Origin: Alphaproteobacteria bacterium
Lineage (GTDB): Bacteria > Pseudomonadota > Alphaproteobacteria > Micavibrionales > Micavibrionaceae
Direction: 5' to 3'
Assembly (NCBI GenBank): GCA_016757515.1
Contig: JAERIN010000014.1
Span: 1-34,679, forward strand
Length of the DNA stretch: 34,679 bases
Shown: in pieces, positions 1-34,679 of the stretch
How the letters are laid out: each line of letters begins with the position of its first letter
Numbering within the stretch: position 1 is the first letter of the stretch
Notes under the pieces: generated by a model
The model's database searches: none
What the model was told of the DNA's origin: nothing
Seen by the model: the letters and a program-made list of their open reading frames with translations, nothing else
Program-made: the position numbers and the translations under genes

Positions 1-81
1 GGCAAACGCGGATGACACGGGCCGGGCGGATGGGTAGACTCCCCCCATGCGCTTGGTCCTGGCCCTTTTTGTGTGCCTGTG

Positions 82-472
82 CGGGGGCCAGGTCTAGGAC
101 CAGGCGGTGGGGCTTTGTCCCCTGCGGGGGCAGGGCAAAGGCCGCTGCGACGGCCACGGGCGCGGCGGTGTCCATGGTGACGCGCGCACCGCCGGGGCGG
201 TTTCCGGGGCGGACGGCGCGGAGCGTTCCGGCCAGGCGGGGGGCGCCCTCGCGCCACACAAACGGGGGGAGGTCCAGGAGCACCCGCGCGCCCTCCGCCC
301 GCGCCGCGAAGGCGGGCGCGGGGGCGGACAGGTCCAGGACCACGCGGGTTGTCCCGTCGGCCCGCAGGCCCGCACGCACGGCGTCTATGGCCAGGTCCGG
401 GCGCGCCGCCGCCGTCGCTGCGGCCAGGGCTGGCGCACACAGGCACACAAAAAGGGCCAGGACCAAGCGCAT
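82..472 (-). CDS. N-acetylmuramoyl-L-alanine amidase, AMIN-domain N-terminus (partial)
   Basis: The minus frame starting at ATG 472-470 opens with a signal peptide (MRLVLALFVCLCAPALAAA) and continues as an AMIN-type beta-sandwich domain, with strands such as TTRVVLDLSAPAPAF, ARVLLDLPPFVW and HRLVLDLAPA. In proteobacteria this domain targets periplasmic AmiC-type amidases to the septum; the catalytic Amidase_3 domain would follow but is not in the window. About 130 residues are readable. The frame stays open to base 1, but below position 82 it is the antisense of the gene's own start (fold-back) and not real protein. Start choice: a promoter-like TAGACT lies only 6 nt upstream and there is no Shine-Dalgarno, so the message may be leaderless. 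The family call is good; the amidase part is inferred because only the N-terminal domain is seen. Confidence 0.7.
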
Positions 473-478
473 GGGGGG

Positions 479-507
479 AGTCTACCCATCCGCCCGGCCC
501 GTGTCAT
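479..507 (-). promoter_or_regulatory. Putative leaderless promoter of the amidase gene
   Basis: On the minus strand ATGACA (507-502), a 17-nt spacer and TAGACT (484-479) lie 6 nt before the ATG. A start of transcription at the usual 6-7 nt after the -10 would fall on the start codon. Confidence 0.45.
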
Positions 508-531
508 CCGCGTTTGCCGGGGCCAGGATTG

Positions 532-736
532 TGCCGCAGCGCAATTTTTTTCTTGCCCCACAGAGGAAAAAATGGTGTATACTGAGTGCCTTGGGCGGCA
601 CGCGCCCCCGCGAAACGGGCCCAAAAGTGCCACCGCACAGCCACCGCTGTGATACCGCGCAGCCACCGCCATGCTACCACAGTGATGCCGCGACGCCACC
701 GCACAGATACCGCGCCGCCACCATTTTGGTGGCGCT
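532..736 (-). repeat. Dispersed repeat A, copy 1, with eight 11-bp tandem units
   Basis: Reading on the minus strand, the element starts with AGCGCCACCAAAATGG (736-721), passes through eight exact-length 11-bp units (715-628) of the type NNGCGGTRKCN, then a short spacer, and ends with AGTATACACCATTTTTTCC and CTCTGTGGGGCAAGAAAAAAA (about 583-543). A second copy in the opposite orientation lies at 32059-32255. The AT-rich end can fold as TTTTTTC/GAAAAAA around a G-rich loop. The copy sits between the fabI stop and the amidase promoter. It has no convincing coding content. Confidence 0.85.
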
Positions 737-746
737 GCTGCGCAGC

Positions 747-1517
747 CTAGTCCGTGATGCTGGCCCCGTGGTCTATGTAGTGGACCTGGCCGGTGATGGC
801 CTTGGCCGCGTCGCTGGACAGGAACGCGGCGAGGTTCCCGATGTCCTCCAGCGCCACCAACGTGCCAGAGGCGGACTTGTTCTTGGCCTTGTCCATCAGG
901 GCATCAAAGCCCCGGATGCCGCTGGCCGCGCGGGTGTCCATGGGGCCGGGGGAGATGCAGTTCACGCGGATGCCCGCCGGGCCCAGGTCACACGCCATGT
1001 ACATGGCCAGGCTCTCCAGCGCGGCCTTCACCGGGCCCATGATGCCGTACTGGTCCACGACCTTCTGCGAGCCGTAGTACGTCATGGTCAGGAGCGAGCC
1101 CCCGTTGGTCATCAGGGGCGCGGTCGCGGCGGCCAGGCGCGCGAAGGAGTGGCAAGAGATGTCCATGGCCAGGGCGAAGCCGTCCTTTGAGGTCTGGTAC
1201 ACCTTCCCGTGCAGGTCGTCCCGGGGGGCGAAGGCGATGGAGTGCACCGCGCCGTCCAGGGTGCCGAACGTTTTCTGCGCGGCGGCCACGGCGGCCTCCA
1301 AAGAGCCCTCTTCCGTCACGTCGCAGGGGACATACACCTCCGCCCCCAGCTCCTCCGCTACAGGGTCCACATACTTCTTGGCCTTTTCGTTCTGGTAGGT
1401 GACGGCCAGGCGTGCGCCGTGGGCCCGGAGCGCGCGCGCCGCGCCGGCGGCGATGGACTTCCCGTTGGCGATGCCCAGAATGAAGAATGTTTTGTCCTCG
1501 AGGTTCATGCAGGCCAT
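747..1517 (-). CDS. fabI: Enoyl-[acyl-carrier-protein] reductase (NADH), FabI
   Basis: 256 aa, the usual FabI length. It catalyses the last reduction of each fatty-acid elongation cycle in the cytoplasm. Seen: the Gly-rich cofactor site GIANGKSIAAG (residues 15-25), SIAFAPRDDL of FabI (93-102), the catalytic pair Tyr157 and Lys164 in the Y-x6-K pattern preceded by MTYYGSQKV, and ISPGPMDTRAASGI near 190-215. Start: ATG 1517 has AGGGAG 8 nt upstream; a second in-frame ATG (codon 4) is less well placed. It is transcribed away from the divergent gene at 1753; repeat A follows its stop. Very sure of the family. Confidence 0.95.
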   Translation of the reverse strand: MACMNLEDKTFFILGIANGKSIAAGAARALRAHGARLAVTYQNEKAKKYVDPVAEELGAEVYVPCDVTEEGSLEAAVAAAQKTFGTLDGAVHSIAFAPRDDLHGKVYQTSKDGFALAMDISCHSFARLAAATAPLMTNGGSLLTMTYYGSQKVVDQYGIMGPVKAALESLAMYMACDLGPAGIRVNCISPGPMDTRAASGIRGFDALMDKAKNKSASGTLVALEDIGNLAAFLSSDAAKAITGQVHYIDHGASITD

Positions 1518-1648
1518 GGTTGAGTCTCCCTTTGGTTGTGATTCGCCAGCAGGGTACCCCTATCTCCCCGTGGGCGCAAGGGGCAGACCCTCGTGCCCCG
1601 CCCGCGCGGCGGCGCATGCCCCGCCACACAAGACGTATGTGAAAAAGC

Positions 1649-1690
1649 TTGACTTACTGCTGTGGTGGGAGGTAAGGCGCACCTTACTGT
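1649..1690 (+). promoter_or_regulatory. Promoter region with GTAAGG...CCTTAC operator-like palindrome
   Basis: In the fabI/1753 divergent spacer, TTGACT (1649-1654) and TAAGGC (1673-1678, 18-nt spacing) form a weak plus-strand promoter. The -10 is embedded in the palindrome GTAAGGCGCACCTTAC (1672-1687), and the 7-mer CTTACTG occurs twice (from 1653 and from 1683). A palindrome overlapping a -10 is the usual arrangement of a repressor site; no regulator is identified. The rest of 1518-1752 shows nothing else. Confidence 0.35.
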
Positions 1691-1752
1691 GAGGGTTCGC
1701 GCGCTGTTCGCCCGGGCCAGAGCACAGACCAGGCCAGGAGAGGGCGCGCACG

Positions 1753-2232
1753 TTGGAAAAAGAAACAAGAAATAGACTCGCAGAAGCCTTTTGGGCGGGA
1801 TGTGGCGCAGCTGCAAATAAATTAACAAAAGATTGTAAAGCAGGTATTATTTTAGATAGAACAATAGAATACGCTTTTATTGGGATGATCGCCTTTTCAC
1901 TTTTGCAGCCACTTTGGATCTTTTTTTCCCAAAATAGCAACGAGGCTCTGTCGGACGGGGTCGCCCGCCAGGGTATGGTCACAGAGCAGCAGGACAACTG
2001 TGCTCCGATGGTTTCGAGTGAGGTCGTGTTACCCTCAGAGGACAAACCGGGGACGGACCAAGTTTCATCGGCCAGTGGGCCCCGGGAGGGTAAAGGGCTC
2101 GAATGGATCTTATGTGGCGCCGCCTCGGGCGCTTCTTTGGGTGCCCTTCTCTCGTTTTTGTTCTCGGTCCCCACTGGTTTTCGTGCGGCTCGGGACGCGT
2201 TGAGCGCGCATAATCCGGAACAGACGTCTTAG
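1753..2232 (+). CDS. Hypothetical membrane protein with two TM segments
   Basis: 159 aa, family not recognised. It starts with TTG, supported by AGGAGAGG about 10 nt upstream. A basic/amphipathic N-terminus (residues 1-38) is followed by TM1 (around 40-60, AFIGMIAFSLLQPLWIFF), a polar linker with many Ser/Glu (60-115), and TM2 (around 117-140, WILCGAASGASLGALLSFLF). The first 180 bases are strikingly AT-rich (ATT, AAA, TTA codons) compared with the neighbours, while the second half returns to high GC, which may mean recent acquisition of the 5' part. It is alone between divergent fabI and convergent phzF. The unusual start and short length lower confidence, but SD plus two clear hydrophobic segments favour a real gene. 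Confidence 0.6.
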   Translation: MEKETRNRLAEAFWAGCGAAANKLTKDCKAGIILDRTIEYAFIGMIAFSLLQPLWIFFSQNSNEALSDGVARQGMVTEQQDNCAPMVSSEVVLPSEDKPGTDQVSSASGPREGKGLEWILCGAASGASLGALLSFLFSVPTGFRAARDALSAHNPEQTS

Positions 2233-2237
2233 GCTCC

Positions 2238-3065
2238 TCACCCCGCCCGTGCGTTGGGGTAGAGCTCCCCCCGGGCCACGGTGACGGCCGGGCCCCCCAT
2301 GCGCACCCGCGCCCCCGCAAGCGCCAGATCTAAGGCCCCGCCGCGGGCCGAGGCCTGCCACGCGCGAAAGGCCGTCTTGCCCAGGCGCGCGGCCCAGTAT
2401 GGCGCAAGGGCGCAGTGCGCGGAGCCGCACACCGGGTCCTCCGGCGCGGCGGGGTCGTTCGCGTTGAAGTGGCGGGAGATAAAGGCGTAGGACGGGTCGT
2501 CAGACGGGGCCGTGACGATGATGCGCCGCGTCCAGGGGCGCAGCGCCAAAAAGTCCGGGCGCATGGCCCGCACCGACGCCGGGTCCGCGTAGACCAGCAG
2601 GGCCTTCTCCCCCGCCGCATGGGCCTCCACGGGCCGGGCGGGGGAGAGCGCGGGCAGGACAAAGCCCGGAATGGCGGACAGGGCCAGGGGCTCCGGCTGC
2701 CGCGCGGGCAGGTCCATGGTGTAGCCGTGCGCGCCGCGCTCCACGGGTAGGGGCCCCGCGTGCAGGGTGTCAAAGACAACGCGCTGCGCCCCCGGCTCCA
2801 GGGCCGTGAGCCACACGTGCGCCGTGGCCAGGGTCGCGTGCCCGCACAGGTCTATCTCCCGCACCACCGTGAACCAGCGCAGCAGGGGGTTTTGCCCTGC
2901 GCGGCGCTCCACAAACGCGGTCTCGGACAGGTTCATCTCCGCCGCCACGGCCTGCATCAGGTCCTCCGGCAGGGGCGCGTCCGCCACCACAACCGCCGCG
3001 GGGTTGCCCGCAAAGGCCCGGTCCGCGAAGGCGTCCACATGCCAAAAGGGCAGGGCCTGCTTCAT
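2238..3065 (-). CDS. PhzF family isomerase/epimerase
   Basis: 275 aa, typical for the PhzF/diaminopimelate-epimerase-like fold. Seen: the N-terminal FWHVDAFADRAFAGNPAAVV, the catalytic Glu in NLSETAFV (about residue 44), CGHATLATAHVW (about 73-84), and the second-lobe signature EDPVCGSAHCALAPYW (about 209-224). The true substrate is unknown for most members; only some act in phenazine synthesis, and no phenazine genes are here. The open frame extends 22 codons further upstream, but ATG 3065 starts exactly at the conserved N-terminus. There is no SD; TATACC (3078-3073) lies 7 nt upstream, so a leaderless message is possible. Confidence 0.88.
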   Translation of the reverse strand: MKQALPFWHVDAFADRAFAGNPAAVVVADAPLPEDLMQAVAAEMNLSETAFVERRAGQNPLLRWFTVVREIDLCGHATLATAHVWLTALEPGAQRVVFDTLHAGPLPVERGAHGYTMDLPARQPEPLALSAIPGFVLPALSPARPVEAHAAGEKALLVYADPASVRAMRPDFLALRPWTRRIIVTAPSDDPSYAFISRHFNANDPAAPEDPVCGSAHCALAPYWAARLGKTAFRAWQASARGGALDLALAGARVRMGGPAVTVARGELYPNARAG

Positions 3066-3162
3066 GGGCAAGGGTATAGCCGATTCGCCCCGGCGCGTGG
3101 GGGGGATGGCCCCCACGCAAGAGCAACACACAACGGGGGCGGGCCACGCGCGTCACGCCCCA

Positions 3163-3351
3163 CTACGCCGCGCCGCGCTTGCGGTAGTCCAGGATGCGGT
3201 GCTCTATTTCCCCCCGGAAGTGGCGGATGAGGCCCTGGACGGGCCAGGCCGCCGCGTCCCCCAGGGCGCAGATGGTCTTGCCCTCTATCCGCTTGGTCAG
3301 GTCCCACAGCAGGTCTATCTCGTCCAGCTGGGCGTTGCCGCCCGCTTCATC
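3163..3351 (-). pseudogene. nuoF': 3' remnant of nuoF (complex I 51-kDa subunit)
   Basis: The minus frame from 3351 to the stop at 3163-3165 encodes 62 residues that match the NuoF C-terminus: [20 protein letters not shown], then [15 protein letters not shown] and [15 protein letters not shown]. The Cys in TICALGD is the last ligand of the N3 iron-sulfur cluster in NuoF. Nothing of the rest of the roughly 430-residue protein is present and there is no start codon. The fragment is in the same frame as the upstream SDR gene: its first codon (Asp, GAT 3351-3349) directly follows the SDR stop TGA (3354-3352). This looks like a recombination scar from a partial nuoF copy. A true nuoF should exist elsewhere in the genome. 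Confidence 0.85.
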
Positions 3352-4131
3352 TCATGCAGTCTTGGATGCGCCGCGCAGCGCGGCGCGGGCCAGGGGGCGG
3401 TATAAGAACCCCGGCAGGGCGCGCAGGGCCTTCATGCCCAGGACGAAGCCCCGGGGGAAGGCGACCTCAAACCCCGGGCGGGCCAGGTCGCGCGCGATGA
3501 TCCGCGCCGCGCGCTCGGCGTCTATAATGCCGGGCATGGCAAAGGTGTTCTGGTCGGTCAGCGGCGTGCGCACGAAGCCGGGGTTGATGACCCGCACGTC
3601 CACGCCCTGACCCGCGTGCTCAATGCGCAGGGACTCGGCCAGGGCGATCAGCGCGGCCTTCGTGGCGCTGTAGGGTTGCGAGGCCGGCATCCCCCGGTAC
3701 CCGGCCACGGAGGCCGTGAGGACCAGCTGCCCTCCGCCGTCCTGCGCGCGCAAGAGGGGAATGGCCGCCCGCGCCAGGTGCAACGCGCCCCCCAGGTTCA
3801 CGGCCACCGCCGCGCCCACATCGGCGTCCGACTGCGCCAAAAGGCCGCCGGGGCGGTAGACCGCAGCCATGAACACCACCGCGTCCACCCGGGGCCAGGC
3901 GGCCGCAAGCCCCTGCGCCGCCGCCCGCACCGCCGCCCCGTCCGCCACGTCCAGGGGCACCACCCGGTGCCCGCCACCCAGCTGCGTATTTAGGGTCTCC
4001 AGCGCATCGGGCCGCCGTGCAGACAGGGCCAGAACAGCCTCCTGCCCCGCCAGCTCCACGGCCAGCGCGCGGCCAATCCCGCTGCTCGCGCCCACAATCC
4101 ACACATGCTTGCCCGTCCAGCGTTCGGTCAT
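3352..4131 (-). CDS. Short-chain dehydrogenase/reductase (SDR)
   Basis: 259 aa classical SDR. Seen: the cofactor motif GASSGIG (about 14-20), the substrate-side Ser in TASVAGYRG (about 138-146), the catalytic Y-x3-K in YSATK (about 151-155), and NPGFVRTPLT after it. It is the last gene of the operon starting at 7763; its ATG overlaps the stop of the DUF3833 gene by 4 bp. The context suggests oxidation or reduction of a modified acyl chain or lipid head group, which is inference. The hydrophobic tail GMKALRALPGFLYRPLAR may bind the membrane. Its stop codon is followed in frame by a nuoF fragment, so the C-terminus could have been altered by recombination, though the length is normal. Confidence 0.85.
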   Translation of the reverse strand: MTERWTGKHVWIVGASSGIGRALAVELAGQEAVLALSARRPDALETLNTQLGGGHRVVPLDVADGAAVRAAAQGLAAAWPRVDAVVFMAAVYRPGGLLAQSDADVGAAVAVNLGGALHLARAAIPLLRAQDGGGQLVLTASVAGYRGMPASQPYSATKAALIALAESLRIEHAGQGVDVRVINPGFVRTPLTDQNTFAMPGIIDAERAARIIARDLARPGFEVAFPRGFVLGMKALRALPGFLYRPLARAALRGASKTA

Positions 4132-4580
4132 CGCGCGCCCCGCTCAATCCACAGCACAAGGCTCGCCACCGGCACGCCCCACTTGCGGATGACCGCGCGG
4201 TTGATGACGCCCGCCGTGCCCACCGCGTACATCCGGTCGTCAAACGCAAAGCGCACTGGCCGTCCGCCGATGGGCATTGTCATGGTGTAGGCCCAGCGCG
4301 CCTCGCCGTGACCCACGAGCCGCCCGTGCGCGGTGCCAACGATGTCCCCCGCCGTGCCGGTGTAGCGCCCACCGGGGATCGCCGTGATGTGCCAGGTGCG
4401 CTGCGCGCGCTCCCCATCATCATAGGTGAAGTCCTCGACCAGGGTGCCACGCGGCCCGTCCCACGAGCCGTGCATGGTGGCCTCCAGGCGCCGGATCGCC
4501 CGCCCGCGCCAGTCCAGCACCACCCCCCGGGCGACCAGGGGGCCGTTGAAAAACCCCTCAATGGTAAACGTCTCAGGCAT
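4128..4580 (-). CDS. DUF3833 family protein
   Basis: 150 aa. The pattern FFNGPLVARGVVLDW, then VEDFTYDDGE, GRYTGTAGDIVG and a C-terminal MYAVGTAGVINRAVIRKWG is that of DUF3833, a lipocalin-like small protein found with Cfa-type methyltransferases, DUF1365 and an FAD oxidoreductase. Many members are lipoproteins; this one has no signal peptide or lipobox. Function unknown. It overlaps cfa by 8 bp upstream and the SDR by 4 bp downstream, so the genes are probably translationally coupled. Confidence 0.85.
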   Translation of the reverse strand: MPETFTIEGFFNGPLVARGVVLDWRGRAIRRLEATMHGSWDGPRGTLVEDFTYDDGERAQRTWHITAIPGGRYTGTAGDIVGTAHGRLVGHGEARWAYTMTMPIGGRPVRFAFDDRMYAVGTAGVINRAVIRKWGVPVASLVLWIERGAR

Positions 4581-5733
4581 GGGCCATCTCCACTTGCATC
4601 ACGTCCGTGCGCCCGGCGGCGAACCCCGCTGCGCAGGCCGCCAGGTAAAAGCGCCACAGCCGCTGGAACGGCGCGTCAAACCCCATGCCCTCCAGCGCCG
4701 GGGCCGCCGCGTCAAATCGGGCCAGCCACGCACGCAGGGTGCAGGCGTAGCCCTGCCCGAAGGCGAACCGGTCGCGCACGGCCAGGCCTGCCTTGTGCGC
4801 CTCGGCCTCAAAGCGCGCGGCGCTGGGCAGCATCCCACCGGGGAAGATGTAGTGGCGTATAAAGTCCGTGTTGCAGCGGTAGTCCCAAAAGTCTCGCTCC
4901 CGGATGGTGATGGTCTGCACCACTGCCCGCCCGCCGCGCCGCAGCAGGCTGGCCAGCTTTTGGAAATAGGTGGGCCAGTAGCGGGCTCCTACGGCCTCAA
5001 ACATCTCAATGGACACGATGGCATCCCAGCGCCCGCCCTGCTCGCGGTAGTCGGTCAGCGCAATGTCGGCCCGATCACCAAGGCGTGTGCGGGCGTAAGC
5101 GGCTTGTGCGGGGGAGAGCGTGATGCCCGTCAGCGCATAGTCCCCGCGCTCCGTGGCGCGGTCGGCAAACCCGCCCCAGCCGCAGCCGACCTCCAGCACG
5201 CGCCCGCTGGTGATGCCCGTGCGCTCCAGGATGCGGTCGTATTTGCGGGCCTGGGCGGCATCCAGTGACTCGCCCGCACGCGTGAATATCCCGGCGGAGT
5301 AGGTCATCGTGGGGTCCAGCCATTGCGCGTAAAAATCGTTGCCCAGGTCATAGTGCGCGGGGATGTTCCGCTGCGCGCCGCGCCGGGTGTTGGGGCGCAG
5401 GGCGTGGGCCAGGATAGAGCCCGCGCGCGCCAGCCAGCGGCCCGTCACCGCGCCGCCCAGGGCCGCGTCGTTGGCCAGGAAGAACGCTGCCACGGCCTCC
5501 AAATCTGGGGTGTCCCACCGCCCGGCGCGGTAGGTGTCGGCAAAGCCGATGTCCCCCCGCGCAGCCCAGTCGCGGGCGGCGGCCCAGTCGTGGAGTGTGA
5601 TGGCGGCCTGCGGCCTCGGATGCGCCCCGCCGAAGTCGTGCGCGCGCCCCTCGGGCGTGGTCAGGCGCAGATACCCGTGCGTGGACTTGTCCAGGCGTGC
5701 CAGGAGGGCACGGCGGGTGAGCACATCAATCAT
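4573..5733 (-). CDS. cfa: Cyclopropane-fatty-acyl-phospholipid synthase family methyltransferase
   Basis: 386 aa, normal for the Cfa/CMAS family. It uses S-adenosylmethionine to modify the double bond of unsaturated acyl chains in membrane phospholipids. Seen: HYDLGNDFY (about 127-135) and TYSAGIF (144-150) of the family, the SAM-binding LEVGCGWGGFA (180-190), SIEMFEAVG (about 243-251), and the late conserved FWDYRCNTDFIRHYIFPGG. The N-terminal 100 residues are the usual Cfa extension. It starts 6 bp after the DUF1365 stop. Within this gene set the enzyme may make a cyclopropane or a methylated/furan-type chain; the sequence alone does not decide. Confidence 0.9.
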   Translation of the reverse strand: MIDVLTRRALLARLDKSTHGYLRLTTPEGRAHDFGGAHPRPQAAITLHDWAAARDWAARGDIGFADTYRAGRWDTPDLEAVAAFFLANDAALGGAVTGRWLARAGSILAHALRPNTRRGAQRNIPAHYDLGNDFYAQWLDPTMTYSAGIFTRAGESLDAAQARKYDRILERTGITSGRVLEVGCGWGGFADRATERGDYALTGITLSPAQAAYARTRLGDRADIALTDYREQGGRWDAIVSIEMFEAVGARYWPTYFQKLASLLRRGGRAVVQTITIRERDFWDYRCNTDFIRHYIFPGGMLPSAARFEAEAHKAGLAVRDRFAFGQGYACTLRAWLARFDAAAPALEGMGFDAPFQRLWRFYLAACAAGFAAGRTDVMQVEMAHA

Positions 5734-5739
5734 ATGGCC

Positions 5740-6525
5740 CTATTTAAGGCGCCCGCCGCGCAAAGTCAGCCCCCGGCTGGCCGTGATGCGCGCGGGCAGC
5801 TGTGGCGGCTTGGTCAGGTAGCGCACGCCCTTGGCCAGCAGCTTGAGCGCCTGCCAGTGTATCAGGCCGATGGCCTTAAGCGTCACCAGCGGTTGCGCCC
5901 AGAACGCACGGGCCAGGGAGGCGCGGGTCATGGGCCGCAGCCGCCCGACCATGGAGGTCGTCAGGGTCACGCGCCCGGCCTCATCCAGATAGTCAATCCA
6001 CACGCCCAGGCCATCTTGGGACAAGGAAAACCTGTACCGATACGATCCGCCCCTCTTTATAAAGGGGGAGACAAAGAAGTCCTTGCCGCTCTCCAGCCAA
6101 TCGTGCGGACCGATAGGGCGGCCGTCAGGGTGTGCGCAGACGTAAGTATGTTTTTCACCAAATGTGTTGTGCACCTCACACAACACGGCGCCGAGCGTAC
6201 CGTCTAATCCCAGGCAGAGCCAGAAGCTCACCGGGTTAAAAACGTAACCCAGGACGCGCGGCATAGCCACCAAGACAATCGGCCCGCCCGTTGTGCCCTC
6301 TAGGCCATAATCGGCCAAAATGCCCCGCGCCCAGGGCTCCAGCGCGCTACCGTCACCGGAGCCGTGGTCGCGCGCGCGCCAGGTCAGGCCCCAGTGCCCA
6401 GGCAAATCCCCCATGTCGGAAAGCGCGAATGCGCCGTAGTACACGCGGTACGCAAAGCTGTTGCGCCGGGGCGTCAAGCGCGTGTGCGCCACCGTGGCCG
6501 GGAGCAGCTGCGGGCCCTCTATCAT
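5740..6525 (-). CDS. DUF1365 domain protein
   Basis: 261 aa from ATG 6525. The family pattern is clear: VAHTRLTPRRNSFAYRVYYG at the N-terminus, RVLGYVFNPVSFWLCLG in the middle, AVLCEVHNTFGEKHTYVC, then KDFFVSPFI and a YRYRFSL beta region. DUF1365 proteins are almost always encoded beside an FAD amine-oxidase-like protein and a Cfa-like enzyme, as here; a role in unusual fatty-acid formation is the accepted guess. The open frame extends 33 codons upstream inside the oxidoreductase gene, but the conserved start and the TGATG overlap with the preceding stop fix ATG 6525. Confidence 0.88.
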   Translation of the reverse strand: MIEGPQLLPATVAHTRLTPRRNSFAYRVYYGAFALSDMGDLPGHWGLTWRARDHGSGDGSALEPWARGILADYGLEGTTGGPIVLVAMPRVLGYVFNPVSFWLCLGLDGTLGAVLCEVHNTFGEKHTYVCAHPDGRPIGPHDWLESGKDFFVSPFIKRGGSYRYRFSLSQDGLGVWIDYLDEAGRVTLTTSMVGRLRPMTRASLARAFWAQPLVTLKAIGLIHWQALKLLAKGVRYLTKPPQLPARITASRGLTLRGGRLK

Positions 6526-7763
6526 CACCACGGCACCCGCGCGCCCAGGGCCCGTGCCACGCGCACCGCGCTCCACAGGCCGTCCTCGTGGAACCCGTGC
6601 CGCTGCCACGCCCCGCAGAACCACAGGCCCCGCGCGCCCTGTATAGCGCCGACTTCCCCTTGCGCGCGCAGCGCCGGGGCGTCAAAGCGCGGGTGGCGGA
6701 AGGTGTGGCGGTCATAGACCGTCTCCGCACGCGGCGGTCGGGCGGGGTTCAGGGTCACAAAAATGTCTTTGCCCGCAGGCAGGTCCTGCAGCGCGTTCAT
6801 CCAGTACGTCAGCGACACGCGCGGGCGGTCGTCGCCCTCCAGGTCGTCGGACAGGTAGACCCAGCTGGCCCACGCGGCGCGGCGCCGGGGCATCAGGGCA
6901 GCATCGCTGTGCACCACCAGGGCGTTGTCCTGATAGGTAAAGGCGCCCAGCACGCGCGCCTCGGCCTCTGTGGGCGCGGCAATCAAGGCCAACGCCTGAT
7001 CCGGGTGGCAGGCCAGGACAACCGCGTCATAGGCATCCGCACCGCCGCGCGCGTCGTGCACAACCCAGCCAGAGCCAGAGGGCTCCAGCCGCGTGGCCGC
7101 GCACGACAGGCGCACGCGCGCGCCCAGGGGGCCCACAATCCGCTCCACATAGGTGCGCGAGCCGCCGGCCACGCTGTACCACTGCGGCTGACGCAGCAGG
7201 GTCAGGAGCCCATGCCCCTCAAAAAACCGCACGAACGCGGCGGCCGGGAAGCCCGCAATTCGGGCCACGGGCGTGGACCAGATCGCCGCCGCCATGGGCA
7301 GAAGGTAGCGCCGTGCAAACGCCCGTGACAGGCGCAGTGCGGCCAGCATGTCGCCCAGCGTCACCTCTGGCGGCGCATCGCGCCAGCGAGGGGCGGCGCG
7401 GTTAAAGCGCAAAATATCGCGCAGCATCGCCCAGTGGCTGGGCCGCGCAAGGGTGCCCGCCTGCGCGAAGGGGGCCGAGGAGCTGTACTCCAGCGCGCCG
7501 CCGCCCAGACTCACGCCAAAGGCCATGTCGGCCTTCGTGCGCGCCGCGCCCAGGCGGCCAAACAGGCCCAGGAGGTTCGGGTAGGTGCGGTCGTTGCACA
7601 CGATAAAGCCCGTATCCACAGGCCCCACGCCGGGTACATCAATGGTGCGCGCGTGCCCGCCGGGGCGCGGCGCAGCTTCATAGACCGTGATGTCGTGGTG
7701 TGGGGTTAGCAGGTACGCCGCGCCCAGCCCGCTGATGCCCGTTCCGATGATCGCGATGCGCAT
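6525..7763 (-). CDS. FAD-dependent oxidoreductase (amine-oxidase/desaturase-like)
   Basis: 412 aa. The N-terminal dinucleotide-binding motif MRIAIIGTGISGLGAAYLL and the second FAD contact EAAPRPGGHART (about 34-45) are intact, followed by VDTGFIVCNDRTYPN typical of this subgroup. The C-terminal FAD motif GLWFCGAWQRHGFHEDGL is near residue 385. These proteins resemble phytoene desaturases and monoamine oxidases but are partners of DUF1365 and Cfa; in Rhodobacter-type gene sets they act on acyl chains. First gene of a five-gene minus-strand operon. No SigE/ChrR pair is present here, although such sets are often under that control. Confidence 0.87.
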   Translation of the reverse strand: MRIAIIGTGISGLGAAYLLTPHHDITVYEAAPRPGGHARTIDVPGVGPVDTGFIVCNDRTYPNLLGLFGRLGAARTKADMAFGVSLGGGALEYSSSAPFAQAGTLARPSHWAMLRDILRFNRAAPRWRDAPPEVTLGDMLAALRLSRAFARRYLLPMAAAIWSTPVARIAGFPAAAFVRFFEGHGLLTLLRQPQWYSVAGGSRTYVERIVGPLGARVRLSCAATRLEPSGSGWVVHDARGGADAYDAVVLACHPDQALALIAAPTEAEARVLGAFTYQDNALVVHSDAALMPRRRAAWASWVYLSDDLEGDDRPRVSLTYWMNALQDLPAGKDIFVTLNPARPPRAETVYDRHTFRHPRFDAPALRAQGEVGAIQGARGLWFCGAWQRHGFHEDGLWSAVRVARALGARVPW

Positions 7764-7831
7764 GGACCCGGAGGGTAGCGCAAAACCCCGCGCCCAGATA
7801 GGTCGGGCCGATGGACGCAGGATGTTGGGCT

Positions 7832-7895
7832 TGCTGTAAGCCTATCCCACAATCTTTTCTATCAAAAATCCTATAGACGCCATAGGCTTACAGCA
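7832..7895. repeat. 14-bp perfect inverted repeat with nested 5-bp stem
   Basis: TGCTGTAAGCCTAT (7832-7845) and ATAGGCTTACAGCA (7882-7895) are exact inverted copies around a 36-nt AT-rich loop, inside which TCTAT (7858-7862) and ATAGA (7873-7877) pair again. There is no T-run, so it is not a normal terminator. It may be a recombination site, a protein-binding cruciform or the end of a lost element. It lies in the 356-bp space between two genes (7764-8119); besides this and the tiny ORF at 7984 nothing else is recognisable there. Confidence 0.75.
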
Positions 7896-7983
7896 CTTTG
7901 CATTAAGGAATATCTCATGCTGTGATTCGCGCACGACCTACTCCCTAGACCTTAGAAGGCGCACAAAAAGGACGACACTGATC

Positions 7984-8070
7984 ATGAAAACCTTCGGCAC
8001 ACTCAAAAAGCGACGTCAGAGCCTGGCGGATCCCGGCGACCTGGAGGCCCTGTTTAAGGATAGTTCTTGA
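7984..8070 (+). CDS. Possible 28-aa small protein
   Basis: An ATG with AAGGA about 12 nt upstream opens a 28-codon frame beginning MKTFGTLKKRRQSLADPG and ending in ALFKDSS. The peptide is basic at its N-terminus and acidic at its C-terminus, with no hydrophobic segment. It is not recognised. It follows the 14-bp inverted repeat and precedes the convergent dgt stop. Coding status is uncertain; it could equally be a fragment of a lost gene. Confidence 0.3.
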   Translation: MKTFGTLKKRRQSLADPGDLEALFKDSS

Positions 8071-8119
8071 TGCAAATTGCTGTAAAACAAGGGTTTGGTG
8101 ACTCTCGACCGCACCAGCC

Positions 8120-9268
8120 TTATTTGGCGTGGGCGCTCATCGCGCCCTGCCCGGACAGGCGCGCGGCGTAGGTGTCGCTCATCCCGGCGATATAGTCCGC
8201 GACGACGCGGGCGCGGGGGAAGCGCGCGAGCAAAGGCTCCCAGTCTTCCGGGAGGGCAAGGCGCCCGTCCATGAGGGCCGCGAACAGCCCCTCCACCACG
8301 CGCTGCCCGGCCTCTGCGGGGGCAAGGACGGACGGGTGGCGGTAGACCCGGGCCATGAGGAAGGCCCGTAGCTCGGCCACCTTGACCGCCATGGCTGTTG
8401 AAAAGGCCACGAGGGGCAAGCCGGCAGTGCGGATGGCTTTGGCGCTGCTTGGCTTCAGGGCCGCAAGGGCCCCCCGCGTGGCGGTCAGGACATCTTGCGC
8501 CATGGCCCCCAGGACCTCCCGCACCAGGGTCGCCGCCGCTATGCGCGGCTCCAGCGCGCCGTACTCCGCCTCCATCCGGGCGAGCTCCGCCCCCGGTAGG
8601 GCCAGATCCTCCAAATCCTCCGGCGAGATAAGCCCCGCGCGCAGGCCGTCCTCTATGTCATGCGCGGTGTAGGCAATGTCGTCCGCGATGCCCGCAAGCT
8701 GCGCCTCCAGCGGCGCATGGAGGCCCAGGTATAAGTCTGCCTTTTCGGCCACCGCCGCCAGGCCGGGCCCAAAAGGGCCGGCCACAGGCCCGCCATGCTT
8801 TGCGATGCCCTCCAGGGTCTCTAGCGTCAGGTTCAGCCCGTCCCACCGGGGGTAGCGCCGCTCCAGCAGCGTCACAATCCGCAGGGCCTGGTCGTTGTGC
8901 TCAAATCCGCCGTGGGGGGCCATGCAGGCGGCCAGGGCTTCCTGCCCCGCGTGGGCAAAGGGCGGGTGGCCCAGGTCGTGCGCAAGGGCCACGGCCTCGG
9001 CCAGGTCCTCGTTCACACCCAGAGCGCGCGCGAGGCTCCGCGCAACCTGCGCCACCTCAACCGTGTGCGTCAGGCGCGTGCGGACGTGATCTCCCTCCGG
9101 CCCCACGAAGACCTGCGTCTTGTGCTTCAGGCGGCGGAAGGCCGTTGTGTGGATGATCCGGTCCCGGTCCCGCGCGAAGCAGTCCCGCTCCGTCCCCTCC
9201 AGCTCCGCCACCAGCCGCCCGCGGCTGGCCTCTGGCCTACAGGCATATGGCGGGGTGGGATGCATCAT
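8120..9268 (-). CDS. dgt: Deoxyguanosinetriphosphate triphosphohydrolase-like protein (dGTPase)
   Basis: 382 aa, the usual length of the dGTPase-like type. It hydrolyses dNTPs to the nucleoside and tripolyphosphate, acting on nucleotide pools. Seen: RDRIIHTTAFRRLKHKTQVF (35-54), the HD-domain metal site with His68 in RLTHTVEV, His97-Asp98 in AHDLGHPPFAHAG, and later IADDIAYTAHDIEDGL (about 190-205) with the last metal Asp. The first ATG (9268) directly follows AGGTGA; ATG at codon 2 is equally possible. TATCAT lies about 20 nt upstream. It stands alone, next to an IS remnant. Confidence 0.93.
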   Translation of the reverse strand: MMHPTPPYACRPEASRGRLVAELEGTERDCFARDRDRIIHTTAFRRLKHKTQVFVGPEGDHVRTRLTHTVEVAQVARSLARALGVNEDLAEAVALAHDLGHPPFAHAGQEALAACMAPHGGFEHNDQALRIVTLLERRYPRWDGLNLTLETLEGIAKHGGPVAGPFGPGLAAVAEKADLYLGLHAPLEAQLAGIADDIAYTAHDIEDGLRAGLISPEDLEDLALPGAELARMEAEYGALEPRIAAATLVREVLGAMAQDVLTATRGALAALKPSSAKAIRTAGLPLVAFSTAMAVKVAELRAFLMARVYRHPSVLAPAEAGQRVVEGLFAALMDGRLALPEDWEPLLARFPRARVVADYIAGMSDTYAARLSGQGAMSAHAK

Positions 9269-9313
9269 TCACCTACCCTTAACAGTCCTATGATACAATG
9301 CCTAGGGTCATGA

Positions 9314-9549
9314 CTAGTTGAGGGGGTTCATGCGGCAAATTTTGAGCACCAGCCGTCCAAGGTTCGCCCCCCTGTTGTTAACTCGCATTCTTTCAAGTGC
9401 AGCCAGAAGGTCTGCGGGGCCATGCCGCGGAATCGGGCCAGGCGGACCTTGGCCAGGGCCCAAAATCCCTCGATCCCGTTGATGTGCGTGCCGTCCTGGC
9501 GGGCAAACTCGTCCCTGGAGTGATTGACCCGTTTGTGCCCGTAGCCCAC
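9314..9549 (-). pseudogene. Decayed IS1595-type transposase, C-terminal part
   Basis: The minus strand shows the end of a DDE transposase of the IS1595 type: VNHSRDEFA, then GTHINGIEGFWALAKVRLAR and TFWLHLKECE (frame ending at 9328). The family's last residues follow in another frame as VNNRGANLGRLVLKICRMNP, stopping at 9314. A frameshifting deletion therefore sits near 9375-9385, and the N-terminal two thirds of the enzyme, including the first catalytic Asp residues, is missing. CCTAGGGTCATGACTAG just beyond the stop (9300-9316) may be the old terminal repeat. It is not functional. It separates dgt from flbT. Confidence 0.8.
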
Positions 9550-9683
9550 CCACTTGTGTGAGGCGGGTGTACGCAAAGTTATAGACGCGCGCCTTTGGGG
9601 TTCGTCGCAACTGGAGGGTTTTGCGAGAAAGGGCGCGCACTTGCGGGCTAGGCCGTGCCGCACCGCGGGCGTTGATTTTCCAT

Positions 9684-9713
9684 TTTACAACCCATGGTGT
9701 TCTGGTCTACACT
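9684..9713 (+). promoter_or_regulatory. Putative flbT promoter
   Basis: TTTACA (9684-9689), an 18-nt spacer and TACACT (9708-9713) form a sigma70-like promoter 28 nt before the flbT start, leaving a short leader that contains the SD AAAGGGG. Confidence 0.45.
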
Positions 9714-9741
9714 GGCCCGAATCGCCGAAAGGGGCAACGTC

Positions 9742-10131
9742 ATGGCGCTTGTTATTGACCTAAAGCCGGGGGAGAAAGTCCTTATCGGGCAAGCCGTCAT
9801 CACGAACGATGACCAGAGGACGCGTTTGCACATCGCGGGCCCTGCGCCGATTCTGCGGCACAAGGACGTCTTGCAGCTGGAGGATGCGGACACCCCATGC
9901 AAGAAGATTTATTACATCGTGCAGTGTATGTACATCGCTGACGACCCCAAGACCCTGCATGACCAGTATTTTACCATGATCAAGGACGTTCAGGAGGCCG
10001 CGCCGTCAACGTCGGCGTACATACTGGAGATTAATAAGGAGATCGTAGGCGGCTCGTATTTTAGGGCCCTGAAGGTCGCCAAAAAACTGATCGCGTATGA
10101 GAAGGAGATTTTGGATCGTGCCCTTAGATAA
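9742..10131 (+). CDS. flbT: Flagellin-synthesis regulator FlbT
   Basis: 129 aa. FlbT is an alphaproteobacterial post-transcriptional regulator that binds the 5' leader of flagellin mRNA and couples flagellin synthesis to flagellar assembly. The family pattern is visible: LVIDLKPGEKVLIGQAVI (3-20), ILRHKDVLQLEDADTPCKKI (about 37-56) followed by YYIVQCMYI, and GGSYFRALKVAKKLIAYE near the end. The open frame extends 16 codons upstream, but ATG 9742 has a good SD and begins at the conserved N-terminus. flaF follows with a 14-bp overlap. The flagellin gene itself is at 24300 in this window. Confidence 0.9.
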   Translation: MALVIDLKPGEKVLIGQAVITNDDQRTRLHIAGPAPILRHKDVLQLEDADTPCKKIYYIVQCMYIADDPKTLHDQYFTMIKDVQEAAPSTSAYILEINKEIVGGSYFRALKVAKKLIAYEKEILDRALR

Positions 10132-10555
10132 CCCTAACCACGCCCTCGCTGCAGGGGCGTACGCACACTATGCAAAAGAAGGAGCCGAGAGCCAGCGGGA
10201 GCTGGAGGCCAGCGTGCTTTTGAAGGCCGCAGCCCGGCTGGAGGCCTTGCAGGGGGAGTGGGAGAAGGGCGCGCGCGCCGCTCTGCCGGAGGTCCTGGCG
10301 TACAACCGGAAATTATGGCTCGTGTTTTATGACTCAGCCTTAGAGAGGGAGGAGGAGGCCAAGCATGCCCCCCAGCCCCCAGAGGGGTCGGAGGCTGGGG
10401 TGGAGTCCTCTGTGCGTAAGAATATGATTGTCCTCGCGCGCTATGTCTTCCGTAGGGAGGTGGATATACTTGCGGCGCCGGACCCTGAGAAGCTGGACAT
10501 CCTCATCTCCATAAACCGCAACATTGCTGCCGGACTGATGGGGGAGACAGGCTAG
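10118..10555 (+). CDS. flaF: Flagellin-biosynthesis protein FlaF
   Basis: 145 aa from GTG 10118. FlaF works with FlbT and is needed for flagellin translation or secretion in alphaproteobacteria. Seen: the N-terminal AYAHYAKEGAESQRELEASV (replacing the common Y..v....esprelE), the central LAYNRKLWLVFYD (about 63-75), and the C-terminal LDILISINRNIAAGLMG typical of the family. The protein is somewhat long because of an acidic linker (EREEEAKHAPQPPEGSEAG). GTG 10118 has AAGGAG about 11 nt upstream; the earlier ATG at 10097 would place that SD inside the coding region. It overlaps flbT by 14 bp, indicating one transcript. Confidence 0.85.
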   Translation: MPLDNPNHALAAGAYAHYAKEGAESQRELEASVLLKAAARLEALQGEWEKGARAALPEVLAYNRKLWLVFYDSALEREEEAKHAPQPPEGSEAGVESSVRKNMIVLARYVFRREVDILAAPDPEKLDILISINRNIAAGLMGETG

Positions 10556-10591
10556 TGACGTTTGGCCCCGGTGTGTGCTTAAAGGGCGGGC

Positions 10592-11398
10592 ATGGGCGTT
10601 CTGGGAGCGATCTGTGAGGCGAAGCGGGCGCATGTGGCTGCGTGCAGGGCACGGGTGCCCTTGGCGGAGATCCGGCAGCGTGCCGAGTCTGCTGGGCCTG
10701 CGCGGGGTTTTGCTGCGGCGCTCGCAGCCAGGCCTGGTCCGGCCCTTATCGCAGAGGTGAAGCGCGCAAGCCCCTCAAAAGGAACCCTCTTCCCCCAGGC
10801 CGACGCGGCTGAGGTGGCCCAGGCCTATGAGAGAGGAGGGGCTGCGTGCCTCTCTGTGCTTACGGACACGCCCTACTTCGGCGGGCGGGATGAGGACCTG
10901 GTGCAGGCCCGGGCCGCCACGCGCCTGCCCGTGCTGCGTAAGGACTTTACGCTGGAGCCCTATCAGGTCTATGAGGCCCGGGCTTTGGGAGCAGACGCCA
11001 TCCTGCTCATACTCGCCGCTCTGGAGGACCCTCTGGCCGCCTCTCTGGCCTCTCTGGCCGCTGACCTGGGCATGGATGTCCTGTGTGAGGTGCACAACGA
11101 GGCAGAATTGGCCAGGGCGGCAGCCTTGGGCGCGCGTCTTATCGGTGTGAACGCTCGGAATCTGGGCACGCTGGCTGTGGACCTTGCTGTGCCCCGCGCC
11201 CTCATCGCGCGCATGCCCCAGGGCGCCTTGCCCGTGGCAGAGAGCGGGATAGACGGGCCAGAGACCCTGACGGACCTCCACGCCCAGGGCTATCGGGCTT
11301 TCCTCGTGGGTGAGGCCCTTATGCGTGCGCCTGACCAGGAAATCGCCACACGCGCCCTGCTGCGGGGGCAGTTTGGGGAGGACGCTAAATTGTTATAA
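10592..11398 (+). CDS. trpC: Indole-3-glycerol phosphate synthase
   Basis: 268 aa TIM barrel, normal for TrpC. It closes the indole ring in tryptophan synthesis. Seen: AEVKRASPSKG (54-64) with the catalytic Glu/Lys and phosphate-contact Ser, PVLRKDFTLEPYQVYEAR (about 113-130), CEVHNEAELARA, GVNARNLGTLAVDL (Ala replaces the common Asn in GxNNR) and VAESGIDGPETL. SD AAAGGGCG lies upstream of ATG 10592. trpD and trpG, its common partners, are absent; it follows flaF by 36 nt and may be read from the flbT promoter. Confidence 0.93.
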   Translation: MGVLGAICEAKRAHVAACRARVPLAEIRQRAESAGPARGFAAALAARPGPALIAEVKRASPSKGTLFPQADAAEVAQAYERGGAACLSVLTDTPYFGGRDEDLVQARAATRLPVLRKDFTLEPYQVYEARALGADAILLILAALEDPLAASLASLAADLGMDVLCEVHNEAELARAAALGARLIGVNARNLGTLAVDLAVPRALIARMPQGALPVAESGIDGPETLTDLHAQGYRAFLVGEALMRAPDQEIATRALLRGQFGEDAKLL

Positions 11399-11421
11399 GG
11401 CCGGGGCGTTTCTGACCCCCT

Positions 11422-11450
11422 TTGCGCCCACGCATGAAACGCGCTATCCT
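11422..11450 (+). promoter_or_regulatory. Putative leaderless promoter of the GST gene
   Basis: TTGCGC (11422-11427), 17 nt, TATCCT (11445-11450), then 8 nt to ATG 11459, with no SD in between. Confidence 0.55.
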
Positions 11451-11458
11451 CTGCGCTC

Positions 11459-12127
11459 ATGCGCACGCTCTACCACCTGTGGCTTGATCCGCGCTCCCGG
11501 AAGGTGCGCATCACCTTGGCGGAAAAGGGCATCAGTTTTGACCCTAAGGTGGAAAAGGTGTGGGAGCGCCGGACAGAGTTTCTGGCGCTTAACCCTGCGG
11601 GGGAGGTCCCCGTTCTGGTGGAGGAGGACGGCACGACGCTCGCCACATCTAACGTGATTTGCGAATACTTGGAGGAGGCCTACCCGCAGGTGAATCTCCT
11701 GGGTGCGGAGCCAGTGCAACGGGCGGAGACGCGCCGCCTCGTGGCGTGGTTTGACCAAAAGTTCGCGCGCGAGGTGACGGACAACTTGGTGGGCGAGAAG
11801 CTGATGAAGCGGTTTTTGAAGTTGGGTGAACCGCACGGGCCTGCGATACGGGCAGGGCACGCCAACATACACTATCATCTTGATTACATAGGGTTTCTCA
11901 CGGAAAAGAGATCTTGGCTTGCCGGGGCGGACTTTTCCCTCGCGGATGCGGCTGCGGCGGCGCACCTGTCTGCTGTGGACTATGTGGGTGACGTGCCCTG
12001 GGATCAGCACGCCGCAGCGCGCTCTTGGTACACGCGCGTGAAGTCTCGGCCCAGTTTCCGCGCCCTTTTGGCCGACCGCATACCAGGTTTTTTCCCCGCA
12101 GAGCATTACGAGGACACGGATTTCTAA
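11459..12127 (+). CDS. Glutathione S-transferase family protein
   Basis: 222 aa. The N-terminal thioredoxin-fold domain (1-75) has LDPRSRKVRITLAEKGISF, NPAGEVPVLVEEDG with the cis-Pro, and the glutathione-contact TSNVICEYLEE (Glu-Ser type replaced by Thr-Ser). The all-helical C-terminal domain (about 85-215) has LAGADFSLADAAAAAHLSAV, the N-capping box and hydrophobic staple of GSTs. Substrate unknown. It begins a two-gene plus-strand unit with the epimerase, whose GTG starts 1 nt after this stop. A promoter with the same TATCCT-8-ATG spacing is found before efp. Confidence 0.88.
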   Translation: MRTLYHLWLDPRSRKVRITLAEKGISFDPKVEKVWERRTEFLALNPAGEVPVLVEEDGTTLATSNVICEYLEEAYPQVNLLGAEPVQRAETRRLVAWFDQKFAREVTDNLVGEKLMKRFLKLGEPHGPAIRAGHANIHYHLDYIGFLTEKRSWLAGADFSLADAAAAAHLSAVDYVGDVPWDQHAAARSWYTRVKSRPSFRALLADRIPGFFPAEHYEDTDF

Positions 12128-12128
12128 A

Positions 12129-13025
12129 GTGTCCAAGGCGCAGCGCAAGTTCTTTTGTTTTGGCTATGGCTACACGGCCCAGCGGCTTGGCCGCGCCCTC
12201 GCGCGTGAGGGGGGATGGACCCTGGCGGGCACAACGCGGGCCCCGGAACGTAAGGAGGCCCTGGGATACGAAGACGTAAAGGCCCATATTTTTGACCACG
12301 CGTACCCCTTGCCCGACGTGGGCAAAATGCTGGCGGGCACAACGCACCTCCTTCTGTCTGTACCGCCGGATGTGGACGGCAGCCTCGTCGCCCGCGCGCA
12401 TGGGGAGGAGATCGCCGCCCTGCCGGGGCTCTCTTGGGTTGGGTACCTGTCCACAACCGGTGTGTACGGAGACCGGGGCGGGGGCTGGGTGGACGAGGAC
12501 AGCGCGGCCAACCCGACGACCATACGGGGCACCCGCCGGGCCATGGCGGAGCGGCAGTGGTATGCGCTGCATAGATCTCATGGCTTGCCACTCCATATTT
12601 TCCGTCTGGCGGGGATATACGGACCACAGCGCAGCGCCCTGGACGCTGTTAGGGCCGGCATGAGTCGCCGGATAGACAAGCCTGGCCACGCGTTCAGCCG
12701 CATCCATGTTGACGATGTGGTCCAGGTGATTCGCGCTTCTATGGCGGCACCCGCGCCGGGCCGGGTGTACAACCTGGCCGACGACTGCCCCGCGCCCAGC
12801 CATGCTGTTATCGCCTACGCGTGCGACCTTCTGGGCCTGTCTGTCCCTCCCCTTTTGCCCTTTTCTGAGGCGGACCTGGCGCCCATCACGCGCAGCTTTT
12901 ACGCGGACAACAAGCGCGTGCACAACGACCGCATCAAGCGCGAACTGGGCGTGCGCCTCCTGTACCCCTCTTTCCGCGAGGGCCTCGCGGCCTGCCTGGC
13001 GGAGGAGGGGGGCGCAGCCTCATAA
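12129..13025 (+). CDS. NAD-dependent epimerase/dehydratase family protein (YeeZ-like)
   Basis: 298 aa extended-SDR-like protein. The N-terminal cofactor site is FCFGYGYTAQRLGRAL (about 9-24), a YeeZ-type variant in which the third Gly is altered. YLSTTGVYGDRGG (about 107-119) and FRLAGIYGPQRSALD (about 157-171) are the other family marks. It lacks the canonical Y-x3-K, as is usual for this subgroup, so its reaction is unknown. The start codon is GTG. Its last 6 bp overlap the convergent ubiE stop. Confidence 0.8.
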   Translation: MSKAQRKFFCFGYGYTAQRLGRALAREGGWTLAGTTRAPERKEALGYEDVKAHIFDHAYPLPDVGKMLAGTTHLLLSVPPDVDGSLVARAHGEEIAALPGLSWVGYLSTTGVYGDRGGGWVDEDSAANPTTIRGTRRAMAERQWYALHRSHGLPLHIFRLAGIYGPQRSALDAVRAGMSRRIDKPGHAFSRIHVDDVVQVIRASMAAPAPGRVYNLADDCPAPSHAVIAYACDLLGLSVPPLLPFSEADLAPITRSFYADNKRVHNDRIKRELGVRLLYPSFREGLAACLAEEGGAAS

Positions 13026-13766
13026 CGCCTTTAGCCCGGTGTGCACCGCCACAATGCCCGCCGACCACGCCTCATGCGCCACACCGGAAAACCCTGCGGC
13101 CTCCATGCGTGCAGCCAGGGCCGCGCGGGACGGGAAAGCGCGGATACTCTCTGCCAGGTATTGATAGCTCTCACTGTCCCTGGCGACGAGAGCGCCCAAG
13201 CGGGGCAAAACGTCAAAGGCATACGCGTCATAGGCCTGTTTGAGGACGGGCCGCTCCACGGGGGTGAACTCCAGCACCCACGCCCGCCCGCCGGGCCGCA
13301 GCACGCGGGCGAACTCGGCCAGTGCGTCGTCTATGCGCGTGACATTGCGCAGGCCGAAGGCGATGGTCAGGACGTCAAATGTTGCGTCCGGGAAGGGCAA
13401 AGCCTCGGCCCGGCCAAGCGCCCAGGTTATGCGCGGCAGCCCGGCATCCACGGCCCGCGCTGCGCCACAGGCCACCATTTCCGCGCTTGGGTCACAGACG
13501 GTGACGGACCCGGCCCCTCTTCGCGCCAGGCGGCGGGCTATGTCCCCCGTGCCGCCCGCGACATCTAGATAGGCCTTGCCTGGTGTGGGGGCTATGCGCC
13601 GGACAAAGCGATTCTTCCACAGGCGATGGATCCCCATGGACATGAGGTCATTCATCAGGTCGTACTTGGACGCGACGGAGGTGAACACCCTGTCCACAAG
13701 ACCGGGCTTTTCCGTAGCGTCTGTAGGGCGGAAGCCAAACTGCGCGCTTTCAGGGTTGACCGTCAT
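13020..13766 (-). CDS. ubiE: Bifunctional demethylmenaquinone/2-methoxy-6-polyprenyl-benzoquinol methylase
   Basis: 248 aa. UbiE performs the C-methylation step in ubiquinone (and menaquinone) synthesis. Seen: VDRVFTSVASKYDLMNDLMS (24-43), SMGIHRLWK, the SAM motif LDVAGGTGDIARRL (about 67-80), AEALPFPDATFDVLTIAFGL and RNVTRIDDAL (UbiE signature 2), and VLRPGGRAWVLEF. TAGGCT lies 7 nt before the ATG, and another TAGACT at 13816-13811 further upstream may be the promoter. Very sure of the family. Confidence 0.95.
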   Translation of the reverse strand: MTVNPESAQFGFRPTDATEKPGLVDRVFTSVASKYDLMNDLMSMGIHRLWKNRFVRRIAPTPGKAYLDVAGGTGDIARRLARRGAGSVTVCDPSAEMVACGAARAVDAGLPRITWALGRAEALPFPDATFDVLTIAFGLRNVTRIDDALAEFARVLRPGGRAWVLEFTPVERPVLKQAYDAYAFDVLPRLGALVARDSESYQYLAESIRAFPSRAALAARMEAAGFSGVAHEAWSAGIVAVHTGLKAL

Positions 13767-13813
13767 AGCCTGGAGCCTACACCGCCCGCGCCGGGCCTGG
13801 CCAGGGGGCGAGT

Positions 13814-14224
13814 CTACCCCCTGTGAGTCACGACCCCGCCCTCAGCGATGGCGAGGGACAGACGGGTTTCTGTGACCACCGCGCCTTCGCCAAACTGTGT
13901 CCGGACGGCAACCTCTACCCGCGTGCCGGGCGCGGCGAGGCCGCTGTGGGCCAGGGCTTCCACCGCCCGAGCGACCGTACCCACGACAAGGAGATAGGCA
14001 GAGCGCGTGCGGCAAGGCTCCACCCCCTGGGTCAGGGCGAGGCTGCGGGCGTGCCCCTGCGGGTCCGTCACGTGGGCCGCGACGGGCGTGTTGGCCAGAC
14101 GGCGTGTTGCGAGGGCCGCGCCCGCGCGGGCCGCAAGGGAAATACAGAATTGCGCGAGAGACTCCGGGGGCCCGAGGGACTCTAATGGAGCGTATGAGGG
14201 TGCGCGGGCAAGCCTCTGGGCCAT
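13814..14224 (-). CDS. Hypothetical protein
   Basis: 136 aa from ATG 14224, chosen because AGGAGAA sits 9 nt upstream; the open frame extends 67 codons further but without a better start. The protein is Ala/Thr-rich with a predicted mixed fold (GTRVEVAVRTQFGEGAVV, then ETRLSLAIAEGGVV near the end, likely beta strands). There is no signal peptide or TM segment. Not recognised. It ends 47 bp upstream of ubiE on the same strand and could be co-transcribed with it, which would hint at a link to quinone metabolism; this is only context. Confidence 0.6.
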   Translation of the reverse strand: MAQRLARAPSYAPLESLGPPESLAQFCISLAARAGAALATRRLANTPVAAHVTDPQGHARSLALTQGVEPCRTRSAYLLVVGTVARAVEALAHSGLAAPGTRVEVAVRTQFGEGAVVTETRLSLAIAEGGVVTHRG

Positions 14225-14281
14225 ATGTGGTTTCTCCTGTTTCACCAAATGTACTCTTTGCAGTCTTGTAATACTTATTTT

Positions 14282-14311
14282 AGTTATGCCCCACTTTGCA
14301 CAAGGAGTCAA
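14282..14311 (-). promoter_or_regulatory. Putative promoter of the 13814-14224 gene
   Basis: On the minus strand TTGACT (14311-14306), about 18 nt, ATAACT (14287-14282), followed by an AT-rich leader to the SD. Confidence 0.35.
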
Positions 14312-14402
14312 ACTTTTTTTGCGCTCTTCCCCCGGCTTTTTTTGTGGACGCGGGCGGGCTAGACTCGCACCCCTGACCACACAAGGAGTCCTCGCAAGAA
14401 GC

Positions 14403-15317
14403 ATGCCCAGGAGTCGCATTGTCACCGTTTTTGGGGCCTCGGGCTTCCTGGGGAGCGCTGTGGTGGGGGCTTTTGCCCGCGCCGGGTGGCGAGTGAAGGC
14501 CGCGTGCCGGCGACCCGAGGCGGGCTATGCCCTGCGTCCTCTGGGCACGCCGGGGCAGGTGGAGCCTGTGCCCTTCATGGCGGGTGACCGAGGCTCCACA
14601 GAGCGCGCGCTTGCAGGGGCGCAGACGGCGGTGAACTGTGTGGGCACCCTGCACCGAGGTCTGGCACCCCTGAACGCGGACCTGCCGGGCCTGATAGGCG
14701 CTGCGGCCCGCGCAGCGGGGGTGGAGCGGTTTGTGCACGTCTCTGCCCTGGGGGTGCAGGGCGGCCCTTCTCGTTACGCCGCGAGCAAGCTGTGGGGGGA
14801 GTCCGCCGCGCGGGAGGCTTTTGGCCTGGACACCACAGTCCTGCGGCCCAGCGTGATCTTTGGCCCCGGTGACAGGTTTTTCGCCCTGTTCGCCCGGCTT
14901 TCGGCACTCTTTCCGGCCCTGCCCCTCGTCGGCGGGGGCGGCACGCGGTTTCAGCCCGTGTACGTGGGCGATGTGGCGCGGGCCGCTCTGCAGGCTCTGG
15001 ACGTCCCGCCCGAGACCTACAGTCTCGGCGGGCCGGAGGCCGTGACGTTTCGGCAGGTGCTAGAGCGCGTGTGCACTTGGACCGGCCGCCGCCGGGCTCT
15101 CGTTCCCCTCCCGTGGGCCCTGGCGAAGGCCCAGGGCGCGGTGCTGCAGTTTCTGCCCGGCACCCTCCTGACCCCGGACATGGTGGATCAGCTCCGCGCG
15201 GACAGTGTTGTGCCAGATGGCGCCCCCGGCCTGGCGGCCCTGGGCGTTGCGCACCCCACGCCTATGGAGGCTATCGTGCCCGGCTATCTCTCCCCCACGG
15301 CGAAGGCGCTATTCTGA
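14403..15317 (+). CDS. NAD(P)-binding protein, complex I NDUFA9-like
   Basis: 304 aa atypical SDR. Seen: VTVFGASGFLGSAVVGAFA (7-25) as the cofactor site, NCVGTLHRG, FVHVSALG (about 111-118), the Y-x3-K position SRYAASKLWGE (about 123-133), and LRPSVIFGPGDRFF (about 145-158), a strong mark of the NDUFA9/complex-I-accessory group of alphaproteobacteria. In that group the protein stabilises NADH dehydrogenase. The frame is open far upstream, but ATG 14403 immediately precedes the conserved N-terminus and has AAGGAG about 14 nt upstream. TAGACT at 14362 may be its -10. It converges on nth with a 9-bp overlap. Confidence 0.85.
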   Translation: MPRSRIVTVFGASGFLGSAVVGAFARAGWRVKAACRRPEAGYALRPLGTPGQVEPVPFMAGDRGSTERALAGAQTAVNCVGTLHRGLAPLNADLPGLIGAAARAAGVERFVHVSALGVQGGPSRYAASKLWGESAAREAFGLDTTVLRPSVIFGPGDRFFALFARLSALFPALPLVGGGGTRFQPVYVGDVARAALQALDVPPETYSLGGPEAVTFRQVLERVCTWTGRRRALVPLPWALAKAQGAVLQFLPGTLLTPDMVDQLRADSVVPDGAPGLAALGVAHPTPMEAIVPGYLSPTAKALF

Positions 15318-15941
15318 TTTTCCCTCCCACCCGCACAGGTCGCGCACCAAGCACGCGCCGCAATCGGGCTTCCTGGCCTTGCAGGTGTATCGCCCGTGGA
15401 GGACCAGCCAGTGGTGCGCGTGGAGCAGGAACGCCTCCGGCACGATCTCCATAAGCTCCGCCTCCACCGCCTCGGGCGTGGGCGCGGGGGCCAGACCTGT
15501 ACGATTCGCCACGCGGAAGATATGCGTGTCCACGCCTATGGCCCCTTGTCCAAAGGCGACATTCAAAACCACATTTGCGCTTTTCCGCCCCACGCCGGGC
15601 AGGCGCATCAGGGCCTCGCGACTGTCGGGGACCTCCCCCCCGTGTTCTTCCACGAGTATCCGGGCCCCGTTCACCAGGGCGCGGGCCTTCGTAGGGTAGA
15701 AGTTTATGGTCTTTATAAGGTCTGCCACCCGGTCCACGCCCAGGCCCGCCATCTTTTCGGGCGTGTCTGCCACCGCGAACAGAGCGGGCGTGGCCTTGTT
15801 CACCCCCACGTCCGTGGCCTGGGCCGAGAGCACGACTGCCACGAGCAGAGTATAGGGGCTGTAGTATTCCAGGTCGCTGCGCGGAGTGGGGTTCGCCTCG
15901 CGCAGGATGGCGAAGAACTCGCGGACCTTGCCTGGCGTCAT
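15309..15941 (-). CDS. nth: Endonuclease III
   Basis: 210 aa. A base-excision-repair glycosylase/AP lyase for oxidised pyrimidines. Seen: the helix-hairpin-helix LPGVGRKSANVVL (about 115-127) with the catalytic Lys, the catalytic Asp in VDTHIFRVANR (about 138-148), and the 4Fe-4S ligands in CKARKPDCGACLVRDLC (C-x6-C-x2-C-x5-C, about 187-203). Its start overlaps the yajC stop by 4 bp. The related glycosylase mutY is at the right end of the window. Confidence 0.95.
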   Translation of the reverse strand: MTPGKVREFFAILREANPTPRSDLEYYSPYTLLVAVVLSAQATDVGVNKATPALFAVADTPEKMAGLGVDRVADLIKTINFYPTKARALVNGARILVEEHGGEVPDSREALMRLPGVGRKSANVVLNVAFGQGAIGVDTHIFRVANRTGLAPAPTPEAVEAELMEIVPEAFLLHAHHWLVLHGRYTCKARKPDCGACLVRDLCGWEGKSE

Positions 15942-16327
15942 GCCTTTTTGGCCTTTTTGGCTTTGGGCGGTGCGTCGTTGGAAGGCACCTCGGGCCGGGC
16001 TTGGAGGGTGGCGCGCAGGGCCGTCACCCTCACGCCGCCGTCCAGATCCACCACGGCCTCCTCGTCACCCAGGGTCTCAATCCGACCCAGGAGTCCGCCG
16101 CTGGTGACCACACGGTCTCCCACCTTCAGCGCGGCCAGCATATTTGCATGCTCCTTCATCCGTTTCTGCTGTGGCAGGATGAGCAGCAGATAAAACAGCA
16201 CCATGATGACAAGGATGGGCACGAAGTTGATCAAAAAAGACTCCATGCCCCCCACCTGTGGCGCGGCGGCAGGGTCCGCAGGCGCGGGCGCGGCGGGGGT
16301 GATGTCAGGGGCAGCAGTCTCATCCAT
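15938..16327 (-). CDS. yajC: Preprotein translocase subunit YajC
   Basis: 129 aa, a single-pass membrane protein associated with SecDF. An Ala/Pro-rich N-terminus (1-27) is followed by the TM segment (about 30-52, FLINFVPILVIMVLFYLLLI), then LPQQKRMKEHANMLAALKVG and DRVVTSGGLLGRIETL of the conserved cytoplasmic domain, and a Lys-rich tail. secD and secF, its usual downstream partners, are missing: nth follows with a 4-bp overlap instead. The 35-codon N-terminus is longer than usual; an internal ATG at codon 28 would give the standard length. Confidence 0.93.
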   Translation of the reverse strand: MDETAAPDITPAAPAPADPAAAPQVGGMESFLINFVPILVIMVLFYLLLILPQQKRMKEHANMLAALKVGDRVVTSGGLLGRIETLGDEEAVVDLDGGVRVTALRATLQARPEVPSNDAPPKAKKAKKA

Positions 16328-16377
16328 GGCCCGCCCTGCTTACACGGGCCAGGACTGCAGTGCAACACGCTTTTGCC

Positions 16378-16406
16378 TTGCGCCCTGCGCGCGCCGGGCC
16401 TATAGT
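16378..16406 (+). promoter_or_regulatory. dksA promoter
   Basis: TTGCGC (16378-16383), 17 nt, TATAGT (16401-16406). A 33-nt leader with SD AGGAGG follows, so this one is a normal leadered message. Confidence 0.6.
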
Positions 16407-16439
16407 CCGGCGCTGTTTTTGTGAACAGGAGGAATCGCC

Positions 16440-16877
16440 ATGACATCCGCCCCGGCTCCGGCCCTTGTCCCCGCTGATTATGATCCCCTGAAGGACAAGG
16501 GAGAGTTTATGAACCCCACCATGGCCGCGTTCTTCCGGCAGAAGCTGAAAGACTGGCGGGCGGAGCTGCTGCGCGAATCGCAGGAGACCATCGCAGAGAC
16601 CCTCCAGACCACAGAGCTGCAAAAGCCCGACATTGCTGACCGGGCGAGCGCGGAGACGGACCACGCGCTGGAGCTGCGCGCGCGCGACCGGGAGCGGAAG
16701 CTCATCGCCAAAATCAACGCGGCCATCGCGCGGATTGACTCTGGGGAGTACGGGTATTGCGAGGAAACGGGGGAGCCGATCGCCATCGCGCGCCTCCTGG
16801 CCCGGCCCGTGGCGACCCTGTCCATTGAGGCGCAAGAGCGGCACGAGCGGATGGAAAAGACCCAAAGGGATGACTGA
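16440..16877 (+). CDS. dksA: RNA polymerase-binding transcription factor DksA
   Basis: 145 aa, normal DksA length. It binds the RNA polymerase secondary channel and with ppGpp controls rRNA and stress promoters. Seen: the coiled-coil arms around LREASQET-like LLRESQETIAETLQ (about 41-54) and LRARDRERKLIAKINAAIAR, with the tip DIADRASAETD carrying the DxxDxA-type acidic residues. In the zinc-finger region YGYCEETGEPI...ATLSIEAQE only the first Cys remains; three ligands are replaced by Thr, Leu/Ser and Ala. Cys-poor DksA is common in alphaproteobacteria, so this is not decay. Strong promoter and SD; the aminotransferase gene overlaps its end by 8 bp. Confidence 0.93.
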   Translation: MTSAPAPALVPADYDPLKDKGEFMNPTMAAFFRQKLKDWRAELLRESQETIAETLQTTELQKPDIADRASAETDHALELRARDRERKLIAKINAAIARIDSGEYGYCEETGEPIAIARLLARPVATLSIEAQERHERMEKTQRDD

Positions 16878-18066
16878 GCCCGCGCACAAGGCCGGCAACG
16901 GGGGCGCAGAAATGCGCTTTCGCCCCGTGCTGCACGCCCTCACGGCCAACCCGGGGGTGGAGATGGTGGACTACGCCGCCGGGCGGCAGGGCCTCATCAC
17001 CATGGCGCAGGGGCAGGGGGACGCGCCCACGCCGGACTTCATCACCGACGCGGCGTTCCAGGCGGCCAAGAACGGCAAGACCTTCTATGGCCCCCCGCTG
17101 GGGGAGGACGCGCTGCGCGAGGCGATTTCCGCGTACTACGCCCGTATCTACGGTCTGGACGTCCCCGCGTCCCGCGTGTTCGTGACGGCCTCGGGCACCA
17201 CGGCCATGAACCTGTCCCTGGCCACCCTTTTGGACAAGGGGGACAACGTCGTGGCCGTTACGCCCATCTGGAAGAACCTCCTGGGCGCCGTTGAACTCAC
17301 CCAGGCCTCCGTCACCCAGGTCTCCTTGGACTATGTGGACGACGCCTGGCGCCTGGACCTGGACAAGCTGTTTTCCGCCGTCACGCCCTACACGCGCGTC
17401 CTGATGATCGTGAGCCCCTCCAACCCCACCGGCTGGTTCGCGGAAGAGGCCGAGCTGCGGGCCATCCTGGACTTCGCCCGCGCGCGGGGCATCTGGGTTA
17501 TCGCGGACGAGGTGTATAGCCGCCTGATATACGACGGGCGCACGCGCGCGCCCAGCTTCTTGGACGTCTCCACGCCGGAGGACCACCTGCTGGTCATCAA
17601 CTCGTTCTCTAAGTCCTGGGCCATGACGGGCTGGCGCCTGGGGTGGATCGTGGGCCCGCCAGAGGCTGCGGACAAGATCCGCGACGTGGCGCTGTACAAC
17701 AACCTGTGCCCCCCGACCTTCCCGCAGTACGGGGCCATCGCGGCCCTGGAGGAGGGGGAGGGGTTCCTGGCCGAGCAAATCGCCCTGTGGCGCGCCAACC
17801 GCGACGCGATGATGGCGGCGTTTGCGGCCATGCCCCGCGTGCGCCTGGCTCGGCCCGAGGCCACGTTTTATGGCTTTTTCCGCGTGGAGGGGGAGGGCGA
17901 CTGCATCACCTTGGCCAAGCGCTTCGTGGACGAGGCCGGGCTGCTGCTCTCCCCCGGCTGCGCCTTCGGCCACGCGTGCCGGAGCTATATCCGCATGTGC
18001 TTCGCCGTCTCCCGCGACCGCCTGGACGAGACTATGCGCCGCATCGTCAGCGTGGTGGGGGGATAG
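16870..18066 (+). CDS. Class I/II PLP-dependent aminotransferase
   Basis: 398 aa from ATG 16870, which overlaps the dksA end by 8 bp; ATG 16912 (MRFRPV) is an alternative. Fold-type I aspartate-aminotransferase family. Seen: YGPPLGEDALREAIS, TASGTTAMNLSL (PLP phosphate loop, about 110), SPSNPTGWF (about 180), IADEVYSRLIYDG with the PLP-contact Asp and Tyr (about 212-224), and the Schiff-base Lys in NSFSKSWAMTGWRLGW (about 243-258). Substrate cannot be read from sequence; its nearest general type is the aspartate/alanine/kynurenine group. Coupled to dksA. Followed by hairpin repeat B. Confidence 0.9.
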   Translation: MTEPAHKAGNGGAEMRFRPVLHALTANPGVEMVDYAAGRQGLITMAQGQGDAPTPDFITDAAFQAAKNGKTFYGPPLGEDALREAISAYYARIYGLDVPASRVFVTASGTTAMNLSLATLLDKGDNVVAVTPIWKNLLGAVELTQASVTQVSLDYVDDAWRLDLDKLFSAVTPYTRVLMIVSPSNPTGWFAEEAELRAILDFARARGIWVIADEVYSRLIYDGRTRAPSFLDVSTPEDHLLVINSFSKSWAMTGWRLGWIVGPPEAADKIRDVALYNNLCPPTFPQYGAIAALEEGEGFLAEQIALWRANRDAMMAAFAAMPRVRLARPEATFYGFFRVEGEGDCITLAKRFVDEAGLLLSPGCAFGHACRSYIRMCFAVSRDRLDETMRRIVSVVGG

Positions 18067-18105
18067 CGCATGGACATTCCTGTCCCGCGCTCCCACTTGG
18101 GCCGG

Positions 18106-18195
18106 GCAGCGGCCCAGCGCCCGGCCTGACCCCCTGTTCCGCTTCCAAGGGGGGCGGGCGCTGTTCGCGCCCCTCGCCCCGTGCGGGCCGGTCGC
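18106..18195 (+). repeat. Hairpin repeat B, copy 1
   Basis: The segment shares AGCGGCCCAGCGC (18108-18120) and a long block from GGGGCGGGCGCT (18151) to GCGGGCC (18189) with 28042-28108, with a few differences. It folds as GGGCGC-TGTTC-GCGCCC inside GGGGC/GCCCC, with outer CCGGCC/GGCCGG. It lies 40 bp after the aminotransferase stop in the 250-bp space before holA, where a Met-start 18-codon frame (18248-18304) is the only other thing seen. It may work as a REP-type element or message-end hairpin. Confidence 0.7.
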
Positions 18196-18316
18196 AGGGG
18201 GTGGACGTCCAGGCGATTCCCGCCCTGATATGTAATACCGTGCGCCTATGAGTGCTCGGGCGCGCCGCCGCGTGACCTTGCGCAGCGGGCCCGGCGCGGG
18301 GTAGGCAGGGGGCACC

Positions 18317-19324
18317 ATGAAAGTCCCCCCCCGTGCTGTGGAGGCGTTTGTGGCGCGGCCGGACCCGGCGGCGCGGGCGGTGCTGGTCTATGGCCCGGAC
18401 GCGGGCCTTGTGGCGGAGCGGGCCGAAGCCATTTGCAAAACGGCGGTGACGGACCTTGGGGACCCGTTCGCGGTGGCTGCCCTGACGGGGGAGATGGTGG
18501 CCGAGGACCCGGCCCGCCTGGCGGACGAGGCGGCGGCGGTGCCCATGCTGGGGGGCACGCGCCTGGTGCGCGTGGCGGAGGCCACGGACGGGGCCACGCC
18601 GGCCCTGAAGGCGTACCTGGGGGCCCCGTCGCCGGGCGCTCTGGTCGTTCTGGAGGCGGGCGGCCTGGGCCCGAAGTCTCCCTTGCGGAAGCTGTGCGAG
18701 GGGGCCCAGAACGCAGCCGCGGTGGCGTGTTATGTGGAGGAGGGCGCGGGCCTCACCCGGACGATAGAGGGGCTTTTGTCGGCATGCGGCGTGCGCGCGG
18801 AGCGGGATGCGCTGGCCTTTCTGGCCGGGGCCATCGGGGGAGACCGGGCCCGCGTGCGGGCGGAGGTGGAGAAGCTGGCCCTGCACCACGGGGCGGAGCC
18901 GGGCCCGGTGACGCTGGCCGAGGCGCGGGCCGTGGTGGGCGACGCGGGCGAGGCCGCGCTGGACGACCTGGCCTACGCCGTCACGGCCCGGCGTCCAGCG
19001 GACGCGTTGTCTGTCCACGCGCGCCTGGCGGCGGAGGGGACCGCGCCCGTCTTGGTCCTGCGCGTGCTTCAGGCCCACTTTCGCCGTCTGCACCTGGCCC
19101 GCGCGCGGGCGGACGCGGGCGAGGCTCCGGAGGCCGTGGCGAAGGCCATGCGGGTGTTCTTTAAGCAGGAGGCGGCCTTCTGCGCCGCTGTGGCGGCCTG
19201 GCCCCTTGCGCGCCTGGGCGCGGCGCTCGCCCGCCTTGCGGACCTGGAGGCGCGGTGCAAGTCCTCAGGCGGCGCGGACGCAGACCTGCTCATCGCGCAG
19301 GCTCTTCTCGCCCTGGCGCGGTAG
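18317..19324 (+). CDS. holA: DNA polymerase III subunit delta
   Basis: 335 aa, typical HolA. Delta is the wrench of the clamp loader that opens the beta clamp. Seen: the N-terminal lineage pattern RAVLVYGPDAGLVAERAEAI (20-39), TRLVRVAEATDG, SPGALVVLEAGGLGPKSPLR and the C-terminal helical collar ending ADADLLIAQALLALAR. TTGCGC-18-TAGGCA lies 9 nt before the ATG, but a partial GGGGG SD is also there. In many alphaproteobacteria an lptE-like gene precedes holA; here it is absent. It converges on the exported-protein operon with a 1-nt gap. Confidence 0.88.
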   Translation: MKVPPRAVEAFVARPDPAARAVLVYGPDAGLVAERAEAICKTAVTDLGDPFAVAALTGEMVAEDPARLADEAAAVPMLGGTRLVRVAEATDGATPALKAYLGAPSPGALVVLEAGGLGPKSPLRKLCEGAQNAAAVACYVEEGAGLTRTIEGLLSACGVRAERDALAFLAGAIGGDRARVRAEVEKLALHHGAEPGPVTLAEARAVVGDAGEAALDDLAYAVTARRPADALSVHARLAAEGTAPVLVLRVLQAHFRRLHLARARADAGEAPEAVAKAMRVFFKQEAAFCAAVAAWPLARLGAALARLADLEARCKSSGGADADLLIAQALLALAR

Positions 19325-19325
19325 G

Positions 19326-20450
19326 CTATTCCCCCACCGCCTGGGCCAGGGGCGGCGTGGCGGCGGCCTGGCTGGCGGTGATGTTATAGGCCTCCGCGGC
19401 CAGGCGGGCTTGCTCCCTCTCAGCAGCCAAGGCCAAGACCTGCCCCCACATTCTGTCCTGATGCCTTTCTGACTTAAGCGTCTTTCCCTCTGTCGCGGCC
19501 GTATCGGCCAGCACGAGGAGCGTAGCAGCCTCCAAGTTCCTTTTGGGTTCGCCCGCCTGCTCCGAAAAGGCCACGGGGTTAGAGATTGTTCCCAGGTGCA
19601 GGCCTTCCTCCAGGCCCGCCAGGCTGCATTTCTCCCCCACTATCATCGTGGCCATCTCCGGTTTCACCCCCATCTCCTGCGTCAAAGCCGCCGCGCTGTG
19701 GCTGCACCCTTGCGCGCCCTCCAACGGTATGTTCCTGGCCAACGCCCTTGCCACCGCCTTTGTGGCCAAGGTCTGGGCCGCGAGTTGGCTGTAGTAGGCC
19801 TTCCTCTCGGTGGGGGACATAAGAGCAGGAGGCTTGTCAGGAAACAACTCTGGGGGGTTGGCCATGAGAAAGGCTATCTGTGCCGCAACATCGTAGTCCA
19901 TAGCCCCTGGCTGCATGGCATAGATCCAGTTGATGATTCGGTTGCACTCCTCGGGCTTACCACGACAGCCTTGCCTGCAAATGGCGGCCATGCTCCCGCT
20001 TGGGTCACAGTACTGGTCAAGATATAGGGCGATCATTGCTTGCTCGGTTTCAAGCGGACCTAGACCGTCCAAAGGCGGGCCCAGGACCCCGCTTGTTAGG
20101 GTGCCGGTTCTTGTGTCCGCAAACTCCTGAAGTGGCCGCGCACCCAAAGACGCGCTTGTTGTGCGCGCCGCAAACTCTGAGGGACGGTTTTTCAGGGTGG
20201 TCTCTGTGGCGAGGGCCGCAGTGTCTTGCAAGTCTTCGATGGCCAATTTTGCGTCCTTGGTCTGGGCGCCCGTCCCCAAAGAGGTGGCGGTAACAGCCCT
20301 GACATATTCTTGCGCGGCTTCCCGAAGGACATCCTTGTATGGCTTTGGGTCTGGTTCTCTGGCGACGACCTGTGCCCAAACGGGGAGCCCCCAGCCCAAG
20401 ATGGGGGCTAGGATCAGCAGAAGCAGCAGTAAGTGCAGACCCGCCCTCAC
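19326..20450 (-). CDS. Exported protein of unknown function, fourth gene of the operon
   Basis: 374 aa. A signal peptide (about 1-26, LLLLLLILAPILGWGLPVWA) is followed by a long helical, Ala/Thr-rich region. A Cys cluster YCDPSGSMAAICRQGC (about 145-160) continues into EECNRIINWIYAMQPG, and a second Cys pair lies in GCSHSAAALTQEM...EKCSLAG (about 249-278). Unlike the other three proteins, it has no Cys motif just after the signal peptide. The C-terminal part (about 285-360) is amphipathic helix with RMWGQVLALAAEREQARLAA. Start codon GTG, with SD GGAGGGG, overlapping the preceding stop by 4 bp (GTGA). Family not recognised; periplasmic or outer-membrane location is likely. Confidence 0.75.
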   Translation of the reverse strand: MRAGLHLLLLLLILAPILGWGLPVWAQVVAREPDPKPYKDVLREAAQEYVRAVTATSLGTGAQTKDAKLAIEDLQDTAALATETTLKNRPSEFAARTTSASLGARPLQEFADTRTGTLTSGVLGPPLDGLGPLETEQAMIALYLDQYCDPSGSMAAICRQGCRGKPEECNRIINWIYAMQPGAMDYDVAAQIAFLMANPPELFPDKPPALMSPTERKAYYSQLAAQTLATKAVARALARNIPLEGAQGCSHSAAALTQEMGVKPEMATMIVGEKCSLAGLEEGLHLGTISNPVAFSEQAGEPKRNLEAATLLVLADTAATEGKTLKSERHQDRMWGQVLALAAEREQARLAAEAYNITASQAAATPPLAQAVGE

Positions 20451-21610
20451 CGCGCAGCCCCTCCGGCTTCAAAGGGGGGTGCCGCAGACTGGGCCAGGGC
20501 CCCCGGCCCGCTTGCCTTTGTCTGTCCCATGCGCACAGGGCCCACCTGTGGCAGGTCTGATAGCGTGGATGGCATTATTGATGTACTTCGCCCTCCGGCT
20601 GCGTCGGCCATGATCTGTAATGTGAACATTTGGGCCATGAGTCCTTCGGTCTTCAAGGTTTGGTCTAGGTCTTGTTTTTCTTGAACGAGCTGCGTCCCTG
20701 CATGCATGGCACTCAGTTTCCCCATCTGATTCCTGCCCTCCGCACCAAGCGTTATTAGAGCTTGGGTCGGGTCCTCAGCCCCACTCTCGTCTCCCTGCTT
20801 GGCCCTGGCCATCTGTTCGGCCAGGGCTCCCACGGAAGTCTCTGTGACCATTCCCCCGGTCTGGGAGAGCAGCATGCACTTGGGCACAAGCTCCGCCGGG
20901 AGGTTCAAGCATTCGGATGAGTCATACGACAGGTTGAGGGGTTCTGGCGACGTCAAGGCCGCGATGACCTGTGCGCAGGCTCCGTCTTCGGACAAGCCCC
21001 CGTTCAGGGGATCATAATCTATGGTGTCTTGTTGCATAACGGCTAGGACGCGATGCATGCCGCCACACTGCTCAAGCGCCGCATCCATACTCTCCCCGGT
21101 TGGGTCATAGGGGCGCTCTCTGGCTGTTTTGGCCAACATTAATCTAAAGGCCTCCTTATCCAGAGTTCGCTGTGGGGAGGGGGTTTTGGACGTTACGAGC
21201 GCAACCGACTCCTGCGAGGGGGGCGCATAGCTCGAAGCGGTTTTCGCAGCGTTCGCGGCGGTTTCAGAGAGATTTTTCAGCTTTTCATAGGCCGTCCACA
21301 TTTTGACCGAACTCGCGGCTTCGCGCGCCTCTGTCGCTGTTAAGGTCGCGGCATATCCTTGCAGAGCGTTTTCCACGACAGGCCACCAGTCTTCTTTGAG
21401 CCAGTTCGTGTGGACATTAATCTCATTGTTCAGATTTTTGTCAAAGATCTTGTGGGTTTTTTCCCAAGATTTGGGCATCTGGTCGGCTACGGTGCATGAG
21501 CAGCAGGCGGCGGCCGGGCCGGCCGCGACCAGGACAAAGAGGGCCGCAAGGGCCAGCGCCACAAGGACCTGGCGAGCCGGAGGGCGCAGGGCCGTCGTTA
21601 GGGCTGTCAT
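20447..21610 (-). CDS. Exported protein of unknown function, third gene of the operon
   Basis: 387 aa. The hydrophobic N-terminus (about 15-35) ends in AAACCSCTVADQMP, so Cys residues begin right at the predicted cleavage point; a lipoprotein is possible but the lipobox is not canonical. A Trp-rich amphipathic stretch TNWLKEDWWPVVENALQGYA follows (about 68-87). Central Cys are in LEQCGGMHRVLAVMQQD and EDGACAQVIAAL, then DSSECLNLPAELVPKCML. A helical C-terminus contains MGKLSAMHAGTQLVQEKQDL. The start has SD AAAGGAGA inside the preceding gene and overlaps its stop by 4 bp. Not recognised; the layout resembles its neighbours. Confidence 0.75.
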   Translation of the reverse strand: MTALTTALRPPARQVLVALALAALFVLVAAGPAAACCSCTVADQMPKSWEKTHKIFDKNLNNEINVHTNWLKEDWWPVVENALQGYAATLTATEAREAASSVKMWTAYEKLKNLSETAANAAKTASSYAPPSQESVALVTSKTPSPQRTLDKEAFRLMLAKTARERPYDPTGESMDAALEQCGGMHRVLAVMQQDTIDYDPLNGGLSEDGACAQVIAALTSPEPLNLSYDSSECLNLPAELVPKCMLLSQTGGMVTETSVGALAEQMARAKQGDESGAEDPTQALITLGAEGRNQMGKLSAMHAGTQLVQEKQDLDQTLKTEGLMAQMFTLQIMADAAGGRSTSIMPSTLSDLPQVGPVRMGQTKASGPGALAQSAAPPFEAGGAAR

Positions 21611-22842
21611 GGTGCATCTCCTTTCTCTTGTGTTGGGCCGGGCCGCGCCGCTGCGAGGCGCACGCGGGCGTCACTCTCCCGCCGCCGCTCCTCAAGAGCC
21701 AAAAGCATGGGGGCGTTGCGCTCGCGCCACTTTTTGTGGGCCATAAGCTCATACATCAATATCCCCGCAACCAGAATCTCCTGCCTTTGCTCAGACTTGT
21801 ATATTTTATACTGAATTATATTTTCTAAAATGGCCGCTGCGAACAGGGCCTCCGCCGTCTCCCGCTCGCTCGCTCCCACAAGCGGCAGGACGTTCTCTTT
21901 GGCCGACATGGACAGACTCGCGATGTCCAGCACCGCTCCGGGGCTCAGGCATTTCGCGTCTCCAAAGCCCATGTAAGACTTTTTCAAGTCCTCGTTGTCA
22001 CCCAAAAGGGCAAGAATATTGCCCGCTTTTGGGCAGTGCGTGGGGGCCAAGTTCTCCTTTGCCCTTTCTGCTCTGCTGTGTAGGATGGTTGCAAACCAGG
22101 CCTGATTCATCCAGTCCTTTGTCCCTCGCGCAGGTTGCTCCGCGCCGCTCCTGGGGGGGATAACGGCTGCGGACAGCGCTTGTGCTTGCGTCAGGGTTTC
22201 GGGGATGGCCGTTTGGGGGACTGTGTCACCATAAACGGTCTCTGGCCCTAGAGTCAGGACCGCCCGGCCTGTGGCGGTGGCCTCTTTCTCTATGTACTGC
22301 TTAAGGGGCCAAGGGTCAAATGTATTGGGGTTCCACGCCTGCTCCAGACCGGCATCAGTAATTGTTTTGCCGAGCTCCCTTGTTGACGGCAAACTTTCCG
22401 CTAGGTACGCAACCGCCGTGGTTGGTTTGCCCAGAAAGTCGGATTCTGGGTCCGGGCGAGCGTAGCGCACGGCCTCCTCGGCTGGGCCCGAGGTAAACAG
22501 CTTGTGCTCCCGCCTGGCCAGATCCGCGTCGGTATATTCCGCTGTTGTTTTTAGGGCGCTCCACTTGCCTGCATTGATTTCCCGCGCGACATTCTTCCAG
22601 CCTTCCCTGAAGGTCTCATCCATAAACTGCTTTGACACGATTGTCCTGCGCAGATCGCGCATGCCTTCGGTGAGGCTGCCTGTCAGGCGTGCGCGGTTTG
22701 AGGCGTGGGACGCCTCAACAAGCGCCCCAGCCTTCTTGCAATCGGCTGCGTTGCACGGCCCGCAAGCGGCGCTTGCAGTCCCGGCAAAAAAGAGGGTACA
22801 AAAGGCCGCTGCGACCACACAGATACGCACCCACCTCATCAT
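21607..22842 (-). CDS. Exported protein of unknown function, second gene of the operon
   Basis: 411 aa. Signal peptide about 1-25 (VVAAAFCTLFFAGTASA), then the motif ACGPCNAADCKKAG, which closely matches SCGGQCNAVDCGVAR of the first gene. A helical region with FREGWKNVAREINAGKW follows. A Cys pair lies in THCPKAGNILALLGD...DAKCLSPGAV (about 283-315), and a helical C-terminus holds IIQYKIYKSEQRQEILVAGI and a basic tail. SD GGAGG 6 nt before ATG 22842; its ATG overlaps the first gene's stop by 4 bp. The shared N-terminal motif says the first two genes are related; function unknown. Confidence 0.78.
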   Translation of the reverse strand: MMRWVRICVVAAAFCTLFFAGTASAACGPCNAADCKKAGALVEASHASNRARLTGSLTEGMRDLRRTIVSKQFMDETFREGWKNVAREINAGKWSALKTTAEYTDADLARREHKLFTSGPAEEAVRYARPDPESDFLGKPTTAVAYLAESLPSTRELGKTITDAGLEQAWNPNTFDPWPLKQYIEKEATATGRAVLTLGPETVYGDTVPQTAIPETLTQAQALSAAVIPPRSGAEQPARGTKDWMNQAWFATILHSRAERAKENLAPTHCPKAGNILALLGDNEDLKKSYMGFGDAKCLSPGAVLDIASLSMSAKENVLPLVGASERETAEALFAAAILENIIQYKIYKSEQRQEILVAGILMYELMAHKKWRERNAPMLLALEERRRESDARVRLAAARPGPTQEKGDAP

Positions 22843-24095
22843 TTGCCCTCCTTCTCAGGCGCTGCGGCCAGGCGCTGCGGCCCGCCCGGCGCGTGGCGCG
22901 CGGGCGTTGGCGCTGGGGGGGGTGCAAGTGCGACCTGCTGGCGCGCCCCAATTGCCATCTGTTTTAGCTCTGCTTGCTGCATGCCACTCAAAAGCCTAAC
23001 TAAGAGCGCATTTGTACGTTTGTTGGCTGGTCCGGTAAGGCCCCGTGTTTCTCTCCCTGGGCCGGCTTGTGTGGCCAATGCCAGGCGCTCGGCCTGCTCT
23101 GGGGTCATGCCAGCAATGCTGGCAATGTGCGGCTCGCTCGTGAGTGCCAGCGTCGTATAGTCCAAGACCTCCCTGGGGCTGGGGTTGCGGGGCAAAAGGG
23201 CCAGCACCTCCTCCTCGGGCAGGCCCGTCTCCAACAGCCAGGCCCGGAGGTGGGCTCCGTCATTGGACGCGCCGGGGAAGGTAGGTGCCCACCTCTCCTT
23301 TTGATAGTCCGAGAGGGTGCCCAGTGAGGTTATATGTTCACGTTGATTCGCCGTCAGCTTTTCCCCTTGTTGTCCTTTGGCCATCTCCGCGTCCGACGGG
23401 GGCAGGGGCAGGGCCGCAAAGGGCACAGCAAATAGGGCCTGCAGGCACAGCTGGTCGTCCTCTAAGTCTAGATGCAGCCCAGGGTTGACCATGATCTCTT
23501 CCGGGGGCAGGGGGCCCGGACAACTCTTCAGGGCCTCAACCAGACTCGTAGGGTACTCGCGCTCGGTGCGGTTTTTTAGCCATCCATTAGTGGCAGCCAC
23601 CTTGAGCGGCTCCAATGCCGCCTCGTTTGCCGCCCGGGAGCCCCGCAAACCCCGCAATGCGGTCGCCGTGGCTAACCTGAGGTCGTCGCCTTCGTTTATG
23701 CTAAACTGCGCAGTCGCATACTTCGCCGGATTTACTGCCAGCAACTCGTTAGCCTCTGTGGCCGCCAGCGCGTCTATCGCCGCGGCCTTTGTGTCTATCG
23801 CTGCCGCCACGGTGGCCGCATGCTGCCGCGCGGCCGCCCGGAGGTTTGGGATAATAACCTGATTGGCCAGATAGTTTGTTTTCCACGGCTGAATGGGGTT
23901 ATCAAAAGCCGCTTGCACCTTGCGCCTGAGTCTGTCGTTGTTGGAGCCTGGGGACTCGGACTCGTGGGCCTCCACAATAATTTTCCGGGCTACCCCACAG
24001 TCCACCGCGTTGCACTGGCCGCCACAGGACACAGCCCAGGCGGGCCCGGGAACACAAAGAGCAAAGATCAGCGCGAGGAGAAGACGGTGTCGCAT
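22839..24095 (-). CDS. Exported protein of unknown function, first gene of the operon
   Basis: 418 aa. Signal peptide about 1-21 (LLLALIFALCVPGPAWA), then the SCGGQCNAVDC motif, an amphipathic stretch QPWKTNYLANQVIIPNLRAA (about 69-88), and a very Ala-rich helix (90-120). Cys pair ALKSCPGPL and DDQLCLQALFAVPFAAL (about 190-225), followed by ASIAGMTPEQAERLALATQA and a helical LLVRLLSGMQQAELKQMA. The C-terminus is Pro/Ala-rich and basic, as in a periplasmic linker. No SD; a TTGCGG-17-TATAGT promoter lies 8 nt before the ATG. It starts a four-gene operon. Trp/Pro-helix plus Cys pairs recall secretion-system accessory proteins, but no family is named with confidence. Confidence 0.78.
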   Translation of the reverse strand: MRHRLLLALIFALCVPGPAWAVSCGGQCNAVDCGVARKIIVEAHESESPGSNNDRLRRKVQAAFDNPIQPWKTNYLANQVIIPNLRAAARQHAATVAAAIDTKAAAIDALAATEANELLAVNPAKYATAQFSINEGDDLRLATATALRGLRGSRAANEAALEPLKVAATNGWLKNRTEREYPTSLVEALKSCPGPLPPEEIMVNPGLHLDLEDDQLCLQALFAVPFAALPLPPSDAEMAKGQQGEKLTANQREHITSLGTLSDYQKERWAPTFPGASNDGAHLRAWLLETGLPEEEVLALLPRNPSPREVLDYTTLALTSEPHIASIAGMTPEQAERLALATQAGPGRETRGLTGPANKRTNALLVRLLSGMQQAELKQMAIGARQQVALAPPPAPTPARHAPGGPQRLAAAPEKEGK

Positions 24096-24103
24096 CGGGA
24101 GGG

Positions 24104-24132
24104 ACTATAGCACCGGCGCGCATGGGCCGCAA
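24104..24132 (-). promoter_or_regulatory. Leaderless promoter of the exported-protein operon
   Basis: On the minus strand TTGCGG (24132-24127), 17 nt, TATAGT (24109-24104), then 8 nt to ATG 24095 with no SD. It is the best match to the promoter type seen before GST, efp and dksA. Confidence 0.6.
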
Positions 24133-24299
24133 ACCGACAAGCGCGACGCATATTTTTTCTCTTTCTTCTTTTGTTCTCGTTTACCCCGCTCTGCGAGGGG
24201 TGATACACTGAAGGTTGTAAGCCCCCGCAAGGACTCGCGTAAGGGTATACATAAGTGCCTAAAAAACCGCAACAGCAATCCTAGGAAAGGAAATCTGTC

Positions 24300-25997
24300 A
24301 TGGCTACATCCAATGTCGCTCTGTCTGGCTCCTTGCGAGCCAACCTCCAGGCCCTTCAAAACACGCAATCGCTGTTTGATAGGTCTAGCAATATCCTCGC
24401 CACTGGCCGGGACGTCAACTCTGTGTTTGATGACCCGATCAACTTCATCTCCGCCTCGCGCCTGAACGACCAATCTTCGGACCTTGGGCGTCTCTTGGAC
24501 GGCATCTCCTTGTCTCTGCGGACGATTGAGGCCGCGGACAACGCCGCCATTGGGGTGGAAAGCCTCCTGGACAACGCCCAGGCCATTATCGACTCGGCCT
24601 CGGACGAGCTGTCTGGCTCCAACCGGGCCGCCTCCATCACGGCCAATAAGGATCTGCGGGCCTTCAACGATCTCACGGACATCCAGGGGATCGGCGACGG
24701 GGACATCCTGCGGATCAGTGTGACGGACCCTGACTCCACAGGTGCGTCTCTCACAGATTCAGACGTCACCATCAGCACCAACGACTCCCTGGAGGACTTG
24801 GTGGCAGAGATCAACTCCAAGAACGACGCGCTCTCCGAGGACGTTGTCGCCGCCTCCATCACCTCCGATGGTGGCCTCAAAATTGAGGCTGCTGACGGGC
24901 GTGAGTTGCGGGTGGAGCTGGTCGCAGATGCCACCCTGACCGACACCTCCGCAGAGTTTGCATTGGCCGAGGCCCTGGGCTTCTCCGATGTCTTTGTGGA
25001 AGAAGATGTGCTCAACGGTACCAGCAAGACGGCAGCCATCACGGTCTCCTCGGGGGCCACGATCGACTCCGATGCCCTTTTGGCTTCGGGTGTGGTGGCT
25101 TCGCGCACGACCCTCATCAGCGATCTGGACAACTTTGCCGGTATTGACAACGCGGGAGACACGTTGACCCTCCGCGTGAACAACCAGCAGTCTACACTTA
25201 CCTCTGCGTCCAGCGCGTTTGTTCTCAATGGGGCCTCTGTTGAGAATCTGGTGGACCACGTCAACACAGACAGCAACCTCAAGACTCTTATCTCGGCCAG
25301 CTTTGACGAGAGCACGGGGAAAATCTCCATCCGTGCGCTGGACGACAGTGTCACGGGGGTTGTGTTTGACTTTGACTCCAACGTTCCTGCCAACGCTGCT
25401 GACCTAGACCTGGACTTCGGCTTTGGTACTGGGGTCACGGACGATGACACGGGTGTCTCCACCACCAACGACGTGTCAGAGTACGTGCGCTTTGGGGCCT
25501 CCGCCGGCGCGGTCTTGGCCTTGGAGACTCAGTACAACGACCTGTTGACCCAGATCGACTCCCTTGTGGCGGACGCGTCCTTCCAGGGCGTGAACCTCTT
25601 GAACGGGGACAACCTGACCACGTACTTCAGGGCGGACCGGTCTTCCAGCCTGACCACAGAGGGAACGGACTTCACCTCTGCTCAGCTGGGCTTGAGTGAG
25701 GCGAACTTCGTGTCGCAATCTGCCATCACCTCGTTCACCAACGAGCGGTTGGCCGCCACGGAGACTGTGCGGGCGTTTGGGGAGACCCTGACGAACAGTC
25801 TGAACATCATTCAGACCCGCCAGACCTTCGCCGAGAGCACCATCGACACCCTAGAGGGTGCGGCGGATGACCTGACCCTGGCCAACCTGGAGGAAGAGAG
25901 CGCCAAACTGCTCGCTCTGCAGACCAGGCAGCAGCTGGGTACGGTTGCCCTCTCTCTGGCATCGCAGGCGTCACAGTCCGTGCTGCGGCTGTTCTAG
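24300..25997 (+). CDS. Flagellin
   Basis: 565 aa. The conserved D0/D1 N-terminus (about 1-105) has NILATGRDVNSVFDDPINF and LGRLLDGISLSLRTIEAADN; the C-terminal D1/D0 part (about 410-565) has SLVADASFQGVNLLNGDNL and ESAKLLALQTRQQLGTVALS, ending in VLRLF. The middle contains two Flagellin_IN-like repeats: GDILRISVTDPD...LEDLVAEINS (about 137-205) and GDTLTLRVNNQQ...VENLVDHVNT (about 285-355). It is longer than the usual alphaproteobacterial flagellin and Asp-rich in the variable part. SD AGGAAAGGA precedes the ATG. The 200-bp divergent spacer before it has a leader that FlbT could act on; no sigma54 site is evident. A strong terminator follows. Confidence 0.93.
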   Translation: MATSNVALSGSLRANLQALQNTQSLFDRSSNILATGRDVNSVFDDPINFISASRLNDQSSDLGRLLDGISLSLRTIEAADNAAIGVESLLDNAQAIIDSASDELSGSNRAASITANKDLRAFNDLTDIQGIGDGDILRISVTDPDSTGASLTDSDVTISTNDSLEDLVAEINSKNDALSEDVVAASITSDGGLKIEAADGRELRVELVADATLTDTSAEFALAEALGFSDVFVEEDVLNGTSKTAAITVSSGATIDSDALLASGVVASRTTLISDLDNFAGIDNAGDTLTLRVNNQQSTLTSASSAFVLNGASVENLVDHVNTDSNLKTLISASFDESTGKISIRALDDSVTGVVFDFDSNVPANAADLDLDFGFGTGVTDDDTGVSTTNDVSEYVRFGASAGAVLALETQYNDLLTQIDSLVADASFQGVNLLNGDNLTTYFRADRSSSLTTEGTDFTSAQLGLSEANFVSQSAITSFTNERLAATETVRAFGETLTNSLNIIQTRQTFAESTIDTLEGAADDLTLANLEEESAKLLALQTRQQLGTVALSLASQASQSVLRLF

Positions 25998-26024
25998 CCA
26001 CGCGCCCAGAAGGGCCCAAGACCG

Positions 26025-26058
26025 CCGGGGGGCGCACACCGCGCCCCCCGGTTTTTTT
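26025..26058 (+). terminator. Rho-independent terminator after flagellin
   Basis: CCGGGGGGCGC (26025-26035), loop ACACC, GCGCCCCCCGG (26041-26051), then seven T. A perfect 11-bp stem 28 bp after the flagellin stop. Confidence 0.93.
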
Positions 26059-26068
26059 GCGCGCGCGC

Positions 26069-26097
26069 TTGGCTTTTGCCCCCGGCTCTGCGATACC
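26069..26097 (+). promoter_or_regulatory. Putative leaderless promoter of cysNC
   Basis: TTGGCT (26069-26074), 17 nt, GATACC (26092-26097), then 9 nt to ATG 26107; no SD is visible. Confidence 0.45.
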
Positions 26098-26106
26098 TGA
26101 CCCGTC

Positions 26107-28023
26107 ATGCCGCACACCATCCGCCCCCAGCTCCGCGTCGTCATCGTCGGCCACGTCGATCACGGCAAGTCCACCCTCATCGGCCGCCTGCTGCACGACA
26201 CCGGCTCTCTGCCCGAGGGCAAACTGGCCGAGCTTAAGGCCATCTGCGCCCGGCGCGGCACGGACGCGCTGGAGTGGTCGTTCGTCCTGGACGCCTTCCA
26301 GGCTGAGCGCGACCAGGCCGTCACGATTGACACCACGCAGATTTGGTTCAAGACCGCCATGCGGGACTACGTCATCATTGACGCGCCCGGCCACCGGGAG
26401 TTCCTCAAGAACATGGTCTCCGGCGCGGCGGCTGCGGACGCGGCCATCTTGGTTGTGGACGCGCGCGAGGGCGTTGCGGAGCAGACCCGCCGCCATGCGT
26501 ATCTCCTCCACCTCTTGGGCCTGACGCAGGTGGGGGTTGCGGTGAACAAGATGGACCTTGTCGGTCACGACCCAGAGGCCTTTGGTGCCGTCCGCCGGGA
26601 GGTGGAGGCCTACCTCACCTCTATCGGCATCACGGCCTCCCACATTGTGCCCATGGCCGCCCGGCACGGAGAGATGGTGGCCGCGCGCGGGCAAGCCATG
26701 GACTGGTACGCAGGCAAGACCCTGACCGAGGTCTTGGACAGCTTTGAGGTCGCGCCGCAGCCCGTGGCCCTGCCCCTGCGCCTGCCCGTGCAAGACGTCT
26801 ATCGCATGGGAGAGGAGCGCGTCTTGGTGGGTCGTGTGGAGACGGGCATCTTGCGCACGGGGGACCGCCTGCTCTTTTCCCCTACGGGGGAGGAGGCCAC
26901 CGTCACGGCGCTGCGCGTGTGGCCCCACGACCCGGACAAGGTGGCGGCGCGGGCGGGGGAGGTCATCGGCTTGACCCTGGACCAGCGGATCTTCGTGGAG
27001 CGGGGGCATGTCGGCTCACACACGCAAAACCCCCCCATGCTCTCTAGCGTGTTCCGCGCGAACCTCTTCTGGCTGGGCCGGGCCCCCTTGCGTGTTGGTG
27101 GCATATACCGTGCGCGCTTTGGCACGGTGGAGGTTCCGGTCACCGTACAGTCCATTGAGCGGGTGATCGATACGGGGGACCTGTCCCAGAGCGCGGGGGC
27201 CGTGGCGGGCCAGGTGCCCAGGAACGCCGTGGGAGAGGTGACTTTCCGCGCCCGGGACCTGCTGCCCGTGGACCCCTATGCGGACAACCCTCGCCTGGGC
27301 CGCGTGGTGCTCTACGACGGGCACGATATCGCCGGGGGCGGGGCCCTGACCATGGAGGGCTACGCCGACCAGCGGCGTGTGGAGCGCCCGGCCTCCGCCC
27401 ACATTTATAAGGTGCACTCCGCCCTTGCGCCTGACGCCCGCGCCGCCAAGAACGGCCATCGGGGAGGCGTGTTCTGGCTCACCGGCCTTTCTGGTGCCGG
27501 CAAGTCTACCATCGCCATGGCCGTGGAGCGCGCGCTGTTTGAGTCTGGGGCGCAGGTGTATGTCCTGGACGGGGACAACATCCGCCATGGCCTGAATGCT
27601 GATCTGGGCTTTTCGCCGGAGGAGCGGGCGGAGAATGTCCGCCGCGTGGGGCACGTTGCAGCCCTCATGGCGGACGCGGGGCTGATTGTCGTCTCGGCCT
27701 TTATTTCTCCTTATCTTGCGGACCGGGAGCGCGCCCGCGCCGCCGCGCCCCAGCACTTCCACGAGGTGTACATCGCCGCAGACCTCGCCACCTGCGAGGA
27801 CCGGGATCCAAAAGGGCTGTATAAGCGCGCGCGGCGGGGGGACATCCGGGGCTTTACCGGGGTGGACGCGCCGTATGAGCCCCCGCCGAACCCGGACCTC
27901 TTGATCTCCACCCAGGGCAACAGCGTCCAGACCTGTGTGGAGCAGCTCCTGGCCTACATCCGCGCCCACACAGCCCTGTCCGAGGCGCGCCCAGACTTCG
28001 CCGAGAAGGCGCTGGGGATATAG
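26107..28023 (+). CDS. cysNC: Bifunctional sulfate adenylyltransferase subunit 1 / adenylylsulfate kinase
   Basis: 638 aa fusion. The N-terminal GTPase (CysN, about 1-425) drives sulfate activation: P-loop GHVDHGKST (15-23), switch DAPGHREF (about 96-103), NKMDLVGHD (about 147-155), followed by EF-Tu-like beta domains. The C-terminal APS kinase (CysC, about 450-638) has the P-loop GLSGAGKS (460-467), [16 protein letters not shown] and [13 protein letters not shown]. Together they make APS and PAPS. The partner cysD, usually directly upstream, is absent. There is no SD. The 3' 51 bp of the gene are repeated at 29150-29200: the present stop (ATA TAG) is supplied by an inserted element, while the downstream copy keeps ATC TGA. 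The protein end, ALGI, is unchanged. Confidence 0.95.
27969..28019 (+). repeat. 51-bp direct repeat, left copy (inside cysC)
   Basis: Identical over 51 bp to 29150-29200. It codes for the last 17 residues of CysC up to the first two bases of the final Ile codon. The offset between copies is 1181 bp. Confidence 0.95.
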
Positions 28024-28040
28024 GGCCCCCGGGCTGCGTA

Positions 28041-28114
28041 GCAGCCCAGCGCACGGCCCGCCCCCCCACGGGGCGGGCGCTATTCGCGCCCTTCGCCCCG
28101 TGCGGGCCGTGCGC
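28041..28114 (+). repeat. Hairpin repeat B, copy 2
   Basis: A perfect 13-bp outer stem GCGCACGGCCCGC (28049-28061) / GCGGGCCGTGCGC (28102-28114) encloses ACGGGGC (28068-28074)/GCCCCGT (28095-28101) and GGGCGC (28075-28080)/GCGCCC (28086-28091) with loop TATTC. Related to 18106-18195. It begins 18 bp after the cysNC stop and is the left end of the inserted element. No T-run follows. Confidence 0.85.
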
Positions 28115-28168
28115 ATATGGATACTGCCCATCCAACAGATAGTTGAACAAGGGGCCGTATCATTGCCC

Positions 28169-28223
28169 TTGACACGCGCGTTCCCCTTGCCCATCATTCC
28201 CAGGAGCCCTTATTTCTAAGGGC
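28169..28223 (+). promoter_or_regulatory. Promoter and leader hairpin of the 28244 gene
   Basis: TTGACA (28169-28174), 17 nt, CATCAT (28192-28197) is a promoter with a consensus -35. A 7-bp hairpin GCCCTTA-TTTC-TAAGGGC (28206-28223) follows, just upstream of the SD AGGGAGG. The hairpin is placed where it could control translation or bind a repressor. Confidence 0.5.
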
Positions 28224-28243
28224 AAAACATAGGGAGGCAAGCC

Positions 28244-28636
28244 ATGGCTTTTGAAAAATTCAAACAAACTGGGCGTTCATACGCTTCTAAAGTTTCCATC
28301 AGTCCGCGCGGCATGATAAGTTTTACGGATGGCGCACGCCACAGATTCGGCTTAGATAAATATGATTTTGCTGTTCTGTACTACGATAAGGAAACCTCTG
28401 TCGTTGGAGTGGAGCTTATTAACGATGAAAACGCTGAAGGCGCTATAAAGCTGCGCAAGCGTGAGACTGGTGGTGCCGATATCGCCGCAAAAAGCTTCGT
28501 GGACTATTTTGGCATTACGCCGGAAAATACAACCATGTATAATCTATCCGAGGGAGAGAACGAGAGATGGATAGTCTGGAGCCTGCATGATGGCGTGGAG
28601 CGCAAGCGAGGAAAGCGCGAAAGGGGGCTTGCATAA
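28244..28636 (+). CDS. Hypothetical protein of the inserted element
   Basis: 130 aa with a strong SD (AGGGAGG, 7 nt). The pattern KVSISPRGMISFTDGARHRF, YDFAVLYYDKET, VVGVELINDENAEGAIKL and a C-terminal AAKSFVDYFGI is one I associate with small uncharacterised proteins of phages and mobile elements, but no function is known to me. It is likely a mixed alpha/beta single domain, cytoplasmic, with a basic tail (KRKRGKRERGLA-like). Codon use is clearly less GC-rich than the neighbours. It precedes the structured spacer and the GIY-YIG gene and may be part of the same mobile unit. Confidence 0.75.
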   Translation: MAFEKFKQTGRSYASKVSISPRGMISFTDGARHRFGLDKYDFAVLYYDKETSVVGVELINDENAEGAIKLRKRETGGADIAAKSFVDYFGITPENTTMYNLSEGENERWIVWSLHDGVERKRGKRERGLA

Positions 28637-28661
28637 AATTTGGCCCTGTGCCAAAACAGAA

Positions 28662-28795
28662 GAAGGCCAACCCCTGCAAGGGCTGGCCTTCCAGTGGAGG
28701 GGCAGAGAAACTGCTTACCCGCTCCGGTAGTGCTTATCGGTAGGGTAGTGGCTTTTCTCCTTCTTAGCAATAGGCAACCGGAGCCACTCTGCCCC
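28662..28795. ncRNA. Structured intergenic segment, possible non-coding RNA
   Basis: Three strong pairings in 134 nt: a hairpin GAAGGCCA (28662-28669)/TGGCCTTC (28684-28691) extended by CCC/GGG; a long-range stem GGGGCAGAG (28699-28707)/CTCTGCCCC (28787-28795), 9 bp; and inside it GCTCCGGT (28721-28728)/ACCGGAGC (28777-28784), 8 bp. All are perfect Watson-Crick. The innermost 48 nt repeat GGTAG-type words. The order of stems suits an RNA with a closed outer domain and inner arm, or a DNA structure used by the element. Strand and function are unknown; no tRNA or known riboswitch fits. Confidence 0.55.
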
Positions 28796-28835
28796 GGCCC
28801 TGGTTGCCGCTGTCATGAACATAAGGAGTAAAACC

Positions 28836-29099
28836 ATGACAAACATACCAAGCCTTCCAGGGGCTTATATCCTGGAAAACTCCGGACGCCCGATTTATAT
28901 TGGGTCTACGGAAAACCTGTTTCGTCGCATTAATGAGTGGCGCAACAACCCGGAAAACCCATGCGTGAGACGTATGGGGTTTGATAACGTTTCCTACCGG
29001 GCGACTAGTGGCCTAGAGGAAGCACGCAGACTGGAACTGCATTGGTTCAACCATTTTAGGCCGGTTTGCAACCTTGCCACGCCTCCGGGTACGGCGTAG
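28836..29099 (+). CDS. Single-domain GIY-YIG nuclease family protein
   Basis: 87 aa from ATG 28836, which has AAGGAG 7 nt upstream; ATG 28815 would place that SD inside the gene. The whole GIY-YIG domain is present: GAYILENSGRPIYIGST (about 9-25), the catalytic Arg in NLFRRINEW (about 28-36), the metal-binding Glu in EEARRLELHWFNHF and the final PVCN. Such short proteins are stand-alone nucleases related to UvrC and homing endonucleases. Here it is carried by the element in the cysNC end and may cut DNA during its movement; this is inference. Lower GC than neighbours. Confidence 0.85.
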   Translation: MTNIPSLPGAYILENSGRPIYIGSTENLFRRINEWRNNPENPCVRRMGFDNVSYRATSGLEEARRLELHWFNHFRPVCNLATPPGTA

Positions 29100-29112
29100 T
29101 CAGACCAAAGTG

Positions 29113-29145
29113 GCACCCCGCTGCGCTTCACGCGTGGCGGGGTGC
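29113..29145 (+). other. Strong hairpin at the right end of the inserted element
   Basis: GCACCCCGC (29113-29121) and GCGGGGTGC (29137-29145), 9 bp perfect, 13 bp after the GIY-YIG stop and 5 bp before the right 51-bp repeat. It could end the nuclease message, although the following bases (TTCCC) are not a T-run, or it could mark the element end. Confidence 0.6.
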
Positions 29146-29149
29146 TTCC

Positions 29150-29200
29150 CACAGCCCTGTCCGAGGCGCGCCCAGACTTCGCCGAGAAGGCGCTGGGGAT
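29150..29200 (+). repeat. 51-bp direct repeat, right copy (original cysC end)
   Basis: Identical to 27969-28019 and followed by the codon end C and TGA, thus also encoding the cysC C-terminus with a different stop. It lies 20 bp from the tadC stop. Confidence 0.95.
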
Positions 29201-29220
29201 CTGAGGCCCCCTTCGGCCTG

Positions 29221-30192
29221 TCACTGACCCCCCATCTGCTGGGATATCTGGATGCCCGCCGGGCCCAGGATGATGATGAACAGGGCCGGCAGGAAGAACA
29301 GAATCATAGGGACGGTGAGCTTTGGGGGTAGACCGGCGGCCTTTTCTTCCGCAGCGGCCATGCGCATGTCGCGCAGCTCTTCGGCCATAATCTTGAGCGC
29401 ACTGGAGATAGAGGCCCCGTACTGCTCGGCCTGCAAAATGGCTGTGGCGAAGGTCTTGGCTGCGCCCACGCCCATGCGGTCCGCAAAGTTCTTCAGCGCC
29501 AGGCGCCGGTCGCCCAAAAGGGACATCTCCGCAGAGAGCACGCCCATCTCCTCGGCCAAAATCTCCGAACTCTCGGCAATCTCCCGCGCCACGCGCTCCA
29601 CCGCCTGCTCCAGGCCAATCCCCCCCTGGACGCAGATGAGCATAAGGTCCAGGGCATCGGGGAAGATAAGGTTGATTTCCTCTTGCCGCTTTGTGATCTG
29701 GTTTTGCAGCATAAGGTCGGGGAGTTTATAGCCCACACCCGCAGACACCAGGAGGATAATCAACTTCGTTAATTGTGAAAACTGGAACTGGCCGGAGGAG
29801 ATAAACAGCACGGCCAGAAGAGTCAGGACAACGGGCAGGATGATCTGCGCGGCTATGAACTTAAGGGGGGCGCTGGGGCTGCGTATCCCGGCCATGAACA
29901 TTTTCAACCGCACCTGCTCACCCATATCGCCCGCCAGCTTGCGGAGATGATAGAGGGTGGACATGGACTCGCGGCCGGAAAGGCGCTGGGCGGTCTCGGC
30001 CTCTTGCTTTTTGGCCAAGCGCTTGGCCTCGCTCGCCAGCTCCGCGCGGCGTTTTTCAATGATGGCGAGATAGCGTTCCTTTTTGGAGCCCTGGGACAAG
30101 AACGGCAGGGCAAAGAGGACAAAGCCCACAAGCGCAACTGCGCCCAGCAGGAGGGTTATAAAAAGAGGACTTTGGAGGAATTGGAGGTTCAC
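29221..30192 (-). CDS. tadC: Tad pilus assembly inner-membrane protein TadC
   Basis: 323 aa, T2SS GspF-like. TM segments lie at about 10-32, 112-132, 140-160 and 293-315 (PMILFFLPALFIIILGPAG). Conserved cytoplasmic parts are FPDALDLMLICVQGGIGLEQ (about 181-200) and AEQYGASISSALKIMAEELR. It forms the platform for Flp/Tad pilus assembly with TadB. Start codon GTG, 2 nt after the tadB stop, with AAGG inside the tadB end. tadA, cpaE and flp are not in the window. Confidence 0.9.
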   Translation of the reverse strand: MNLQFLQSPLFITLLLGAVALVGFVLFALPFLSQGSKKERYLAIIEKRRAELASEAKRLAKKQEAETAQRLSGRESMSTLYHLRKLAGDMGEQVRLKMFMAGIRSPSAPLKFIAAQIILPVVLTLLAVLFISSGQFQFSQLTKLIILLVSAGVGYKLPDLMLQNQITKRQEEINLIFPDALDLMLICVQGGIGLEQAVERVAREIAESSEILAEEMGVLSAEMSLLGDRRLALKNFADRMGVGAAKTFATAILQAEQYGASISSALKIMAEELRDMRMAAAEEKAAGLPPKLTVPMILFFLPALFIIILGPAGIQISQQMGGQ

Positions 30193-30194
30193 CG

Positions 30195-31208
30195 TTATAC
30201 CTTAAAGTTAATCATCTGTCTCATCACAAAGATTCCTATGCCCATCCAGCACATCGCGCCCCAGAACAAAAACTTGCCTATGGTGGTCGTGAACAGGAGC
30301 ATCAGGTAGTCATAGTTCGCGAAGTATAGCCCCAGCATGACCAGGAAGGGCAGGCCCCCGATGATGGCCGCAGAGGCCGTGGCCTCCTGCGCCAGGGCCT
30401 TGGCCTTTCTCTTCAGGCGGAAGCGCCCCCGAATGGTGGAGGACAGGTTGGACAAAATCTCCGAAAGGCTGGAGCCCGTCTGTGCCTGGATGGTCAGGGC
30501 CGTTGCGAACATATACACCTCCGTTAGGGGGATACGCTCGGAGATCTCCATCGCGGCCTCGTGGAGGGGCACGCCGATGCGCTGCCGGTCATAGACCATG
30601 CCCATCTCCTCCCCTATGGGCCCTGTGTATTCCTTGGAGAGCATGGATATGGCCTCCCCTATGGGCGTCCCGGCCTTGAGCAGACGGACCACAGCGTCCA
30701 GGGCGTCAGGGAAATTTTCCAAAAACGTTTTCTGGCGACCTTTGGCCATGTTGGACAGGACAAAGCGAGGCAAAAAGAAGAACGCGGCCACGCCCCCCAG
30801 GCCCGCAACAATCGGGCCGTAGTCCAAAAGGGACATAACAGCACCCACAAGCCCACCGACAAGGAGGGCAAAGACCCAAAAGTGCAGCGGGGTAAGGTTC
30901 AAGCCGGCCTGGAGCAGCATGATTTTGATGGTCCCCGCGCGCTTTTTTTTGTCCTGCTCTCTTTCGCTCTCCTGTTCCTTCAGCTTTTTGGACAGGGCGG
31001 CCTGTCGCCGAGACTGGGCACTCCGGGCTTCCTTCTGGGATCCGCTCCGGTCGGCCTGGCCTCGGATGACGGTCAAAGCCCTCTGACGGCGCTTGTCCTG
31101 CGCGCCGCTCGCCAAGACCAAAACGGTGATGAGCAGGACAAGCAGAAGCACGCCTCCGCCCCCGATGAGGGCAAGCGTAAGGGGGGGTATGGTGGCCAAA
31201 TCGGGCAT
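30195..31208 (-). CDS. tadB: Tad pilus assembly inner-membrane protein TadB
   Basis: 337 aa. N-terminal TM (about 10-32), a charged Lys/Glu-rich linker (about 58-90, KLKEQESEREQDKKKRAG), TM pair (about 105-150), the GspF-type domain with FPDALDAVVRLLKAGTPIGE and QTGSSLSEILSNLS, and two C-terminal TMs. It makes the pilus platform with TadC. In tad clusters tadA precedes tadB; here the gene upstream is divergent (zeta inhibitor), so tadBC stands as a detached pair. No SD is evident. Confidence 0.9.
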   Translation of the reverse strand: MPDLATIPPLTLALIGGGGVLLLVLLITVLVLASGAQDKRRQRALTVIRGQADRSGSQKEARSAQSRRQAALSKKLKEQESEREQDKKKRAGTIKIMLLQAGLNLTPLHFWVFALLVGGLVGAVMSLLDYGPIVAGLGGVAAFFFLPRFVLSNMAKGRQKTFLENFPDALDAVVRLLKAGTPIGEAISMLSKEYTGPIGEEMGMVYDRQRIGVPLHEAAMEISERIPLTEVYMFATALTIQAQTGSSLSEILSNLSSTIRGRFRLKRKAKALAQEATASAAIIGGLPFLVMLGLYFANYDYLMLLFTTTIGKFLFWGAMCWMGIGIFVMRQMINFKV

Positions 31209-31403
31209 AGCGGCGTGGGGTTACGTTCGGAAAAGCAAGCTCTTGCCTGGGTGAGTCTCCTGCCCACTGTACAACAAGGTCATCCCAGGGCAAAAGGTAT
31301 GGGGGGCCTTTGTGTGGAAAAGGCACACAGGGTGGTTTTGCAAGTGGGCTGGCCCTGGTATACCCTCATCGGGGATCGTTGTTTTGTTTAGGGGGATCAA
31401 ATC

Positions 31404-31730
31404 ATGGCACCAAGCAACTTTCGAGGTGGCACGCGGGGCCGCGAGGGCGGCATCGCTTGTCAGGGGAACCTGGACTTTCAGGTAGAGTCCCGCGCTTGCA
31501 TGATCTATGGCCTGTGGCTCGCGGAAAGGCTGGGCTTGGAAGAAACGGAGTCCCAGGCCTACGCGCGCGATGTTGTCACCTCTAACCTGCAAGAGCCAGG
31601 GCTGGACGACGTCCTGCGCAAGGTCCGCGCGGATGTGGCGGCCAAGGGCGTGGATATTTCAGACCATAAGCTGGAGCGAAAGCTAGAGCTGTGTATGACC
31701 CAGGCCCGCAAAGAGATCCTGGGGCGGTAG
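31404..31730 (+). CDS. F1-ATPase inhibitor, zeta-type (DUF1476)
   Basis: 108 aa. Alphaproteobacteria-specific zeta subunit that blocks ATP hydrolysis by F1. Seen: IYGLWLAERLGLEETESQAY (about 34-53), VVTSNLQEPGLDDVLRKVRAD (family version of GDEDVFRKV) and VDISDHKLERKLELCM. The N-terminal inhibitory helix region (FRGGTRGREGGIACQGNLDF) is more diverged than usual. Upstream is TATACC at 31358-31363 and a GGGGG SD. A BolA-like gene follows at 4 bp. Confidence 0.9.
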   Translation: MAPSNFRGGTRGREGGIACQGNLDFQVESRACMIYGLWLAERLGLEETESQAYARDVVTSNLQEPGLDDVLRKVRADVAAKGVDISDHKLERKLELCMTQARKEILGR

Positions 31731-31734
31731 GGGC

Positions 31735-31977
31735 ATGGCCATGCCTCCGGAGGCGATTCAGGGCTTGATAGAGCGGGGTCTGCCCGGCGCGCGGGTGGCG
31801 ATACAGGACTTGCGCGGCGACGGGGAGCACTACGCGGCCCACGTTGCGTATGCGGGCTTTGCGGGCAAGAGCCGCGTGCAGCAGCACAAGATGGTCTACG
31901 CCGCCCTGGGGCCGGCCTTTGCGGGCCCCCTCCACGCCCTGGCCATCCACACCAGCGTCCCGCGTGACAAGGCTTAG
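31735..31977 (+). CDS. BolA/IbaG family protein
   Basis: 80 aa, normal for the short BolA-like group that works with monothiol glutaredoxin in iron-sulfur handling. Seen: IQGLIERGLPGARVAIQDL, GDGEHYAAHV and the nucleotide-binding-like KSRVQQHKMVYAALG (about 44-58), which is the family hallmark with the invariant His. Grx4 (grxD), its usual neighbour, is absent; instead repeat A copy 2 follows, 81 bp after the stop. Confidence 0.9.
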   Translation: MAMPPEAIQGLIERGLPGARVAIQDLRGDGEHYAAHVAYAGFAGKSRVQQHKMVYAALGPAFAGPLHALAIHTSVPRDKA

Positions 31978-32058
31978 GCCGCACGGTGCTGCGGCGGCCC
32001 CGTGTGCGCAGTTTTTATAGCATAGGTCAAGGCTTAAATGTACGGCGTTGCGGCCAGG

Positions 32059-32255
32059 AGCGCCACCAAAATGGCGGCTGGGCGGTGGCGCAGCGGTGTC
32101 TGCGGGGCATCTGGGCGGTATCCGGGCGGTAGCACAGCGGTGTCTGGGCGGTGGCGCGATGCGGGTGTGTTTTGGGCACGGGGCCCCGTCTACGCTTTTG
32201 AGTATACACCATTTTTTCCTCTGCGGGGCAAGAAAAAAATCTGCGGCGCAGCATG
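32059..32255 (+). repeat. Dispersed repeat A, copy 2, with seven 11-bp tandem units
   Basis: AGCGCCACCAAAATGG (32059-32074), seven exact 11-bp units (32079-32155) such as TGGGCGGTGGC and ACAGCGGTGTC, a spacer, then AGTATACACCATTTTTTCC (32201-32219) and GGGGCAAGAAAAAAAT. Same order as copy 1 at 532-736 but inverted relative to it. It lies between the convergent bolA and efp genes. The unit number differs (7 versus 8), so the array is variable. Confidence 0.85.
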
Positions 32256-32266
32256 ACTCCGGGGCC

Positions 32267-32836
32267 CTAATCCCGCGCCCGCTCCACATAGGTCGAATCG
32301 GCCGTGCGGACCACGATGCGCGTGCCGGGCTCTATATGCGGGGGGACCATGACCTTCACGCCGTTCTCCAGCACTGCGGGCTTATACGACGTCGTGGCCG
32401 TCTGCCCCTTGACCACCGGCTCGGCCTCGGCAATCTCCAGGGTCACAGTGTCCGGCAGGCGGGCGGACAACGGCGCGCCCTCGTGGCTCTCAATCTCCAC
32501 GGTCATCCCCTCGGCCAGGAAGGCCCCGGCCTCCCCCACAAGGTCGCGCGGGACCGCGATCTGCTCATACGTCCCCAGGTGCATCAGGTGCAGCGTGTCG
32601 CCCTCCGCGTACATGAACTGATAGTCGTCCTGCTCCAGCCGCACGCGCTCCACGGTCTCCTGCGTGCGGTAGCGGACGTTGTCCTTGTTGCCAGAGCGCA
32701 CGTCGCGCATCTCCACCTGCATCACCGCCGCGCCCTTGCCCGGCTGCATGATCTCATGCTTGGTGATGACCCAGAGCTTGCCGTCCCCGCGGTCAATGAC
32801 GTTCCCGGGGCGCAGCGTGATGGCGGTGACTTTCAT
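32267..32836 (-). CDS. efp: Elongation factor P
   Basis: 189 aa from ATG 32836. EF-P relieves ribosome stalling at polyproline. The modified Lys34 lies in MQPGKGAAVMQVEM, which fits the EpmA-type beta-lysylation class. VRYRTQETVERVRL (about 56-69) and the C-terminal OB fold with PPHIEPGTRIVVRTADSTY are intact. The frame is open 20 codons further upstream, but the conserved N-terminus starts at Met 32836. There is no SD; TTGCGC-18-TATCCT lies 8 nt upstream, so a leaderless message is likely. Confidence 0.95.
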   Translation of the reverse strand: MKVTAITLRPGNVIDRGDGKLWVITKHEIMQPGKGAAVMQVEMRDVRSGNKDNVRYRTQETVERVRLEQDDYQFMYAEGDTLHLMHLGTYEQIAVPRDLVGEAGAFLAEGMTVEIESHEGAPLSARLPDTVTLEIAEAEPVVKGQTATTSYKPAVLENGVKVMVPPHIEPGTRIVVRTADSTYVERARD

Positions 32837-32844
32837 GGGGCCGG

Positions 32845-32874
32845 AGGATACAGGCCCCGCCCCCCGGAGCGCAA
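32845..32874 (-). promoter_or_regulatory. Putative leaderless promoter of efp
   Basis: On the minus strand TTGCGC (32874-32869), 18 nt, TATCCT (32850-32845), 8 nt to ATG 32836. Same -10 and distance as the GST gene. Confidence 0.55.
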
Positions 32875-32953
32875 GGGCCGGAGAAAAGCCTTGCAAATTG
32901 GCAGAGTGTGTGCCATATACAGGCGCACCTTAGGCCAAGAAAGGAAAAACACC

Positions 32954-33353
32954 ATGAGTAAGACCGGACCGGCATGGGCCCTTACGGCGCTTTTGGCAGT
33001 TGCTGTGCCCGCCGCCCAGGCGGGAGATGAGTGTGATCATGCCCTAAATCATTGGTTTGACGTGACGGCTTCGGGGGGGGGGGCTTGATAGAGATCAGTT
33101 AGCCCAAGGCCTTGGGACTCTCTTGGCCACGTTTGCGGGGCAGGGCGATAATCCTGAGGCTGTACGGGACGCGAAACAGCGCATTCAAAGCGGCATGGCA
33201 GCGGGCTCGGGTGATCCTTTGGGCCAGATTCTCGGTGGTGTTAGCCAGGCGGTGGAACAGGCCGCCGCAGCACAGGTGGACGATGCGGCGGATGCTGTGC
33301 GGCTGAACTGTCCGCCGGATCGTCAGCCAGCGGATATGCCTCCCCCCAGATGA
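32954..33353 (+). pseudogene. Small exported protein interrupted at an 11-G tract (possibly phase-variable)
   Basis: ATG 32954, with AAAGG upstream and TATACA at 32916-32921 as a possible -10, opens MSKTGPAWALTALLAVAVPA, a signal peptide cleaved after AQA, then GDECDHALNHWFDVTAS. A run of 11 G (33073-33083) then shifts the frame and translation stops at TGA after four more residues. With 10 or 13 G the frame would continue through LDRDQLAQGLGTLLATFAGQ, SGDPLGQILGGVSQAVEQAA and end at TGA 33351-33353, giving about 132 aa. The continued frame has no stop and a consistent periplasmic-type composition, so it is the same gene. Function unknown. Either a true on/off switch or a read error in a homopolymer. 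Its end overlaps dciA by 31 bp on the other strand. Confidence 0.65.
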
Positions 33354-33808
33354 CCGTTTTGTTCCCCCATAACCCCCGCCCCCAGGGCCTGTAGGGCGGC
33401 GCGGAGGTCCGCGTCCTGTATATCCGCTACAATCTGTGCGGCGGCGGCCTTCGCGGCGGGGCCGGGCGCGGGGCGCGCGGGCTTTGGCGCCTCGGCGCTG
33501 TGGTGCACAACAAAGGCCAGGCGCGCAATCCACCGCTCCCCGAACACCTGGTTTATGCGCTCCAAAATCACTCCGGATTGGTAGTGCAGAGCCGTGGACT
33601 GCGCGGGCGTTGTGGCGATGTGCAGCGTCGCGGTGGGCTTGTCTTTCCCCTTCGTGCGTCGGTAGGTCAGGCGCACGGGCTGCGCCTTGGCGGCGAGGTC
33701 CGCGCCGACTATATCCTCCCAGTGCCGGAGCACGCGGCCCAGGGCCACGAACTTGCGGGAGCAGATCTTCGCGGTGACACGGCCTGCGGAGTAAGAAAGG
33801 GGGCGCAT
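33323..33808 (-). CDS. DUF721 protein, DciA-type replication helicase loader
   Basis: 161 aa. The DciA/DUF721 domain is clear: LRHWEDIVGADLAAKAQPVR (about 27-46), ATLHIATTPAQSTALHYQSG (about 59-78), ILERINQVFGERWIARLAFV (about 81-100). DciA loads DnaB in bacteria without DnaC. A Pro/Ala-rich linker follows. In alphaproteobacteria this gene is commonly divergent from mutY, as here. Its ATG (33808-33806) shares bases with the mutY ATG in the palindrome CATG. Confidence 0.85.
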   Translation of the reverse strand: MRPLSYSAGRVTAKICSRKFVALGRVLRHWEDIVGADLAAKAQPVRLTYRRTKGKDKPTATLHIATTPAQSTALHYQSGVILERINQVFGERWIARLAFVVHHSAEAPKPARPAPGPAAKAAAAQIVADIQDADLRAALQALGAGVMGEQNGHLGGGISAG

Positions 33809-34614
33809 GGGGGCGAATCATAAGGGCGGGGCGGCGGCCCCTCAAGACGTAGGCGCGTTCCGCGCGGCGCTTTTGTCCTGGTGGGACGCGCACGGGCGGG
33901 ACCTTCCATGGCGGGGGGCGCACATGGACCCGTACAGGGTCTGGCTGTCGGAGGTGATGCTGCAGCAGACCACGGTCCCCGCGGCCATCCCGTATTTTGA
34001 GGCGTTTACGCGCCGGTGGCCCAGTGTGCAGGCCCTGGCCGCCGCACGCGATGAGGACGTGATGGCCGCGTGGGCGGGCCTGGGCTATTACGCGCGGGCG
34101 CGGAACATGCTCTGCGCGGCGCGGGCCGTGGCGGCAGCCGGGGGCACGTTCCCGGCGGACGAGGGGGCCTTGCGCGCCCTGCCCGGCGTGGGGGCGTACA
34201 CGGCGGCGGCGGTGCGGGCGTTTGCGTTTGGCCTGCCCGCCGCGCCCGTAGACGCGAATGTGGAGCGGGTCATGGCCCGCTGGGGCGCGGTGGAGGTGCC
34301 TTTCCCGGCGGGCAAGGCGCAGGCCCACGCCCTGGCCAGGCACCTGGCCGAGGGGCGGGCGGACAGGCCGGGGGACTTCGCGGCGGCGCTGATGGACCTG
34401 GGCTCTGGCGTGTGTCGCCCGAGGGGCCCGGAGTGCGGGGCCTGCCCCGTGGCGGGGTCTTGCCTGGGCCGCGCGCGGGGGATTGCGGCGGACCTGCCTC
34501 GGCGTGCGCCGAAGGCCCCAAGGCCGCTGCGCCATGGCCATGTGTACTGGGTGGAGGAGGGGGGCCTGGTCCTCGTCCACCGCCGCCCGGCGCGGGGCCT
34601 TCTGGGCGGGATGC
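33807..34614 (+). CDS. mutY: A/G-specific adenine glycosylase MutY (3' truncated)
   Basis: About 269 residues are readable before the fold-back. It removes adenine opposite 8-oxoguanine. Seen: DLPWRGAHMDPYRVWLSEVM (31-50) with the catalytic Glu of SEVMLQQT, WAGLGYYARARNM, the helix-hairpin-helix LPGVGAYTAAAV, catalytic Asp in VDANVERVMAR, and the cluster CRPRGPECGACPVAGSC (C-x6-C-x2-C-x5-C). The C-terminal 8-oxoG-sensing domain begins (HVYWVEEGGLVLVHRRPARG) and breaks off in GLLGGML at 34614; the open frame after that is the reverse of the gene's own middle. SD AAAGG before ATG 33807. Confidence 0.93.
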
Positions 34615-34679
34615 TGGGCCTGCGCCTTGCCCGCCGGGAAAGGCACCTCCACCGCGCCCCAGCGGGCCATGACCCGCTC
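34263..34679. repeat. Fold-back inverted repeat at the right window edge (arms 34263-34327 and 34615-34679)
   Basis: Bases 34615-34679 are the exact reverse complement of 34263-34327, 65 bp, ending at the last base of the window. The right arm is an inverted copy of an internal part of mutY and destroys its reading frame. This mirrors the left edge and supports an artificial contig end. Confidence 0.9.

Follow-up and report, generated by a model that had tools for sequence, protein, structure and literature searches.

Tyrosine-integrase IMEs are described in PMC5704250 as commonly entering the 3' ends of housekeeping genes and restoring them, and an element that has kept attL and attR after the loss of its integration and transfer genes is there termed a CIME. 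Mobile endonuclease ORFs (mORFs) that replace the C-terminus of a gene are described for fungal mitochondria, in atp6 of Allomyces and in atp6, atp9, cox2 and nad3 of Glomus (PMC3630166). For the Glomus mtDNA atp9 gene, the same source places the inserted C-terminus at 175–225 (51 nt), a GIY-YIG ORF at 334–1119 and the native C-terminus at 1120–1171. SymE/SymR provides another arrangement of interest: SymE is an AbrB-fold toxin, and symE is repressed by SymR, an RNA encoded in cis to it (PMC1891008).

The locus analysed here lies in a 34,679-nt stretch of an alphaproteobacterial genome (Micavibrionaceae; contig JAERIN010000014.1), referred to as the window. An insert of 1,181 nt (28020–29200) at the 3' end of cysNC carries two genes, one starting at 28244 (protein P0001) and one encoding a GIY-YIG protein (P0002) (Table 1). 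As in a CIME, the flanking repeats include the 3' end of the target gene and integrase and transfer genes are absent; direct repeats with a gene 3' end, a restored target and foreign cargo are shared more generally with the CIMEs, IMEs and islands of PMC5704250. The insert differs from these in being only 1.18 kb long, without an integrase or transfer gene, and no relative with the same att sequence was found for it. With the fungal mORF elements it has in common a duplicated gene end, an endonuclease ORF between the two ends and a native end displaced by about 1 kb, and with Glomus atp9 in particular the GIY-YIG type of the enzyme and the 51-nt length of the inserted end (PMC3630166). In contrast to the mORFs, the insert is in a bacterial chromosome, its inserted and native ends do not differ (51/51), and it holds an extra DNA-binding-like gene and a probable small RNA. 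Any likeness to SymE/SymR (PMC1891008) would be one of arrangement, in that a possible AbrB-fold protein is accompanied by a predicted cis RNA on the other strand; here, however, this RNA would begin within the spacer downstream of the 28244 gene and terminate close to that gene's stop codon, with a nuclease gene next. From these comparisons, CIME-type remnants and the fungal mitochondrial gene-end-replacing endonuclease elements appear to be the nearest precedents. Among the titles listed in searches of the open-access PMC literature, none describes a unit of DNA-binding protein, small RNA and swappable nuclease.

Table 1. Features of the insert and its surroundings (positions in the window)
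Feature	Position	Strand	Basis or remark
cysNC (sulfate adenylyltransferase subunit 1 / APS kinase), target gene	26107..28023	+	Pfam APS_kinase E 4.9e-64, GTP_EFTU E 4.5e-42
Left 51-nt repeat, cysC coding end in present use, attL-like	27969..28019	+	51/51 versus 29150-29200
Dispersed palindromic intergenic repeat of host genome, REP-like	28024..28115		directly behind new stop; 7 further genome sites
Promoter-like site for 28244 gene, TTGACA-17-CATCAT	28169..28197	+	consensus scan 10/12
P0001, 130-aa protein of rare family	28244..28636	+	possible tandem AbrB/MraZ-like DNA-binding pseudo-dimer
Predicted convergent small RNA	28651..28735	-	terminator 28692-28661 plus U run; promoter-like site
P0002, stand-alone 87-aa GIY-YIG nuclease (predicted)	28836..29099	+	PF01541 E 8.8e-9, 36 bits versus cut-off 22.6
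GC-rich hairpin, right end of insert	29110..29149	+	direct reading; not terminator-like in consensus scan
Right 51-nt repeat, native cysNC end displaced, attR-like	29150..29200	+	then TGA 29201-29203
Convergent flanking gene, tadC-like by eye	29221..30192	-	its stop 17 nt past displaced TGA

An earlier note made from the sequence had claimed that two perfect 51-bp copies of the cysC 3' end bracket the insert, and direct comparison of the copies bore this out. The in-register match reaches 62 nt with three mismatches, all at the stop codon (ATATAGGGCCCCC versus ATCTGAGGCCCCC), and divergence begins at the last codon, with none before it. The frame of cysNC now runs to the TAG at 28021–28023 and ends ATA TAG, while the downstream copy keeps TGA, as the note had read both. 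The note's claim that the insert entered cysNC at its 3' end and rebuilt the coding end is likewise supported; the two copies differ only at the stop region. Many cysNC relatives have a similar ending, ...EKA(L/I)(A)(V/I/S). The 34.7-kb window contains a single other repeated 20-mer (positions 968 and 29250), and the 51-nt repeat is therefore not due to chance. Tandem duplication of a 1,181-nt unit was ruled out, as the likeness stops 62 nt into the repeat. The genome search, within its sensitivity, turned up no further copy of the 51-mer.

Both insert genes are foreign-looking by base composition. The G+C content is 68.1% in cysNC, 47.6% in the 28244 gene and 52.3% in the GIY-YIG gene, with 65.2% for the window, in agreement with the lower-GC genes noted earlier (about 48–52% against 65%); at third codon positions the values are 85.8% for cysNC, 48.1% for the 28244 gene and 55.7% for the GIY-YIG gene. 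Only these two genes stand out inside the insert, where no integrase or transfer gene was found; neither matches an integrase or transposase family, as had been proposed. The palindromic repeat at the left end recurs, whole or in part, elsewhere in the host genome over 33–98 nt with 74–92% identity. The earlier description of a highly structured spacer was correct in that 28637–28840 folds better than shuffled sequences (z −2.6), but the most structured part of the insert is 28024–28243 (z −6.3), much of which is the host palindromic repeat, matched at 28026–28115.

P0001 belongs to a family for which 13 loci were found (designated by L numbers below); a further candidate, L051 (G239, partial, E 1.2e-4), was dropped as unconfirmed. 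The structure model of P0001 itself was poor (pLDDT 40). The relative from L053 was modelled instead, from an input of three sequences, and the best of five models had a pLDDT of 76 (the others 41–63). This model contains two beta-beta-alpha-beta-beta units in one chain, a layout like that of MraZ, which consists of tandem AbrB-like domains. MraZ also came first when the model was compared by VIA-align, although the match was weak (Z 5.4, rmsd 6.5) and there was no significant sequence match; plant B3 domains followed at Z 3.4–4.0. AbrB regulators were the best matches of the family profile among PDB chains, at non-significant E-values of 0.067–0.072. Foldseek found no match of the L053 model in the PDB at E≤0.001, so that an AbrB/MraZ-like and a B3-like fold are both possible. 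Members of the family may consist of two AbrB/MraZ-like DNA-binding folds on a single chain, with putative DNA binding. Foldseek also identified 11 viral proteins of the predicted L053 fold (E≤0.001); for one of them, from Klebsiella phage Menlow, a profile scan of about 112 kb of the phage's 157 kb gave no convincing fused nuclease. Two family members are on plasmids, one copy beside a tyrosine recombinase; one is in a prophage-like stretch with an Erf protein alongside, and some relatives are near restriction-modification genes.

The assignment of P0002 as a stand-alone GIY-YIG nuclease, made in the earlier note, is upheld by a Pfam match above the cut-off (Table 1). A phmmer search matched residues 5–80 to UvrC N-domain structures (E 1.9e-6). 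The protein carries GAY and YIG motifs, and its Arg, Glu and Asn sit where the family has its catalytic residues. An additional DNA-binding region is absent from the protein; its nuclease activity and target are predicted. The gene following the P0001-family gene encodes a small stand-alone nuclease in 6 of the 13 loci (raw count): three GIY-YIG, two HNH and one SNase-like, with four of the six assignments resting on matches below the Pfam cut-off. The pairing with a GIY-YIG protein, which the note had proposed to look for, occurs in two unrelated genomes (L054 and L058). P0002 gave no BLASTP alignment with the L054 GIY-YIG protein, and the GIY-YIG partners may therefore have been acquired separately. 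Neither P0001 nor P0002 matched the PADLOC 2023 defence profiles at E 0.01. Among seven other unit proteins, three had weak domain-level matches to these profiles, all of them nucleases: the L059 HNH protein (best E 6e-5, type IV restriction) and the GIY-YIG proteins of L058 (8e-4) and L054 (0.007).

We also scored the spacers behind the first gene for terminators and promoters, using simple weights of our own and first-order Markov shuffles; the spacer of P0003 was left out of terminator scoring. At a control threshold of 37, chosen after the scores were known, an opposite-strand terminator was present in 9 of 12 spacers and in none of 11 control gaps, the latter taken from five regions plus the window on the basis of greedy ORF calls. 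A good antisense terminator was missing in L048, L057 and L064, and that of L050 lies 100 nt from the stop. In the window the antisense terminator score had p 0.02, and the 14-pair stem was also found by consensus scan. The antisense promoter-like site of the window (−35 at 28770–28765, −10 at 28747–28742) was weak (p 0.26) and was missed by that scan. Over 10 spacers, antisense promoters were enriched (Fisher p 8e-7, versus 0.25 for the sense strand) and remained so without L050 (7e-6), in which the best antisense promoter lies beyond the terminator and a second one, TTGACA-17-TACTAT, upstream of it. Terminator-like hairpins were in excess on the sense strand as well (Fisher 6e-4), which is partly explained by strong palindromes being scored on either strand. 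Sequence likeness among the spacers was not apparent: 4 of 66 pairs had p≤0.05, with about 3 expected, the best being L059/L061 (p 0.005). No known RNA family reached its gathering score in 27900–29300 (best E 1.2), and in the loci of ten relatives the best candidate was RsmY in L059 (E 0.03, 25.5 bits versus 57). The antisense terminators, together with the enriched antisense promoters, suggest that the spacers encode a convergent small RNA; unlike the terminators, the RNA itself is a prediction.

Evidence on mobility was sought in related genomes, phages and plasmids. The 104 family genomes compared include no other member of the host genus. A duplicated end was absent from all 28 cysNC relatives read, in which the last 51 nt matched at best 30/51 or less within about 1.45 kb downstream, whereas the window gave 50/51 in the same test (29 of 30 cysNC loci, including the window, were readable; L038 was not). 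P0001 was not found in 94 other genomes searched, nor was a stand-alone relative of P0002 in the 104 family genomes. Because the protein is present in 0/94 genomes and the duplicated end in 0/28 relatives, an arrangement common to all relatives, which the earlier note had held to count against mobility, is excluded. Its expectation that 3'-end duplications would flank the pair elsewhere was not borne out, as no near-identical one was present at 12 other unit loci (L048, L049, L050, L053, L054, L057–L061, L064 and L010). The closest resemblance was in L059, with three imperfect 29-nt copies (76 and 69%). The pair thus does not generally move in this way. The host genome has nine matches to the phage-integrase family, some of them presumably XerC/XerD; the 51-nt repeat was not found near them, with at most 12 nt in common in the 2.0–3.6 kb examined around each. 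The 20-nt core of the 51-mer was in no viral contig searched. Phage tblastn searches gave no match for P0001 (E 0.01), P0003 (0.1), P0002 (0.001) or the L053 protein (0.01); at E 10, L053 had one meaningless match (E 9) and L059 none. P0002 had no plasmid match, and viral contigs had none for P0002, A2 or the L053 protein. The only two viral-contig matches of P0001, L011 and L012, were dropped as they lie in a glycosyltransferase-like frame. In the genome-contig search P0001 had 0 matches and A2 two. The material searched yielded neither an empty site nor a circular junction nor a second copy. We read the insert as an att-like-flanked element that lacks an integrase and was either mobilised in trans or left behind by decay, i.e. 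as a candidate for mobility.

The explanation that we favour, at about even chances, is the Campbell-type insertion of a recombinase-less element carrying a recurrent unit of DNA-binding protein, small RNA and nuclease. A single crossover inside the 51-nt common stretch at the cysNC 3' end would have produced 28020–29200, the partner being a circle, or a larger element that has since shrunk, which carried an identical 51-nt stretch and a stop codon belonging to it. This crossover would have given cysNC a new end and pushed the native end 1.18 kb away. The element would have been moved by a tyrosine recombinase acting in trans, or would be a CIME-like deletion remnant of an integrase-bearing element. 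As the left end of the insert is host-type repeat DNA, a fresh foreign circle is disfavoured unless it originated in the same population or the repeat is a later hit. As cargo it would carry a DNA-binding protein that is probably a double AbrB/MraZ-like one, a convergent small RNA, likewise probable, and a free-standing nuclease whose fold can be exchanged. The nuclease would act as effector, with the DNA-binding protein directing or controlling it, and the small RNA, which would be complementary to any message reading through from the first gene into the nuclease gene, may hold the nuclease down.

Since the cutting enzyme differs in kind among related loci, the unit could be a mobile or defensive module of an undescribed kind. 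In its strongest form, which we consider unlikely, this would be a three-part selfish or defensive module of a target-choosing DNA-binding pseudo-dimer, an RNA partner and a plug-in GIY-YIG, HNH or SNase nuclease exchanged between lineages, present here as a minimal 1.18-kb integrase-less element that re-ends its gene.

Two other routes to the same structure seem improbable to a similar degree. In one, cleavage of the cysNC 3' end by the GIY-YIG enzyme, possibly together with the DNA-binding protein, was followed by repair that copied in a donor allele with its own cysC end and nuclease, so that the native end was displaced. The layout is nearly that of Glomus mtDNA atp9 (PMC3630166), the nuclease motifs are present, and the unit repeatedly includes small free-standing nucleases that vary in fold; however, the fungal copies differ in sequence whereas those here match at all 51 nt, the enzyme of 87 aa is without an extra DNA-binding region, and the other unit loci are without a near-identical gene-end duplication. 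In the other, ordinary RecA-dependent or illegitimate recombination brought in a chromosomal or plasmid segment of a close relative (cysNC end, palindromic repeat and two genes), with no mobile element involved. Homologous exchange can be supported by 51 nt, and the left junction is host-type repeat DNA right after the stop, but both genes are foreign in composition and absent from the other family genomes searched, and the repeat boundaries are sharp on both sides. A draft-assembly artefact, in which two sequences were joined at a 51-nt overlap, is very improbable: the source is a 90-contig draft and usual assembler word lengths lie near 51 nt, but the right copy leads on to a stop and the adjacent gene, and the left copy supplies cysNC with its new end in frame; two errors that match each other would be required for a false join.

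The insert would be an att-like-flanked element of very small size, and would give bacteria a counterpart to the endonuclease elements of fungal mitochondria that replace gene ends. What appears to be new is the cargo, a recurrent P0001-family unit with nucleases of differing fold. If the unit works as proposed, recognition, control and cutting would reside on three separate small parts, with a cutter that can be swapped across folds, and nature would thereby offer a simple test of the way in which homing or restriction-like enzymes are put together.

The two 51-nt sequences that bracket the insert (27969-28019 and 29150-29200) were described in the earlier note as perfect copies, and alignment confirmed that they are identical; in register, the likeness runs on to 62 nt, and its three mismatches fall at the stop codon. 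The window as a whole has a single further repeated 20-mer (at 968 and 29250). The changed gene end was also as described: cysNC, which contains an APS kinase match (E 4.9e-64), now terminates with ATA TAG, and 17 nt separate the displaced end, ATC TGA, from the stop of the convergent gene 29221-30192. The G+C content of the two inserted genes is indeed low (47.6 and 52.3% versus 68.1% for cysNC), as is their third-position G+C (48 and 56% versus 86%), and neither an integrase nor a transposase gene was found inside the insert, again in agreement with the earlier note.

All 104 family genomes contain some cysNC match, in many cases only to other GTPases, and about 60 contain a near-full-length match; the window's genus is represented in this set by the window's own genome alone. 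Thirty cysNC loci were taken, of which 29 were readable through the gene end (the window's and those of 28 relatives). In the window's genome, the final 51 nt of cysNC ahead of its stop recur downstream (50/51 in this register). The same arrangement in all relatives had been named as the result that would speak against mobility, and no downstream copy exceeding 30/51 was found within the ~1.45 kb read in any of the 28. We conclude that the duplicated end is particular to the window's genome. The 130-aa protein encoded at 28244 (P0001) was present in one of 95 genomes, the window's own. A prophage-like stretch elsewhere in that genome (C41:5079-8351) contains a diverged second copy of this protein (P0003) beside an Erf-like phage annealing protein. 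No stand-alone relative of the GIY-YIG protein was found in the 104 family genomes; its four other matches (one of them in the window's genome) fall within open frames of ~620-650 aa, the size expected of UvrC.

The insert most likely arose by one crossover inside the 51 nt, and cysNC would thereby have been re-ended with the element's own copy. Integration of this kind at the 3' ends of housekeeping genes is known, as are remnants in which only the flanking sites survive (PMC5704250). The recombinase could have come from one of the nine genes in this genome that match the phage-integrase family, some of which are presumably XerC/XerD; no visible copy of the 51-nt site was found in the surrounding stretch examined near these nine. 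Nuclease-driven replacement of the gene end is the less likely rival. A fungal case is strikingly similar, with a 51-nt inserted end, a GIY-YIG ORF and a displaced native end (PMC3630166). Against this reading stand the identity of the two ends in cysNC and the lack of a clear gene-end duplication at other loci carrying a P0001-like gene. The insert is best read as a variant of an integrase-less, att-like-flanked element or of a gene-end-replacing element.

Directly behind the new cysNC stop lies a dispersed palindromic repeat, which has seven further matches elsewhere in this genome (33-98 nt, 74-92%) and looks like a REP/BIME-type family. As this is a repeat of the host genome, the insert has host-type DNA at its left end; the repeat may have come in later, or else the insert originated in the same population. 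This host-type end speaks against a foreign circle of recent arrival.

Relatives of P0001 were sought stepwise with growing alignments. The family occurred in 3/385 genomes of the class (own counted; one weak match was dropped), 3/345 from the phylum of genome G519, 4/132 from that of G520, 1/299 in a draw from the window's own phylum (the window's genome only), and 1/5 and 2/257 in further sets, as well as in two genome contigs and on two plasmids. These sets overlap: the window's genome is in the 95-, 385- and 299-genome sets, and the 345-, 132-, 5- and 257-genome sets each include an already known locus. This gave 13 distinct loci (window, P0003, L048, L049, L050, L053, L054, L057, L058, L059, L060, L061 and L064).

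By raw count, the next same-strand gene encodes a small stand-alone nuclease in 6 of the 13 loci. A search for GIY-YIG proteins next to 28244-type proteins elsewhere, proposed in the earlier note, identified L058 and L054. No adjoining nuclease was seen in five loci (L049, L057, L064, P0003 and L053).

Genes and repeats at loci carrying a P0001-family gene, and copies of the palindromic repeat
Feature	Locus or position	Arrangement	Evidence
GIY-YIG	window	next gene, same strand	E 8.8e-9
GIY-YIG	L058	next gene, same strand	E 7e-4, below cut-off
GIY-YIG	L054	next gene, same strand	E 0.006, below cut-off; motifs by eye
HNH	L059	next gene, same strand	E 7.6e-6, above cut-off
HNH	L061	next gene, same strand	E 0.0035, below cut-off
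SNase-like	L060	next gene, same strand	Pfam E 0.02, below cut-off; PHROG endonuclease E 1.6e-8
HNH	L050	second gene, KTSC gene between	E 2.7e-8
recJ	L048	next gene	by annotation
HTH gene across record start	L049	neighbour, no nuclease next	
Contig end	L053	P0001-family gene, no nuclease next	
29-nt copies	L059 1271-1299	near helicase gene end	
29-nt copies	L059 1457-1485	just before P0001-like gene	
29-nt copies	L059 2508-2536	behind HNH gene	
Palindromic repeat, ~90 nt, GC-rich, intergenic	window 28026-28115; L002, L003, L004, L005, L006, L007, L008	whole or part, 8 places	

Restriction-modification genes lie close by at several of these loci. L050 adjoins an Eco47II-type endonuclease gene (in L071) and a C5-methyltransferase-like gene, the latter identified by eye; L061 and L058 have DNA methylases nearby (in L067 and L068). 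Other units lie amid ordinary-looking chromosomal genes, e.g. L059 behind a helicase. Downstream of the methyltransferase, P0001-like, KTSC and HNH gene run of L050 (G226 contig 39), a tRNA-like 3' fragment was recognized by eye at ~343-402 on the minus strand; ARAGORN found no full tRNA in L050, and the fragment may be an attachment-site remnant. Tandem 11-nt repeats precede the unit in L061 (543-586). The earlier note asked whether the pair is flanked by 3'-end duplications of different genes; no near-identical repeat was found around the other units. Short imperfect repeats at these loci bracket no unit, with the one possible exception of L059. There, a 29-nt sequence occurs in three imperfect direct copies (the other two 76 and 69% identical to the first), which were not counted as a duplication; they are possibly due to chance, or possibly an old gene-end duplication, which would be expected to look like this.

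We also analyzed the spacers between the P0001-like gene and the next gene. A hairpin followed by a U run was found on the strand opposite the unit genes in nine of 12 spacers tested (each p<=0.02; Fisher 8e-9 for the twelve combined), at <=45 nt from the stop of the first gene in eight loci and at 100 nt in L050. Among 11 ordinary co-directional control gaps of 120-400 nt, drawn from the window and five of the unit-bearing regions, none reached the score of the nine on the antisense strand and one did so on the sense strand. Promoter-like sites were also enriched on the antisense strand of ten spacers (Fisher 8e-7, or 7e-6 without L050) versus 0.25 for the sense strand; five of the ten gave p<=0.05 singly, the window's value of 0.26 being above that. 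The best antisense promoter precedes a good terminator in seven loci (window, L049, L054 and L058-L061), with a predicted RNA of ~80-120 nt. Likeness among spacers did not exceed chance overall (4/66 pairs with p<=0.05; best pair L059/L061, p 0.005), and no spacer matched an Rfam family. Judged from sequence, these antisense terminators and promoters make a convergent small RNA in the spacer likely.

The structure model of P0001 itself was poor. A model of the L053 relative built from three sequences (pLDDT 76, pTM 0.70) contains two beta-beta-alpha-beta-beta units. MraZ leads the VIA-align ranking (Z 5.4, rmsd 6.5, 93 aligned), and DNA-binding B3 domains of plants come next; Foldseek gave no PDB match for this model at E<=0.001. 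By sequence, the top PDB chains for the family profile are AbrB regulators (E ~0.07). The predicted fold is common to 11 viral proteins at E<=0.001, none with a function described in the list. It is reasonable to infer a DNA-binding role for the P0001 family.

Among the open-access papers that our literature searches turned up, no title describes a unit of DNA-binding-like protein, antisense RNA and exchangeable nuclease. It is this recurrent unit, with its probable antisense RNA, that deserves follow-up.
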